NCBI RefSeq assembly: GCF_025398735.1
Contig: NZ_CP104694.1
Coordinates: forward strand, 3,001,001-3,065,000
Direction of reading: 5' to 3'
DNA: 64,000 nucleotides
From: Tahibacter amnicola
GTDB taxonomy: Bacteria > Pseudomonadota > Gammaproteobacteria > Xanthomonadales > Rhodanobacteraceae
Shown piece after piece: positions 1 through 64,000 of the stretch. Under the pieces are notes generated by a model, which was given only the letters and a program-made list of their open reading frames with translations, ran no database searches and was not told the origin of the DNA. The stretch's first letter is position 1. Every line of letters starts with the position of its first letter. A program made the position numbers and the translations under genes.

Positions 1-2
1 TC

Positions 3-3000
3 CTGGCGATTCCGGCCAACGGCACGCGTGCCATCACCATCCTGTGGGGCAACTACGCCGACCTGCCGGGCGACTACTCCGTCCTGTTCCGCGGCCTGGA
101 TCCCTCCGGCCGCGTGGCGCTGGAAGGCACCACCACCTACCGCGTCCGCGGCCTCAAGCGCCTGGGCGGTGGTATCACCGCCGATCCACCGCTGCTGCAG
201 GCGGGCCTGGGCCAGGCCGTGAACCTGAGCGCCGTGGTGAGCAACCTGGGCAATGTGGCCATCGGTGCCGGCGAGGCGGAGCTGGCGATCAAGCTGGTGA
301 ACGCGGACAACAAGCCGCCGTACCCCGGCCAGCCGGAAGCACTGCCGAACCTGGGCGGCACGGTCACCCGCCCGATGTTCGCCACGCGCGACAACGAGGG
401 GAATCTCTACACCTTCAACTACAACACCTCCGAAATCGTGCGAGTCACGCCCACCGGCGCGACCTCGGTCGTGGTGAGGCTCACCGTGACCAGCAAGAGC
501 GGGGCGTGGAAAGGCTACCTGCGCGCCCTGCGCTTCCATCCGGACGGCGCCCTGCGCGTCGCCTGGTCCGAAGGCTGGATCAATACCGTTTCGTTGACGG
601 CGCCGCTGGCCAATGTCGATGAACGCACCAGCGTCACCGCCGTGACCGCCTACGGCGTCGACGCGGCGGGCAATGAGTATTTCGCGGGCACGTACAACGG
701 CCGCTACCGTGTGGTGAAGCGCAGCGGCGGTACCTATTCCGCCCTGGCCGACGGCGGCAACCTGGAGTTGCGCAACCTGGCCTTCGGCCCGGGCGACAAC
801 CTCTACGCCAGCACCAAGAACGGCGATGTCATGCGCATCGACCGCACGACCGGCCTGCGCGAACCGTTTGCCTCGGGTTTCACCAGCCCCTCGGGCATCC
901 TGTTCGAGGCCGACGGCACCCTTTACGTCGCCGAATCCACCACCGGCAAGATCAAGAAGCGCACGCCGGCAGGGCAGGTGAGCGATTTCGCCAGTGGCCT
1001 TGATAACCCGCAGGAGCTGCGCCAGGGGCGCGACGGTGCGATCTACGTGCTCAACGCCGGCGATGGCTCCATTCGTCGCGTCGATGCGTCCGGCGCGGTG
1101 TCGATGTTCAACCAGGGCATGGTCAACCAGCCCACCAGTGTCCGTTTTGATCGCGACGGCAATCTGCTGTCGATCGCCAAGACCGTGCTGCGCCGGCGCC
1201 AACCCGATGGCAGCACGCAGACGCTGGTCACGGGCCTTACCGCCGGCAACGATGTCCTCGCCCTGCCGGACGGCAGCCTGATCATCGCCGATGGCAGCCG
1301 CCTGCTCAGCTGGCGCGACGGCACGCAGCAGGTGCTGCTGCAGAACGCAGCCATGACGTTCAAGGCATTGTCGATCGATGATGCCGGCAGTGTGCTGGTG
1401 ATGGCCGACAGCAGTGGCCGCAACGGCATCTACCGCTACACCAGCGGTAGCCTTTCGCCCGTGGTCGAAGCCGTTGGCGCGCCGATCGATTCCGACGTCA
1501 CGCCGCAGGGCGACATGCTCGTCCTCGACAACACCGCCTTGTGGCAGGTTTCGCGCACGCGTTCGGAAATCCGCCGCGTCGCCGACGTGACCAGCCCGAC
1601 CGGTCTCGCCGTGGGTCCGGATGGCGCCGTCTATGTGCACGAATACACCAGCACGCGCCGCGTGCAGCGGATCGATGCACAGACCGGTGCCAAGACGACC
1701 GTGGCGACAAACCTCGCCGGGCTGCGCTACGACTTCGACGTCGATGCCACCGGCCGGATCTGGTTCGTGCGCAATACCGACCGCGCCCTGGTCCACTACT
1801 CCCCGGCCACGGCGGCCACGGTCAAGATCGCCGACGCGGCAACCACGAACGACTATCGCCTGTCCCTGGACGCCGACGGCGCGCCGTACACGCTGACGGG
1901 CACCGAGCTGTATCGCTTTGCCGGCGGCGTCGGTGTCCGCGTGGGTACCGCCAGTTTCCTGGGCACCGATCACGCCGGCAAGATCCATTGGCTGACCGAC
2001 GGACAGCTCTACACGCTGTCGGGCAGTGCGGCTGTCGTCGCGCACACCTTTGCCACGGCGCCGGACAAGTTCATCGGTGTGAATGGCACCGAGGTGCTGG
2101 CCTCGTTTGACAGCCAGGTCCGCTACGACTTCACCACGCTCGGCGCCACGACCTTGCAGCATCGCGTGCAGTCGGCAAAGACGGTCAAATCGATGGCGAC
2201 GCTGGGCGAAGCCGTGCTGTTCGTCGACGACGGCACGCGACTGATGCGCTGGCAGTCGGCCACCGGCGTCGAGATTGCCGCCGCGTCCGGCGGCCTTCAC
2301 GAAGTGCGTCGCGTCGGCAACGAAATCTGGGTGTCGCATACGTCCACCCTGGTGCGCCTCAACGCCAATGGCACCTTCACCACGGCCTTCTCGACACCGG
2401 ACCTGGTGCTCAATGAGTACGTGCTGTTTGACCAGAGCGCCGACGGCACGCTGGCAATGGTCAATCCCAACACCCAGGAGCAGATTCTCTATCGCAACGG
2501 TACGCGGGTCGCCAGCTACGCACCGTATGTGAGTGCGCGCAATTTCCTCCAGCGGCCCGACGGCAAGTGGTGGCTGGTCACCGGCAAGTCCATGATTGAA
2601 GTGGATGAGCGTGGTTTCGAGTCACGCATTCTCAATCGCATCCTCATCAACGATGTGGCCCAGACGCCGGACGGGAACACCTTTGCCGTAAAGAATGGCA
2701 ATGTGCTCTATCGCGTCAACGCCGCTGGCGACCTGACCGCAGTGGCGTACGCGATGGACACCTGGCCGGCCAATCCGTCCTTTGACCGCCTCGTTACCAA
2801 CGGGGTGGATACCTACGTCCTGAGCACGGAAAACGCGCTCCAGCTGTACCAGCGCCAGGGCGACTATCTGCGGCCGCATTCCTCGGGTGTTGCGGAAGTC
2901 AACGACGTTGCCGTGCATGCCGATGGCCGCGTCTTCGTGGCCGACAAGAAGGCCCAGTCGGTCGGCGTGCTGGAGAACGGCGGCTATCGCGCCATCGTCA

Positions 3001-6000
3001 CGGGCGTCGGCGAGCCGCAGGCCGTCGCGCTGAGTGCGTCGGACCAGCTTGTCGTCCCGACGTTCGGGCGTCTTGTCATATCCGACCTGGGCGGCCGCAA
3101 GACGCCGCACATCTGGGCCAGCACGGAAAACACCGGCGCCGTCGTTACGCCGGATGGCATCGTGCAGGTGCCGGACCACACCAACAACCGCATCCGCCAG
3201 TTCAAGCTCAAGGCGCCGGCGCCGTCCATAGCGCCGGGCACGGTCGTGCACACGGCGCGTCGCGCGTTGCCGGCACTGGGGCTATCCGAAAACCGCAACG
3301 TCGCGCTCGGCAACTGGATGCCGCCGGTGGGTGGCGACTATGAAGTGATCGTCACTGCCGTCGACAGCAGTGTCGGTGGCCGGCTCGTCACCGGCGTGCA
3401 CGTCGGTCCGCACGCCAACAGCAACATGAACGCCGAACCTTCCCAGGTGACGCCGGAAAGCGCGCAGGTGACCGTGAAGACCCACGTGGAAGGCGCTGAC
3501 TTTTCGTCGATCACGCGCATCGATCCCAGCCAGATCGAGCTGGCGACGCCCCAGACGATCTACCCGAACGGCCTGGGTATCGATGCCAACGGCGGCATCT
3601 GGTACCTCGTCGTGAACCCGATGACGCGCGAGCTTTACTACGTCACCGATACCGGCGCACCCAGGCATTTCGGCTCGGACTTCCAGCCCGTCTACGGCGA
3701 CCTGCCGATCGACGTGCAGCAGCGTGCCTATGCTTCCAAGAACGCGGCGTCCGCCGGCCGTTCGGATATCTGGCGCTATACCGCGACCGGCACCGCCGAG
3801 AAATTCGTGACCATCGACGGCGCAATCGCCTCCATGACGATCGACGAGGCGGATCGACTCTACGTGCTCACGCCCGGCAAGATCTGGCGCGTCAGCCCCG
3901 ATCGCACCGTCGAGGAATACGCCAGTTACCCGCAACCGAATGTGCCCTGGGGCATCACGCGCGACGGCGAAGGCAATGTGTACGTGCAGCTCAAGGACGA
4001 CATCATCCTGCTGATCACGCCACAGCGTGAGGTCTCGGTCGTTCTCGCCGAGGCGAAATTCGAGTACGAGCGCGTCAATATCGCCGGCTCCTGCGGCCAG
4101 GGTCTGTTTTTCACGCCTGCCACTTACGCGCGCCTGGGGCAGGCCGGCGAGGAATACACGCTCGCGCAGTTGCTGCCGAGTGGCCAGATCGGTCCTGTGC
4201 TCAACGGCGCGGTCGTCAGCGATGATCTCACCGACATTGACTTCGTCGCCTATAACCGCTTCTCCGGCTACCTGTACCTCCTGAGCGAAGCGCGCGGCGT
4301 GAAGATCTACAAGATGCCCGCCGCCTGCGGCGCCATCGACGTGGATCTGCACATCGTGTTCGAGCCCGAACACGTGGTGCAGGCGCCGCTGCCGACGCCG
4401 GCGCAGACGATCACGCGCCCCGATGGTGCGAAGGAAATCGTCTGGTCGCTGCGCGAAGTCGACAAGCTCGGCACCAGCGTGCAGTTCCAGACTTCACTCT
4501 CCTCGCTGCGCCGCGGTGAAGACCGCGCCGTCGCCCGCGAGGCTTTCCTGGAATTCCACAACAGCTTTGTCCCGGGTTCCGTGCGCATTCCCGTCGCGGT
4601 GCCCCAGGTGCACGTGGTGGACCTGGTGCAGCTGTCCATCACGACCGACAACACCCGCTACCCGCAGCACACGCCGGTGCAGATCGACGTGCTGGCCGAG
4701 AGTCGCGACTCGGTCGCGAAGGAAGGCCATCTGCTGGTCGCCATCGTCGACGCAAGCGGCGACCGCGTGGAAACCCTGGTCGACCGCGACCAGCGCTTCC
4801 TGCCGGGCGAATCGCTGCACCTGAATCCGCCGTTCAATACCGGCACGACGCGCATCGGCTCCTACGCCGTGCTGGCCCGCGTGACCAATCGTGCCGGTGA
4901 AGTGACGGCGGAATCGTCCACCCCGTTCGAAATCATCGCCGGTGGGGACGGTACCGCGCACGTCACCGCGACGGTGTCGACCGATCGCCTGTCCTATGCG
5001 CCGCGCCAGTCGGTGCTCATTACGGCCAACCTGCACAACGACAGCGCCAACGTCGGCTGGCGCAACCTGAAAGTCATCGAGACCGTCACCGGCCCGAGCG
5101 GCGCCGAGTTCTGGCACGGCGAGCAGGCGCTGGCCAATCTCGAACCGGAAACCGACGCCCGCCTGACCTTCACGCTGCCGCTGGGTGCAGCCGCACCGGG
5201 CGAGTACAGCATCCGCCAGGAAGTGCGTGCGGAAGACGGCACCTTGCTCAGTTCGCCGTCCACCACCTTCACCGTCGAAGCCGGCAGCGGGAACCAGTCG
5301 GTGACCGGCACGCTGCGTGCGGAGCCGGCAACGGTCAGTCGCGGCACGCCGGTGCAGCTCACGGCGAACGTCACCCATCGCGGCAATACCGCGCTGGCCA
5401 GCGTGCCGCTGCGCCTGCGCCTGGTGGATCCGGAAGCCGCCAATGCGTCGGTCGCCGAATGGACGACGACGCGTGATCTCGCCGTCGGCGGCTCGGCTGA
5501 GTGGGCTGAAAGCTGGTCCACCGCAACCGTGGCACCCAAGACCTATCTCGCGGTGCTGTCGGTCGAGAGCAATGGCGACTCGGTCGTGCTCGCGCAGCAG
5601 AGCGTGCGCGTGCAGGCCGTGTCGCTCGCCGGCACGCTGACCGCGACACCGCAGACCGTGGCCCGCGGCGAGCCGCTGACCCTGGCGGCGCGTGTCACCA
5701 ACAGTGGCAATGTCGGCGCGACTGCCGTACCGCTGCAGCTGCGTGTGATCGACGCCCAGACTGGCACGTCGCTGCGCGACTGGCGCTACACCAGCGATAT
5801 CGCGGCCGGCGCGAGCGTTTCGAAGTCCGAGGTGCTTGCCACGCAGACGCTGCCGCTGGGCAGCTACACGGCCCAGTGGATCGTCACGATCGACGGTGCC
5901 GAACAGTCCCTGGGCGAGGCCGCCTTCACGGTCAGCGGTGCCCAGGTCAGCGGCACGCTGGCGGTATCGCCGTCCGAGGTCGACGCCGGCACGCCGGTCG

Positions 6001-7610
6001 CGCTGAACGGCATCGTGCGCAACACCGGCAATGTGCCAGCCACGGCGCTGCCCGTGCGCCTGGAAGTGCGCCGCGCAGATACGCAGGCCGTGCTGACCAG
6101 CTGGAACGATACGTCCGACGTCGCGGCCCAGGGCACCCTGGTCTTCGACCGCCAGTTCAGCACGGTCGCCATTGCCGCCGGCCAGTACGAAGCAGTGCTG
6201 ATGGCCAGCCTCGAAGGCAACTGGCAGACCCTCGCCACCACGCGCTTCACCGTGCGTGCCAGCCAGGCCTCGGTCGAAATGACCATGGCCGTGGAGCGCG
6301 ACGCGCGTGTGCTGGTGCTGGCGGCCTGTGCGCCGGGTGCGGCCTCGGATTGCGAAGCCACCAAGAAGAAGTTCATCGAGGACTGGCTGACCGAGCGTGG
6401 CGTCACCCATCGCGTGGTGCTTGATCCGCAGCAGTTCGTCGCCGAAATGCGCTGTGGCCGCTACAACGTCTACTGGCTGAGTGGCGGTTCCTTCAAGCTG
6501 GCCAACGCCGATGCCCAGGAACTGCGCGAGGTGATCTACCGCGGCGACGGCCTGGTGATCGACGGCGCCCACGACAACCGCAACAATCAGCTCGACGAGG
6601 TGGGCGGCTTCGCCTTCCGGGGCAAGCTGTCGGAGCAGAACCAGGACGTCCAGGGCATGGGCACACTGTTCCCGAACGTGCGTGTGAACACCTTCGGCCG
6701 CGGCCTGCGCCTGAGCCCGACCACGGCCCAGGCCGAGTCGATCTTCTGGTCGTCGAAGACGCCCGCGATCATCAGCAACACCTACGGCCAGGGTCACGCG
6801 CTGACCTACGCCTTCGACCTGTACGAGGTGCTGCTGCGCAATGGCAGCGAGCCGGCCAGCGCACAACTGTTCGACAGCGGCCTGATCTACGCCGCACCGA
6901 CCGTGGTGGCGCCCGACTACGCCGGTGGCGGCCTGGTACCGGTGACCACGACGGTGACCAACCAGGGCGATGCGCTGGATCTGCGCCTGCTGACGCAGGT
7001 CACGACCCCGGCCACGGTGGAGAAGGCGCTGCCGGAACCGACCGCCAGCACCAACCGTAGCGCCACCTGGGACTTCAACCTCCCGGTCGACGCGACACGC
7101 ACCTTCGACGTGGAAGTGCGCGTGCCGCTGGCGGCGACCAGCAGCAGTGTCCGCAGTGATCTGTCGCAGCGCAACGGCAGCACACTGGCCGCGCTGAGCA
7201 ACCGCGTCCACAACTTGCCGCTGCGCGACGTGGCGGTGCAGACGCAGCAGCTGATCAGCGAGCTCAACGCAGCGGCCTTGCACGGTGGTGACGCTGCCGC
7301 GCGCCGTCGTGCCGTCACCGCCATCGAAGCGGCCCGCAACCTTGACCAGCAGGGCAATGCCAGCGGCGCCATCGTCAAATGGATGGATGCGGCCGGCGAG
7401 ATCGCGCGCATCCGCGGTGTCGTCACCTCGCGCTGGCGGCTCGCCGTCGCGCGGCTGCTGGAAGTCTCCCAGCACCGCGGTTGCAGCGCCAAGGTCGTCG
7501 AGTGGTCGCCGCTATCGATCGAGCAGCAGGTCGCCCAGGCCGCGCAGCACCTGCTGCGCACCGATGCCCACTCCCTTTGTGTGACCGCCGGCTCTGCCGG
7601 TGGGCTGTAA
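3..7610 (+). CDS. Giant secreted beta-propeller / CARDB-like repeat protein, 5' partial
   Basis: The reading frame is open from the first bases of the window, so the true start lies upstream; the first in-frame GTG at 114 is not a convincing start. About 2535 residues are visible. The first ~1350 residues are repeating NHL/SMP-30-like propeller blades (recurrent D-G-x-L/I-Y/W-V and 'SGI', 'PDG' turns). These are followed by Ig-like segments and at least three ~105-residue CARDB-like repeats (about 5310-5630, 5630-5940 and 5940-6270) that each open with a GTL-x-x-x-P pattern. A segment at ~6300-6850 resembles a class-I GATase/ThuA-like alpha-beta fold ('YWLSGG', 'DGLVIDGAHD'). The C-terminal ~110 residues are helical. 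It sits 12 bp upstream of the RHS gene, so the two are probably co-transcribed. I infer an exported scaffold or adhesin working with the RHS protein; no enzymatic residue set is evident. Confidence 0.8.
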   Translation: MAIPANGTRAITILWGNYADLPGDYSVLFRGLDPSGRVALEGTTTYRVRGLKRLGGGITADPPLLQAGLGQAVNLSAVVSNLGNVAIGAGEAELAIKLVNADNKPPYPGQPEALPNLGGTVTRPMFATRDNEGNLYTFNYNTSEIVRVTPTGATSVVVRLTVTSKSGAWKGYLRALRFHPDGALRVAWSEGWINTVSLTAPLANVDERTSVTAVTAYGVDAAGNEYFAGTYNGRYRVVKRSGGTYSALADGGNLELRNLAFGPGDNLYASTKNGDVMRIDRTTGLREPFASGFTSPSGILFEADGTLYVAESTTGKIKKRTPAGQVSDFASGLDNPQELRQGRDGAIYVLNAGDGSIRRVDASGAVSMFNQGMVNQPTSVRFDRDGNLLSIAKTVLRRRQPDGSTQTLVTGLTAGNDVLALPDGSLIIADGSRLLSWRDGTQQVLLQNAAMTFKALSIDDAGSVLVMADSSGRNGIYRYTSGSLSPVVEAVGAPIDSDVTPQGDMLVLDNTALWQVSRTRSEIRRVADVTSPTGLAVGPDGAVYVHEYTSTRRVQRIDAQTGAKTTVATNLAGLRYDFDVDATGRIWFVRNTDRALVHYSPATAATVKIADAATTNDYRLSLDADGAPYTLTGTELYRFAGGVGVRVGTASFLGTDHAGKIHWLTDGQLYTLSGSAAVVAHTFATAPDKFIGVNGTEVLASFDSQVRYDFTTLGATTLQHRVQSAKTVKSMATLGEAVLFVDDGTRLMRWQSATGVEIAAASGGLHEVRRVGNEIWVSHTSTLVRLNANGTFTTAFSTPDLVLNEYVLFDQSADGTLAMVNPNTQEQILYRNGTRVASYAPYVSARNFLQRPDGKWWLVTGKSMIEVDERGFESRILNRILINDVAQTPDGNTFAVKNGNVLYRVNAAGDLTAVAYAMDTWPANPSFDRLVTNGVDTYVLSTENALQLYQRQGDYLRPHSSGVAEVNDVAVHADGRVFVADKKAQSVGVLENGGYRAIVTGVGEPQAVALSASDQLVVPTFGRLVISDLGGRKTPHIWASTENTGAVVTPDGIVQVPDHTNNRIRQFKLKAPAPSIAPGTVVHTARRALPALGLSENRNVALGNWMPPVGGDYEVIVTAVDSSVGGRLVTGVHVGPHANSNMNAEPSQVTPESAQVTVKTHVEGADFSSITRIDPSQIELATPQTIYPNGLGIDANGGIWYLVVNPMTRELYYVTDTGAPRHFGSDFQPVYGDLPIDVQQRAYASKNAASAGRSDIWRYTATGTAEKFVTIDGAIASMTIDEADRLYVLTPGKIWRVSPDRTVEEYASYPQPNVPWGITRDGEGNVYVQLKDDIILLITPQREVSVVLAEAKFEYERVNIAGSCGQGLFFTPATYARLGQAGEEYTLAQLLPSGQIGPVLNGAVVSDDLTDIDFVAYNRFSGYLYLLSEARGVKIYKMPAACGAIDVDLHIVFEPEHVVQAPLPTPAQTITRPDGAKEIVWSLREVDKLGTSVQFQTSLSSLRRGEDRAVAREAFLEFHNSFVPGSVRIPVAVPQVHVVDLVQLSITTDNTRYPQHTPVQIDVLAESRDSVAKEGHLLVAIVDASGDRVETLVDRDQRFLPGESLHLNPPFNTGTTRIGSYAVLARVTNRAGEVTAESSTPFEIIAGGDGTAHVTATVSTDRLSYAPRQSVLITANLHNDSANVGWRNLKVIETVTGPSGAEFWHGEQALANLEPETDARLTFTLPLGAAAPGEYSIRQEVRAEDGTLLSSPSTTFTVEAGSGNQSVTGTLRAEPATVSRGTPVQLTANVTHRGNTALASVPLRLRLVDPEAANASVAEWTTTRDLAVGGSAEWAESWSTATVAPKTYLAVLSVESNGDSVVLAQQSVRVQAVSLAGTLTATPQTVARGEPLTLAARVTNSGNVGATAVPLQLRVIDAQTGTSLRDWRYTSDIAAGASVSKSEVLATQTLPLGSYTAQWIVTIDGAEQSLGEAAFTVSGAQVSGTLAVSPSEVDAGTPVALNGIVRNTGNVPATALPVRLEVRRADTQAVLTSWNDTSDVAAQGTLVFDRQFSTVAIAAGQYEAVLMASLEGNWQTLATTRFTVRASQASVEMTMAVERDARVLVLAACAPGAASDCEATKKKFIEDWLTERGVTHRVVLDPQQFVAEMRCGRYNVYWLSGGSFKLANADAQELREVIYRGDGLVIDGAHDNRNNQLDEVGGFAFRGKLSEQNQDVQGMGTLFPNVRVNTFGRGLRLSPTTAQAESIFWSSKTPAIISNTYGQGHALTYAFDLYEVLLRNGSEPASAQLFDSGLIYAAPTVVAPDYAGGGLVPVTTTVTNQGDALDLRLLTQVTTPATVEKALPEPTASTNRSATWDFNLPVDATRTFDVEVRVPLAATSSSVRSDLSQRNGSTLAALSNRVHNLPLRDVAVQTQQLISELNAAALHGGDAAARRRAVTAIEAARNLDQQGNASGAIVKWMDAAGEIARIRGVVTSRWRLAVARLLEVSQHRGCSAKVVEWSPLSIEQQVAQAAQHLLRTDAHSLCVTAGSAGGL

Positions 7611-7622
7611 GAGGTTGCACCG

Positions 7623-10600
7623 ATGATCTCCAAACGCATCCTGCTTTCCGCCATTCTCGCCCTGTGCGTGGGCTGGCCCGGCGCGTATTCGCAGAGCGCC
7701 CGCGACACCGAACTCGCCCGCCTGAACACCGAACGCGCGCGCCAGGCGGCGCTGGCCGATCGCGATGTGGCAGCGGGCCGCGCGGTGCTCGCGGCGATGG
7801 GTTCGCACGCTGCCGCGCTGGATGATCGCCAGACCCAGGCCGAGTTCGCGCTGCGTTCGGCGCGCGAGCGGGCGGAGCGCCTGGCGGCCGCCGCGGCCGG
7901 CAGCGGCAGTGCCGCGGATGCCGCGCTGCGCGACCTGGCGGCGTTGCTCACGCCGGTGAGCCGTACCGAATCGACCGCTGCGCCCTCGGCGGTGTCCACG
8001 CAGGTGCCGCAGACCGTGCGGGCGACGTCGGCTCCGCGACCGGATCCGTCGCCGGCGGATCTGGCGGCCACGCTCGATGCGCCGATCACCCCGGCCATCC
8101 AGGCGCTGGCCGATGATCTGCACAAGCAACCGGTCGCCGTGTTCGAGTGGGTGCGCAAGCACATCGCGTACGTGCCCAGCGCCGGTTCCCTGCAGGGCGC
8201 GCAGGGCACGCTCGATGCGCGGCGCGGCAACGCGACCGATACGGCCAGCCTGCTGGTGGCGCTGCTGCGTGCCAGCGGCGTGCCGGCGCGCTATGTCGTC
8301 GGCACCGTCGATGTCGATCGCGAGCGGCTGCTGCGCTGGCTCGGTGTCGATCGCATCGAAGCGGTGACCGAGCTCTTCAGCGAAGGCGGCGTGCCGTTCC
8401 AGACGGTCGTGGTGGGCGGGCAGGTGGCCTCGGTGCGCTTCACGCACATTTGGGTGGAAGCCTGGATCGACTTCGTGCCCTCGCGCGGCGCGCGCCACGT
8501 GGAAGGCGATACCTGGCTGGCGCTGGATCCGAGCTTCAAGGAGCTCACCTATTCCCCGGGCCTGGACCTGGGCGTGCTGATGGCCCTGGATGTCACCGGC
8601 ACGAGCACGGCGATCAGCAACGCCGCGACGGTCCATCGCAACGAACGCTACCTGTCGGCCCTGGGCGCCGATGTCCTGGCCGCGCAACTGGATTCCGCGA
8701 CGCAGCGCCTGCACGCCGCGCTCGCCGCCCGCGGGCTCGCCAACGCGCCACTGTCGGAGCTGCTGCCGCGCACCAGCGATGCCACGCCGGCCTATCCCTT
8801 CTTCCCCGGCAATCTCGCCTATACCGTGGTCAGCGCCGACCCGGCGATCAGCGTGCTACCCGATGCGCAGCGCCATCGTCTGGAGTGGCAGGTCGCGCAG
8901 CGCGACGAAACGCCCGTGCTGGCCCTGCAGCAGCCGACCGTCGCCCTGGCCGGCAAGCGCGTCGACCTGCGCTTCGTGCCCGCCACGGATCTGGACCGCA
9001 GCGCGATCGAAGCGCTGGTGCCGGCGGCGCCGGGCAGCTTCACTGACCTGCCCGAACGCGTGCCGGCGTACCTGATCCGCGTGCGCGCCGAGCTGTGGCT
9101 CGACGAGGTCCGCCTCGCCCAGTCGGACGACCTGCCGCTGGGTGCGGCCCTGTCCGGCGAGCTGCGCCTGGCCGGCCCCACCGGCACGCCGCTGCACACC
9201 ACGCAAACCCTCTTCGCCGGCGAACCGCGCAGCCTCGCGCTGGACGCGCACGGCGGCATCGCTGCGGACCTGTCGCGCAGCGTCGAAGCCCTGCGCAGCG
9301 CGCAGCAGGCCCTGGTCGCCGGCCAGCCGATCACGCTGCCCCTGGTCGATCACGTGCTGCGCGTCGGCGGCAGTGGCCACCAGGCCGCCTCCGGTGCCTA
9401 CCAGAGCTGGCTGTCGGGCCTGAACAAGACACGCTACTACCGCGCCCCGAGCGCGACGACGGCCTATGCCGCGCTCGCCGTGACTGCGCCGTTCGGCATC
9501 GTCAGCAGCGTGCAACCGGCCGGCCTGGGCCTGAGCGATGTGTCGCCGCGTCACCTGGGCGCGCCGCTCGCCGGCGGCAACGAAACCCGCTTCGTGCGCC
9601 AGAGCCTGGCCGCGCAGTCGGGCTTCGGTCATCTCCTGCTCGAACAGCTCTACGGCGGCACCGGCCACTCGGCCGTGCGCGTGTTCGCGACCGCGCTCGC
9701 GGCCCAGCAGAACGTCTATACCTTTGCACCCGCCGACACCGCACAGCTGGCCGCGCTGAACCTGCCGGCCCCGATCAAGGCCATCGCCCAGGCCGCGCTG
9801 GCTGCCGGCGATACCGCCACCCTCACCGGTACCGCACAGGATCTGTCCGGCTGGACCGGCCACGCGCTCCAGATCGACTACCCGGCCGCCCGTGGCGGCG
9901 TCAGCCTCGTCTACGGCACGGCCGCCGATGCGACGCCGGAACAGACCGGCGCCAATGTCACCACGCCACTGGCCCGCGGCGCCGTCTTCACCGGCTGGCT
10001 CGCCCCCGACGTGCCGCCGCGTCTGCAAACGCTGTGGCAGGGCGAACTTGATCCGGTCATCGCCGGTGGCGTGGGCCTGGTCACGATCGCGCAGAACCCG
10101 CTCGGCATCGGCACCTCCACCCCGATCGAACAGGTGCTCGCCGGCAGCGTGATCGACGGCAGTGTCCGGGTCGATCCCCTGGTCAGCCAGCACCTGTGGT
10201 CGCTCCTGGTCGGCCCGGTGCTGAGCGTGGGCCCCTTGCTCGATCCGCTGGCCCCGGTCGTCGCGCTGGCTGTGGAACCGCTGTCGCTGGAACTGGGCCA
10301 GTCGGCCGTGATCCGCGCCAGCGCCACGGACAACCGCGCCGTGACGAGCCTCCTCGTCACCGCCGCCGGCGATGCCGTGACGCTCACCAACGGCAGCACG
10401 ACCTATACCCCGACCCGCGCCGGCGTCATCCCGGTCATCGCCCGTGCCCGCGATGCGGCCGGCAATCTCGACGAGAAGCGCGAAGAGCTCCTGGTGCGTG
10501 CACCGGGTGACACCAGCGCGCCGGTCGTGCTGATCACCAGCCCTGCCGACGATGCGGAGATCACACAACCGGTCGAGGTCACCGGCAAGGTCGTCGACGA

Positions 10601-13600
10601 CAGCCTGCGGTCCTGGTCCCTGGCGGTCCGCCCGGGCAATTCGCCCGGCATCCCGCCGGTGGTGATCGCCAGCGGCACCCAGGCGGTCGACGGCGTGCTC
10701 GGCACGCTCGATCCGACCCTGATGCTCAACGGCGCCTACGTGCTGATCCTGCGCGCCGAGGACGTCAACGGCGGCAGCGCCGAGTACAGCGTGCCGGTGC
10801 GCCTGGCCGGCGACATGAAGATCGGCCACTTCCAGATCAGCTTCGAGGAAGTGGAAGTGCCGCTGTACGGCATTCCGATCCGCATCACCCGCACCTACGA
10901 CACGCGCCAGTCGAAGGAAGCCCTCGACTTCGGCTACGGCTGGAGCGTGGACTACCAGAACATCCGCCTGCGCGAGAGCCGCAAGCTCGGCTACTCCTGG
11001 CGCCTGGCCCAGGACGGCGGCGGCTTCGCCCCGTTCTGCGTCAAGCCCAACGGCGCACCGGCCGTCACCGTCACCTTGCCCGACGGCAAGGTGGAACAGT
11101 TCCGCGCCCGGTGGTCGCCCGAGTGCCAGCAGTTCCAGCCGCCGGTCTACGGCACGCTGGTGTTCGAGCCGGTCGACACGCGCACCACCAGCCGCCTGGA
11201 ACAGCTCGACTACGGCCAGATGCGCCTGGCCAACGTGGCGGGCGGGGCGTCGGACATCATCGACATGGACTCGATCCAGCCGATCGATCCGACGCGCTAC
11301 CGCCTGACCACGGCCGAGGGCATGGTCTATACGTTGAACCAGCAACTCGGCATCGAGACGATCGCCGATCCGCTGGGCAACAAAATCACCTACAGCCGCG
11401 ATGGCGTGACCCACAGCTCGGGCACGCGCATCGACTTCGTGCGCGACGACAAGAACCGCATCACCGATATCGTGCTGCCCGATGCGCGCCGCCTGAAGTA
11501 CCGCTACAGCGCCGCGGGCGACCTGGCGGAAGTGAAGGACCAGGCGGGCCTGGCCACCACCTTCACCTACCTGCCGTCGCAGCGCTGGCCGCACTACCTG
11601 CAGGACATCATCGATGCGCGGAACATCCGCGCGGTGCGCCAGGAATACAACGACGAAGGCCGCCTGATCGCCTCGGTCGATGCGGAAAACCACCGCATCG
11701 AATACACCCACGATATCGCCGGTCATACGGAGATCATCAAGAACCGCCGTGGCTACGCGACGACCTTCGTCTACGACGACAACGGCTGGGTGCTGAGCGA
11801 AACCAATGCGCTCGATGAGCAGACGGCGCACACCTACGACACCAACGGCAACGAGCTGACCACGACCGATCCGCTGCAGCGCACGACCACGCGCACCTTC
11901 GATGCGCGCGGCAACGTGCTGACCGAGACGAACCACCTGCAGCAGACGACCACGCGCACGTGGACGTACTTCAACGAGCTGGAAACCGAGACCGATGCGC
12001 TGGACCGGCTCGTCGTCAGCAATGACTTCTACCGGCACCCGCAGACCGGCGAGCCGACGCAGTACCTGCGCTCGACCACCAACGGGGCGAACGAGAAGAC
12101 CTTCTTCGTGCTCGACCTGGGCAGCGCCAGCGGCAACACCGGCAATCTCAAGTCCATGACCGATGCATCGGGCGCGACCAACGCGTTCGAGTACGACGGC
12201 CGCGGCAGCGTGATCGAAACGCGCGATGCGCACGGCTGGAAGACGACGATCGTGCCCGACGCCCTGGGCCGCACGACGAAGGAGATCCGCCGCCGCACCG
12301 TCAACGGTGCGATCCAGGAGCTCGTCACCGAGCACGTGCTCGACGAGAAAGGGCAGGTCAAGGAAAGCCGTCATCCGGACGGCAGCACCACCAAGGCCAC
12401 TTACAACGCCATCGGCAAGATCGCCACGTCGACCGACGCGCTCGGCCGGGTGACGCACTACACCTACACCGATCGCGGGGAAGAGGAGCGGGTGACCTTC
12501 CCCGATGCGACCTACACCGAGAAGACCTACGACGAGGAAGGCAACGTCCTGACCGAGCGCGACCGCGACGGCCGCGTGACGACGATGAAATACGACGCGG
12601 CCAATCGCCTGAAGGAAACGATTTATCCGGATGACACGCCGGCAACGCTCGATGACAACCCGCGCACGGTCAACCACTACGACAAGGCGGGTCAACTGGT
12701 CGGCGTGACCGACGCGCGCAACCAGACCACGACCTACAAATACGACGATGCCGGTCGCCAGACCCACGTCATCAACGCGCTGCAGCAGACGACCGAGACG
12801 ATCTACGACAAGGCCGGCCGCCGCGAGGCGGTGATCGACAGCCTGGGTCGCACGACGCGCTTTATCTACGATGCCGCCAACCGCCTGACCGAGACCATCC
12901 ACCCGGACCTGACCCCGGCGACCGACGCCGACAACCCGCGCACGTTCGCCGCCTACGATGCGGCCGGCCGCAAGGTGAAGGAAACCGACGAAATGGGCCG
13001 GGTCACGCGCTTTGCCTATGACGCGCTCGGCCGCCTGACCCAGGTGATCCTGCCCAACCCCGCCAATGGCGCGAACCCCGATCTCGTCAACGGCGAAAGC
13101 CCCGCCGGCAGCGGCACCCTGGTCACGCGCTACGGCTACGACGAGCTCGGCAACAAGCTGACCCAGAAGGATGCCGAGGGCCGCACCACGAGCTGGACCT
13201 TCGACAAGGCCCAGCGCCCGCTGACGCGCACCTTGCCGCTGGGCCAGACCGAACGCTTCCACTACGACGCCCTGGGCCGAAAGGACAGCCACACCGACTT
13301 CCGCGGACGCACCACCGCGTTCCGCTACAAGCCCCAGACCGATTACCTCGAAACGATCGACTATCCGACCGATCCCGACGTCACGCTGACCTACACCGCC
13401 GGGGGCGAACTGCACACCGTGCAGGACGCCAACGGCACGACGGTCTACGCCAACGACGTCCGCGGGCGCCTGGAAAGGGTCACCTGGCCGGTGCGCCCGG
13501 GCGAGGCGATCGCCCCGTTCGTGGAATACCAATACGACGCCAACGGCAACCGCACGAAGCTCACCACCCCGAACCAGGTCATCGACTACCAGTTCGATGC

Positions 13601-15392
13601 ACTCAACCGCCTGGACAAGGTGCTCAAGGGCAGCGAAGTCATCGCCGACTACGGCTACGACGGCGTCGGCAACCGCGATCACCTCGTCTACGCCAACGGC
13701 ACCCGTACCGACTACGCCTACAACCTGCGCAACCGCCTGACCGGCATCACCCACAAAGCCGGTGCGTCACTCCTGCTCGGCGTCGTCTACACCGTCGACG
13801 CCTCCGGCCTGCGTACCGCCATCGACGAAACCGGCGCGATCCGGCGCCACGTCGACTACCGCTACGACAAGGTCAAGCGCCTGGAAAACGAAACCGCCGT
13901 CGCCCAGCTCGCCAGCGGCGCCGTCACCCGCAGCACCACCTGGACCTACGGCAAGACCGGCAACCGCCTGACCCAGAGCAAGAGCGTCCAGGCCGGCGCC
14001 ACCTCGGGTTTTGCCAACACGGTGTATGGCTACGACGCCAACGATCGGCTCGACACGGAAACCGTCACCAAGAGCGGCACCCTGCCGGGCGTCATCGCAG
14101 GCGTCACCAGGTACACCTACGACGAGGCCGGGAACACGATCAAGAAAGTCGCCCCCGACGAAACCGTCGAGTACGCCTACGACGATGCGAACCGGATGAG
14201 TGAGCTCAAGACGCTCGCCGGCGAGGTCACCCGGTATGCGTACAACCATGCCGGCATCAGGCTCAGTCAGACGAGCAAGGCAGGGACGGCCAATGCGAAG
14301 ACCAGTCATTACCTGATTGATCCGAATCAGGCCTATGCGCAGGTGATCGAAGAATCCACCGCGCAAGGGACGAATGCACCGACGGTGAGTGCGCTGTTCG
14401 TGGTCGGCGATGATCGGATCAGTCAGTTCAGGCCGGCGGTGGTGGGTGGCGGCAGCAGCCCGGGCGTCACCGCGAGCTTGCGGTACTACCACGCGGATGG
14501 GCTGGGATCGACTCGCCTGTTGACCGGTGAAGCGGGTAGCCAGACCGACGTTTACGGTTACGAGGCCTTCGGGGAGCTGGACCAGGCAATCACGCAGCAG
14601 GCCAGCAGCAACGACTTCCTGTACACCGGCGAGCAGATGGATCCGAATAGTGGGTTCTATTACCTGCGAGCGCGATACATGGTTCCGAGCATGGGGCGGT
14701 TCGTAGCCCTAGACGCCTACTTGGGCGACAGCGCCGGTCCGGCGTCATTGCACAAATACATGTATGGCAACGCGGATCCTGTGAATGGTCGCGATCCTTC
14801 CGGATACACGACGATCGGGGAGGTTGGGCAAGCGCTACAGACTGCAGGGAATTTAGCTACAAGCGCACTGCGGGTGGCCAATACGATTCATCGTGTTGAA
14901 ACCACGGTAAATATGGTCTATAGCGCAATTGAGATTGCACAGCTGTTCTATTCTGGCCAAGTCGACAAATCCATGAGGGAGGCTCTAAGAGATTCGACGG
15001 CTGCTTACGGTAAGGTCAACATTGACGATGCTGTTGAGAGCCTTCTACGAAACGCGCAACCGATTTCCACTTGGTCCTTGGCAAGCTGGGTGAAATATCT
15101 GACGCCGAGAGTCAATAACATCGAAGGGTTTGTTATCTACCTTCCTCAGAGCCCGATCTCAGTAACAGTGCCGTTCGCAAAAGCGGGAAAGTACAAAGTC
15201 AGCTTGCACACCGACTCGAAAGGGCGCGGTCGGTTGACTGGTGTCGGTATCAAATTTCGGGGCATCAAGGCCCCGCAGCAAGTATGGAGAATGGACGTTC
15301 ATGCCATTCATGCGGATAGGGATGACGCCAATGATGCGAAGTTCATTCAAGACCGGCAGTTTCACTATCATGTCAGGAAGCCGCCCGCATGA
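7623..15392 (+). CDS. RHS-repeat polymorphic toxin with transglutaminase-like N-terminal domain
   Basis: 2589 residues starting with a signal peptide (MISKRILLSAILALCVG, cleavage near AYSQS). Residues ~160-305 form a transglutaminase-like fold with 'ALLRASGVPARYV', 'FTHIWVEAWI' and 'LALDPSFKE', but the usual catalytic Cys position reads GNATD, so peptide cross-linking activity is unlikely. Two Ig-like modules (~875-1060) precede the RHS part, which starts near 'YGIPIRITRTYD' (~1080). YD repeats run to ~2290, then the core 'YHADGLGSTRLLT', 'YEAFGEL', 'NDFLYTGEQMD' and the junction motif DPSGY (~2391-2395). The last ~194 residues are the variable tip. This tip has visibly lower GC and rare codons compared with the core, as expected for an exchanged toxin module, and I do not recognise its family; the tail is rich in His/Asp ('MDVHAIHADRDD', 'DRQFHYHV'). 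RHS proteins form a cage that encloses the released tip. The stop overlaps the next gene (ATGA). Confidence 0.9.
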   Translation: MISKRILLSAILALCVGWPGAYSQSARDTELARLNTERARQAALADRDVAAGRAVLAAMGSHAAALDDRQTQAEFALRSARERAERLAAAAAGSGSAADAALRDLAALLTPVSRTESTAAPSAVSTQVPQTVRATSAPRPDPSPADLAATLDAPITPAIQALADDLHKQPVAVFEWVRKHIAYVPSAGSLQGAQGTLDARRGNATDTASLLVALLRASGVPARYVVGTVDVDRERLLRWLGVDRIEAVTELFSEGGVPFQTVVVGGQVASVRFTHIWVEAWIDFVPSRGARHVEGDTWLALDPSFKELTYSPGLDLGVLMALDVTGTSTAISNAATVHRNERYLSALGADVLAAQLDSATQRLHAALAARGLANAPLSELLPRTSDATPAYPFFPGNLAYTVVSADPAISVLPDAQRHRLEWQVAQRDETPVLALQQPTVALAGKRVDLRFVPATDLDRSAIEALVPAAPGSFTDLPERVPAYLIRVRAELWLDEVRLAQSDDLPLGAALSGELRLAGPTGTPLHTTQTLFAGEPRSLALDAHGGIAADLSRSVEALRSAQQALVAGQPITLPLVDHVLRVGGSGHQAASGAYQSWLSGLNKTRYYRAPSATTAYAALAVTAPFGIVSSVQPAGLGLSDVSPRHLGAPLAGGNETRFVRQSLAAQSGFGHLLLEQLYGGTGHSAVRVFATALAAQQNVYTFAPADTAQLAALNLPAPIKAIAQAALAAGDTATLTGTAQDLSGWTGHALQIDYPAARGGVSLVYGTAADATPEQTGANVTTPLARGAVFTGWLAPDVPPRLQTLWQGELDPVIAGGVGLVTIAQNPLGIGTSTPIEQVLAGSVIDGSVRVDPLVSQHLWSLLVGPVLSVGPLLDPLAPVVALAVEPLSLELGQSAVIRASATDNRAVTSLLVTAAGDAVTLTNGSTTYTPTRAGVIPVIARARDAAGNLDEKREELLVRAPGDTSAPVVLITSPADDAEITQPVEVTGKVVDDSLRSWSLAVRPGNSPGIPPVVIASGTQAVDGVLGTLDPTLMLNGAYVLILRAEDVNGGSAEYSVPVRLAGDMKIGHFQISFEEVEVPLYGIPIRITRTYDTRQSKEALDFGYGWSVDYQNIRLRESRKLGYSWRLAQDGGGFAPFCVKPNGAPAVTVTLPDGKVEQFRARWSPECQQFQPPVYGTLVFEPVDTRTTSRLEQLDYGQMRLANVAGGASDIIDMDSIQPIDPTRYRLTTAEGMVYTLNQQLGIETIADPLGNKITYSRDGVTHSSGTRIDFVRDDKNRITDIVLPDARRLKYRYSAAGDLAEVKDQAGLATTFTYLPSQRWPHYLQDIIDARNIRAVRQEYNDEGRLIASVDAENHRIEYTHDIAGHTEIIKNRRGYATTFVYDDNGWVLSETNALDEQTAHTYDTNGNELTTTDPLQRTTTRTFDARGNVLTETNHLQQTTTRTWTYFNELETETDALDRLVVSNDFYRHPQTGEPTQYLRSTTNGANEKTFFVLDLGSASGNTGNLKSMTDASGATNAFEYDGRGSVIETRDAHGWKTTIVPDALGRTTKEIRRRTVNGAIQELVTEHVLDEKGQVKESRHPDGSTTKATYNAIGKIATSTDALGRVTHYTYTDRGEEERVTFPDATYTEKTYDEEGNVLTERDRDGRVTTMKYDAANRLKETIYPDDTPATLDDNPRTVNHYDKAGQLVGVTDARNQTTTYKYDDAGRQTHVINALQQTTETIYDKAGRREAVIDSLGRTTRFIYDAANRLTETIHPDLTPATDADNPRTFAAYDAAGRKVKETDEMGRVTRFAYDALGRLTQVILPNPANGANPDLVNGESPAGSGTLVTRYGYDELGNKLTQKDAEGRTTSWTFDKAQRPLTRTLPLGQTERFHYDALGRKDSHTDFRGRTTAFRYKPQTDYLETIDYPTDPDVTLTYTAGGELHTVQDANGTTVYANDVRGRLERVTWPVRPGEAIAPFVEYQYDANGNRTKLTTPNQVIDYQFDALNRLDKVLKGSEVIADYGYDGVGNRDHLVYANGTRTDYAYNLRNRLTGITHKAGASLLLGVVYTVDASGLRTAIDETGAIRRHVDYRYDKVKRLENETAVAQLASGAVTRSTTWTYGKTGNRLTQSKSVQAGATSGFANTVYGYDANDRLDTETVTKSGTLPGVIAGVTRYTYDEAGNTIKKVAPDETVEYAYDDANRMSELKTLAGEVTRYAYNHAGIRLSQTSKAGTANAKTSHYLIDPNQAYAQVIEESTAQGTNAPTVSALFVVGDDRISQFRPAVVGGGSSPGVTASLRYYHADGLGSTRLLTGEAGSQTDVYGYEAFGELDQAITQQASSNDFLYTGEQMDPNSGFYYLRARYMVPSMGRFVALDAYLGDSAGPASLHKYMYGNADPVNGRDPSGYTTIGEVGQALQTAGNLATSALRVANTIHRVETTVNMVYSAIEIAQLFYSGQVDKSMREALRDSTAAYGKVNIDDAVESLLRNAQPISTWSLASWVKYLTPRVNNIEGFVIYLPQSPISVTVPFAKAGKYKVSLHTDSKGRGRLTGVGIKFRGIKAPQQVWRMDVHAIHADRDDANDAKFIQDRQFHYHVRKPPA
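12272..14690 (+). repeat. RHS core direct repeat, copy A (inside the full-length rhs gene)
   Basis: This stretch is colinear with 17240-19658 at a constant offset of 4968 bp (checked at 12336/17304 and 14631/19599). The encoded proteins differ at only about five positions over the first ~660 residues and diverge increasingly over the last ~130 before the tips. The offset is a multiple of three, so both copies are in the same frame. Confidence 0.93.
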
Positions 15393-15856
15393 TTAAGGAT
15401 AGAAGCAAACAATTGCTCTTCTTGTTTTGTCTGCCAGCGGATGAAATATATGATTACTTAATTCGTGGGATGCACGGAGCGGTATACTACGGCCCGGATA
15501 GCGAACACGAAGGAACAAATATGCCGGAGGTGATTCTGCTCGAGTTGAGCGAGCACTTCCTCGGTGACGAGATCAGTCTTGGTTGTGAAAGCGATGTTCT
15601 GGCTGAGCTTTGTTGGCTAGTCTCAACAATGTTGGAGATATCAGTTCGTGCACCTAACGAAGCTAGGCTGAGGTTTCTCGAGTCACACGACTACTTTTGG
15701 GCAATAGTGAGGCGTTACGCTCGCCTTGTACTCGTCGAGTACGATATTGAACTTCAGAATCCCTCGTTCGATTTTAGGAGCGTGCTGGAGGCGCACGGCT
15801 ACTCGGTTGAATTCCAGCCGCGTGCAATCCAGGACAGCCAGGAATCGGAATTCTGA
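15389..15856 (+). CDS. Probable immunity protein for RHS tip 1
   Basis: 155 residues, start ATG overlapping the rhs stop by ATGA, which implies translational coupling. The protein is acidic and leucine-rich, predicted mostly helical, with no signal peptide or membrane segment, consistent with a cytoplasmic inhibitor. No family is recognised from sequence. The role is inferred from position: polymorphic toxin tips are nearly always followed directly by their cognate immunity gene, and base composition here matches the AT-richer tip rather than the GC-rich RHS core. Some overlap-coupled hypothetical gene of another function cannot be excluded. Confidence 0.7.
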   Translation: MIKDRSKQLLFLFCLPADEIYDYLIRGMHGAVYYGPDSEHEGTNMPEVILLELSEHFLGDEISLGCESDVLAELCWLVSTMLEISVRAPNEARLRFLESHDYFWAIVRRYARLVLVEYDIELQNPSFDFRSVLEAHGYSVEFQPRAIQDSQESEF

Positions 15857-15880
15857 ACGCTGACCGGGTGTATCAACGAA

Positions 15881-15933
15881 TCCGGGACAACCATGAATCA
15901 GCCAATTCCTAGGTCTGAGCGGGAACATTGCTG
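15881..15933 (+). repeat. Post-immunity repeat, copy 1
   Basis: A 53-bp stretch 25 bp after the first immunity gene. It matches 20974-21026, which lies 50 bp after the second immunity gene, at roughly 40 of 53 positions. The best conserved part is TCCGGGAYAACCATGAATCA. A shorter match (TCCAGGACAACCA) follows the third immunity gene at 22955. Confidence 0.7.
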
Positions 15934-15952
15934 ACTGATGCACCACCGAAGC

Positions 15953-16054
15953 TGTCCCGTCCAAGGTGTCCACCGCCGATCTCCCCGGCGGTGGATCTCT
16001 CGTTGTCCCGTCCAAGGTGTCCACCGCCCATCTCCCCGGCGGTGGACCTCTCTT
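15953..16054 (+). repeat. Two tandem 51-bp hairpin repeats at the end of an IS
   Basis: Units 15953-16003 and 16004-16054 differ at only a few bases. Each starts TGTCCCGTCCAAGGTGTCCA and contains an 8-bp stem CCACCGCC/GGCGGTGG around a loop of about 9 nt. A third, single copy occurs at 23018-23067 beside a degraded copy of the same transposase sequence. The repeat is therefore probably part of, or adjacent to, the terminus of this integrase-type IS. Confidence 0.75.
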
Positions 16055-16222
16055 TCTTCTCAATTTCCGGCGAACCGGGCTGTTGGTCTGGCCATTTTCG
16101 GTGTTGGGAGATCAGCGCCAGCACGGAATTTCCGTCGAATCGCTCCGACGCCGCAATGCATCTGGCGGATTGGCATGGCTGCCCGTGGACATCACTGTCC
16201 GAGGCTGCTCGGGCGCCGATTC

Positions 16223-17121
16223 TTATGTGCCGGCGAAGTACCACCCCGTCAGTCTTCCGTTCCAGCCGGAGAACCATTCCGGCTCGCCGCGTGCTTTCGA
16301 TCGTCCACTCCAGGTTTCGGCTGGCGTTCGACCCGCAAGATGTTGATGCGGTCGCACATGGTTGTACCAGCAGCGAAACTCGACAAGCTTCGTCCGAAGA
16401 TCGTCGCCGTTGCCGATTGCGATGCGGTCCAGATAGCTTTTCAGCGTCCCGAACAACCGCTCGATACGTCCGTTCTGCCAGGGGCAGTGCAGTTCCGTTC
16501 GCTGCAAGCGGATGCCGAGACACCGCAGCGCAATGCGCATTGTCCGTGACGTAAAGCAGCGTTCGTTATCGACACGGATGCGTCGCGGCAATCCGAACTG
16601 CCGGAACGCGCCGACCAGCTCGCGCAGGATCGTGGCGCTGCGCTTGTCCGCCAGTTCCAGTAGCCGAAGCGCTGCGCGGCTACCGTGGTCGATGACGCGA
16701 GAATCAACCGCTGCCTGCCGGAAAGATCGGCCTTGCCGGTCAGATCCATCGCCCAGATGCGGTTGGTGTCGATCGCCGGTGGTACACGATGCTTCAGTGA
16801 CCGACGCAGCCGTGCGATCGCTGCACGGTGCTTGCGCAACGCGCTGGCGACGTAGCTCTTGCTGACGGTGATGTGACGAGCGTCTGCATACCGTCGGTTG
16901 AAGACGTCGGCAATCACGCGGCAACCCAGGTTCGGGGAGAGCGCGCGCAGGCGGACCAGTTCACGGACGACCCAATCGGGCTTTCGTTGAAAGCGGCAAG
17001 CGAATCGCGATGCGCGAACGAGATCGACCGTTTCACGCATCCGGCGTCGTCGCGAATCGGCCTGTGGGCGCAGCAACACAGTCGCTAGCGCGATGCACAA
17101 CAGAGCGATCAGTAGCGTCAT
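16223..17121 (-). pseudogene. Integrase-core (rve, DDE) transposase, frameshifted
   Basis: Read on the minus strand, the N-terminal part (17121 down to about 16690) has a hydrophobic start, a helix-turn-helix-like region and the first catalytic Asp in IWAMDLTGKAD. The frame then breaks after 'GRQRLIL', and the homologous continuation 'VIDHGSRAALRLLELADK' lies in another frame, consistent with one missing base near 16685-16700. The second frame carries the second Asp (RVDNERCF) and the Glu (WQNGRIERLFGTLK), then 'WYNHVRPHQHLAGRTPAE', the usual end of this transposase type. All three DDE residues exist but no single frame encodes them. Programmed frameshifting is possible, but no slippery heptamer is obvious, so I call it a broken gene. 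It is inserted between the first immunity gene and the second RHS cassette. Confidence 0.75.
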
Positions 17122-17239
17122 TTCTTCGGGCGAAATCCGCCCAGTCTAACCAGCACCGAGCAGCTGCCGTCCAGTCTGTGGCGCATTGGGTCTGTTCGTC
17201 CAAATACGCATGGCTCGTCGGGGCAGGGGTGTGAGACTA

Positions 17240-19658
17240 CACGACGAAGGAGATCCGCCGCTGCACCGTCAACGGTGCGATCTAGGAGCTCGTCACCGAG
17301 CACGTGCTCGACGAGAAAGGGCAGGTCAAGGAAAGCCGGCATGCGGACGGCAGCACCACCAAGGCCACCTACAACGCCATCGGCAAGATCGCCACGTCGA
17401 CCGACGCGCTCGGCCGGGTGACGCACTACACCTATACCGATCGCGGGGAAGAGGAGCGGGTGACCTTCCCCGATGCGACCTACACCGAGAAGACCTACGA
17501 CGAGGAAGGCAACGTCCTGACCGAGCGCGACCGCGACGGCCGCGTGACGACGATGAAATACGACGCGGCCAATCGCCTGAAGGAAACGATTTATCCGGAT
17601 GACACGCCGGCAACGCTCGATGACAACCCGCGCACGGTCAACCACTACGACAAGGCGGGTCAACTGGTCGGCGTGACCGACGCGCGCAACCAGACCACGA
17701 CCTACAAATACGACGACGCCGGTCGCCAGACCCACGTCATCAACGCGCTGCAGCAGACGACCGAGACGATCTACGACAAGGCCGGCCGCCGCGAGGCGGT
17801 GATCGACAGCCTGGGTCGCACGACGCGCTTTATCTACGATGCCGCCAACCGCCTGACCGAGACCATCCACCCGGACGCCACGCCGGCGACCGACGCCGAC
17901 AACCCGCGCACGTTCGCCGCCTACGACGCCGCCGGCCGCAAGGTGAAGGAAACCGACGAAATGGGCCGGGTCACGCGCTTTGCCTATGACGCGCTCGGCC
18001 GCCTGACCCAGGTGATCCTGCCCAACCCCGCCAACGGCGCGAACCCGGATCTCGTCAACGGCGAAAGCCCCGCCGGCAGCGGCACCCTGGTCACGCGCTA
18101 CGGCTACGACGAGCTCGGCAACAAGCTGACCCAGAAGGATGCCGAGGGCCGCACCACGAGCTGGACCTTCGACAAGGCCCAGCGCCCGCTGACGCGCACC
18201 TTGCCGCTGGGCCAGACCGAACGCTTCCACTACGACGCCCTGGGCCGAAAGGACAGCCACACCGACTTCCGCGGACGCACCACCGCGTTCCGCTACAAGC
18301 CCCAGACCGATTACCTCGAAACGATCGACTATCCGACCGATCCCGACGTCACGCTGACCTACACCGCCGGCGGCGAACTGCACACCGTGCAGGACGCCAA
18401 CGGCACGACGGTCTACGCCAACGACGTCCGCGGGCGCCTGGAAAGGGTCACCTGGCCGGTCCGCCCGGGCGAGGCGATCGCCCCGTTCGTGGAATACCAA
18501 TACGACGCCAATGGCAACCGCACGAAGCTCACCACCCCGAACCAGGTCATCGACTACCAGTTCGATGCACTCAACCGCCTGGACAAGGTGCTCAAGGGCA
18601 GCGAGGTCATCGCCGACTACGGCTACGACGGCGTCGGCAACCGCGATCACCTCGTCTACGCCAACGGCACCCGTACCGATTACGCCTACAACCTGCGCAA
18701 CCGCCTGACCGGCATCACCCATAAGGCCGGCACCTCGCTGCTCCTCGGCGTCGTCTACACCGTCGACGCCTCCGGACTGCGTACCGCCATCGACGAAACC
18801 GGCGCGATCCGGCGCCACGTCGACTACCGCTACGACAAGGTCAAGCGCCTGGAAAACGAAACCGCCGTCGCCCAGCTCGCCAGCGGCGCCGTCACCCGCA
18901 GCACCACCTGGACCTACGGCAAGACCGGCAACCGCCTGACCCAGAGCAAGAGCGTCCAGGCCGGCGCCACCTCGGGCTTTGCCAGCACGGTGTATGGCTA
19001 CGACGCCAACGATCGGCTCGACACCGAGACGGTGACCAAGTCCGGCACCCTGCCGGGCGTCATCGCCGGCATCACCAGGTACACCTACGACGAGGCCGGC
19101 AACACGATCAAGAAGGTCGCCCCCGACGAAACCGTCGAGTACGCCTACGACGATGCGAACCGGATGAGTGAGCTCAAGACGCTCGCTGGCGAGGTCACCC
19201 GGTATGCATACAACCACGCCGGGATCAGGCTCAGTCAGACGAGCAAGGCGGGGACGGCCAATGCGAAGACCAGTCATTACCTGATTGATCCGAACCAGGC
19301 CTATGCGCAGGTCATTGAGGAAGCCACGCAGCAGGGCACGGCACCGGCGACGGTGAGTGCGCTGTATACCTTTGGGGATGACCGCATAAGCCAATTCCGG
19401 CCGGCGCAAGTCGGTGGCGGGACGACGCCGGGAACTGCGGCCAGCCTTCGCTACTACCATGCCGATGGACTGGGTTCGACGCGGCTGCTGACGAGTGAGG
19501 CGGGAACCAATACTGACGTCTACGGATACGAGGCCTTCGGGGAGTTGGACTCTGCTATCACGCAGCAGGCCAGCAGCAACGACTTCCTGTACACCGGGGA
19601 GCAGATGGATCCGAATAGTGGGATCTACTACCTGCGGGCTCGTTACATGGATCCGGTG
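17240..19658 (+). repeat. RHS core direct repeat, copy B (silent cassette)
   Basis: Second copy of the 2.4-kb RHS core segment, 4968 bp downstream of copy A and in the same frame. Divergence rises sharply at the 3' end: 'MVPSMGRFVALDAYLG' in copy A versus 'MDPVAGRFTQQDAFSG' in copy B. Confidence 0.93.
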
Positions 19659-20459
19659 GCGGGGAGGTTCACGCAACAAGACGCATTTTCGGGTCACGTC
19701 CTTGACCCACTGTCCCTAAACAAATACGTCTACGCAAGCAACCTATCGAGCGAATACGTTGACCCAAGTGGTTATAACAACACGCTTCCGGCGCAGACAA
19801 TGGCTACGTCAAATGCCATTGTCCTTTCAGGCGCCCGTGCGGTGCCGCTGCTTACGCGAACGAGCTTGAAGATCGGTATGAGGTCATCAATCTGGGCGGC
19901 CCCGATCGCAGCAACAGCTGCTGCAACTGCCGGAATGAGTACTTCTGGGCTTGATATGGTAAAGGCTCTCGCGCATCAAGCGCAGAGCGAAGGCAGTGAC
20001 CGCCTACTGGGTGTGCCGGTGATTGTATTTGGAGGGCTAGACTTCCCAGGGCACGCGCTACATATTGCCTTGTCGCAGATTGGCATCTCTAAAAGTGGCG
20101 CCCGCACACCGTACGCGTTAAATGGATTCCCGGAATGGGATAGGTCCTGGCTAAAACAGACCAAGGAATGTAACAAGAAGGCTGTTGCTGCTTCTCCGGG
20201 GAAGTCGGCTTGTGATGAGTTTCCGTTCGCTTCGGCGCGTCAAGGTGGCCCGGTGAACTATATGCTAGGGAGCGTTTCGCTTCAGCTTCTCGATAGAGAC
20301 GAGTCGAGCCGAACCGGGCCATTCATTCGTGATTTCTACAAATACGGGGCAATCGCCAGAGATGGGTTTTCTCCGACTTCGCGCTTCTTCGCGTTCGGGG
20401 CTCCCGGTGCGAAAAGTTTCTTTATTGACAGAAACGGTCTTGTTCACAACAAGGAATAG
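17240..20459 (+). pseudogene. Silent RHS cassette with NucA/NucB-type DNase tip
   Basis: Homology to the upstream rhs gene begins abruptly near 17240, in the middle of the YD-repeat region, with no signal peptide or N-terminal domains. In-frame stops TGA (17232) and TAG (17283, a CAG codon in copy A) precede the open stretch, and the first usable codon is a GTG at 17304 with no Shine-Dalgarno, so it is probably not translated in place. The frame runs through the RHS core to DPSGY (~19761-19775) and then into a different ~227-residue tip. The tip ends with a Cys-containing lead-in (KQTKEC), 'CDEFPFASARQGG' (20211-20249) and 'RTGPFIRDFYKYG'. This is the signature layout of NucA/NucB-family extracellular DNases. 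It is an orphan tip module that could be activated by recombination with the full-length gene. Confidence 0.8.
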
Positions 20460-20468
20460 TGGTGTCAA

Positions 20469-20924
20469 ATGTTAAGAATCACGTTCTGGCATATCCCAAA
20501 CTACTTCCAGTTTTACATTCAGGATCCGGGAACGGAAGCTGCTGTTGGATCGGCAGCCGCGGAAGAACTGGTTAAGGATCGTTTTGTTGTGCTGAAGGGG
20601 TTGGTTGGAGTCGGGGTGACTAGCGACTATGACCGTATTCCTATTACAGTCGAGTACGATTCAGAGCAGTGCGCACTTTCCGATCTGTCGGAGTGGGATC
20701 GTGTTGTCGAGTGCTCGATTTCGACTCAGTCCGGTCGGCTGGAGCTAATTGGGTGCACCGCGTCGGACGCCTTCGGTGTAATCGAGCTGCCCAGCGGGGA
20801 CTATCGGCTGCGCCTTCACTTCGGTGGCCAAGATGAGACTGACTCTGAGGGGAATGCTGCGGACTATTACCTAGTTCAGGTGTGGCCAAAGGCGTTGGAG
20901 TCGACGGTCATACTGAAGTCGTAA
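20469..20924 (+). CDS. Probable immunity protein to the DNase tip; Nin/ComJ-like
   Basis: 151 residues starting 9 bp after the RHS-DNase cassette stop. The sequence looks beta-rich: alternating hydrophobic strands, then 'FGVIELPSGDYRLRL' and 'ADYYLVQVWP' near the C-terminus. As I recall Nin (ComJ) of Bacillus subtilis, it shares this layout, including an 'LPKGDYQL' segment followed by an acidic loop and a Tyr-containing final strand. Nin is the specific inhibitor of the NucA nuclease, and this gene directly follows a NucA/NucB-type DNase tip, so function as immunity protein is well supported by context. The Nin relationship itself is my reading of a pattern, not a search result. No signal peptide. 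Confidence 0.65.
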   Translation: MLRITFWHIPNYFQFYIQDPGTEAAVGSAAAEELVKDRFVVLKGLVGVGVTSDYDRIPITVEYDSEQCALSDLSEWDRVVECSISTQSGRLELIGCTASDAFGVIELPSGDYRLRLHFGGQDETDSEGNAADYYLVQVWPKALESTVILKS

Positions 20925-21524
20925 CATCCGGGTGCGACGCGCATGCGGGGCGATTCCGGGGCCGGGCGATTATTCCGGGATAACCATGAATCAGCTGAGT
21001 CCCAGGGTTGTGCGGGACTTTTGCTGGCGGTTCTACTGTGCTGTCCGTAGTAGTCGACGTGACTCTCGAATACCGATACCGCGTCGGCGAAATCCGCGAA
21101 GTGCGCCACCAGCTTGCCGAAGTCATGGAAAAGTCGTTCGAATATCACCGTTTGCGAGAAGGCGAAGCAAGTGAGTGACCGAGCGTACGATGCGTGAGGT
21201 CGCGGCATGCTGAGCCCGACGGTCTGGTGGATCGCAATCGAGTCGGTCGATCTTCGGGCTCTACGTCATGAGAGGCATCACGCTGTAGCGACAGCAATAG
21301 GCAAGAATGTTTGACTGGCAAGGGGCGAAGGCCAAGACACCTACGCTGGAGCAGGCGGTTCGTTCGCGGACGTAGCTAGGTGAACGCTCAGCGATGGTCG
21401 TTCGCCTCTGACGAGACACTTTGCCGCATACAAAAGCCACCGAAATGCTGAACGCACGAACCGATTGGCGTCCAGCATCGGAGGATGAAACGACACCTTT
21501 TCAGATATGGCAAGCTCAGTAACG
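20925..21524. other. Cassette junction without an identifiable gene
   Basis: About 600 bp holding repeat copy 2 (20974-21026) and fragmentary open stretches only. A plus-strand run near 21040-21178 reads like coding sequence ('LEYRYRVGEIREVRHQLAEV') but has no clear start and ends after ~50 codons. It may be a remnant. The lower-GC patches suggest decayed accessory DNA. Confidence 0.5.
20974..21026 (+). repeat. Post-immunity repeat, copy 2
   Basis: Matches 15881-15933 at about three quarters of its positions and sits 50 bp downstream of the second immunity gene. Confidence 0.7.
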
Positions 21525-21544
21525 CTTAGAGTGCCTAACAAAAC
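21525..21544 (+). repeat. IS5-family left inverted repeat
   Basis: CTTAGAGTGCCTAACAAAAC, perfect complement of 22386-22405. The outer CTTA probably includes target DNA. Confidence 0.9.
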
Positions 21545-22401
21545 GCCGCGTAGTCTACAATGCGTCAGCCACAAAGAGTTGAGTGCTGACGGATGAGTAA
21601 GCTTGAGATCAAGGACGATCTATGGGACGTGATTCGGCGGCTACTTCCGCCGGAGCCAGATCGCCCGAAAGGTGGTCGGCCAAGAGTGCCGGATCGTGCT
21701 GCCATCAACGGCATCGTGTTTGTCCTGAGGACGGGGATTCCATGGGAGCATTTGCCGCTCCGGCTAGGCTATGGATCCGGCATGACCTGCTGGCGACGGC
21801 TGCGAGACTGGCAGCAGAGCGGTGTTTGGGATCGATTGCACAAGGAACTGTTGCGGCGGTTGCGTAGCTACGATCAGATCGACATGTCGCGAGTGAGTGT
21901 GGATGCAGCGAGTGTTCCTTCCCCCCGGGCGGGGAGGAAACCGGTCCAAATCCTACCGATCGAGGAAAGTTGGGGTGCAAAAGGCACGTTGCGGTCGATG
22001 CCAGGGGCACGCCGCTCTCGTTCCTCATCAGCGGCGCGAACACGCACGACAGCAAGTGCTTCGAAGCCGTAGTCAATGCGTTACCTGCGGTTGGTGGTCT
22101 TCGAGGGCGTCCTCGGCGATGGCCAGACAAGGTTCATGCTGACAAGGGATACGACTACGAACATTGCCGACACGCGTTACGGCACCGTGGAATCGTCCAG
22201 CGTATCGCTCGGCGAGGCGTCGAATCTAGCCAGCGACTGGGCAAGCATCGTTGGGTCGTCGAAAGAACGTTTGCTTGGCTCAACCGATTCAAACGCCTTC
22301 GCATCCGGTATGAGCGCCGCCCTGAAATCTATCTGGCCTTCGGATTGCTCGCTTGCTCATTGATCTGCTGGCGTGCGATTGAACGGTTTTGTTAGGCACT
22401 C
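21529..22401 (+). mobile_element. IS5-family (IS427-like) insertion sequence
   Basis: An 873-bp element bounded by perfect terminal inverted repeats GAGTGCCTAACAAAAC (21529-21544) and its complement (22386-22401). The identity extends through flanking CTTA/TAAG, giving 20 matching bases on each side. The flanks fit a 2-bp TA target duplication at an original CTTAAG site. One transposase is encoded in two overlapping frames. Removing the element and one TA restores a continuous reading frame across the junction into the toxin tail at 22402-22528. Confidence 0.9.
21593..22395 (+). CDS. IS5-family transposase, two frames joined by a -1 shift
   Basis: The first frame (21593-22072) opens MSKLEIKDDLWDVIRRLLPP and carries 'TGIPWEHLPLRLGYGSGMTCWRRL' and the first catalytic Asp (VSVDAASV). 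The second frame (from about 21970 to 22395) carries 'HVAVDARGTPLSFLISGANTHD', the second Asp (VHADKGYD) and the Glu (HRWVVERTFAWLNRF). The switch maps to GCAAAAGG near 21976-21983, where a -1 slip on the A run gives 'GAKRHVAVD', the expected family sequence. IS427-group elements commonly make the active enzyme by frameshifting, so the element may be functional; a plain frameshift mutation is the alternative. Confidence 0.8.
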
Positions 22402-22405
22402 TAAG
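22386..22405 (-). repeat. IS5-family right inverted repeat
   Basis: GTTTTGTTAGGCACTCTAAG, perfect complement of 21525-21544. It overlaps the transposase stop region. Confidence 0.9.
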
Positions 22406-22528
22406 TGGCCCGGTTCCAATTCGGGATCTATGTGGACTGCACAGATCAAGGCGGACGGGAAACTAGTCGGTCTTGACGGGAATATGTATTCAAAAGCGAA
22501 TAACTTTACACACATTCCGATTGACTAG
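22402..22528 (+). pseudogene. C-terminal remnant of a third toxin tip
   Basis: Directly after the IS the frame reads 'LKWPGSNSGSMWTAQIKADG', then 'KLVGLDGNMYSKANNF' and ends THIPID with TAG at 22526-22528. The sequence has the AT-richer composition of the other tips. Its stop abuts the next small gene, just as the other tip/immunity pairs do. Upstream of the IS only ~13 more codons stay open (back to a TGA at 21486), so the N-terminal part and any RHS core are gone. The toxin family is not recognised. Confidence 0.6.
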
Positions 22529-22539
22529 TGGGGGCGATG

Positions 22540-22935
22540 ATGGATCTGGACGAATACGAAGACCTTCCGGAAACAATCTCTGCTGCTCAGGTCGAGGTAC
22601 TTGTGGATGTGTTTATTAATGAGCAGCGAAGTGGGTCGGGCAAAGATTGGTTCGCTAAGTTGGAAATACTTGCGGACAAGCAATGGCATACCTATAGCGA
22701 GCCTTCCCTCTCTGTTAGGGAGAAGGTGACGTCGTGGATTCTGGAAGCATGGGAGGACAGCGACGACTTTCTGGAGCTGGCGATGGGGGTCGCGTATTCG
22801 TTTTGTCTTCGGAAGCAGGTTTTTGAGCGGGCTTTTGTCGCATACAATGGAAGCCAAAAGGTGGAATTTGCGGAGATGCTGGAAAATTCCCCTGGCGATA
22901 ACATGGATGCGTATTGGTCGCTTCGTAACCTGTAG
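22540..22935 (+). CDS. Probable orphan immunity protein (third cassette)
   Basis: 131 residues from ATG 22540, preceded by GGGGGCG at suitable spacing. A GTG at 22528 and an ATG at 22537 are alternative starts in the same frame. The protein is acidic and helical ('LDEYEDLPETISAAQVEVLV', 'WEDSDDFLELAMGVAYSF') without signal or membrane segments, typical of small polymorphic-toxin immunity proteins, but no family is recognised. It follows the truncated toxin tail immediately. Retained orphan immunity genes can still protect against kin carrying the intact toxin, which would explain why it has stayed open while the toxin was destroyed. Confidence 0.65.
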   Translation: MDLDEYEDLPETISAAQVEVLVDVFINEQRSGSGKDWFAKLEILADKQWHTYSEPSLSVREKVTSWILEAWEDSDDFLELAMGVAYSFCLRKQVFERAFVAYNGSQKVEFAEMLENSPGDNMDAYWSLRNL

Positions 22936-22954
22936 GTAGCGATTCCAGCACGAC

Positions 22955-22967
22955 TCCAGGACAACCA
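22955..22967 (+). repeat. Post-immunity repeat, short third copy
   Basis: TCCAGGACAACCA differs by one base from the start of copy 1 and lies 20 bp after the third immunity gene. It is short enough to be chance, but its position repeats that of the other copies. Confidence 0.35.
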
Positions 22968-23009
22968 GCAGCGCCGGGACCGAGCCTGTCAGGATTTTTG
23001 CGAAGCGAG

Positions 23010-23380
23010 ACACTGGGTGTCCCGTCCAAGGTGTCCACCGCCGATCCCCCGGCGGTGGATCTCTCTTTCTTCTCAGTTTCCGCCAATGCAGGCCACTGAC
23101 CTACCGGTGTCCGGCGCTTGGCGAAATTCTCACCAAGCCACGCCAGTTCGGCGGTGCGCTCGACGCGTTGGCGCGTCCGCCCGTGGACACCGCTGCCCCT
23201 GAGCCATTCTGGTGCGCTGTTTTCTACGTCCCGCCTAAGTGCCATCCGGTCAAGCGCCCATCCAACCGCTGAACCATTTCGATTCGCCGCCCGCTTTCGG
23301 TCGCCCCTCTCACATTTCGGCAAGGGGTTCGATCTCCAGATGCTGATGCCGCCGCACAGTTATTGGACTCCTTGATCATC
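23010..23380 (-). mobile_element. Degraded second copy of the integrase-type IS end
   Basis: Starts with the third copy of the 51-bp hairpin repeat (23018-23067) followed by 'CTTTCTTCTCAGTTTCCG', the same order as at 16050-16072. It then shows interrupted similarity to the 3' end of the transposase region at 16240-16370. For example 'GAACCATTTCGATTCGCCGC' aligns with 'GAACCATTCCGGCTCGCCGC', and 'GATGCTGATGCCG' aligns with 'GATGTTGATGCGG'. No open transposase frame survives. Confidence 0.65.
23018..23067 (+). repeat. 51-bp hairpin repeat, copy 3
   Basis: Single copy of the repeat found in tandem at 15953-16054, with the same CCACCGCC/GGCGGTGG stem and a 1-bp shorter loop. Confidence 0.75.
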
Positions 23381-23640
23381 CGCACAATGCGATCGATCAC
23401 TTCTACTGAGGCTCCATTCTGTCAAACGAAGCGGGCGTCCCCAGAGTCTGGGGCAAATCAAGTCATTCCGAGTTCCTGCTAGCACGCAAAGTGCGTAATC
23501 GCGCTGCATATTCCGCAGCGTACGGGTATCCGCTGGTGACATTCTTTCTGACCTCGTCGAATAGAGGTTTGTCGGCGAGGTTTTCTCCCTCCGCTGGAGT
23601 TCAGGGATCCATGGGGGTGTCAAATGCACGGAGCACTACG

Positions 23641-24111
23641 ATGAGTCAAAATTTGCTTTCTCTTGTTCTTACGGATGCGCAGCTGGCAGAAGCAGATGCG
23701 GCGCTGGACGCCCTGGAGCGCGCGTTGGACGATCTGATTTCGTTGACCCCGGACGAGCGGCGTGGTCTGAATCGGATGGGGCCGAAATCAGAGGTCTTCT
23801 GCCGTCAGGTTGTGGCGGCGTTGCAGCAGAATCCGCAGATCGTGCCGCCGAAAATGAATGTGGCTGAAGGCGCTGCCGATCTTGTGGCGATCGATCGTCT
23901 GCGTCCGCGGCTTTCCCGCTTGCTGCGTATTACGGAACGGGCAGATGATACGGTGGCCGTACTGGGCAGCGATGTAATGAGCTTGGCGCTGGAAGGGTAT
24001 GCCCAGCTCAAGGTATCTGGTCGTAATGAAGGCCTTGACGGGCTGCGGAAGGAACTGTCCAGTCGCTTCCGGAAGTCGCGCTCGGGTTCGGTGGAGCCGA
24101 CGCCGGCCTGA
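23641..24111 (+). CDS. Conserved hypothetical helical protein
   Basis: 156 residues from ATG 23641, chosen because the upstream part of the frame has no protein-like character; the true N-terminus reads MSQNLLSLVLTDAQLAEADA. The sequence is almost entirely helical, with a Leu/Ala heptad-like first third ('LDALERALDDLISLTPDERR'), a central 'MGPKSEVFCRQVVAALQQNP' and a C-terminal 'SRFRKSR' basic end. It resembles widespread small hypothetical proteins of similar length with the motif L-T-P-E-x-R followed by M-G-x-K-S. No function is known to me. It marks the right edge of the toxin island. Confidence 0.75.
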   Translation: MSQNLLSLVLTDAQLAEADAALDALERALDDLISLTPDERRGLNRMGPKSEVFCRQVVAALQQNPQIVPPKMNVAEGAADLVAIDRLRPRLSRLLRITERADDTVAVLGSDVMSLALEGYAQLKVSGRNEGLDGLRKELSSRFRKSRSGSVEPTPA

Positions 24112-24890
24112 TGTGGCGCGAGCTGCTGCGCAGGGCTGATTGGCCTTTTCTGCCAATCGGAGTGGCAGAACACCTCTCGCGATAGCTGACGGGGGTATCT
24201 GGAGTCTGGATTCACCGCTCCGCGGGCCCGATCAACCTCTTCGTTGTCGCTTTCTTGCTCAATGGACAACCGAAGCGGGGTACCGATGGGGCGGAACGGG
24301 GTTCGCGAGAGGTGGCGCGGGTATCCGGTGTCGCGAAATTGGCCAACGGATGGCAGCGGAACCTCTTCAAACAGGTTCGACCGGCGTCTGGCCGCGTGCG
24401 AAAGGTCATCACAAGCAGGATTCCCGGGCACTGGTGCTGATGCGGGATCGGCCGATCCCGCATCAGCGTTCTGTACAGGCGTTGCGGTGGAGGGCCGTCG
24501 CGGTGGCCGTCGCGACGGAGCGGGTGGCCGCTGGGGAATTGCCGTTGGCGTGTCCGGGCTCGTCAGCGCGGGCAGGCCGGGTCGCCCTGCTGCAGGTCGG
24601 GCGGGTTCGCACGGTATTCCTGGGGCGGCGGTTCAATGGCGGGCAAGCGTCATGGGAAACATCGTCGGTTCCGATGTGCCGTCGTTTGCCTTTCCGGGAG
24701 GTTAGGGCGGTGATCGGTATTTCAGAGGCCAAGCTGAAACGAATGACGGTGTTTCGTAGGAGGCTCGCGGTGCATTTCCTGAGTCGTACGCGTTGGCGTC
24801 GTTGATGCCCGGTCGTGCGGTCGCCGGTGGCGATTGCACGGTGGAGCCTCGCACATCGCCGAGGATTTCCACCGTGCGATCACGCCGACG
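24112..24890. other. Long non-coding gap
   Basis: About 780 bp with no frame that looks like protein on either strand: the open stretches are Arg/Gly/Pro-rich and lack starts with Shine-Dalgarno sequences. The only clear structure is the 32-bp palindrome at 24437-24468. It may be decayed DNA at the island edge. Confidence 0.55.
24437..24468. repeat. Perfect 32-bp palindrome
   Basis: GCTGATGCGGGATCGG is followed immediately by its exact complement, 16 bp per arm and no spacer. As RNA it would fold to a 14-bp stem with a GGCC loop. There is no T tract on either side, so it is not a standard terminator. An operator, a recombination site or a repeat element are all possible. Confidence 0.85.
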
Positions 24891-25232
24891 CTACGCCCCC
24901 AGTGGCGAGGCGTCGGTGTCGATGCGTTCCCATTGATAGCTGGCATGACTCTCCAGCGTGGTCAGTGCATCGACGATATCGGTGAGAAACGCCACCATCC
25001 GCCCGACGTCGTAGACCATGTCGGTATCGATCGCCTCTTCCGGGCTCGCTGCTGACCGAAGCAGTTGCGACGTCGTGCGTACGCAGGCCAGGGCGGTGTC
25101 GCGGCCGTGGCGTGCGGCGCCGAGGACGCGGCGGTGGTCGCAGTGGTCGGCGGAGAGCGGGGAGATCAGCACGTCGTGGATGCTGTATTCCTCCGGCGGA
25201 GCGAAGGTGTCCTCGTCCAGAGCGGCGTTCAT
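24891..25232 (-). CDS. Small hypothetical protein
   Basis: 113 residues. The start ATG at 25232 is set by AAGGAG eight bases upstream on the minus strand; the frame stays open further upstream but with non-protein-like sequence. An acidic N-terminus (MNAALDEDTFAPPEEYSIHD) is followed by helical segments ('ALACVRTTSQLLRSAASPEE', 'MVYDVGRMVAFLTDIVDALT'). It recalls the small DUF3077/DUF6124-like helical proteins of pseudomonads in size and layout, but I cannot confirm this. No signal peptide. Confidence 0.6.
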   Translation of the reverse strand: MNAALDEDTFAPPEEYSIHDVLISPLSADHCDHRRVLGAARHGRDTALACVRTTSQLLRSAASPEEAIDTDMVYDVGRMVAFLTDIVDALTTLESHASYQWERIDTDASPLGA

Positions 25233-25714
25233 GCGCGACTCCTTGCGACCGTGGTGCGCGCATCCTTGGCGCGGTGCAACCGCCCGCACCGGTGTGGGGT
25301 GCGGTGCAGGCGGCGGGTACGACTCGACGGCAAACGTTCGCGGTGCGCGAACGGGCATTCCATGCGGGGAAACATTGCAGTGTCCTCGACGAGTGTGAAG
25401 TAACCCGTCACCGGACCCGAGAGGTGACGGACGGCGCATGGTTGGCGTACCGGGGTAGTAGGTCCGGCCAGCATTGCTGCTGCCATGCGCCGCCCGCCAT
25501 TGAACCGGAATGGTATCAAAGGGCGCCCAGCCGACGACTGGGCGCGAAAAAAGCGCCGTCATCGTCGGATGGGCGCTTGGGGACGCCTACTACCTGCCAG
25601 GACGCCAATCCTGGGCTACCGATTTGGCGGCAGCGGGGCGAAGTGTGTAAAACGCAGCGCGCGACGTCAACGATTTCCGCGATACGCCAGCGTCGTGTGC
25701 CACCTAGGCCGCGA
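25233..25714. other. Intergenic region with two stem-loops
   Basis: No convincing gene. Two hairpins are visible: CCGTCACC (25405-25412) with GGTGACGG (25423-25430), and GCGCCCAG (25523-25530) with CTGGGCGC (25538-25545) followed by GAAAAAA. Either could end or attenuate transcription of the flanking minus-strand genes. Confidence 0.45.
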
Positions 25715-26065
25715 TTAGACATGCTCCATCGGTTTCACATCGTCCGCGGGAAGACGCTCGGTGCCGGGATTTGGCCGCACCGCTGGTCGTGCATCACGCC
25801 GCATCAGCGCCATGGCCAGCAGCACCACGGCAACGACGAACAGGGCGGTGCCGCTGTAGTAGTAGGGGCCGCAGGAGGAGAAGCGCACGGTGTGGGTACC
25901 GTGTCCGCCGCCGGCGAGGCCGGCCATGAGGCCTACGGCGTTGAGGATGGTGCAGCGAGCGCCAATGATGGTGAGAACAACGCCAACCAGGCCTAGGCTG
26001 GCCGCCCAGATCATTCCGCGCCGGCGTCCCGGCGTCTCCGCATGACGTCCCCGCCCGTTCATCAC
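25715..26065 (-). CDS. Small membrane protein, two TM helices
   Basis: 116 residues from ATG 26065, with another Met at residue 2. A basic N-terminus (GRGRHAETPGRRRG) precedes TM1 (~18-36, 'MIWAASLGLVGVVLTIIGA'). A Gly/His-rich loop with two Cys and 'CGPYYYSGT' follows, then TM2 (~72-88, 'ALFVVAVVLLAMALM'), and the tail is cytoplasmic. By the positive-inside rule both ends are inside. Family unknown. It lies downstream of the nnrS-like gene on the same strand, about 110 bp away. Confidence 0.55.
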   Translation of the reverse strand: MMNGRGRHAETPGRRRGMIWAASLGLVGVVLTIIGARCTILNAVGLMAGLAGGGHGTHTVRFSSCGPYYYSGTALFVVAVVLLAMALMRRDARPAVRPNPGTERLPADDVKPMEHV

Positions 26066-26178
26066 CCGAACCCCGCGTGTGATGGCTAGTCTGTGCGGTT
26101 AGTGTACGGCCTTGCGGCGGACGGCGCGCAGCGCTGCTTCCTGGTCGTGCCCGATACCCGGATAGTCGGGCCCGCTGC

Positions 26179-27410
26179 CTATCCGGCGCGGCCGTCGGCG
26201 CGGGGTGTGAGGTAGATCCAGGCCGAGCGGAACACCCAGGGCAGGAAGGCGGCGATCCAGCCGATACCGGCAGCGGCCTGCCACAGCGGGCCGTCGGGCA
26301 GCAGCTCGGCGGCGATACGGATCACGGCCACCCCTTGGACGGCGACGAACGCGATGCCTGCTACCGTGCCCAGCTCCAGCGGACGCCCCGAATGCCCCTG
26401 GGTCACTCGCGTCACCATCGCAACGAGCAGGCTGCCGAAAAAGCCGATAAAGAGGGCATGCGCCGGGGCGCGTCCAAGAATGAAATCACCGCCAATGGCG
26501 TACCAGAGACTTTGGATCACAAACAGCGCAAACGCGACAGGCAGCCAGGCGTAGCCGAGGAACAACACGCGTAGCAGTGCCGGTGCGGGCCCGCGCGGCC
26601 AGGTTTTCCAGGCCCACAGCACGCCGATGCCGAGCAGCGGCACATCGGCCAGCCACAGCCAGGCGTAGCCGTGCGCCAGTTCCAGGCCCAGGTGGGCGAT
26701 GGCAAGCACCCAGAAGACACCCAGCCAGGTCAGCGGGCGCCACACGCGGTAGCCGATGACGACGTTGCCGGCGAAAAACGGAAACATGCGGTGCGCGACC
26801 GTCACGTAGATCGGCAGCAATAGGCCGAAACTGCCGAACTTGATCGAAGCGAACAACAGGCGCGCGTCGCCGCCGTGCAGATAGACGTTGAACAGCACCA
26901 GCCCGACGGCGCCCATCAGCAGCGCGGCGGCGCAGGAAATGGCGTGCCACGTCTTCGCGCCCTCCTGCCAGATCAGTCGCACCAGGAAGGCCCAGGCCGC
27001 CAGCCAGCCCATCAGCGACAGCATCGCTCCGGCTTGCACGAGCGACGGGCTACCGGCGAGCCCTGCCAGGCACAGCAGCTGCCCGCCCAGAAGACCCAGG
27101 CCTACAGGCACGTAGTGCCAGCGCGACAGCTCGGGCAAACCCATCCATCGCGGAAACACGGTCAGCAGGAAGCCGAAGATGAAGGGCGGCAGCACCTGGT
27201 ACTGCATGACGAAGGCGTGCATCCAGCCGGCGGGATAGGGGAGGGGGCCAGAGCGAACCATCCGGATCGCATGTCGACCAGATAGACCGTCCACCAGGCC
27301 ATGGCGGCAAGCACATTGAGTGCGCCGACGAAAAAGAGAAGCCGATGCGGTGCGGCGGCCAGCTGTGCGGCGGAGGGAAGATAAGCAGGCTGCGGGCGGG
27401 CGGTGTCCAT
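26179..27410 (-). CDS. nnrS: NnrS-family membrane protein with an apparent frameshift
   Basis: NnrS proteins are haem/copper-containing inner-membrane proteins that protect against nitric oxide-related stress. The N-terminal frame starts at ATG 27410 (MDTARPQPAYLPSAAQLAAA, TM1 'LLFFVGALNVLAAMAWW') and the rest lies in another frame from about 27245 down. That part includes the hallmark 'GWMHAFVMQYQVLPPFIFGF', 'LLTVFPRWMG' and 'VAHRMFPFFAG', with about a dozen hydrophobic segments. The two frames meet in a C-rich run (minus strand GGCCCCCTCCCC); one extra C would give an intact protein of ~410 residues, the normal family size. This is either a real 1-bp deletion or a homopolymer sequencing error. 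Transcription probably answers to the FNR-type box 35 bp upstream. Confidence 0.8.
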
Positions 27411-27444
27411 GCGCCGAGTGTGACGGCGCTACTGGCGCGCTGCC

Positions 27445-27458
27445 TTGATCCCTATCAG
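27445..27458 (-). promoter_or_regulatory. FNR/Dnr-type box upstream of nnrS
   Basis: TTGATCCCTATCAG matches the FNR consensus TTGATNNNNATCAA at nine of ten defined positions. It lies 35 bp before the nnrS start, and nnrS genes are known targets of FNR/CRP-family NO or oxygen sensors (for example NnrR). Both site and gene fit the same regulon. Confidence 0.65.
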
Positions 27459-27616
27459 GTCGGGTTGCGTCGGAACGTTGTCATCGGGGATGCCTGGTGG
27501 AGTGCTGCGTTCCGTCTTGGCACCGCGCACCGTGCGGCAAGGCGAACTCAACCGGACTGGAAAGGCCCGGCACGCAGATTGCTTTGCATTGTCTACGTTC
27601 GATAGCGGAGCAGCCC

Positions 27617-27904
27617 ATGCAGTGTGAGTTTTCGGTAGTCGTCAGTCTCATCGAACGCGTCCGGACGCTGGAGATCCAGGTGCCCGGCACCGATGAGCTG
27701 GTGCGATTGGACGTTCACGAAGATGCGGGCGCCGCGCGTTTCGGGGTGAAGGCGTTCCGGCGGGTACAACCGCGCAGCGCGGGTTCCAGCGTGATGGTGT
27801 GGGAAGTGTATACATTGATAGGCGCGGAGGGTGGAACCGTCGATGCGGCAATCGCCGCGGCGCTGCAGTCACTCATCGCCAGGTTCCAGGCGGAAGCGGC
27901 CTGA
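27617..27904 (+). CDS. Small hypothetical protein
   Basis: 95 residues from ATG 27617 (MQCEFSVVVSLIERVRTLEI); the open frame extends upstream but without protein character. An alternating-strand N-terminal half ('LEIQVPGTDELVRLDVHED') and a C-terminal amphipathic helix ('AAIAAALQSLIARFQAEAA') suggest a small alpha/beta fold. No family recognised. It points toward the convergent hydrolase gene and ends 17 bp before it. Confidence 0.5.
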   Translation: MQCEFSVVVSLIERVRTLEIQVPGTDELVRLDVHEDAGAARFGVKAFRRVQPRSAGSSVMVWEVYTLIGAEGGTVDAAIAAALQSLIARFQAEAA

Positions 27905-27921
27905 TCGCGCCCCGCAGCCGC

Positions 27922-28476
27922 TCAATCGCGCAGGCGCAGCGAATCCAGCAGTTGCCGGCCTTCCGGCCATGCGCCGTGACCGCTGGCGGCGTTGATATGA
28001 CCGGCGTTCCGTAACCACACGAACTGGCTGCCCCAGGCTGTGGCGAAATGTCGGGCGACGCTTTCGGAGAGATAGCGGTCGTCGTCGCTGGCGACGATGA
28101 TGGAGGCGAACGGCAGGTGTTCCAGGGGCACCGGTCCGAAGCCGACAGGGCCTGTTGGATAGTGTGGGCCCGTGGGATCCGTCGGCGCGACGAGCAGTGC
28201 ACCGCGCACCATCTTGAGCCGGTCAGCCGCCGCGTCGTGCGCCCAGTGGGCCACCATGGCACAGGCGGAACTGTGCGCGGCGAGAACAACCGGCTGAGCC
28301 TGGTGTGCCAGCACCTCGTCCAGGCGCAGCACCCAATTGCGGCAGTCGGGCGTATCCCAGTTGTCCTGCAGCACCCGCCGGCAATCCGAATCGGCGCGTT
28401 CCCAGTGGCTTTGCCAGTGGTCCGGCCCCGAGTTACCGAGGCCGGGAAGGATCAGGACGGGGCAGCGGTGGGACAT
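27922..28476 (-). CDS. RBBP9/YdeN-type serine hydrolase
   Basis: 184 residues from the ATG at 28476 (MSHRCPVLILPGLGNSGPDH); an in-frame upstream start would add 22 residues. This is an alpha/beta-hydrolase of the small RBBP9-like class. The visible features are the oxyanion strand 'LILPGLGNSGPDHW', the nucleophile Ser in 'LAAHSSACAMVAHW' (~76), the acid in 'IVASDDDRY' (~136) and the His in 'NAGHINAASGHGAWPEG'. These match the Ser-Asp-His order and spacing of the family. Substrates are usually small esters and the physiological role is unknown. Cytoplasmic; monocistronic by position. Confidence 0.85.
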   Translation of the reverse strand: MSHRCPVLILPGLGNSGPDHWQSHWERADSDCRRVLQDNWDTPDCRNWVLRLDEVLAHQAQPVVLAAHSSACAMVAHWAHDAAADRLKMVRGALLVAPTDPTGPHYPTGPVGFGPVPLEHLPFASIIVASDDDRYLSESVARHFATAWGSQFVWLRNAGHINAASGHGAWPEGRQLLDSLRLRD

Positions 28477-28557
28477 CGCAGGCAACCGGATCGAAAAGGA
28501 AGCAAATGATGATAGCCAGCCGCTTCCTTGCCGGCTAATCACGGCTGGCTGTTTGCA

Positions 28558-29877
28558 TCAGGGTGTATCGGTGCCGTCGGTGAAGATGCGGTCGAATCCG
28601 AGACGCCACACGGATACATAGCTGGCGGGATCGATGCGTGTGATGCCGGAGATAAAAAGGTTGCCGCGCGCAAACGTGGCCCAGCGGGATTTCTCGATGC
28701 CGCGCTGGCCGTCGATGACGGTATCCAGGTGGCGCAGGCCGCCTTCGCCGCAGCGGGCGTCCGGCTGGTTGGCGGCGTCGAGGCAGAGAACCACGTAGTC
28801 TGGTGTCGCGCCGCTGTCGACGGTACGCGCGTTCAGGACGATGGCGCTGCGCCGTTGATCGAACGTGACGGCACGCATGTCGGAGGCGGCGGCATCGCTG
28901 CCGAGTGCGGCGTAGCGCGGCGAGGTAATCGCGGGCGACGCGCTGAATTGTCGGCCGTCTGGCGATGCGACCAGCACGACGAGATGGCGAATCGATTCGG
29001 AGAACATCGTCGACGGCAGTACCAGGCGTCCGTCCTCCAATTGCGCCACCCCCGACGGTTCGGCGATGACGCCGTTGACGCTTGGCGTGGCGGTCATGCC
29101 GTTGGTGCCGAAATCCGGATCGGGCAGACCGCCGGTGGTCCAGCGTCCCGCGGCACCCATGGGGCCCGACCAGCCGATCAGGATGGGCTTGCCGTCGGTC
29201 TGCACGAAGCTGTCCCACCACTGGTTGGGGCCCGTGCCGGTAACCAGGCGTCCCGTGCCGTTGTCGCCGAAGGTGGCATCGCGCTGGCCGTCGCTCGTAT
29301 ACCGCGTCACCTCCCAGGCGGTGACGGTGGAATTGCGGCGAAACGCGTGGGCACGGCCACTGGCGTCGGCGCGAAACAGCAGCGACTGGCTTTCCGTCGG
29401 CGTGCGGACAACGCCCTCGGTGCCGTAGGTGGTGACCAGCGCGCCCTGGTGATCGAGCCGGGCGATGCACGTGTTGGCGCTGACCAGGAACCCGTCATCC
29501 GGCGTTGGTTGAGCGACGATCGTCGTGCGAAATGTGCCGCAGGTGGAAAGATCCACATCGACAAAACCGTCCGGGCCGAACGTGGTGTCGGGTGTGCCGT
29601 CGCGCTTGAACCGCCGCAGGTTCAGATGCACGCCACCGGCCGAATAGGCGGCAATCACGGTCACCGAGTCGTCGGCATGAACGACGTGACTGATGCCGTC
29701 GAGCGGCATGGGCTGTCCGTTGTGCAGGACGGCATAGGTCACGCTGCCGCCATTGCCAAAGCCGGTGTCGGGGCTGGCGTCGGCGATTGGCGCATCGGCG
29801 TGGACCGCGGTCGCCAAAGCAAGTCCTGTCGCGAGAACCAGCGGCCGGATACAGGTCACGCGGGAATCAAAAGGCAT
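28558..29877 (-). CDS. Secreted delta-60-repeat protein with F-T-D-G tail
   Basis: 439 residues from ATG 29877, chosen because it begins a good signal peptide (MPFDSRVTCIRPLVLATGLA, cleavage after AVHADA). The mature part has the recurring D-x-x-F-G-x-x-G delta-60 repeat ('PDTGFGNGGS', 'PDTTFGPDGF', 'RDATFGDNGT', 'PDPDFGTNGM'), which folds as beta-propeller blades. It ends 'GFDRIFTDGTDTP', close to the tails of two other secreted proteins in the window. No catalytic residues are evident; a surface or secreted binding protein is the best guess. Confidence 0.8.
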   Translation of the reverse strand: MPFDSRVTCIRPLVLATGLALATAVHADAPIADASPDTGFGNGGSVTYAVLHNGQPMPLDGISHVVHADDSVTVIAAYSAGGVHLNLRRFKRDGTPDTTFGPDGFVDVDLSTCGTFRTTIVAQPTPDDGFLVSANTCIARLDHQGALVTTYGTEGVVRTPTESQSLLFRADASGRAHAFRRNSTVTAWEVTRYTSDGQRDATFGDNGTGRLVTGTGPNQWWDSFVQTDGKPILIGWSGPMGAAGRWTTGGLPDPDFGTNGMTATPSVNGVIAEPSGVAQLEDGRLVLPSTMFSESIRHLVVLVASPDGRQFSASPAITSPRYAALGSDAAASDMRAVTFDQRRSAIVLNARTVDSGATPDYVVLCLDAANQPDARCGEGGLRHLDTVIDGQRGIEKSRWATFARGNLFISGITRIDPASYVSVWRLGFDRIFTDGTDTP

Positions 29878-30202
29878 GCGGGCAGGCTCGCTTCTTGTTG
29901 TTGGCAGGGCGGACGCTACGCATTCCGCAGGGCCGGAATCGTGGGCGAATCCGCAGATTATGGCCGCAAATCCGGCGAGGTAGGGGAGTTGTTGCCCGCT
30001 TGCGTATTGGCAGATCAACGGGAGGACTCGCTACCTGTCGGCAGCGTTGCGCGCGAACTCGTGAGCGGCGTCGAGCCTGATTTCGCAGGCTGTCATTCGC
30101 GCATTCAGCCGTGGTTTCGCGGCAATGACATGCCGTACACGGATCGGACACGACAATCGCCGCAGGTGGCCGACATGAGGTCGGCTATGCACGGAGGCCG
30201 AC
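29878..30202. other. Divergent intergenic region
   Basis: 325 bp between the start codons of the delta-60 protein and the M23 peptidase. It must hold both promoters. I see only a Shine-Dalgarno (GGAGG) before 30203 and no clear hexamers or operators. Confidence 0.4.
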
Positions 30203-31102
30203 ATGCGTGCCATGAGAATGGGATGGCTGCTCGTTGCAGCCTGGATTGCGACGGGTGCACAGGCTACTCCCGCTGTCGTCGTTGCCCAGGGCGGCGTTGC
30301 GCGCTGGGCGGGGCTGGATGCAAGGGAATGCGGCTTCCTCGGCAAGCGCTATCCCGCGGTGGATGGCGCGTGCTATTACCCGGTGGATCTGCGCGCCAAG
30401 GTGGGTGTGCATGAAATCGCACTGTACGATTCGGCCGGCAAGCAGCATCTGGGTGCGATGACCGTCGAGAAGGTCGATTTTCCGGAAGTGCGTATCGACC
30501 TGCCGGACGACACCTATCTCAACGTGAGCGCCGGCAATCAGGCCAGGCACAAGGAGGAACGCGCCCGCGTGCTGGCCTTGTTCAAGACGCCGGTCACGCC
30601 TGTGCGTTTCTCATTGCCGCTGGCAAAACCCGCGAAATCCATGCCGCCGAGCGAGAATGACTTCGGCAGCCGCCGTGTCTTCGCCGATGGGCGCACCAGC
30701 CAGCACACGGGACGTGACGCACCGGTCACGCAGGGCAGCACTGTGCGCGCCGTTGCCGATGGGACGGTGCTGCTGGCGGAAGAACACTTCTACACGGGCA
30801 ACACCGTCTTCATCGACCACGGCGGTGGCCTGATGAGCATGAATTTCCACTTGTCCAAGATTGCCGTGGATCGTGGCGATGACATCAAGCGCGGCCAGGT
30901 GATCGGAACGGTCGGTTCCACAGGCCGTTCCACAGGCCCGCATCTTCATCTCGGACTGCGCTGGCTCGGTGCGCGCATCGATCCTTACCTGCTACTCGAC
31001 ACGCCAACGAAGCTGCCGTCGGTGGGTGACAGTCCGGCCAAGGCGGAGGCCAAGATCGAGGCGGCCCGCGAACAGGAGCCGGAAGAAGACGATGCCGAAT
31101 AG
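30203..31102 (+). CDS. M23-family (LytM) metallopeptidase
   Basis: 299 residues with a signal peptide ('MGWLLVAAWIATGAQA') and GGAGG before ATG 30203. A beta-rich domain (~30-140) precedes the peptidase domain (~155-265). All zinc ligands of the M23 type are present: His and Asp in 'SQHTGRDAP', His in 'MNFHLSK' and the HxH in 'GPHLHLGLRW'. M23 enzymes cut peptidoglycan cross-links in the periplasm. The C-terminal ~35 residues are charged and low complexity. The gene is convergent with the topoisomerase gene, only 5 bp apart. Confidence 0.9.
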   Translation: MRAMRMGWLLVAAWIATGAQATPAVVVAQGGVARWAGLDARECGFLGKRYPAVDGACYYPVDLRAKVGVHEIALYDSAGKQHLGAMTVEKVDFPEVRIDLPDDTYLNVSAGNQARHKEERARVLALFKTPVTPVRFSLPLAKPAKSMPPSENDFGSRRVFADGRTSQHTGRDAPVTQGSTVRAVADGTVLLAEEHFYTGNTVFIDHGGGLMSMNFHLSKIAVDRGDDIKRGQVIGTVGSTGRSTGPHLHLGLRWLGARIDPYLLLDTPTKLPSVGDSPAKAEAKIEAAREQEPEEDDAE

Positions 31103-31107
31103 GACGG

Positions 31108-32208
31108 CTAGCGTGCGCCGCGCCGCCGCCGCGCCTGGCGACGCAGTACCCGCAAGGTGGCGCGTTCGGCCTTCTGCCAGGCGGCGCCTTCGGGTACGCG
31201 GCGTAGCGGCAGCAGTTCATCGCGTTCGTAGGCTTCGCAGATCGCCGGATGGACGTAACAGGCACGGCATACGGCCGGCGTATTGCCCAGGGCCCGGGCG
31301 ACGGCGGTGATCGCTGCGGTGATGTGACGCCGTGCGGCGCGCGGCGACTCCGGGCGATCGGCTCGGGATAGCAGCTGCCCGGCAATCACCGAACCGGCCC
31401 AGGTGCGGAAGTCCTTGGCGCTGAAGTCATCCCCGAGGGCGTCGCGGATGTAGGCGTTGACGTCCTGCGAGCTGACGGGCCGATGCACACCGTCATCGTC
31501 GACGTACTGGAACAAGGATTGGCCAGGCAGCTCCTGGCACCGACGCACGAGGATGCGCAGCCGCGCGTCGCTGAGCGCAATTTCCTGCATCACGCCGCTC
31601 TTGGCGCGGAAGCGGAACGTCAGGCGCGAACGGGTTTCGCGTACGTGCCGGTTGAGCAGGGTTGTCAGGCCAAAGGAACGATTGGTGCGCGCATATTCCG
31701 GATTGCCGACGCGGATCAGGGTGTGTTCCAGCACGGCGATGACGAGCGCGAGGACGCGTTCGCGCGGCAGTCCCCGCCGTGACAGATCAGCCTTGACCCG
31801 CTTGCGCAGCGCGCCCAATCCTTCGCCGAAAGCGATCAGCCGGTCGTACTTGGCCGCATCGCGGACGCTGCGCCAGTCGGCGTGATAGCGGTATTGCTTG
31901 CGGCCGCGGGCATCACGGCCGGTCGCCTGGATATGGCCGTCGGCACGCGTGCAGATCCAGACATCGCGATAGGCCGGCGGAATGGCCAGCGAGCGGATGC
32001 GGGCCAGCTCAGCCGGATCCTCCACGCGCGTACCGTCCGGGTTCCGATAGATGAATCCACGGCCACGACGGTGACGCGTGATCCCTGGTTCGGTATCGCT
32101 GACGTAGCGCAGCCCGGCGTCGACGCAGTGGCTGATCGCGGCGGGCGATGCAAGGGGAGCATCGAGGGGCAGGTCGCTATCGCACTCGGGACTGTGGCGC
32201 ATTGGCAC
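31108..32208 (-). CDS. Type IB DNA topoisomerase (poxvirus-like)
   Basis: 366 residues. An N-terminal domain ('GRGFIYRNPDGTRVEDP', 'IPPAYRDVWICTRADGHIQA', 'GRKQYRYHADW') is followed by the catalytic domain. That domain has the Arg in 'IRVGNPEYARTNRSFGLTTL', Lys/Arg in 'SAKDFRTWAGS' and the active Tyr (~318) in 'TPAVCRACYVHP'. These are the residues of bacterial TopIB enzymes, which relax supercoils through a 3'-phosphotyrosine intermediate without ATP. Length is normal and the C-terminus is very basic. Cytoplasmic; no operon partner. Confidence 0.92.
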   Translation of the reverse strand: MPMRHSPECDSDLPLDAPLASPAAISHCVDAGLRYVSDTEPGITRHRRGRGFIYRNPDGTRVEDPAELARIRSLAIPPAYRDVWICTRADGHIQATGRDARGRKQYRYHADWRSVRDAAKYDRLIAFGEGLGALRKRVKADLSRRGLPRERVLALVIAVLEHTLIRVGNPEYARTNRSFGLTTLLNRHVRETRSRLTFRFRAKSGVMQEIALSDARLRILVRRCQELPGQSLFQYVDDDGVHRPVSSQDVNAYIRDALGDDFSAKDFRTWAGSVIAGQLLSRADRPESPRAARRHITAAITAVARALGNTPAVCRACYVHPAICEAYERDELLPLRRVPEGAAWQKAERATLRVLRRQARRRRGAR

Positions 32209-32361
32209 GATCCAGGCTCAGGCCGATTGCCCGTCGCAAATCGCATGCCAGTGCGCATCGCGCGCCGTCCGTGCTTTTGAGGTGATTTATGCGTCGCAGT
32301 GAGCGCGTTTTGCGTTTTTCCAGCTGCAGCCGTCGTGCAAATTTCGCGGTATACCCAGCGC

Positions 32362-33093
32362 CTACTGCCCGGCGATCTCCAGCAGCTCGACCTCGAAGCT
32401 CAGGCCGGCGCCCGGCTCGATCTCGCCCTGCAGGCCCTGGTCGCCATAGCCCAGCTTGGCAGGCATCCATAGACGGTACTTGCTGCCGACGGTCATGAGG
32501 CTGAGCCCTTCGGACCATCCGGGCATCACCTGGTTGAGCACGATCTCGACGGGATGATCGCGTTCGTAGGAATTGTCGAACGTCGTACCGTCGAAGCGGC
32601 GGCCGATGTAGTGGACGCGGACCGTATCCGTCGACTGGGGCCGCGCGCCCTTGCCTTCGGTCACTACCTCGTACTGCAGGCCCGAGGGTGTGCTTTTCAC
32701 CGATGGATTCTTGCGCGCATTTTCCGCCAGGAATGCGGCCCCGGCTTCTTCATTGCGGGCGATCATGGCCTTTTGCTCGGCTTCTCGCTTCTCCCGCAGG
32801 TACACCGTGAACTCGCGGCGCACGACATCCAGCTGTGCATCGTCCAGCGCGGGACGGGCGCCATCGAGCGTGCTGCGCAGGGCGTCGAGCGTGATGGCCA
32901 GGTCGATCTCGTTCTTGACCGGCCCGACCTGCCTGGCGAGGTCAACACCCACCAGGTAGCTGTAGCGGGCCTGTGGCGTATCCAGTTTCCGTGGCGTCAC
33001 CGCGGACGGCGTCCCTGTGGGTTGGCCACTCTGGCAAGCGGTAGCCGCGAGGATGACGGCGGCGAGCAGGGAAGGGCGCAGCACTCGGGTCAT
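32362..33093 (-). CDS. FKBP-type peptidyl-prolyl isomerase, Mip/FkpA-like
   Basis: 243 residues from ATG 33093. The start is chosen for its signal sequence 'MTRVLRPSLLAAVILAATAC', which may be a lipoprotein signal with Cys20, although the lipobox is weak. A helical dimerisation domain (~45-125, 'YSYLVGVDLARQVGPVKNEI') is followed by the FKBP domain (~130-243: 'SGLQYEVVTEGKGARP', 'VHYIGRRFDGTTFDNSY', 'MPGWSEGLSLMTVGSKYRLW'). This is the layout of periplasmic or outer-membrane Mip/FkpA chaperone-isomerases. The core ends 'FEVELLEIAGQ', as in the family. Confidence 0.9.
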   Translation of the reverse strand: MTRVLRPSLLAAVILAATACQSGQPTGTPSAVTPRKLDTPQARYSYLVGVDLARQVGPVKNEIDLAITLDALRSTLDGARPALDDAQLDVVRREFTVYLREKREAEQKAMIARNEEAGAAFLAENARKNPSVKSTPSGLQYEVVTEGKGARPQSTDTVRVHYIGRRFDGTTFDNSYERDHPVEIVLNQVMPGWSEGLSLMTVGSKYRLWMPAKLGYGDQGLQGEIEPGAGLSFEVELLEIAGQ

Positions 33094-33163
33094 GGAACGG
33101 GCCTGGTCCAAAGGGTTCACAACTATACGCCAGCTCTGCATCAGCGCGCGGTGCGACCGTGCC

Positions 33164-33192
33164 GCGGGGCGCTGGAATGGCCAGCGCCCCGC
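33164..33192 (-). terminator. Hairpin downstream of phosphoesterase 1
   Basis: GCGGGGCGCTGG (33164-33175) pairs perfectly with CCAGCGCCCCGC (33181-33192) around a 5-nt loop, just past the stop of the minus-strand gene at 33203. There is no strong U tract, but the stem is 12 bp and very GC-rich. Confidence 0.6.
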
Positions 33193-33202
33193 CGCGCAGA
33201 TG

Positions 33203-35524
33203 CTACGGATTGAACCCGTCCGTAAAGAGGAAATCTGACGGCTTGGCGATGGAGAAGGCATCCAGCTGCAGGTGGTTGCCGGTGCTGCCAATATGGCCGA
33301 GCGAGACCGAGGTACCGGTCGTCAGATCGACACGACGGATTTCACCGCCGCCATTGGCCGAACCCATCCACGTGGCCATGTACAGCGTGCCGGTGGAATC
33401 GTCAAAGTCCATATCCTGGTAGTCGCTGAGATTGACGCCCAGGCCCTGCGGCAGCGCCGTGGCTGCGCCGGTGGTCGGATTGATCCGCAGGATCTTGTCC
33501 TGCGACGCATCGGCAATGAAGATGCGCCCGTCCGGATGGACGGCCATCGCGACCGGATTCATCGCGCCGGAAATCGTGGCAACCGTGGTGACGGCGCCGG
33601 TCGCGAGATTGACGGCACCCAGCGTCGGCGTGGCCGTGCCGCTGGAATTGGCAGAGATCACGTACAGCTTTTGCGCCTTGTGGCTCCACGAGGCGGCCGC
33701 CCAGCGCGCACTGCTGCCCGGTGGAATGGTGCTGGTGCCGACGGTGGTGCGCACATTGCCGGGCACGGTCACGGTGACCAGCTGGTTGGCTTCGCGATCG
33801 ATCGCGTACAACTTCGAGAAGTCGTTGCCGACGAAGTCACCGGCGTAGGCGCGCAGTTGCGGCGACGTCGCGCCGTGGCTGGTAACGACGCCGGGCGAAC
33901 CCAGCGTCAGCGAAACCAGGGGAATGCCACTGCCATTGAGCTGCAGGGCATAGGCTGTGCCTTCGACTGTGCCACTCGGTAGCACCGTCAGCTGCAGGGT
34001 GCCCGAGTGAGTGAGTGCGCTGGAATTGCCGGCGATGGTGACGGTTGCGCTGGCGGGTGCCGCATTACCTGCGGCGGTGAAGGTCAACGTGGAAGCCACG
34101 CTGCCGTTCGCCGGCGGCGTGACGGACGTCGGGGAGAACGACGCCGTCACGCCTGCCGGCAGGCCGCTGGCGGTGAGAGTGACCGGCGCTGTAAAGCCGG
34201 CGATGCTGGTGACGTTGACCGTGCTGGTGGCGGTGCTGCCCGGTGCGACGCTGGCGCTGTCGGGATTGGCAGCCACGCTGAAGTCGGGATTGCCGCCGGT
34301 GGCGTTGTTACAGGTGGCCGACGTCGTATCGGTGAACGTGGAGCCGGCGACCGGGACGAAGTCGGCACGGTAGCCGGTCGATGACAGCGTCAGTTTCAGC
34401 ACGCCGTAGGTGTCATCGTTGGCGCGTTGCAGCAGCGTGTGCGTGCCGTTCAATGCATAGAAGCCACGGCCACCGCTGCCGATCAGAATTTGCGCGATGC
34501 CGTCGCTGGCGGCCACGAGCGAGGGGTTTGCTTTCGCGTAGCGTTGGTAGTTGTGATCGTGGCCAACCAGGACGAGGTCGGCCTTGTAGTCGTAGAGGGC
34601 ATTCCACAGCGGTTTGACGCCGGACACGCCGGTGTAGTTGCCACGGCTGATCAATGGATGGTGCCACACGGCCGCAGTGCAGGGCTTGGTATTGGCCGCC
34701 AGATCGTTCCGCAACCAGGTCTCCTGGGCGGAGCCGGCGCTCATCGAGATATTGCTGTTGAGCGCAATGAAGTGCCAGTCGCCGACATCCCAGCTGTAAT
34801 AGCCCTTGCCGCGTTCACCGGCGATGCCATTGTTGTTGCCGACGCCGTTGAAATAGTCGAAATACCCCGAGGCGCCGCTCGTGTTGTATTCGTGATTGCC
34901 GGGAGTGGGTTTTGTATACGATTTGAACGGCCCCCAGTAGGTGTTGTAGAAGCTGTTGTATTGCGCCAGCGTGCCGTCGCTGTAGGCGTTGTCGCCGGCG
35001 GTGAAGACGGCCACCGGATTGATGGCGGTGATCAGGCTGGCCGTGCGCGAGCAATCGGCGCTGTCGCAGATGTCGCCGGCGCCCGCGACGATGGCCGTCG
35101 TGTCGCCCAGCGGCAAGGTGCCAAATTGATAACCGTCGATCTGGAAGCGGCTGTCGGTGCTGCGGAAGCTGCGTTCGATCGTCACGCAGTCGCCGCGCAG
35201 TGCGCGGATACTGAACTCTCGACCCCGATAGGCGGAGCCCTCCAGTGTGTAGCTGTCGCCGCCGGAGCTGCGCAGCGTGAGGGCGTCGTAGCCCGCCAGG
35301 TCGAGCGATTTGAATCGCAGGCGCATCCACTGCGCGCCCGGCTCGCAAATCTGGTTCACCGGCGCCGCCAGGCGCGGATTGGCGGGTGTTTCCAACTGCC
35401 GCGTGAGGGCCGAATCCTCTGCCACCTGCACGATCGATTCCGCGGCGCCAGCCGGGCTCGGGGAAACCGACCCCAGCCCGATGGCCACAGCAACGGTCAA
35501 CACGGTACGAATACAACGATCCAT
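33203..35524 (-). CDS. Secreted purple-acid-phosphatase-like metallophosphoesterase, copy 1
   Basis: 773 residues. Signal peptide to ~28 (SPAGAA), then an N-terminal beta domain. The calcineurin-like phosphoesterase domain (~145-405) has metal-binding motifs '[12 protein letters not shown]', '[11 protein letters not shown]', 'PGNHEYN', 'VWHHPLIS' and '[11 protein letters not shown]'. An Ig-like module (~415-510) and a C-terminal NHL/lactonase-like propeller (~520-760) follow. The protein ends 'DFLFTDGFNP'. It hydrolyses phosphomonoesters or diesters outside the cytoplasm (inference from family). It is paralogous to the gene at 38890-41157, sharing long identical runs through the N-terminal and phosphatase domains but with a different C-terminal module. 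It lies downstream of the kinase gene on the same strand, with ~300 bp between. Confidence 0.88.
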   Translation of the reverse strand: MDRCIRTVLTVAVAIGLGSVSPSPAGAAESIVQVAEDSALTRQLETPANPRLAAPVNQICEPGAQWMRLRFKSLDLAGYDALTLRSSGGDSYTLEGSAYRGREFSIRALRGDCVTIERSFRSTDSRFQIDGYQFGTLPLGDTTAIVAGAGDICDSADCSRTASLITAINPVAVFTAGDNAYSDGTLAQYNSFYNTYWGPFKSYTKPTPGNHEYNTSGASGYFDYFNGVGNNNGIAGERGKGYYSWDVGDWHFIALNSNISMSAGSAQETWLRNDLAANTKPCTAAVWHHPLISRGNYTGVSGVKPLWNALYDYKADLVLVGHDHNYQRYAKANPSLVAASDGIAQILIGSGGRGFYALNGTHTLLQRANDDTYGVLKLTLSSTGYRADFVPVAGSTFTDTTSATCNNATGGNPDFSVAANPDSASVAPGSTATSTVNVTSIAGFTAPVTLTASGLPAGVTASFSPTSVTPPANGSVASTLTFTAAGNAAPASATVTIAGNSSALTHSGTLQLTVLPSGTVEGTAYALQLNGSGIPLVSLTLGSPGVVTSHGATSPQLRAYAGDFVGNDFSKLYAIDREANQLVTVTVPGNVRTTVGTSTIPPGSSARWAAASWSHKAQKLYVISANSSGTATPTLGAVNLATGAVTTVATISGAMNPVAMAVHPDGRIFIADASQDKILRINPTTGAATALPQGLGVNLSDYQDMDFDDSTGTLYMATWMGSANGGGEIRRVDLTTGTSVSLGHIGSTGNHLQLDAFSIAKPSDFLFTDGFNP

Positions 35525-35828
35525 CGGGACATCCCTACCTTGGTTAACGGTGTTCCGCGCCGCCGCGGCGGCACTGGAGTGGCCGGGCGGTCCTCATCCG
35601 CCCGGTACGGCGATCACGGCTTCGATGCCGAAGGAGCCCGCAGCTCGTGTCGCGAGCCTGACACACGGTTCGGCGTCGATTCCCGCCACACGTCACAACA
35701 CGCCGTGAAAGGGTGGCGGGCTCCGCATCGTCGACCACCGGAATCGCGCAGGATGGCGGTTGCGCAAGTCGGGGCGATGACAATCGCCTAATTCGCAGTG
35801 GGGTGGCCGCGCGGGCCACGTCGGATCT
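35525..35828. other. Intergenic region with GC-rich hairpins
   Basis: 304 bp between the kinase stop and phosphoesterase 1. It contains a 14-bp palindrome GCCGCCGCGGCGGC (35559-35572) and a hairpin CCGGGCGG (35583-35590) / CCGCCCGG (35598-35605). The complementary pair GGAGCCCGC / GCGGGCTCC is about 80 bp apart. The phosphoesterase promoter must also be here; no clear hexamers are seen. Confidence 0.45.
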
Positions 35829-38213
35829 TCAATGGGCGCCGAGGGTGACGACGGCCTGGCGGATCACGGGTTCCTGGCAGTCGGGATGGGCCTGGGCAAT
35901 GGGAAGGGCGTCGCGCAGCAGGGCCAGTCCTTCGGTCGCGTGGCCGGATTGCGCGGTCAGGCTCAGCCCCAACCCCACGCGCAGCGGCGACAGCTTGATG
36001 CGGTTGTCGGGCCCGTACATGTCAGTCGCTATTTCCAGCGCCGCGCGGTAATCCTGCGCAGCGTCGGCCAGGCGACGCTGGTAGAGACGCAATTCGGCCC
36101 GCGTCGCCAGCAACTGTGCGCGCACGTAGCGGTGTTCGTCGCCATCGCGTGACAGGCTGCGCGTGGCGTCGCTGATCAGGCGATCGGCTTCGATGCCGTT
36201 GCCCTCGCGCAGCCAGGCAATGCCCAGGACTGCCTGTGTCGCCGCCACCCACAGGTGGTCGGGGCCAAACTGCCTGCGTCGCAGGGTTACGGCGCGTTCC
36301 AGCCAGTGCCGTGCCGGCACGGTTCTCCCCGCGCACAGGTGGGCGATGCCGACGTTCTGGGCGATGGTCGCAGTGCCGGCGTGATCTTCGCCGCGCACGC
36401 GCCGCGCCTTTTCGTGGGCTTCCTCCACAATGGGCAACGCGGTGTCGTAGTCGCCGCCGCCCAGGTGCGCCATGCCCAGCATCCAGCGCATGTCGATCGT
36501 CAGCGGATGATCGGCACCCAGGCGTTCCGTCGCGAAGGCCAGGCCCTGGCGAGCCTGTTCGACGGCCTCGTCGGCCTGGCCCAGCCGCAGGCTGCAGTAG
36601 GCGCGTCCGTGGGTGATCTTCACCCGCACCAGGGGGCCGTCGGCTTCGCTCACCGCTGTTTGCAGATCGGTGAAGCGCTGGTGGCAGGCGCGGAAGTCGC
36701 CCAGCTGACTTTCATTCCAGCCCAGTTCCGTGTCGATATGGTGCAGGAGCGGTTGGTTGTCCTGGGCCTGCGCTTCATCACGCAGGGCGCGAAACATCAT
36801 CCCGGCGTCCGAGTTACGGGCAGTGCGCATGGCGATGCGGGCACGCTGGAAACGCGCTTCCAGGAGCGCCGGCGAAGGCGGGGAGGCAGCCTGTGCCAGC
36901 TGCTCGATGGCGCTGTCGAGGGTGGTACGCGCCTTATCCTGGCGCCCCAGGTTGCTGAGGATGCGCCCCAGCTCGAAATTGACCTGGCCGGCGATCTCCG
37001 GGTGCCCGGCAAAGCGTCGTGGCACCTTGTCGACGGCCTCCTCGACCACCGTCGTGAGTGCCACGCCATTCTTTCCGCCGGCCCAGGGATCGGCGGCGCT
37101 GAGAATGTCCTTGGTGATGAAGTCATTGACCGCCTGCGTCACTGCGCGGGCGCGCTCCGCTTCACGACGTGCCAGTTCCGCGCGGTCGCGTTCGCCAGCC
37201 AGCTGGTAGGTGAAGGCGCCGACCGTGCCGAAGAAAACCACGGCGATCGCCGCGGCTGTGCCAAGCGCCAGCGGGTGTCGCCGTGCCCACAGCAGGCAGC
37301 GGTGACGGACGGACGCTCGGCGCGCAACCACGGGATAGGCGCCCAGGAACCGGCGCAGGTCCGCATCGAACTCGGCGACCGTCGCGTAGCGCTGCTCCGG
37401 TTCCTCGGCGCTGGCACGGGCGAGCACGGCCAGCAGATCCGGTGCGGACACTGCTGCGTTGCCGGCGCGGATCACGGTGTCGCACAGGCGGCCCAGCTGC
37501 CAGATATCGGAGGCAATGCCCACTTCCTGGCCGGCCAGTTGCTCAGGGCTGGCAAAGCCCGGTGAAAACGCGGTTGCGCTGCGAGAGCCATCCATCAGTG
37601 CCGCGATACCGAAATCGAGCAGACGTGGTTGGCCATCCGCGTCGACGAGCACATTGCCGGGCTTGATGTCGCGGTGAACCAGCAGCTTGCCGTGCGCGAA
37701 TTTCACCGCGTCGAGCACCGGCAACAGCAGGTGGATACGTGCCGTGAGATTCAGTCCGCGCGCGACGGCATGCTGGTCGATCGGCAGGCCTTCCACCAGT
37801 TCCATCGCGAACCAGGGATGCCCGCCGTCGCAGTGCCCGCCATCGATGAGGCGCGCGATGTTCGGATGCTTGAGGTTGGCCAGTATCTGGCGCTCATGCC
37901 GGAACAGCCCCATGCGGGCTTCGTCCGGTCGGGTATCCGGCAGCCATTTGAGCGCGACCTGCTGCTCGTATTCACCATCGGCGCGCGCCGCGCGGTACAC
38001 GATGCCCATGCCGCCGCGACCGATCTCCGCCGCGACGCGGAAAACCCCGACGCGTTGGCCAGGCGCGAGTTCGCCCAGTCCGAAGCGCTCGTCCACCAGG
38101 TCGCGGAACAGGCTGCAACGCAGCGGACCGCCGGGTTCGAGCAGATTCAGGCGACGACTGAGGCGGCTGCGACGTTCGTCGTCACCGTCTTTGCCCGAGG
38201 CGTCGGGACTCAT
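35829..38213 (-). CDS. Transmembrane Ser/Thr protein kinase with TPR repeats
   Basis: 794 residues. The kinase domain (~58-320) has Gly-loop 'IGRGGMGIVYRA', Lys89, 'LVHRDIKPGNVLVD' (HRD ~180) and 'LLDFGIAAL' (DFG ~200), all intact. One membrane segment ('LALGTAAAIAVVFFGTVGAF') follows. The C-terminal half is TPR-like helical pairs (~450-790) and is predicted outside the membrane. Its start overlaps the stop of the sigma-factor gene by 4 bp, so the two are translated together. This sigma/kinase pairing is common in Xanthomonadales; the kinase is thought to control its partner sigma factor. Confidence 0.9.
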   Translation of the reverse strand: MSPDASGKDGDDERRSRLSRRLNLLEPGGPLRCSLFRDLVDERFGLGELAPGQRVGVFRVAAEIGRGGMGIVYRAARADGEYEQQVALKWLPDTRPDEARMGLFRHERQILANLKHPNIARLIDGGHCDGGHPWFAMELVEGLPIDQHAVARGLNLTARIHLLLPVLDAVKFAHGKLLVHRDIKPGNVLVDADGQPRLLDFGIAALMDGSRSATAFSPGFASPEQLAGQEVGIASDIWQLGRLCDTVIRAGNAAVSAPDLLAVLARASAEEPEQRYATVAEFDADLRRFLGAYPVVARRASVRHRCLLWARRHPLALGTAAAIAVVFFGTVGAFTYQLAGERDRAELARREAERARAVTQAVNDFITKDILSAADPWAGGKNGVALTTVVEEAVDKVPRRFAGHPEIAGQVNFELGRILSNLGRQDKARTTLDSAIEQLAQAASPPSPALLEARFQRARIAMRTARNSDAGMMFRALRDEAQAQDNQPLLHHIDTELGWNESQLGDFRACHQRFTDLQTAVSEADGPLVRVKITHGRAYCSLRLGQADEAVEQARQGLAFATERLGADHPLTIDMRWMLGMAHLGGGDYDTALPIVEEAHEKARRVRGEDHAGTATIAQNVGIAHLCAGRTVPARHWLERAVTLRRRQFGPDHLWVAATQAVLGIAWLREGNGIEADRLISDATRSLSRDGDEHRYVRAQLLATRAELRLYQRRLADAAQDYRAALEIATDMYGPDNRIKLSPLRVGLGLSLTAQSGHATEGLALLRDALPIAQAHPDCQEPVIRQAVVTLGAH

Positions 38214-38764
38214 GGCAGCTCGGCCAGGTTCTGCCGCAGCGCGTCACGGGCCACCTGCCACAGGCGCTGCACGGTGCGTAGCGACAGTTGGAGCGCCTCG
38301 GCCGTTTCCGGCTCGCTCATGCCGGCAAAAACGCGGCACTCGACGATGCGTGCCAGGCGCGGGTCGCTCGATTCCAGCGCTTGCATGGCCGTTTCCACGG
38401 CCAGCAGGTCTTCGGCCTCGGTATCGCGTGCCGCATCGTCGTCGCTGTAGCTGTAGTGGCAGGCACCGCCGCCGCGCTTGGCGGTGACGCGGTCGCGGGC
38501 GCGGTTGATCAGGATCTGCCGCATGGCGCGGGCAGCAATCGCGAGCAGGTGAGAGCGGTCACGCACGCCGTCGATGCCCGAGCGCACGAGTCGCTCGTAG
38601 CATTCGTGAACCAGTCCGGTAGCCCCCAGCGTGTTGCCGGGAGCAGATCCCAAGGTGCCGCGCGCGATGCGCTTGAGATCGGAATAGAGAATCTCGACCA
38701 CTTCGTCCCAGGCGTTTCCATCGCCGGAACGTGCGCGATCGAGCAGCACGGTAATCTCGCTCAT
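38210..38764 (-). CDS. ECF-type RNA polymerase sigma factor (TIGR02999-like)
   Basis: 184 residues from ATG 38764 (MSEITVLLDRARSGDGNAWD), preferred over an upstream GTG that adds four residues. Region 2 is 'DLKRIARGTLGSAPGN' to 'RAMRQILINRARDRVTAKRG', and region 4 carries the HTH 'MSEPETAEALQLSLRTVQRL'. The motif 'TGLVHECYERLV' is typical of the sigma-70-X6/TIGR02999 group, which is usually encoded beside Ser/Thr kinases, as here. No anti-sigma gene is adjacent, so control probably runs through the kinase. Confidence 0.9.
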   Translation of the reverse strand: MSEITVLLDRARSGDGNAWDEVVEILYSDLKRIARGTLGSAPGNTLGATGLVHECYERLVRSGIDGVRDRSHLLAIAARAMRQILINRARDRVTAKRGGGACHYSYSDDDAARDTEAEDLLAVETAMQALESSDPRLARIVECRVFAGMSEPETAEALQLSLRTVQRLWQVARDALRQNLAELP

Positions 38765-38851
38765 AGGCGCCCCCACCCTACGACCGACGAGTCTACTCCG
38801 GCCCCTGCGGGAGCCGTAGTGGGGGCGATATGAATTTGCAGACTGTGTCGC

Positions 38852-38880
38852 AGTGGCGCGGATTTCGCATCCGCGCCACT
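38852..38880 (-). terminator. Hairpin downstream of phosphoesterase 2
   Basis: AGTGGCGCGGAT (38852-38863) pairs perfectly with ATCCGCGCCACT (38869-38880) around TTCGC, 10 bp past the stop of the minus-strand gene. Twelve-bp stem, no U tract. Its placement mirrors the hairpin after the paralogous gene. Confidence 0.6.
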
Positions 38881-38889
38881 GCCGCCGGG

Positions 38890-41157
38890 TTACTGGGCGA
38901 ATCCGTTCAGCTCAAACGGCAGGTCCTGGGTCACGTCGGGGGCGGAATCCGGGTTGCCCTTGTCGAGGATCGTGCTCCAGCTGTTCGAGGACACGGTCAG
39001 CTGCCGTGCATTCGCACCGCTGCGTGTCCGCGCGCCGGGCACCACGATCGACGGTGCGAAGTGGCTGCCGCTGGCCGAATCCGTGGACGTCCACACGAGC
39101 CAATAGGTGCCGGCCGTGAAATAGCCGTCCGCGGCGCAGGTCGCGGGCACATTCAGGCGGTTGCGCCAGATTCTGCGCGTCTGGTCTGGCGTGCTGGCGG
39201 TTGGCACTACGCTGTGGGCGATGCGGAACATGGCGTAGTCGCTGGTGGACGCCAGCACATTGGTGCTGGTGTCGCCGCACAGAACGGTGCTGCCTGAATC
39301 GCCGGGACGTCCACGCCAGATCTGCAGGGTGCCGCGCGTGAAGGGCGAGGGCGATGCCGCGACGTCGCGCTTGTAGGCAAAGGTGTCGATGGACTTGATC
39401 GTCCACGTCTGTCCGGCTGGTACGGTGAAATCATCGGCAAGCCGGAACGCATTGGCATTGACCGCGTAGCCGCGCTCGATGTTGGCGATGCTGGTGCCGG
39501 TATTGAACTGCAGCTCGCTCCAGCTGGTGCCCGCCGGGGCGGCAGTGCCGTTGGCAGCCGTGGTGCCCGAATTGAGGTTACCGTTGCTGTAGATGCGCGT
39601 GACTGGCGTGGTGCTGCTGACAGTCAGTTGCACGCTGGCTGTCTTGCTCGTCGTACCCGATTGACCCGTCAGCGTGATGGTGAACGTACCCAGGCTGGCT
39701 GTCGCAGCGGCGCTGAAGCTGACCGAGGTGCTGCTCCCGGGTGTCACCGGGTTGGTGGCCACGGCATAGGTGACGCCACTGGGCAGTCCGCTCGCACTGA
39801 GCGTGACCGGATTGGTGAAGCCACCCGTTGCGCCCACGCTCACGGTGGTGGCCGCAGTGCCGCCGCGCATCATGCTCAGGGAAGTCGGCGCGGCAGCGAC
39901 CGAGAAATCGGCGACTACCACCTTGTTGCATTGGCCACTGACCGTATCCGTGAAGGTCGAACCAGCTACGGGCACAAAGTCGGCCTGGTAGCCCGTGGAG
40001 GACAAGGTGAGCTTGAGGACGCCGTACGTGTTGGCATTGGCGCGCTCGAGCAAGGGATGCGAACCGCTCAGCGCGTAGAAGCCACGACCACCGGTGCCGA
40101 TGAGAATCTGGCGCAGGCCCTTGGGATCTGCGGCAAGACTCTTGTTCGCCTTGCCGTAGCGCTGGTAGTTGTGGTCATGGCCGACCAGGACGAGATCTGC
40201 CTTGGCATCGTAGAGCGCGTTCCATAGCGGCTGCACTGACGAAGAGCCGGTGTAGTTGCCACGGCTGACAATCGGATGATGCCACACGGCGGCCGTGCAG
40301 GGCTTGGTATTGGCGGCCAGGTCGCTGCGCAGCCAGGTTTCCTGCGCCGAGCCTGCGCTCATCGAAATATTGCTGTTGAGCGCAATGAAGTGCCAGTCGC
40401 CGACGTCCCAGCTGTAATAGCCTTTGCCGCGCGTACCGGCGATGCCGGTCTGGACGCCAGTGCCGTTGAAGTAGTCGAAATAGCCGGAAGCGCCGCTGGT
40501 GTTGTACTCGTGGTTGCCCGGCGTGGGATGCGTGAAGGATTTGAACGGCCCCCAGTAGGTGTTGTAGTGGCCGTTGTACTCACTCAGCGTTCCGTTGCTG
40601 TAGGCATTGTCGCCGGCGGTGAAGACGGCAACGGGGTTGATTGCGCGGATCAGGTCCGCAGTGCGCTTGCAGTCGGTGCTGTCGCAGATGTCGCCGGCGC
40701 CGGCGACGGTCACCGTGGTCTCCGCGAGCGCCTTTGTACCGTATTGGTAGTTGTCCAGCTGGAAGCGGCTTTTCGCACTGCCGAACCAGGCCTTGATCTG
40801 CACGCATTCACCGCGCAGGGCGCGCGTGCTGAATTGGCGGCCGTTCCAGTGATTGCCTTCCAGCACGACGCTGTCGCCGCCAGAACTGGTCAGCTGCAGG
40901 GCGTCGTACTGGTCGAGCGTCAGCTCGCGAAAGCCCACGCGGATCCAGTGGGCACCCGGCTCGCACACCTGATTCACCGGCGCGGCAAGCTTGCCGAGCA
41001 TGGTCGGTGTCTCGACGGCCTTGGTGAAGGCGGAGTCTTCGACAAGTTGCGGCGTGGCTTCGAGCAGGCCAGCCGCCAGAGTGGCGGCCGGGGCCATCGA
41101 ACAGGCGATGGCAAGGACGACGGCGCGCCGTGGCACACGGCGAATCAACGACTGCAT
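38890..41157 (-). CDS. Secreted purple-acid-phosphatase-like metallophosphoesterase, copy 2
   Basis: 755 residues from ATG 41157, supported by GGGAGGGG just upstream and a signal peptide ('[20 protein letters not shown]'). It has the same N-terminal and phosphoesterase domains as copy 1 ('[19 protein letters not shown]', '[11 protein letters not shown]', 'PGNHEYN', 'VWHHPIVS', '[11 protein letters not shown]'). An Ig-like segment follows (~430-515), then a different C-terminal beta domain (~530-755) of unknown type with several Cys. It ends 'PFELNGFAQ', which may be a variant of the F-x-D-G-F tail. It lies upstream of the sigma/kinase pair on the same strand. A role in phosphate scavenging or in removing phosphate from extracellular molecules is inferred. 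Confidence 0.88.
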
Positions 41158-41539
41158 GGTGAATACCCCTCCCGTAGCTGGCTTGGGAACGGCACGATGC
41201 CGATCCCGGTTCAATAGCGGGCAAACAGGCAAACCCGACTGAGTATAGGTTGAAACAATGGGACGACCGTGCGACGGCCGGCACAATCCAGCCCCCCGGC
41301 TGGGCGACGGCAGCCGCCCCCGGCGGTCGTCCGGCGCTGAAACACGATAGGGCGCCGGATCCCGCCACGTGCAGGGACCAGAACGCTCGCTGGTCGTCTT
41401 TTTGCGTCGAGGTCGACGAAAAAGACGCGAGAGTGTGGCGCCTCTGGATTGCAACGATATGATGAAACGATGCCGCGGCTGGCTGGCAGGCCAGTACCGT
41501 GATCGGGCCACGGCACCACATCGAAACAGGAACGCACTG
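41158..41539. other. Divergent intergenic region
   Basis: 382 bp between phosphoesterase 2 (minus) and the multicopper oxidase (plus). No further gene is supported. An in-frame ATG at 41462 could extend the oxidase by 26 residues, but these lack conserved character. Promoters for both genes must lie here. Confidence 0.45.
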
Positions 41540-43243
41540 ATGGACTCGTCTCCCTACCGGCCTGACCGAAAGCGCCGGCGTCTGCTGATCGCCCTCGCCG
41601 CCGGTATTCCGGCAACCGGGCTGCTGGCCTTCAGTCAGCGCTGGTTCGCAGCACCTTCCGGGGCGTCGGTGCCGCCGGCCCCACGACCACCGGCCCCAGC
41701 CACGGAAGTGACGCCCGATCTGAAAGCACCGGTCGTTGCCGACAGCCCGTTCACGCAGCCGCTGCGGATTCCCGGACGCGAGGGACTGATGGCGCAGACT
41801 CCGCGTGGCTCGGCCTTGCGCCTGGTCGCGAAGGAGGGGGCATTTCCGTTGTTCGGTGGACCCGAGACGGCGCTATGGCACTACAACGCCCGCATTGACG
41901 AAACCATTGTCGCCAATCCGCTGCTCGCCATCGGCAGGGGCGAACCGCTGGATGTGACACTCGAGAACGCATTGGCTGAACCGACGACGATTCATTGGCA
42001 CGGCCTTGCCGTCGATGAAGCCAACGATGGTAGCGGCCTGCACCCGGTCGCGCCCGGCAAGAAGCGACGCTACACACTGCGTGTCGAGAACCGGGCGGGC
42101 CTGTACTGGTACCACGCCCATCCGCACCAGTTGACCGGCAAACAGATCCAGCGCGGTCTGGCCGGCCTGCTGCTGGTCGATGACGAGGAGGAGCTGACGC
42201 TGCGCAAGCGACTGCGGCTGCCCTGGGGTGAGCGTGATATTCCGCTCATGATCAGTGACAAGCAGGTCAATGATAGGAATGAAATAGTCTACAAGGATAA
42301 TCCGGACGACTGGATCGGCAATCGCGTCCTGGTCAACTGGACGGCCGGGGCCTATCTCGACGTGAAGTCGACGCTCTACCGCTTCCGGCTGATCAACACC
42401 AGCAACGCACGTGTGTTCCGTCCGGCATTCCTGCACCGCGGCCGCCCGCTGGCGTTTCACCTGATCGGCACGGACGGCGGGCTGCTGGAAAAGCCCTGGC
42501 GGGTGGACGACCTGTTCCTGGCGCCGGCACAACGGGCCGATGTACTGGTGAGCTTTGCCGAAGTGGGCGAGGGCGAATCGGTCATTCTCACCAGCCTCGA
42601 CTATGTCGCAATGGAGAACGAGGACGACAGCGGGCCCCTGCAGCCACATCTGATGGCTGATCACCCCGGCGCAGTGCCGATGGGGGGCAGGATGGAGCTG
42701 ATGGAGTTTCGTATAGGTGCCGCTGACCCGAAGGATTCACCGGCCCCGCTACCGCCGAAACTGTGCAACTTTCCAAAACCGGCTGTGGAAGTGACTCCCG
42801 TTCGGAAGTTCCGCTTGAGCCTGGATGCGGAGGGAGTGTGGCACATCAACGACTGGAATATGCATGCCAGCGGCCACGACGCACAGTTCGTCGTGCGTCG
42901 AGGCACATGTGAGATCTGGGAAATCCACAACGCCATGGCGAGCATGCCGCACCCGATCCATATCCATGGCTTCCAGTTCCACGTGCTGTCACGAACCATC
43001 AGTCCGCCCGATATCCGGGCGCGGGCCGTCGTTCCGGGCGGCCTGGGGCCGCAGGACCTGGGCCTGCTCGACACGATCCTGGTCTGGCCCGGCGAGACCG
43101 TTCGCATCGCGCTGGACTTTTCCCAGCCGTTCAAGGGACGCCAGCGCTACATGCTGCATTGCCACAATCTGGAACACGAGGACATGGGGATGATGGTGAC
43201 CTTCGCTGTTACCGATGATGCACCGGTACTTCCCGTGGGCTGA
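41540..43243 (+). CDS. Multicopper oxidase (CotA/CueO/FtsP-like)
   Basis: 567 residues from ATG 41540 ([20 protein letters not shown]). The Lys/Arg-rich run before a hydrophobic segment suggests export, perhaps by Tat, although the twin-Arg motif is not canonical. The copper-binding motifs are complete: '[11 protein letters not shown]', '[12 protein letters not shown]', '[15 protein letters not shown]' and the type-1/trinuclear motif '[13 protein letters not shown]'. Multicopper oxidases oxidise metals or phenolics with reduction of oxygen to water; which substrate applies here is not visible. A type-1 axial Met is present. The gene precedes the DUF3068/kinase unit by 180 bp. Confidence 0.92.
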
Positions 43244-43422
43244 TGGATACGGGGTGATCTGGTTCACTGACGTCCGCCAGCCGTCGAGGCTGCTACAAAT
43301 CCCAATGTTCCGCCTGTCGAAAGTATTGCTGGCCGACTACAATCGTCCGCACAGGCTGGTCCGGCCGGCGGTGTCCGTGATGACGCGTACCGGTTCCGGA
43401 CCCATCGGGAGGGGCGTTCGAC

Positions 43423-44300
43423 ATGCGACTCCAGCAGGTGGTCGGCGGACTGGCCCTCATCGCCCTGGCGGCGCTGCAGCGCATCGTCCTTGCACCGGAC
43501 CTGACCCGCATTCCCGCGGACTACGCTGAGGAAACCCAGTACGACGCGGCGAGCCGTTCGCGCGAAAAGGCAGAGGACGACTGGCAATACCTCACGCTGA
43601 CCGCGCGTCGCGTTGACCAGACACTGGTGGCTGCACGCGGCCACCTCATCGTCCAGGGTGACCTCCACTGGGCGGACGACTCGGGCATCGTCCTGTTCGA
43701 GTCCAGTGGTATCTATCAGGTGGATCGCTATTCCCGCACGAACCTGGCCGGTTATGGCGATATCGAGCGCGGCGGGCAGTTCCTGTTTCCGACCCACGTG
43801 CAGGAAACCACGTACCGCTACTGGGACCCCATGTACGTCGGCGAACGCACCGCGCGTTTCGAACGGCACGATTGGATCGCCGACATGGATGTACTGGTAT
43901 TTCGTTTTACCGCGAAAGACCTGGACGAAAGCGCCGGGTATGCGCACCTGCCCGACGTACCCGAGCGTTACGAAGCCCATACCAACGGCGAAGGGGTGCT
44001 GCGTGTCGAACCCATGACGGGCGTCGTGATCGATTACGAGGACACGGGCACCAGCTACTTCTTCGATCCGGTCGTGCGCACGCACGTTGCAGATATGTAC
44101 ATCTGGACATCGCGCTATACGCAGCAGACGCGGGAGTTCAAGATCGCCCAGGCCAAGCAGCTGCGTCGCCGCATGATCATCGTGGAGCGCGTGGCACCGG
44201 CCGCGCTGCTCATTGGCGGAATAGCGATGATGGGCTTCGGACTGGCCCGTCGCCGTGGCAGCGGCAGCGTGGCGCTCACGCCCGCCAGGGAAGCGGGCGC

Positions 44301-44304
<4 letters not shown>
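43423..44304 (+). CDS. DUF3068 / PorA-family membrane protein
   Basis: 293 residues. An N-terminal hydrophobic anchor (~5-24) is followed by a large beta-rich extracytoplasmic domain with family-like features ('GQFLFPTHVQETTYRYWDP', 'DVLVFRFTAKDLDE', 'LRVEPMTGVVIDYEDTG'). A second membrane helix near the C-terminus (~255-275, 'VAPAALLIGGIAMMGFGLA') ends in Arg-rich cytoplasmic sequence. DUF3068 proteins are best known in actinobacteria; their function is unclear. The stop overlaps the start of the histidine kinase gene (ATGA), so it may be a sensory or accessory part of that system. Confidence 0.7.
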
Positions 44305-48262
<3,958 letters not shown>

Positions 48263-48266
<4 letters not shown>

Positions 48267-49576
48267 AGATCCTGATCGCCGATGATGACGTGACGTCCCG
48301 GTTGCTGCTGCAGGCAACACTCAAGAAAATGGGACATGAGGTCGTCTGCGTGGAGAACGGATCGCGCGCCTGGGAAGCCTGGCAGCGCGACAATTTTCCA
48401 GTGGTTATTTCCGACTGGATCATGCCGGAGCTCGACGGGCCGGACTTCTGTCGCCTGGTGCGCTCCCATCCTCGCGCTGAATATACCTTTATCATTCTTC
48501 TGACGGCCCTGGACGGCAAAGGCCGTTTCCTGGATGGCATGAACGCCGGCGCCGACGACTTCATCACCAAGCCCTTCGACGAGGAACAGCTGGCTGCGCG
48601 TCTACGCAGCGCCGAGCGCATCCTTTCGCTGATCCGCGACCGGGTGGACGCCGAGGAAGCGCTGCAGCGCCGCAACGCGGAACTGGAGGCTGTCAACGAG
48701 AAGCTGGCGGGCACGCAACGGCAACTCGTGCAGTCGGAGAAGATGGCGTCCGTGGGGCAATTGGCGGCAGGTGTCGCACACGAGATCAACAATCCCATTG
48801 GTTTCGTCCAATCCAACCTCGGTACGTTGCGCGACTACACCCAGCGATTCCTGGCGGTCATCGATACGTGCGAGGCCCTCGCCCGAAGCGTGGGCGACGG
48901 GCAACCGGTCACACAGGAAGTGGCCGACGTGCTCGGGGATTTCGCCAGCATCGACTACCTGCGCAAGGATGTGATTGACCTGATCGGTGAATCGCTCGAC
49001 GGCATCAAGCGCGTGGAGATCATCGTGCAGGACCTCAAATGTTTTGCGCGCCTGGACGACAGCCAGTGGGAGGTGGTGGATCCGCACGTGGGCCTGGAGA
49101 CAGCGGTCAATATCGCCTCGCACGAATTGCGCTACAAGGCGGAGATCCGCAAGGAATATTCCGCCACGGCGACGATCCAGTGCATGCCGTTCCAGCTCAA
49201 CCAGGTTTTCCTGAACCTGCTGGTCAACGCGGCCCAGGCGATTCCCGGGCACGGTACGATCACCATCCGCACCCAGGACGACGGCGACATGGTGCGTATC
49301 CAGATCAGCGACAACGGTGTGGGGATCGCGCCGGAGCACCGGGATCGCATCTTCGATCCCTTCTTCACCACCAAGCCGGTCGGGGTCGGTACCGGTCTCG
49401 GGTTGTCGGTGTCCTACGGTATTGTCGACCGGCATGGCGGGCGGATCGACGTCGACAGCGAACTGGGCAAGGGAACGACGTTTACGGTGCGTCTGCCGAA
49501 GCGGCAGATTTCCCGGGCAGCGGGCTCGCCCGCGGAGCCACCGCTGGGCACTACGCCGGCCACGAGCCGTGCATGA
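48263..49576 (+). CDS. REC-histidine kinase fusion (response regulator with kinase output)
   Basis: 437 residues, start overlapping the upstream kinase stop by 4 bp. The N-terminal REC domain (~1-120) has acidic pair 'LIADDDV', phospho-Asp in 'VISDWIMPELDG' and Lys in 'FITKPFDEEQ'. A coiled coil (~125-160) and a ZraS/AtoS-like kinase core follow, with H-box 'GVAHEINNPIGFVQ' (~173) and ATPase motifs 'NLLVNAAQAIPG', 'DNGVGIAPEHRD' and 'TGLGLSVSYGIVDRHGG'. There is no DNA-binding domain, so it relays rather than regulates genes directly. It is the likely phospho-acceptor of the HPt-bearing kinase, and its own downstream partner is not in the window. Confidence 0.9.
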
Positions 49577-49680
49577 AGCGCTCCGCAAGATTGACGCTGA
49601 CCGCAGTGGTATGCGCACCGCGTCGGAAAACGGTGCTGTGGTTTCTGGCAAGGTAGGCCGGCTGACCTCGCGGAGCTGCC

Positions 49681-50880
49681 ATGCATCGACGATCGTTTCT
49701 CGCCGCCGGAGCCGCGGCCCTGACCGTTCCCCTCATCGCCCGCCGGGCAATGGCGTCGACCGCCAGGACACCCGAAACTCTGCTGCTCGACATTGCCAAC
49801 AACAGCGGCCGCTTCGCTGATACGTCGATCTACCTGACGGTGGTGGGTGTCAACCTGTCCACCGGCGCAAACAGCTGGCTCCGGCCGGACGGTGCGCTGG
49901 TCTCGTGTGGAATGGCGGACATCGGGCCGGACGGCTACGCCAACTATTCGATGACCCTGGCAGCGTTTCGTGGCCTGGCGCTGCCGCGCATGTCCGGTCG
50001 AATCTATGTGTCGATCGGCGGCCCGCTGAAGATTCGCCCGGTCGCGGATGCAGGACAACCGGGGGGTATCGGTCTGCAGCAACCGGCGGGCTGGGTGCCC
50101 ACTGACGCGAACTACACCCTGCTGCACGACTGGGTGGAGTTCACCTTTGACGGCGGCGGCATGAACGTCAATGCCACGATGGTGGACATGTTCAGCGTGC
50201 CCCTGGCGCTGCGCCTGGTCGGCCAGGCCACCGTCACGACGGGTACCCTGCGTCCGGGCGGACGCGACCTGGTGTTCGATACCCTGAAGGCGAATCCGGA
50301 TTTCGCGCGGCTGATCGTGGCGGGCGGAAGACGCATCCTGGCGCCCGCTCACGGCATCAATGCCGGACTGTTTCCACCGGACTATCTCGACAGCTACATC
50401 ACGCAGTGCTGGACCCACTACCAAAGCCACAGCATTGCCGCCCACAACGATGTCTACGGCGATTTCACCGGCCAGGTGGAAGGCAGCCAGCTGGTGTTCC
50501 GGCAGGGCGGCACGGTCACCGCCCGTTTCGACAAACCAACGACGCGCGAAGTGTTCTTCTGCAACGGGGCGCTCGCGGCGCCGAACAATGCACTCGGTGC
50601 GTTGGCCGCTATCATCGGCGCAGCGCTCAACCGTACCAACCTGCTCTCGAACGCGGTGCAGCCAGCCGCGAACGCCGCAGGCTTCTACCTCACCCCGCGG
50701 ACCAATCACTACGCCCATGCGATGCACCTGGCGACCGTGGACGGAAAGGCCTATGGCTTCGCCTTTGATGACGTGGCGGAGTTCAGTTCCTATGTGGCAG
50801 ACCCCCAGCCCCAGTCCTTGACACTCATCATCGAGCCGTTCGGTGATCGCCTCTTCAGCGACGGCTTCAACGGCGGCTGA
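49681..50880 (+). CDS. GH64-family beta-1,3-glucanase, exported
   Basis: 399 residues starting MHRRSFLAAGAAALTVPLIA, a Tat-type signal. The mature protein matches GH64 (laminaripentaose-producing glucanases), with the central catalytic segment 'DWVEFTFDGGG' followed by 'NATMVDMFSVPLALRL'. This gives the Glu (~152) and Asp (~167) at the spacing of the known GH64 pair. GH64 enzymes cut fungal-type beta-1,3-glucan, which suggests attack on fungi or glucan scavenging. The C-terminus reads 'DRLFSDGFNGG', the same kind of tail as the phosphoesterase at 33203 and the delta-60 protein. Apparently monocistronic. Confidence 0.85.
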   Translation: MHRRSFLAAGAAALTVPLIARRAMASTARTPETLLLDIANNSGRFADTSIYLTVVGVNLSTGANSWLRPDGALVSCGMADIGPDGYANYSMTLAAFRGLALPRMSGRIYVSIGGPLKIRPVADAGQPGGIGLQQPAGWVPTDANYTLLHDWVEFTFDGGGMNVNATMVDMFSVPLALRLVGQATVTTGTLRPGGRDLVFDTLKANPDFARLIVAGGRRILAPAHGINAGLFPPDYLDSYITQCWTHYQSHSIAAHNDVYGDFTGQVEGSQLVFRQGGTVTARFDKPTTREVFFCNGALAAPNNALGALAAIIGAALNRTNLLSNAVQPAANAAGFYLTPRTNHYAHAMHLATVDGKAYGFAFDDVAEFSSYVADPQPQSLTLIIEPFGDRLFSDGFNGG

Positions 50881-50993
50881 TCGCGCGGGCCATTGGCGGT
50901 TCTGCCGACCGTGCGACGTATGGGCCCCGATACGGCTATGAAATCGCCCTTTCCAGCGGTTCTGATGCGTGTCCCCTTATTGATGGAGCGCCC

Positions 50994-51614
50994 ATGTTTG
51001 CGATCGAAAACTACGCCAGCTTCGTGATGGCCATCCTTGCGTTCCAGGCTATTCCCGGCCCCGGAACACTGGCCATTCTCAATGCCACTGCACGTGGTGG
51101 TGTACGCGCCGGGATGGGGGCGGTCCTGGGAACACTGTTGGGCGACGCTGTATTCATGCTGGCGGCTGTGGCGGGGCTGGCGGCGGTGATGAGTGCACAT
51201 CCCGTGCTGTTCCAGGCACTGCAATGGTTTGGCGCCGCGTATTTGTGCTGGATGGGGTTTCAGTTGCTGCGGGCGACGGTGAGCGACGAGGTGACGCCGG
51301 CGGCGTCGACGGCTTCGGCAGCGGTGTACCTTCGACGCGCCCTGGCAGTCAGTTTCACCAATCCGAAGGTGGTGCTCTTCTTCGTCGCGTTCTTTCCCTT
51401 GTTCCTCCGACCCGACTCCTCGCGCATGACGCTGGTGGCGATGATGCTGCACGTGACGGTGCTGAGCTTTCTCTACCAGGCGCTGCTGGTCCTGGTCGGA
51501 AACGCCATGGCCCTGCGCCTGCGCGGATTGCCGTTGGCGCGTACCGTGGCAACGCGCCTGGCCGGCGTTTCGCTGATCGGATTCGGTGTGAAACTGGCCG
51601 CCAACCAGCGCTGA
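50994..51614 (+). CDS. LysE-family amino-acid exporter
   Basis: 206 residues with six hydrophobic segments and the family N-terminus 'AIPGPGTLAILNATARGG', followed by 'GAVLGTLLGDAVFMLAAVAG', 'FGAAYLCWMGFQLLRA' and 'SFTNPKVVLFFVAFFPLF'. LysE/RhtB proteins export amino acids or related metabolites using the proton gradient; the substrate cannot be told from sequence. Length is normal. It is convergent with the Cys-rich HEGWH gene, with a shared hairpin between them. Confidence 0.9.
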   Translation: MFAIENYASFVMAILAFQAIPGPGTLAILNATARGGVRAGMGAVLGTLLGDAVFMLAAVAGLAAVMSAHPVLFQALQWFGAAYLCWMGFQLLRATVSDEVTPAASTASAAVYLRRALAVSFTNPKVVLFFVAFFPLFLRPDSSRMTLVAMMLHVTVLSFLYQALLVLVGNAMALRLRGLPLARTVATRLAGVSLIGFGVKLAANQR

Positions 51615-51638
51615 TGCGTTTCGCCCTTGCCTGAAAGC

Positions 51639-51664
51639 GTCCGACCCGGACTGCCGGGCCGGAC
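51639..51664. terminator. Shared hairpin between convergent genes
   Basis: GTCCG-A-CCCGG, loop ACTG, CCGGG-C-CGGAC: an 11-bp stem with one mismatch. It sits between the lysE-type stop (51614) and the stop of the minus-strand gene (51679) and could serve both directions. Confidence 0.55.
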
Positions 51665-51678
51665 GGGCTACACCCTGG

Positions 51679-52542
51679 CTACCAGGGGCGCGGATTGCCG
51701 CATTGGTAGCCAGGTCCATTGATGAAGCGCGAAACGGCGCGGGCATTGGCATCGGACCGCGCCGCCGTGCGCACACTGGCCGGCACCCAGGACTTGGGAT
51801 AGTCGGCAACGTCACACAGGAATTCCACCTGTACCTGGTTGGGCGAGTGGAACCGGTTTGCGGTTCCGTCCGTCTGGTACATCGCGCCGAAGGCGTAGGC
51901 ACCGACACCGTGGAAGTAGAAGTAGTCGCAGGCGTCCGTAGCAGTGCAGGTACCCGGGTTTCCGCAGCGATGGCCGCCGCAGGAACCGTTGTTCCAGTTG
52001 TATTTGCTCAGCCACGCATGCCATCCCTCGTGCATGAAGTCCCCGGCGCGGGAGGCCGGATTGCCGCGCGTCGACGTGGCGTTGTAGAGCGAGCACATGG
52101 TCTGGACTTCATCCGGTCCGAAGATGTGTGGCACAAAGGCGCCAAAGCAGCAGGTGTCGTCGCTGGCGGTGTGGTAGAGGCTGTCGTGGAAGTTGCTGCT
52201 GGCCGCCTCCGCGGTGGCGCGGTAGTCGGCAGTGCCGTGCCAGGAATAGGTACCGTTGTCGGCCAGGCCGTAGGTCACCAGGTACGATGCATTCCAGTGC
52301 TTGGGGTATTCCAGATTGACGTTGCAGGCATCGTTCCAGCCGCGATTGCCCCAATCCGAACTGCGCATGTCATAAGCCTGGTATTGCCACAGGTAGAAGT
52401 CGGTCCAGCAGCCGTGCAGGTTCCACAAGTCCCGGTCTGCCGTACTGGCGCTGGACTGGTTGCAAACGGCGGCGGCCTGCGGGGAAAGCGTCCATGCGCC
52501 CAGCGACAGGCACGCCGTCAGGAAAGTGCGTAGAAGTCTCAT
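51679..52542 (-). CDS. Secreted Cys-rich protein with an HEGWH motif
   Basis: 287 residues with a signal peptide (MRLLRTFLTACLSLGAWTLS, cleavage near QAAA). The mature part has about a dozen Cys, many Trp/Tyr/His residues and a single HExxH motif in 'DFMHEGWHAWLSKYNW' (~170), the zinc-binding signature of many metallopeptidases. Downstream acidic and His residues ('DYFYFHGVGAYAFG') could supply further ligands. I do not recognise the family. A secreted zinc peptidase stabilised by disulfides is plausible but unproven; HExxH also occurs by chance. It is followed on the same strand by no close partner, and the HEAT-like gene lies 21 bp upstream, so the two may form an operon. Confidence 0.7.
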   Translation of the reverse strand: MRLLRTFLTACLSLGAWTLSPQAAAVCNQSSASTADRDLWNLHGCWTDFYLWQYQAYDMRSSDWGNRGWNDACNVNLEYPKHWNASYLVTYGLADNGTYSWHGTADYRATAEAASSNFHDSLYHTASDDTCCFGAFVPHIFGPDEVQTMCSLYNATSTRGNPASRAGDFMHEGWHAWLSKYNWNNGSCGGHRCGNPGTCTATDACDYFYFHGVGAYAFGAMYQTDGTANRFHSPNQVQVEFLCDVADYPKSWVPASVRTAARSDANARAVSRFINGPGYQCGNPRPW

Positions 52543-52563
52543 GGCGGATCTCCGAAGCGGTGC

Positions 52564-53406
52564 TCAATGGGCGGGCGGCGTGGCGGATGGGCCGTGCGCG
52601 TGGTCATCCAGCGGCTTCGTGCCGCGCGTCGGAGCTTCGGGCCGGACTTCCGGATGTGCCTTCAGATACGCCTCCAGTCGAGCATTGAAGGCGGCGGGCT
52701 CTTCGCCGGCGACGCGCGTGACGCGATCGAGAAAGATCTGTTCATCCGGCTTGACCACCTTGAGCAGGCGCTGCCTGGCTTCGCGGGAGTGCTTGTGGTT
52801 CCAGAGAAATGCGGCAATCGCCTCGGCACGGACGATCCGCGAGGGATGCTCGCCGGCGATGCGTAGCACTTCGGCGTTCGCCGTTTCGGTCTGCAGGTAG
52901 GCCAGTCCGTCGACCGCCTTGGCCTGTAGGGTTTCCAGTGCGACCGACTCCTGGATCTCACCGTCGATCCGGGTGCCGCGCTGGGGCAAGGGGCGCGCAA
53001 TCCATTCGTTGAAGCAGGCCTGTGACGCTTCTGTTCGCAGTTCCCCCAGTACGGCAAGCGCGACCAGCGCGCGGCCGTGATCCACGTCGCCGGAAAGGCG
53101 CGATTCACTGCAGATTTCGGCGGCGACGCGCTCGGCATCGGCCCGGGCGCTGGCAATGGCCGAGCGCACGCTTTCGGCTTCGTCCATAGTGGATGAGGCG
53201 GCGAAGTCGACGAACGTCTTCGCGGACCCCGCTGCCAACGTCGGCGCGGCGCGTGGCTTTGACGGCACTGGTGCCTGGATCGCGGGGGCTTTTCCGGAGG
53301 GAGGGCTTGCGGGCCGTTCGGTGGCGAAAGCCGTGGCCGTCGCGACCATCAGGCAGACGCCAGCCATCCCGGCGGCGGGCACACGTCGTAGCGAGCGGAT
53401 AGGCAT
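52564..53406 (-). CDS. Exported HEAT-like helical protein
   Basis: 280 residues from ATG 53406, set by AAGGAG six bases upstream; another in-frame ATG at 53421 overlaps that Shine-Dalgarno. Signal peptide 'VPAAGMAGVCLMVATATAFA', then a Pro/Ala-rich linker (~30-60). Helical pairs follow that resemble HEAT repeats ('DHGRALVALAVLGELRTEAS', 'LEAYLKAHPEV'). The C-terminus is charged and Pro/His-rich. Function unknown; such proteins usually scaffold others in the periplasm. It is 21 bp upstream of the HEGWH gene. Confidence 0.65.
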   Translation of the reverse strand: MPIRSLRRVPAAGMAGVCLMVATATAFATERPASPPSGKAPAIQAPVPSKPRAAPTLAAGSAKTFVDFAASSTMDEAESVRSAIASARADAERVAAEICSESRLSGDVDHGRALVALAVLGELRTEASQACFNEWIARPLPQRGTRIDGEIQESVALETLQAKAVDGLAYLQTETANAEVLRIAGEHPSRIVRAEAIAAFLWNHKHSREARQRLLKVVKPDEQIFLDRVTRVAGEEPAAFNARLEAYLKAHPEVRPEAPTRGTKPLDDHAHGPSATPPAH

Positions 53407-53810
53407 TGAAAACTCCTTCATGACGTCGTATCGGGCGCGCCATTGCGCCAGGAAGGCCGCTTCCGCTGTGATGCCGGAACGGGCGCGTTCAGGGCGCGGC
53501 CCGCAGGACGTGACTTCCCCGGATCCCGACGAAAGATCCGTGGGGGGCAGTGATACCGGCAACAGGTATTGATGTATACCTGTGTATTATGACAGCGGCC
53601 GGATTGACCCGGTTGGCATGGGTCAGGATTCCCGCACGCCGCCACGGGGATCCACGTCCGCTACCAGGGAGTGCGCTGCTGTCACCGTGATAGCGCACAC
53701 AAGTACGACCAATGACTGAAATGCCCCGCGCGTGGTCGACGCTATAATCGGTGAGCCACTGCACGATCACACCGCGCAGTGCGCAATTGGCGAGTCACCA
53801 AGGAGTACCC
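53407..53810. other. Divergent intergenic region
   Basis: 404 bp between the HEAT-like gene (minus) and the GFA gene (plus). It contains an inverted repeat at 53563-53582 and a TATAAT at 53743-53748 that could be the -10 of the GFA gene, although no good -35 is seen. Confidence 0.4.
53563..53582. promoter_or_regulatory. Candidate operator, inverted repeat
   Basis: CAGGTAT-N6-ATACCTG, two perfect 7-bp arms in a locally AT-richer stretch between divergent genes. The size and symmetry suit a dimeric repressor, but no regulator gene is adjacent. Confidence 0.35.
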
Positions 53811-54209
53811 ATGCATACCGGTAGTTGTCTGTGCGGTGAGATCAGGTACGAAATCCGGGGCGACCTGGGCCCCGCCTTTTTCTGCCACTGCTCCCGATGC
53901 CGCAAGGCCAGCGGTTCGGCGTTCGCATCGAACGTGGTTGTCGCCGAGACGGATTTTGCGATCACCCGGGGTGAGCACCTGCTGGGCACGTTCCGCTCAT
54001 CGGAAGAGACCGTACGCTGCTTCTGTACGCGGTGCGGATCACCCATCATGAGCCGACGCGGGAACCTCGGCCAGGTCCGGGTTCGGATGGGAACCCTGGA
54101 TTCCACCGTGACAAAGGGCCCGGGCGCTCACATCTTCGTCGCCTCGAAGGCGCCGTGGTACGAAATCCACGATGCCGTGCCGGCGTTTGACGAGCGGCCA
54201 ACGGTCTAG
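53811..54209 (+). CDS. GFA (CENP-V) family zinc-binding protein
   Basis: 132 residues, start set by AAGGAG before ATG 53811. The eight-Cys zinc pattern is visible: 'GSCLCGEIRYEI' (Cys6, Cys8), 'CHCSRCRK' (Cys25, 27, 30) and 'CFCTRCGSPI' (~70-75). GFA-like proteins are related to glutathione-dependent formaldehyde-activating enzyme, but most small members have no proven activity. Full length for the family; cytoplasmic. Confidence 0.9.
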   Translation: MHTGSCLCGEIRYEIRGDLGPAFFCHCSRCRKASGSAFASNVVVAETDFAITRGEHLLGTFRSSEETVRCFCTRCGSPIMSRRGNLGQVRVRMGTLDSTVTKGPGAHIFVASKAPWYEIHDAVPAFDERPTV

Positions 54210-54635
54210 TCCTGGACCGCACTCAGCGCGATCGGCGGTATTTGCGACGGTCGCGCTCCTCTTTTCGTCGGCAGGCATCAAGGCCGGGTTTTCCATTTGC
54301 TCCGCCGGATTACCTGACGTGCTCATCCGTCACCAGTATGTCTGTGCACGATTCGTCCATTTTCCCGTCGTTTTCAGGCGACGCCGAACGGTCGGCGTGA
54401 TATGCCTTCATGGCATGACGTGATTCGGTAATAGCGTTCACATTAAAAGATATCGAATTACTATTTTTGCGTTGTTTTCCCCTCCGTCGCACTTGACAAT
54501 CGTTGGGCGGCAGTAACCGGTTCCCGCTCAGCTCCCTTGTCTCGACTGCTCGCTGTTGAGAACGGGCGGCGCCCGGAAGCCGGCGGTTTTCTTGCCGCCA
54601 TTCCGTTCACGATGTCTCTTTGGAGGGAGGAGTTC
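54210..54635. other. Intergenic region upstream of the M28 peptidase
   Basis: 426 bp, locally AT-rich around 54420-54475. A TTGACA at 54493-54498 could be a -35 element for the downstream gene, but the matching -10 is poor. No gene is supported. Confidence 0.4.
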
Positions 54636-56837
54636 ATGAACTGCCTGTCCACGCGGTTTGCCCGCAGCTGCCTGAATCAGTTGCGCGGCATGATCTATCT
54701 GATTTTCCTTGCCGGCAGTTCCGCGGCAATGGCGCAATCCCATCACCAGCCGGCGATTGATACGGAGCAGGATCCTTTTGCGCCGGTATTCATCGTCACC
54801 TCGAAGAATACCTTCGAAGAAATCCGCAAGTTCGCCCGCGACGGCGTCGAGCGACGTGACAGCCTGGGAACACCGCTCGTCGTCGCTCAGGTCCAGGCTT
54901 ACCAGCTGTCTGACATCAGTCATCGCATCCACGAGCGTGAGCTGCGCTGCGGTGGCTTCTTTGCCTTTGCCAGCCGCGCGGAGGCGGATGCCTTCATCCG
55001 CGCAGACCGCGCCGCTGACAGCGTGTCGCGTGCCGTTCTGGTGGACTACACCATCGACAACTCGGCCACCGTCAATCCGTGGCTGCCCGCCGTCACCGAA
55101 AGTCGCATCCGCGACACGCTCACCTCACTGACCTCGTACCGGAACCGCTACTACAACTCCACCTACGGAAGGACGTCGGCGGAATGGATTCGCACGACTT
55201 GGGCCAACCTCGCCGCAGGTCGCACCGACGTGACGGCGGAACTGTTCACCGCGTGCAGCAACTGCTCGACCCAGCCATCGGTGATCTTGACCATCCAGGG
55301 CACGGACCTGGCGTCGGAAGTCATCGTGCTCGGTGCTCACCTGGATTCGATCAACGGCTCCGCGGGCGGCAGTTCGGAGCAGCTCGCGCCGGGTGCCGAC
55401 GACGACGGCTCCGGTATCGCCACGCTGACCGAGGTGATACGGATATCGCTGGCGAGTGGATGGAAACCCAAGCGCACCGTGAAATTCATGGGCTACGCGG
55501 CGGAAGAGGTGGGATTGCGCGGATCCAATGCCATCGCCCAGTCCTTCAAGAATTCCGGCATCAACGTGGTGGGCGTGATGCAGTTCGACATGACCAACTA
55601 CAAGAGCGGAAACGTCGAGGACATGCAGCTGATCACCGACTACTCCAATGCCGCGCTCAAGACGTTCGTGACGAACCTGTTTGATCACTACCTTGCACCG
55701 ATGGGGCTGACCCGCAGTACGTACACCTGTGGCTACGGTTGCTCCGATCACGCTTCCTGGACCAGCGCGGGTTTCCCGGCCGCCATGATGTTCGAAGCCG
55801 GCGACAGTGGCGGTGGTTACTTCCCCTACATCCACACAGCCAATGACACGCTGGCGAACATGGGCAATTCCGCCCAGAACAGCGTGAAATTTGCCCAGCT
55901 GGGCCTGGCCTTCCTGGGTGAGCTGGGCAAGACCAAGAGCACTACGCCGGGTAACCAGCCGCCTGTGGCGAACTTCAGTTTCAGCTTCAGCGGACTTTCC
56001 GGCACCTTTACCGACAGTTCGACCGATAGTGACGGGACGATCGCATCCCGCAGCTGGGCCTTCGGCGATGGCACGACCTCAACCGCCACCCATCCGTCAA
56101 AGACCTACGCCTCTGCAGGCACCTACAGCGTCACGCTCACCGTGACCGATAACCAGGGCGCCACCCACAGCAAGACGCAGTCCGTGACGGTGACCGATTC
56201 GAGCGGAAACGTGTTGAGCAATGGCGTCCCGAAAACAGGCATCAGCGGCGCCGTGAACGCGACGCAGGTCTTCACCCTGGTTGTTCCGGCAGGGGCGACG
56301 AACCTGCGGTTCGTGACCAGCGGCGGCACTGGTGACGCCGACCTGTACGTGAAGTTTGGAAGCGCGCCGACGACCTCGTCCTACGATTGCAAGTCGACGG
56401 GCAGTGCCAACGCCGAAACCTGCGCTATCAGTTCGGCGCAGGCGGGTACCTACTACGTGATGGTCCATGCCTACTCGGCGTTTTCGGGTATGAGCCTCAC
56501 CGGCAGCTATTCCACCGGAGGCGGCAACGTGCTGCAGAACGGCGTGCCGGTCAGTGGCTTGACAGCGACGAGCGGCAATTCACTGTCGTACACCCTGGTG
56601 GTGCCGGCGGGTGCCACGAACCTGCGGTTCACGACATCCGGCGGCACGGGCGATGCCGACCTCTACGTCCGGTTTGGTTCGCCGCCGACGACGTCGACCT
56701 ATACATGTCGCTCGTGGGCGTCCGGCAACACGGAGACCTGTGCGATTGCGAACGCGCAGGCAGGCACCTATCACGTCATGGTGCGTGCCTACGCGACGTT
56801 CTCAGGCGCGACGTTGACGGGTAGCTTCACGCCTTAG
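54636..56837 (+). CDS. Secreted M28 leucine aminopeptidase with PKD and two PPC domains
   Basis: 733 residues; ATG 54636 is preceded by a strong GGAGGGAGGAG. Signal peptide ending near SSAAMAQS. An N-terminal pro-region leads to the M28 catalytic domain (~200-430), which has zinc ligands and catalytic acids in 'VLGAHLDSING', 'PGADDDGSG', 'GYAAEEVGLRGS', 'VMQFDMTNY' and 'HTANDTL', plus 'GCSDHASW'. This is the pattern of Vibrio-type secreted aminopeptidases. A PKD domain (~443-519) and two PPC domains (~527-625, ~631-733) follow. PPC domains are often removed from secreted proteases during maturation. It degrades extracellular peptides. Confidence 0.93.
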   Translation: MNCLSTRFARSCLNQLRGMIYLIFLAGSSAAMAQSHHQPAIDTEQDPFAPVFIVTSKNTFEEIRKFARDGVERRDSLGTPLVVAQVQAYQLSDISHRIHERELRCGGFFAFASRAEADAFIRADRAADSVSRAVLVDYTIDNSATVNPWLPAVTESRIRDTLTSLTSYRNRYYNSTYGRTSAEWIRTTWANLAAGRTDVTAELFTACSNCSTQPSVILTIQGTDLASEVIVLGAHLDSINGSAGGSSEQLAPGADDDGSGIATLTEVIRISLASGWKPKRTVKFMGYAAEEVGLRGSNAIAQSFKNSGINVVGVMQFDMTNYKSGNVEDMQLITDYSNAALKTFVTNLFDHYLAPMGLTRSTYTCGYGCSDHASWTSAGFPAAMMFEAGDSGGGYFPYIHTANDTLANMGNSAQNSVKFAQLGLAFLGELGKTKSTTPGNQPPVANFSFSFSGLSGTFTDSSTDSDGTIASRSWAFGDGTTSTATHPSKTYASAGTYSVTLTVTDNQGATHSKTQSVTVTDSSGNVLSNGVPKTGISGAVNATQVFTLVVPAGATNLRFVTSGGTGDADLYVKFGSAPTTSSYDCKSTGSANAETCAISSAQAGTYYVMVHAYSAFSGMSLTGSYSTGGGNVLQNGVPVSGLTATSGNSLSYTLVVPAGATNLRFTTSGGTGDADLYVRFGSPPTTSTYTCRSWASGNTETCAIANAQAGTYHVMVRAYATFSGATLTGSFTP

Positions 56838-56853
56838 TCCAGAGACTCCACGG

Positions 56854-57621
56854 ATGACCGTTGCCCAGGGAAGGGCTGGGCTGCCGCCAGCGGATTTCGT
56901 AGCCTATGTGCACCTTCCGCACGATCTGGCTGCCATGGAATTCCACCATCTCGACGAGCTCCTTCGCAGCAGTGCGGCCGATTTTCGGCTGGCGACGGAA
57001 GAGAAAGTGCAGTTACGGGCGATTGGCGCGCAGTCTGACAGTGAGCAGATCCGGCGTTTGCGCAATGCGGCGTTCGCCATCGCCCGGGAACAGATCACCG
57101 GGCAGCCGGCGCAGAGCATGGCGGTACTGGGCTGGCTGGAGCAGGTGGTGAAGACCCTGGATGTCTCCGCGGGTATCGCCGCGGCCTCGCACAGTGCGTA
57201 TTTCACGCCGGGCGATGCGTGCCTGCGCAAGTTGCGCGAACTATGTGGCCGCGCGAAAAACCAGATCGACATCTGCGTCTTCACGCTGGCGGACGATCGG
57301 CTGAGCGACGAAGTGTTGGCAGCGCACCGGCGTGGCGTGGCGGTGCGCATCATCACCGACAACGACAAGCGGCTGGATCACGGCAGCGACATTGAGCGGC
57401 TGTCCCAGGCAGGGATCGCTGTTCGCGTGGATCGCGGGTCAGCCCATATGCACCACAAGTTTGCGCTGTTTGACACGCGCTGGCTGGCCAATGGCAGTTT
57501 CAACTGGACGCGCAGCGCCAGCTTCAGCAATGACGAGAACCTGGTTGTCAGCGACGACGGCTACCTGGTGCGTTGTTTCGGCGGACAGTTTGAACAATTG
57601 TGGCAGAAATACGAGCCGTAG
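56854..57621 (+). CDS. Phospholipase D-like protein with one HKD motif
   Basis: 255 residues, 16 bp after the aminopeptidase gene, possibly co-transcribed. The N-terminal ~110 residues are helical and unassigned. The PLD domain (~125-255) carries one HKD motif in 'HMHHKFALFDTRWLANGSFN' preceded by 'QIDICVFTLADDRLSDEVLA'. Single-HKD proteins of this kind (Nuc endonuclease, mitochondrial cardiolipin hydrolase) act as dimers on phosphodiester bonds in nucleic acids or phospholipids. No signal peptide is evident, so a cytoplasmic nuclease or lipase role is likely. Confidence 0.85.
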   Translation: MTVAQGRAGLPPADFVAYVHLPHDLAAMEFHHLDELLRSSAADFRLATEEKVQLRAIGAQSDSEQIRRLRNAAFAIAREQITGQPAQSMAVLGWLEQVVKTLDVSAGIAAASHSAYFTPGDACLRKLRELCGRAKNQIDICVFTLADDRLSDEVLAAHRRGVAVRIITDNDKRLDHGSDIERLSQAGIAVRVDRGSAHMHHKFALFDTRWLANGSFNWTRSASFSNDENLVVSDDGYLVRCFGGQFEQLWQKYEP

Positions 57622-57699
57622 GCGCCTCGCGTCCTTGCAGCAGGCGCCCGGAGGCACCGGGTGCGGTTCCCGACACGAATGTTTGCCGTTGCCCCAGTA

Positions 57700-60462
57700 T
57701 CACCGCAGGCGTTGGGTGTCCGGCGCTGCCGTTCCCGGAGACAGGGTTTTGAGCAGTCCCTCGACCATTTGCGCGATGTATTGCGGCAGTCGCCGATCCG
57801 CCGACAGGTTGTTCGCTTCGTTGACGTAGGTGCGCGCGCGGTCCGGCGCGGACGCCGCGAGCGCCAGCTCGGCCAACGTGACATAGGTGTAGGCGCGTTC
57901 GGCCACGATGCGTTGCGGTAACTGCGCGGCGTCGGCGGCGAGTGCGGTTTCGGCGGCCAGGGCCTCGTCCTTGCGTCCCAGCTGGAGCATGGCGCGCAAG
58001 CGGATCGCACGCCGGTGCACCAGCGTCGGCGATTTTGGCTTGGCCTGGGGGCTTTCAGTTGCCTGCGCCAGTTCCACCAGCTCCAGCGCCGCTTTCGGTT
58101 GGCGCGCCTCCATCATGGCCAGGGCCAGCCAGGTGTAGACGCGGGCGAAACGCGCCGGATGGTTGGTGCCGGATTTCTGCAGGCTCTCCGCACGTGCGCG
58201 CGTGGCGCTTACCTCGGCGACGGCTTCCGCGCGGCGATCCGACTCGGCCAGCGCACGGGCGATCTGCGCGCTGATCAGAAGCGCGCTGATCGGGTCTTCG
58301 GTGCACAGTTCGCGCGCCTCGCGCATGAGCGCCAACGCCTTGGTGTATTGCCCCAGGTCGCGCTCAAGCGTGGCGACATTGAGGGTGGGAATCGCCAGTG
58401 CCGTCGTCGTGCCGGGCGTGGCACGGCGGATGGTCAACGCTTCGTGCAGCAACGGTGCCGCTTCGACCAGGTAACCGATGCGGACCAGATAATTGCCCAG
58501 GTAGGTCAGCGGCACCGATATGAAATTGCTGCCCGCCGGATACCCTTCGCGTGCGATGGCCAGTCCACGACGGAAATTGGCTTCGGCCCGGTCCCAGTCG
58601 CCAAGGTCTTCCGCGGTGTCTCCCAGCAGCAGGAAGACGGCGTAATCCTCGGGGCGTGGTGTTTCCAGCAATGCCAGCGAGGTGGCGAGCCGTTCGGCAG
58701 CCTCGTTGAGTTTTCCGGTGGCCAGCAGTGTGCGCGCCTGGTGCTGCAGCACGTTCATACGTCGCCGTGGCGCCACCGGCACGATCGAGGACTCGATCGC
58801 TTCGGCCTTCGCCTGGTCGGCGACGGCCTTGTCCAATTGGCCGAGAAATTCATAGTTGGTCGCGCGAAACAGATAGGCGTCCACCAGCTTCTCGCTCCAC
58901 TCGGGTTGGTCGGTGAGCAACGCGATCGCCTGGTCCAGCCAGTTGAGCGAGTCGGCGCGCCGCATTTCCGACATCGCGAGGAGGCCCGACTCCAGCGCGA
59001 TACGCCCCTGCAGGCCGGCATGGGCCTGACTGCTGCGCGCCTGTGCCAGTGCGTCGTCGAGCTGCCGTCGCGCCGATTCGAATTGGCCGAGCCTGGTCTG
59101 GATCGCGCCAATGACCATCAGCAGCTCTGCCTTGAGCAACCCGTCGGCCAGATTGGCGTGGGCATCCTGCGCGCCGCGCGCCAGCACCGCGCGGGTGTCG
59201 ATGAGGTTGCTGTCCTTGGCATCCGGGCTGGCCGCCTCGAACAGGCCGACGAGGAAGCTCTGGACGGTGTGGGCGCGCGCGGACTCTTCGCGAATCCGTG
59301 CGGATTGCCAGGCCACGGCCGCGGTCACCCCGATCAGGGCGAGGAAAGCAGCGCTTGCCGTCAACACGCCCCAGCGATGCCGGGCAACGAAACGGGAGGT
59401 GCGGTACGACCAGGTCGGCCGGCGCGCCAGTACGGGTTCACCGTCGAGCCAGCGACGCAGGTCATCCGAGAACGCCACGACCGTGCGATAGCGTTCCGCT
59501 GGTTCGTCGGCCAGGGCTTTGAGAACCACGGCGTCAAGATCGCGCAGGTGCTTTCCCTGGGGGCGGAGCGCGACGCGTGACGGTGCGCTGACCGGCGGCC
59601 GCGGCGTCGTCCGGCTGGTGCCGGCGTGGGGCGGTTGTCCGGCGAGCAGCCGGTAGAGCAGGGCGCCGAGTCCGTAGACGTCCATGGCGGTGCTGGGCGG
59701 TGCGCCGTCGAGCTGTTCGGGTGATGCGTACTGCGGCGTCAGCACGCGGCACAGCGTCTGGGTGGCCTCCGCATTGCCGTCGGCCAGCCGCGCGATGCCG
59801 AAGTCGAGCAGACGGACATGGCCGTCTGCATCGACCATCACGTTGGAGGGCTTGATATCGCGATGGATCACCAGGTTCTGGTGGGCATGGGCGACTGCCT
59901 CGCACACGTCCAGGAACAGCCGGACGATACGCACTGCGTCGCACCCGCGTTCCTCGCACCAGGCGTCGATGGGTTGTCCGTCAACCAGGGCCATGGCCAG
60001 CCACGGCGTTCCGTCCTCGCCAATGCCGGTGTCAAACAGCTGGGCGATGCCCGGGTGGTTGAGGCGCGCGAGAATGGCCTGTTCGGCGCGGAAGCGTTCA
60101 AGCCCGTTGGCTGCGAGGGCGCCAAGCGTCATCACTTTTACCGCGGCGGCGCGATCGACGCCGTCATGGACCGAGCGTGCGCGATAGACCACCGCCATGC
60201 CGCCGCGGCCCAGCTCCTTTTCCAGGGTCCATATCCCGAGCGTGCGTCCGATCAGGCGTTCGGTGACGGCTGCCACGATGAGGGGATGGTCCAGGGGGCC
60301 ATCCGGTTCGGAATGCGCTTGAAGCATCTGCTCGACACGCTGTCGGACCGCGTCGGGCAACGACAGCGATTCCAGGTGCGTGTTGCGTTGGTCCTGCGGC
60401 AACTCCAACAACTCATCCAGCGCGGCATTTGCTGCACGCCAGACATCCAGCGACGGATGCAT
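57700..60462 (-). CDS. Transmembrane Ser/Thr protein kinase with TPR repeats
   Basis: 920 residues from ATG 60462 (MHPSLDVWRAANAALDELLE). A short N-terminal helical domain is followed by the kinase domain (~78-350): 'LGRGGMAVVYRA', Lys109, 'VIHRDIKPSNVMVD' (HRD ~200) and 'LLDFGIARL' (DFG ~220). A membrane helix ('GVLTASAAFLALIGVTAAVA') then leads into a long TPR-like region (~430-910). Same architecture as the kinase at 35829 but clearly diverged. It is divergent from an ECF sigma gene 224 bp away, unlike the overlapping pair at 38 kb. Confidence 0.9.
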   Translation of the reverse strand: MHPSLDVWRAANAALDELLELPQDQRNTHLESLSLPDAVRQRVEQMLQAHSEPDGPLDHPLIVAAVTERLIGRTLGIWTLEKELGRGGMAVVYRARSVHDGVDRAAAVKVMTLGALAANGLERFRAEQAILARLNHPGIAQLFDTGIGEDGTPWLAMALVDGQPIDAWCEERGCDAVRIVRLFLDVCEAVAHAHQNLVIHRDIKPSNVMVDADGHVRLLDFGIARLADGNAEATQTLCRVLTPQYASPEQLDGAPPSTAMDVYGLGALLYRLLAGQPPHAGTSRTTPRPPVSAPSRVALRPQGKHLRDLDAVVLKALADEPAERYRTVVAFSDDLRRWLDGEPVLARRPTWSYRTSRFVARHRWGVLTASAAFLALIGVTAAVAWQSARIREESARAHTVQSFLVGLFEAASPDAKDSNLIDTRAVLARGAQDAHANLADGLLKAELLMVIGAIQTRLGQFESARRQLDDALAQARSSQAHAGLQGRIALESGLLAMSEMRRADSLNWLDQAIALLTDQPEWSEKLVDAYLFRATNYEFLGQLDKAVADQAKAEAIESSIVPVAPRRRMNVLQHQARTLLATGKLNEAAERLATSLALLETPRPEDYAVFLLLGDTAEDLGDWDRAEANFRRGLAIAREGYPAGSNFISVPLTYLGNYLVRIGYLVEAAPLLHEALTIRRATPGTTTALAIPTLNVATLERDLGQYTKALALMREARELCTEDPISALLISAQIARALAESDRRAEAVAEVSATRARAESLQKSGTNHPARFARVYTWLALAMMEARQPKAALELVELAQATESPQAKPKSPTLVHRRAIRLRAMLQLGRKDEALAAETALAADAAQLPQRIVAERAYTYVTLAELALAASAPDRARTYVNEANNLSADRRLPQYIAQMVEGLLKTLSPGTAAPDTQRLR

Positions 60463-60686
60463 AGAATGGCGCCCCCCTCGACCTGCGGGTCCCAGCATAG
60501 TGGCGTCGGTGCGCCAAAGCGACAAGGAGCTGCTGAACTCCAATGGTCGAGCCCGCATGGGCGCGATGATCTGGAAATCTGGCACTTTTGTTCACTGTAC
60601 TGCGATACGCGCGCGAAACGACGGCGAGCAGCGACTGCAACAAGGCGCTATGCTGGGCGCGCTGGTGTGTTTTCGGGCCGTACTCA

Positions 60687-61247
60687 ATGAACGAAGTCAC
60701 TTCGCTGCTTCACGCCATGCGTGAGGGCGACACTGCCGCATTCGGACGTGTTTTCGCGTGGTTGTATCCTGAGTTGTTGCGCATCGCGCGCTCCTGTGTC
60801 CGCGATGACGCACGATCCCTGACGCCCACTGCCCTGGTCCACGAAACCTTCGTGCGACTGGTACAGGCTCAGCGTCTGGAACTGCACGATCGCAGCCATT
60901 TCTTCGCCTGCGCCGCGCGCGCAATGCGCGCCATCGTCGTGGATCATCTGCGACGACGCAGCGCGCTCAAACGTGACGGAGAATCCGTGCCGATCGACGA
61001 AGCATTCCCGATCGCCATTGATCCTTCGGTGGATCTGCTGCAGATCGACAAGGCCCTGGGCTGCCTCGACGAGATCAGTTCGCGTCAACGTGAAGTGGTC
61101 GAAATGCGCTTCTTCGGCGGTTTCGAGTTCGAGGAGATCGCCCAGTACCTGGGCTGTTCGCTACGGACCGCCAAGCGCGAATGGGATCGCGCGCGCGCCT
61201 TTCTTCACGCTTACATGGCCGAAGAGACCGCGACGGCGACGCGCTGA
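60687..61247 (+). CDS. ECF-type RNA polymerase sigma factor (TIGR02999-like)
   Basis: 186 residues from ATG 60687 (MNEVTSLLHAMREGDTAAFG). Region 2 includes 'PELLRIARSCVRDD', 'TALVHETFVRLV' and 'ARAMRAIVVDHLRRRSALKR'; region 4 is 'FEEIAQYLGCSLRTAKREW'. Same group as the sigma factor at 38210. It is divergently transcribed from a Ser/Thr kinase, so a shared control region at 60463-60686 is likely. Confidence 0.88.
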   Translation: MNEVTSLLHAMREGDTAAFGRVFAWLYPELLRIARSCVRDDARSLTPTALVHETFVRLVQAQRLELHDRSHFFACAARAMRAIVVDHLRRRSALKRDGESVPIDEAFPIAIDPSVDLLQIDKALGCLDEISSRQREVVEMRFFGGFEFEEIAQYLGCSLRTAKREWDRARAFLHAYMAEETATATR

Positions 61248-61308
61248 GCCGGCGCGGCGACGCAGTCTGGATGACCGCTGCGTTTTTCGTAGCGGGCGAC
61301 GGCGGATG

Positions 61309-61473
61309 TCATCCGTCGTCTTCGACCAGTACGCGTTGTTCCATGAGGTCGCGAAACGACCGGAAGCGGTAGGCGACCGGGTTCTTGGCGCCGAGAAACC
61401 ACGCTCCCCATTCCTCGCCAGATCGCACCGACGGTATCAACAGCAGGACGTCGCCGTCGCGGCAGCATGGGCG
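61309..61473 (-). pseudogene. Short protein-like remnant
   Basis: On the minus strand a 55-codon open stretch reads 'LLLIPSVRSGEEWGAWFLGA', then 'KNPVAYRFRSFRDLMEQRVL' and ends VEDDG. It looks like genuine protein sequence but has no ATG or Shine-Dalgarno; only a TTG is available. It lies between the sigma gene and the chromate transporter and is probably the tail of a lost gene, or a very small gene with an unusual start. Confidence 0.3.
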
Positions 61474-61493
61474 CTACTGCTGCGAGAGCGTGG

Positions 61494-62864
61494 TCAGGTG
61501 GCTGCCACCAGGGTCTGCCACACCGCGCCGGCAATCGCGCACGCCAGCAACGTCCAGCCCATGCCGATACGCAGGCGCACCATCGCGACCATCGCCGCGA
61601 CGCTCAGGACAGCAGCAGCGATGTCGATGGACTCCCAGCGCGGGACGTCCAGTTGCAGCCATCCCCACTCGACGCGGTGTACTTCCTGGAAGACGGTGCG
61701 CGTGGCGAACCAGACCGCAAGGTTGATCACTACGCCGACAACGGCCGCCGTGATCGCCGACAGCGCTGCATTGATCGAGCGGCTGTGGCGCAGGGCCTCG
61801 ACGTAGGGAGCGCCGAGGAAGATCCACAGAAAGCAGGGCACGAAGGTGACCCAGACGGTCAAGACGGAGCCGAGTACGCCGGCAACGAGTGGAGAAAGAC
61901 CAGCCTGGTGCTGGAAGGCGGCCTGGAACGCAACGAACTGCAGGACCAGGATCAACGGGCCTGGCGTGGTCTCGGCCAGCCCGAGGCCGTCGAGCATCTG
62001 CGACGGGGTCAGCCAGTGCAGGTCTTCCACGACGCGCTGCGCCACGTAGGCGAGCACGGCATATGCGCCGCCAAACGTGACGACGGCGGTCTGGCTGAAA
62101 AGGATACCTTGCTGCGTGATCACCGCGTCGCCGCCGAGCCACACGGCCACCGCCGCTACGGGAAGCAGCCAGATGGGAAGCGCTATCAGCAGCGTAGTGA
62201 GCGCACCACGCACGCTCGGCCGGGACAGTGGCCGATCACCGCGGGCGATCGCGGCATCAATCACATAGTGTGTATCGCCGGTCGCCGCGTCGGCCGATGG
62301 GCAGGGAAAAGCGCTCGGGACCAGGTAACGTCCGACGATGCCGACCACCGCCGCTCCCAGCACGATGAGAGGAAACGGCACGGCAAACCCGAAGATCGCT
62401 ACGAACGCGGCCAGCGCGACGATCACTAGCAACCGGCTTTTCAGCGCGCGCCGGCCAATCCGCAGGACAGCGTCAAGCACGATCGCCAGCACGGCCGCCT
62501 TCAGGCCGAAGAAGAGCGCGTTGACCAGCGGTATCTGGCCGAGCAGCGCGTAGAGCGTGCTCAAGACCAGCATCGTCAGGAAGCCCGGCAGGACGAACAG
62601 GATGCCGGCGACCAGTCCGCCGCGCCTGCCGTGCATCAGCCAACCGATATAGACGGTCAGTTGTTGCGCCTCGGGGCCGGGCAGCAGCATGCAGTAGTTG
62701 AGTGCATGCAGGAACCGGGACTCGCTGATCCAGCGCCGCTGTTCCACCAGTTCCCGGTGCATGAGCGCGATCTGCCCGGCCGGTCCACCAAAACTGAGCC
62801 AGCCGATCCGCGCCCATACGCGGACCGCGTCGACGAACCGGACGTGTTCGACGGAACTGCTCAT
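61494..62864 (-). CDS. chrA: Chromate transporter ChrA
   Basis: 456 residues from ATG 62864. It has two homologous CHR domains: the first with 'GWLSFGGPAGQIALMHRELV' and 'LLPGPEAQQLTVYIGWL', the second with 'AVVTFGGAYAVLAYVAQRVV' and 'GLAETTPGPLILVLQFVAFQ'. About ten to twelve membrane helices are present, the standard length of two-domain ChrA proteins that expel chromate by antiport. The start overlaps the stop of the ornithine cyclodeaminase-family gene by 4 bp, an unusual partner for chrA. Confidence 0.92.
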   Translation of the reverse strand: MSSSVEHVRFVDAVRVWARIGWLSFGGPAGQIALMHRELVEQRRWISESRFLHALNYCMLLPGPEAQQLTVYIGWLMHGRRGGLVAGILFVLPGFLTMLVLSTLYALLGQIPLVNALFFGLKAAVLAIVLDAVLRIGRRALKSRLLVIVALAAFVAIFGFAVPFPLIVLGAAVVGIVGRYLVPSAFPCPSADAATGDTHYVIDAAIARGDRPLSRPSVRGALTTLLIALPIWLLPVAAVAVWLGGDAVITQQGILFSQTAVVTFGGAYAVLAYVAQRVVEDLHWLTPSQMLDGLGLAETTPGPLILVLQFVAFQAAFQHQAGLSPLVAGVLGSVLTVWVTFVPCFLWIFLGAPYVEALRHSRSINAALSAITAAVVGVVINLAVWFATRTVFQEVHRVEWGWLQLDVPRWESIDIAAAVLSVAAMVAMVRLRIGMGWTLLACAIAGAVWQTLVAAT

Positions 62865-63862
62865 TCGCGCGCCATCTGCGCAAATGCAATGCGGGGAACG
62901 GCGGGGTCGGCCTGGCAGCGTGCGTAGGCCAGGTTGGCCGCAGCCAGGTCGCTCACGGCAACGCCGGTCGAATCGAGGACGAAGCACTCAGTGGCATTGC
63001 TCCGGCCAGCAGTGCGTCCGCTGACGACGTCCGCCAATTCGGCGTGGATGTCGGATTCGCGAACGACGCCCGCGCTGATCGCGTGATGAAGATCTCCCAT
63101 TTGTGCTGCCTGCGCCAGGCTGTCGGTCACAACGCGAGCCATCTTCAGCACATCCGGCGCCAGTTCCTGCTTGTCGGGGCTGTCAGCTCCGGTGGCGGCA
63201 ATGAAGCTTCCCGGCTTGACGTCGGCCGCGTGAACCAACGGGCGTCGCGACGGTGTACAGGTCACGAGGACGTCGGCCGCACGGGCGACCGCGCCGGGCG
63301 TCGCACACGCATGGACGCGCAGATCATTGCCCGCCTGATTCGCCACTGCGGTCACGCGCGTGTCGTCGACATCGTGGAGATAGAGATCGAGAAAGGGGAA
63401 AAGTGTGCGCAGTGCGGCGAGATGATAGCGCGCCTGCAAGCCGCAGCCGATGATGCCCAGTGCGGTGGAGTCCCGTCGCGCCAGCTGGCGCGCAGCGACG
63501 GCTGATACGGCCGCTGTCCGTTGTGCGGTGATTTCGACGGAATCCATCAACGCCAGCAGCCGTCCATCGGTGTTGTCGACCAGTGCGACCACGCCTTGAA
63601 TCGTCGGCAGCCCCGCGTGTGCGGGATTACCCGGAAAGTTGGCGTTGATCTTGATGACGGCTCGTCGCGTCGATGCGGCGGTCTTGACGTGGACGCCACC
63701 CCCTTCGCCGAGCACGTGCGTCACTGCGGGCACCTGCAGGCTGGCGTCCGCCATCACGACGAGTGCGTCGTGGACGGCGGCGAGGTAATCGGCTGCGCCG
63801 AGATGACGCGACAGGGTGTGTCCGGTCAGCAGGAGCGTGCCACCGGCCTGGATTGTGCTCAT
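62861..63862 (-). CDS. Ornithine cyclodeaminase / mu-crystallin family enzyme
   Basis: 333 residues. Substrate region 'VIKINANFPGNPAHAGLPTI' and nucleotide-binding 'LGIIGCGLQARYHLAALRTL' are clear, followed by 'VTCTPSRRPLV', 'AATGADSPDKQEL' and Asp in 'VVTDSLAQAAQMGDL'. Family members include ornithine cyclodeaminase, alanine dehydrogenase and ketimine reductases using NAD(P)H; the exact reaction cannot be told. Both ends overlap neighbours by 4 bp, giving a tight three-gene unit with chrA. Confidence 0.9.
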   Translation of the reverse strand: MSTIQAGGTLLLTGHTLSRHLGAADYLAAVHDALVVMADASLQVPAVTHVLGEGGGVHVKTAASTRRAVIKINANFPGNPAHAGLPTIQGVVALVDNTDGRLLALMDSVEITAQRTAAVSAVAARQLARRDSTALGIIGCGLQARYHLAALRTLFPFLDLYLHDVDDTRVTAVANQAGNDLRVHACATPGAVARAADVLVTCTPSRRPLVHAADVKPGSFIAATGADSPDKQELAPDVLKMARVVTDSLAQAAQMGDLHHAISAGVVRESDIHAELADVVSGRTAGRSNATECFVLDSTGVAVSDLAAANLAYARCQADPAVPRIAFAQMARE

Positions 63863-64000
63863 GCGGTGCGCCCCTTGGATTCAACCAGCGTGGGATCGGA
63901 GAATGCGGTGTGGAGGTGATCCAGGACCGGCATCAGGGACTTGAGCAAGGCATCATCGTCGCCCAGACGGGCGCGGGCGCCTGCCAGCACCGCCGTGAAT
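63859..64000 (-). CDS. C-terminal fragment of an unidentified gene, cut by the window end
   Basis: The last 46 codons are visible on the minus strand, ending 'LDHLHTAFSDPTLVESKGRT' then Ala and TGA, which overlaps the start of the next gene (ATGA). Too little is present to name it. It is the first visible gene of the unit with the cyclodeaminase-family enzyme and chrA. Confidence 0.6.
   Translation of the reverse strand, partial: FTAVLAGARARLGDDDALLKSLMPVLDHLHTAFSDPTLVESKGRTA

Follow-up and report, generated by a model that had tools for sequence, protein, structure and literature searches.

A NucA/NucB-family tip and its ComJ-fold neighbour on a truncated RHS copy of Tahibacter amnicola

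Inhibitor pairs around NucA/NucB-type nucleases

ComJ is the known natural inhibitor of the nuclease NucA. How this inhibitor, also named Nin, acts on NucA was still presented as an open question in 2017, in the available part of the text (PMC5758888). An earlier note on the DNA studied here proposed that such an inhibitor pair also serves as a toxin/immunity pair on RHS proteins, an idea that is not new, since it was published in 2012. In the portion of Zhang et al. available (PMC3482391), Tox-ComI was listed with Imm-ComJ, RHS proteins being among the carriers, on the basis of comparative-genomics prediction, and it was proposed that the Bacillus pair may itself derive from a toxin-immunity pair. 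No further paper treating ComJ or Nin as immunity was found in the literature searched, which was mostly without subscription papers. RHS tips of NucA/B type with adjacent immunity were tested by experiment in Aeromonas hydrophila (Rhs2/Tsi2; PMC12396204) and in S. suis (WapA-CT1/Imm1; PMC12704120). The accessible text on S. suis also describes truncated downstream WapA duplications that carry further toxin/immunity pairs, one of them not deliverable (PMC12704120), and that on Salmonella reports a NucA/B-type RHS tip predicted with another possible partner, DUF6707 (PMC11669294).

A locus of this kind was analysed in Tahibacter amnicola. The window, meaning the whole stretch of 64,000 nucleotides (contig NZ_CP104694.1, positions 3,001,001 to 3,065,000), probably harbors an RHS toxin tip and its immunity gene, in which a NucA/NucB-family DNase tip is combined with a ComJ-fold protector on a displaced, truncated RHS copy. 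New here are an unlisted branch of the ComJ fold, the rarity of nucleases alongside its members, and a related nuclease domain that has another kind of partner.

The truncated RHS copy and its tip domain

The second RHS copy presents the traits of RHS polymorphic toxins, namely repeats (RHS_repeat match to the ORF, E 1.3e-68) and the associated core (Rhs_assc_core, running to residue 823), followed by a variable tip and an adjoining small gene (Table 1). A full-length RHS gene with its own tip and downstream gene is found upstream (7623-15392). By comparison with this gene (blastn), copy 2 is without its 5′ part, which corresponds to more than half of the RHS gene, and an in-frame stop is found just within the 5′ edge of its core homology. 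No N-terminal export/delivery part was found in copy 2, whose homology begins only at 17240 (12272 in copy 1). The G+C content is 0.51-0.56 in the tip and partner genes vs 0.63-0.69 in the RHS core. Because copy 2 is truncated at its 5′ end and lies, together with the tip/partner pair, between transposase genes, the pair is best taken for a displaced tip cassette that is probably not delivered, and the truncated copy is probably silent. The displaced-cassette reading is favored by the truncation and by the fact that the two RHS cores are 95% identical.

Table 1. Features of the truncated RHS copy and its surroundings (positions in the window)
Feature	Position	Strand	Remarks
RHS core copy 2	17240..19655	+	5′-truncated; 95% DNA-identical to 12272-14687 of full-length RHS gene (blastn)
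Longest listed ORF, truncated RHS protein	17304..20459	+	1051 aa
Variable tip after RHS-associated core	19773..20459 (about)	+	TIGR03696 ends at residue 823
DNase_NucA_NucB Pfam match	20160..20351	+	inside tip
CDEFPFASARQGG	20211..20249	+	Asp-Glu pair aligned with NucB Asp93/Glu94
ComJ-fold putative immunity protein	20469..20921	+	151 aa; stop codon 20922-20924
Integrase-core (rve) transposase frame	16223..16924	-	Pfam rve_3; just upstream of truncated RHS core
IS4/5-type transposase	21593..22395	+	two overlapping frames; Pfam DUF4096 on first frame (21593-22072 scanned)

A third RHS core stretch at the contig start (G000:C1:1-1291, minus strand) is 98% identical to copy 2 over 1291 bases. The tip of copy 1 and its downstream 155-aa gene (14688-15856) matched no Pfam family above cut-off and constitute a candidate toxin/immunity pair. 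A 135-aa gene located after the IS4/5 transposase (22528-22935), also with no Pfam family match, is possibly an orphan immunity gene.

The earlier note had recognized in the tip the layout of NucA/NucB-type DNases, which was borne out by profile searches. The tip scored 32.6 bits against PF14040 (DNase_NucA_NucB; E 1.2e-7), which is 8.8 bits above the Pfam gathering cut-off of 23.8 bits, and a profile of eight such nuclease domains (A4) matched the solved NucB structures 9fj7, 6ejs and 5omt with E-values of 2.3e-11 to 5.2e-11, the latter for 5omt. Moreover, Asp79, Glu80 and His28 of the 159-aa tip domain align with D93, E94 and H53 of NucB (NucB numbering transferred to the alignment by offset), and the equivalent of NucB Ser108 is also kept. 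At the level of sequence, membership of the tip in the NucA/NucB family is thus confirmed. It would be very improbable for the tip not to be a nuclease and for its motif to resemble one by chance: although just 64 residues match the Pfam model, and the AlphaFold2 model of the tip, built on an alignment of four sequences only, reached a pLDDT of just 35, too low to judge the beta-beta-alpha fold of the family, this explanation is contradicted by the score above a curated cut-off, by the kept Asp-Glu, His and Ser positions and by the match of the domain profile to NucB structures.

The activity of the tip is a separate matter. The active site residues of NucB have been described, and mutation of Asn117 abolished activity, according to the available portion of the report (PMC5758888). 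This metal ligand of the BlNucB-type site is not kept in the tip, where a Ser occupies the position within a gapless aligned stretch, and the DNase activity of the tip becomes less certain for that reason. For eleven domains the residue at this position was read by visual inspection along the ungapped alignment that follows Ser108; for L104 and L108 no placement was possible. Asn was found in four (L004, L014, L018 and L107), Gln in another four (L002, L015, L061 and L101), and Ser in three (the window, L003 and L103), the preceding residue being D, E or Q in all of them; the position thus varies within the family. The Ser would weaken the claim of activity but not that of family, and the tip is best described, from its sequence, as a putative nuclease. 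We regard it as unlikely that the pair is in decay, with a catalytically dead tip on a truncated RHS gene. The Ser in the alignment and the truncated core with transposases on both sides would fit such decay; however, the frames of both tip and partner are open, Ser is shared with L003 and L103, and seven of the 11 domains placed by eye hold Gln or Ser.

The neighbouring protein and its family

The partner ORF starts on the same strand after a gap of nine bases from the stop of the tip ORF. Its resemblance to Nin/ComJ, also put forward in the earlier note, stood at the level of fold and through its relatives, but not in its own Pfam score: the 151-aa protein had no direct family match in Pfam and NCBIfam, ComJ (PF11033) giving no match at E<=10. 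The matches of a phmmer search against PDB were unrelated proteins (E 0.31 or worse). In the partner-family alignment A3, comprising the window protein and 54 of its 81 genome and viral relatives, PF11033 was matched by 24 of the 55 rows at E<=1 (best 1.3e-5), and the next families by five and four rows (best E 0.016 and 0.01). When the A3 profile was compared with 177,635 PDB sequences, CgnJ (6i86, E 0.0012) and ComJ (4mqd, E 0.0028) were retrieved, followed by a match at E 1.7, and hhalign of the partner family against two ComJ proteins gave a probability of 89.8 (E 1.8e-6).

The predicted structure led to the same proteins. For the AlphaFold2 model of the partner (pLDDT 91.4), Foldseek ranked 4mqd, the B. 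subtilis ComJ/Nin, first in PDB (E 7.9e-8, TM 0.67/0.75) and 6i86 second, with nothing else below 0.1. In VIA-align, 4mqd was also at rank 1 (Z 15.6, 2.8 A over 129 residues), 6i86 had a Z of 13.2 and the next chain a Z of 3.1. As for the Imm-ComJ residue signature (W, F[DE], PF, Y, Y), inspected by eye, the Y of GDYRL is present in the window protein, and W, F[DE] and PF are absent at their expected places. Judged from its relatives and its predicted structure, the partner has a diverged version of the ComJ fold, one that the Pfam ComJ model does not capture.

The distribution of this family is broad. A single-protein search of genome contigs retrieved no relative of the partner, and the alignment-based search retrieved 165, of which 80 were kept for analysis (L019-L098), spanning at least nine phyla. 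The same alignment matched one viral contig, and tblastn in plasmids gave matches in 12 records at 26-37% identity, of which 10 were analysed; the other two are further S. longwoodensis entries showing the same match. Closer to the window, the partner was found only in its own genome among 369 sampled genomes of the class, and no other genome had a family member among eight of the genus.

Most of these relatives are not accompanied by a nuclease. No PF14040-family nuclease was found in the flanks (<=4 kb, shorter in some) of 79 of the 80 genome loci, and no NucA/NucB domain above cut-off in 77 of the 80 genomes (present in 2 of 50 and 1 of 30), an absence that is not certain for each of them, as part are incomplete metagenome bins. 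YD-rich frames were absent from the 80 loci by a crude count of the YD motif. In an all-against-all BLAST of raw frames, no recurrent neighbour of the stand-alone genes stood out among the 18 clusters listed: the family itself came first, and the others were mixed clusters of antisense frames and frames grouped by composition, synteny within the Bosea group, and two clusters of common enzymes or transporters, each drawn from four genera. The partner is, then, a member of a broad, mostly stand-alone ComJ-fold branch missed by standard family models, whose stand-alone copies may do another job or guard against incoming nucleases. A wider proposal, which we put forward only tentatively, is that the ComJ fold defines a broad superfamily of small proteins, with ComJ, CgnJ and the present branch as members, in at least nine phyla. 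The usual task of these proteins would be unrelated to a resident NucA/NucB, and nuclease immunity would have been recruited from them several times, in the present case taking the place that SUKH holds beside a related domain.

Nuclease and partner in other loci

In three further loci, a relative of the partner follows a NucA/NucB gene at a distance of 13-25 bases, one from Cyanobacteria among the 80 genome loci (L061) and two from Streptomyces among the 10 plasmid loci (L014 and L015), with nuclease domains 20-28% identical to the tip (L014 28%, L061 27%). In a quick tree, the nuclease-adjacent label required at least three changes, with the ComJ of L004 counted as adjacent, L100 left out, many forks open and the window row long and unsurely placed. 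The chance expectation among 90 loci was estimated as well under 0.01, against three observed, assuming a nuclease rate of 4 in 147 genomes and about 4000 genes per genome (a round figure). The three adjacencies far exceed chance, with the reservation that nucleases of this family may be more frequent in Streptomyces.

Among the close relatives of T. amnicola, PF14040 domains are rare and their partners are diverse. The domain occurs in one place of the own genome, and four of the 147 genomes sampled from the taxonomic family carry it, the own genome included; the tip search of 369 sampled class genomes found two, also with the own. Of three viral contig searches with nuclease domains, two returned a single locus and the third returned nothing. 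A search with PF11033 gave no match in 398 genomes sampled from the phylum, despite the presence of ComJ in the genus (L004). In the genus, three of eight genomes carry a PF14040 domain, each with a different kind of partner: the ComJ-fold protein of the window, a true ComJ (L004) and a SUKH protein (L003). The comparison with L003 and L004 concerns their nuclease domains. In L004 (85-1241), a PF14040 frame above cut-off is followed, at position 777, by an abutting true ComJ (PF11033, 69.5 bits), in resemblance to the Tox-ComI/Imm-ComJ pairs predicted in 2012. In L003 (881-1905), the nuclease domain is 56% identical to the tip, the closest found, and a SUKH gene overlaps it; an Acaryochloris domain (L101, 27% identical), among the next closest, is likewise followed by a SUKH (SMI1/KNR4) protein.

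Since the closest domain and L101 have SUKH partners, the ComJ-fold partner may not be cognate. The true partner would then have been a SUKH protein and the ComJ-fold gene a mere neighbour or a second protector, as the many ComJ-fold relatives found without such a nuclease would also allow. We consider this quite improbable, given the gap of just nine bases, the relatives placed behind NucA/NucB genes elsewhere, the known inhibition of NucA by ComJ, and the absence of a SUKH remnant adjoining the tip in a tblastn search with two SUKH proteins. A weak SUKH match (E 0.003) turned up at 53.5 kb, but its frame does not resemble SUKH. The alternatives are an exchange of the partner and protection that does not depend on the ComJ-fold gene alone.

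The reading as a toxin tip and its immunity gene is favored by the PF14040 score, the kept active-site residues, the ComJ link of the partner, the three adjacent loci and the ComJ pair of L004, and is opposed by the Ser at the Asn117 position, the failure of the Pfam ComJ model to detect the partner, the SUKH genes beside L003 and L101, the 79 nuclease-free loci, and the low pLDDT of the tip model. Under this reading, the tip would act as a metal-dependent NucA/NucB-family DNase domain, cutting DNA and being toxic once secreted, and the ComJ-fold protein would bind the nuclease and protect the producer, as ComJ/Nin does with NucA. Recombination across the 2.4-kb core could return the tip cassette to the full-length RHS gene.

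Thus, the 2012 prediction is extended by a case missed by standard models, now with predicted-fold support, which points to a widespread ComJ-fold family mostly without the expected nuclease. Like the Tox-ComI/Imm-ComJ pairs, as far as the available text describes them, the window pair combines a NucA/NucB-type (ComI) toxin domain, also found with RHS repeats, with a putative immunity gene of ComJ type, encoded directly behind the nuclease. Unlike Imm-ComJ, the window partner is without W, F[DE] and PF (by eye), escapes the Pfam model and belongs to another branch, mostly nuclease-free. With the B. subtilis NucA/Nin (ComI/ComJ) pair, the locus shares the nuclease family and the inhibitor fold, whereas the Bacillus pair has a competence role, a secreted nuclease and no RHS, and the partner is only 13% identical to 4mqd in the structural alignment. 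The same fold is found in CgnJ (6i86), a gene of crocagin peptide biosynthesis by PDB title. To our knowledge, CgnJ has no nuclease link. Together, the window pair, the ComJ pair of the same genus and the SUKH-partnered relative offer material for studying the ways in which proteins of different folds may block a single nuclease family. The available parts of the A. hydrophila and S. suis papers mention no ComJ fold for Tsi2 and Imm1, and describe Rhs2 and WapA-CT1 as toxins at work in competition (PMC12396204, PMC12704120); the RHS copy of the window, by contrast, is truncated. In this respect, the window copy fits the displaced tip cassettes exemplified, in the accessible text, by the truncated downstream WapA copy of S. 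suis (PMC12704120).
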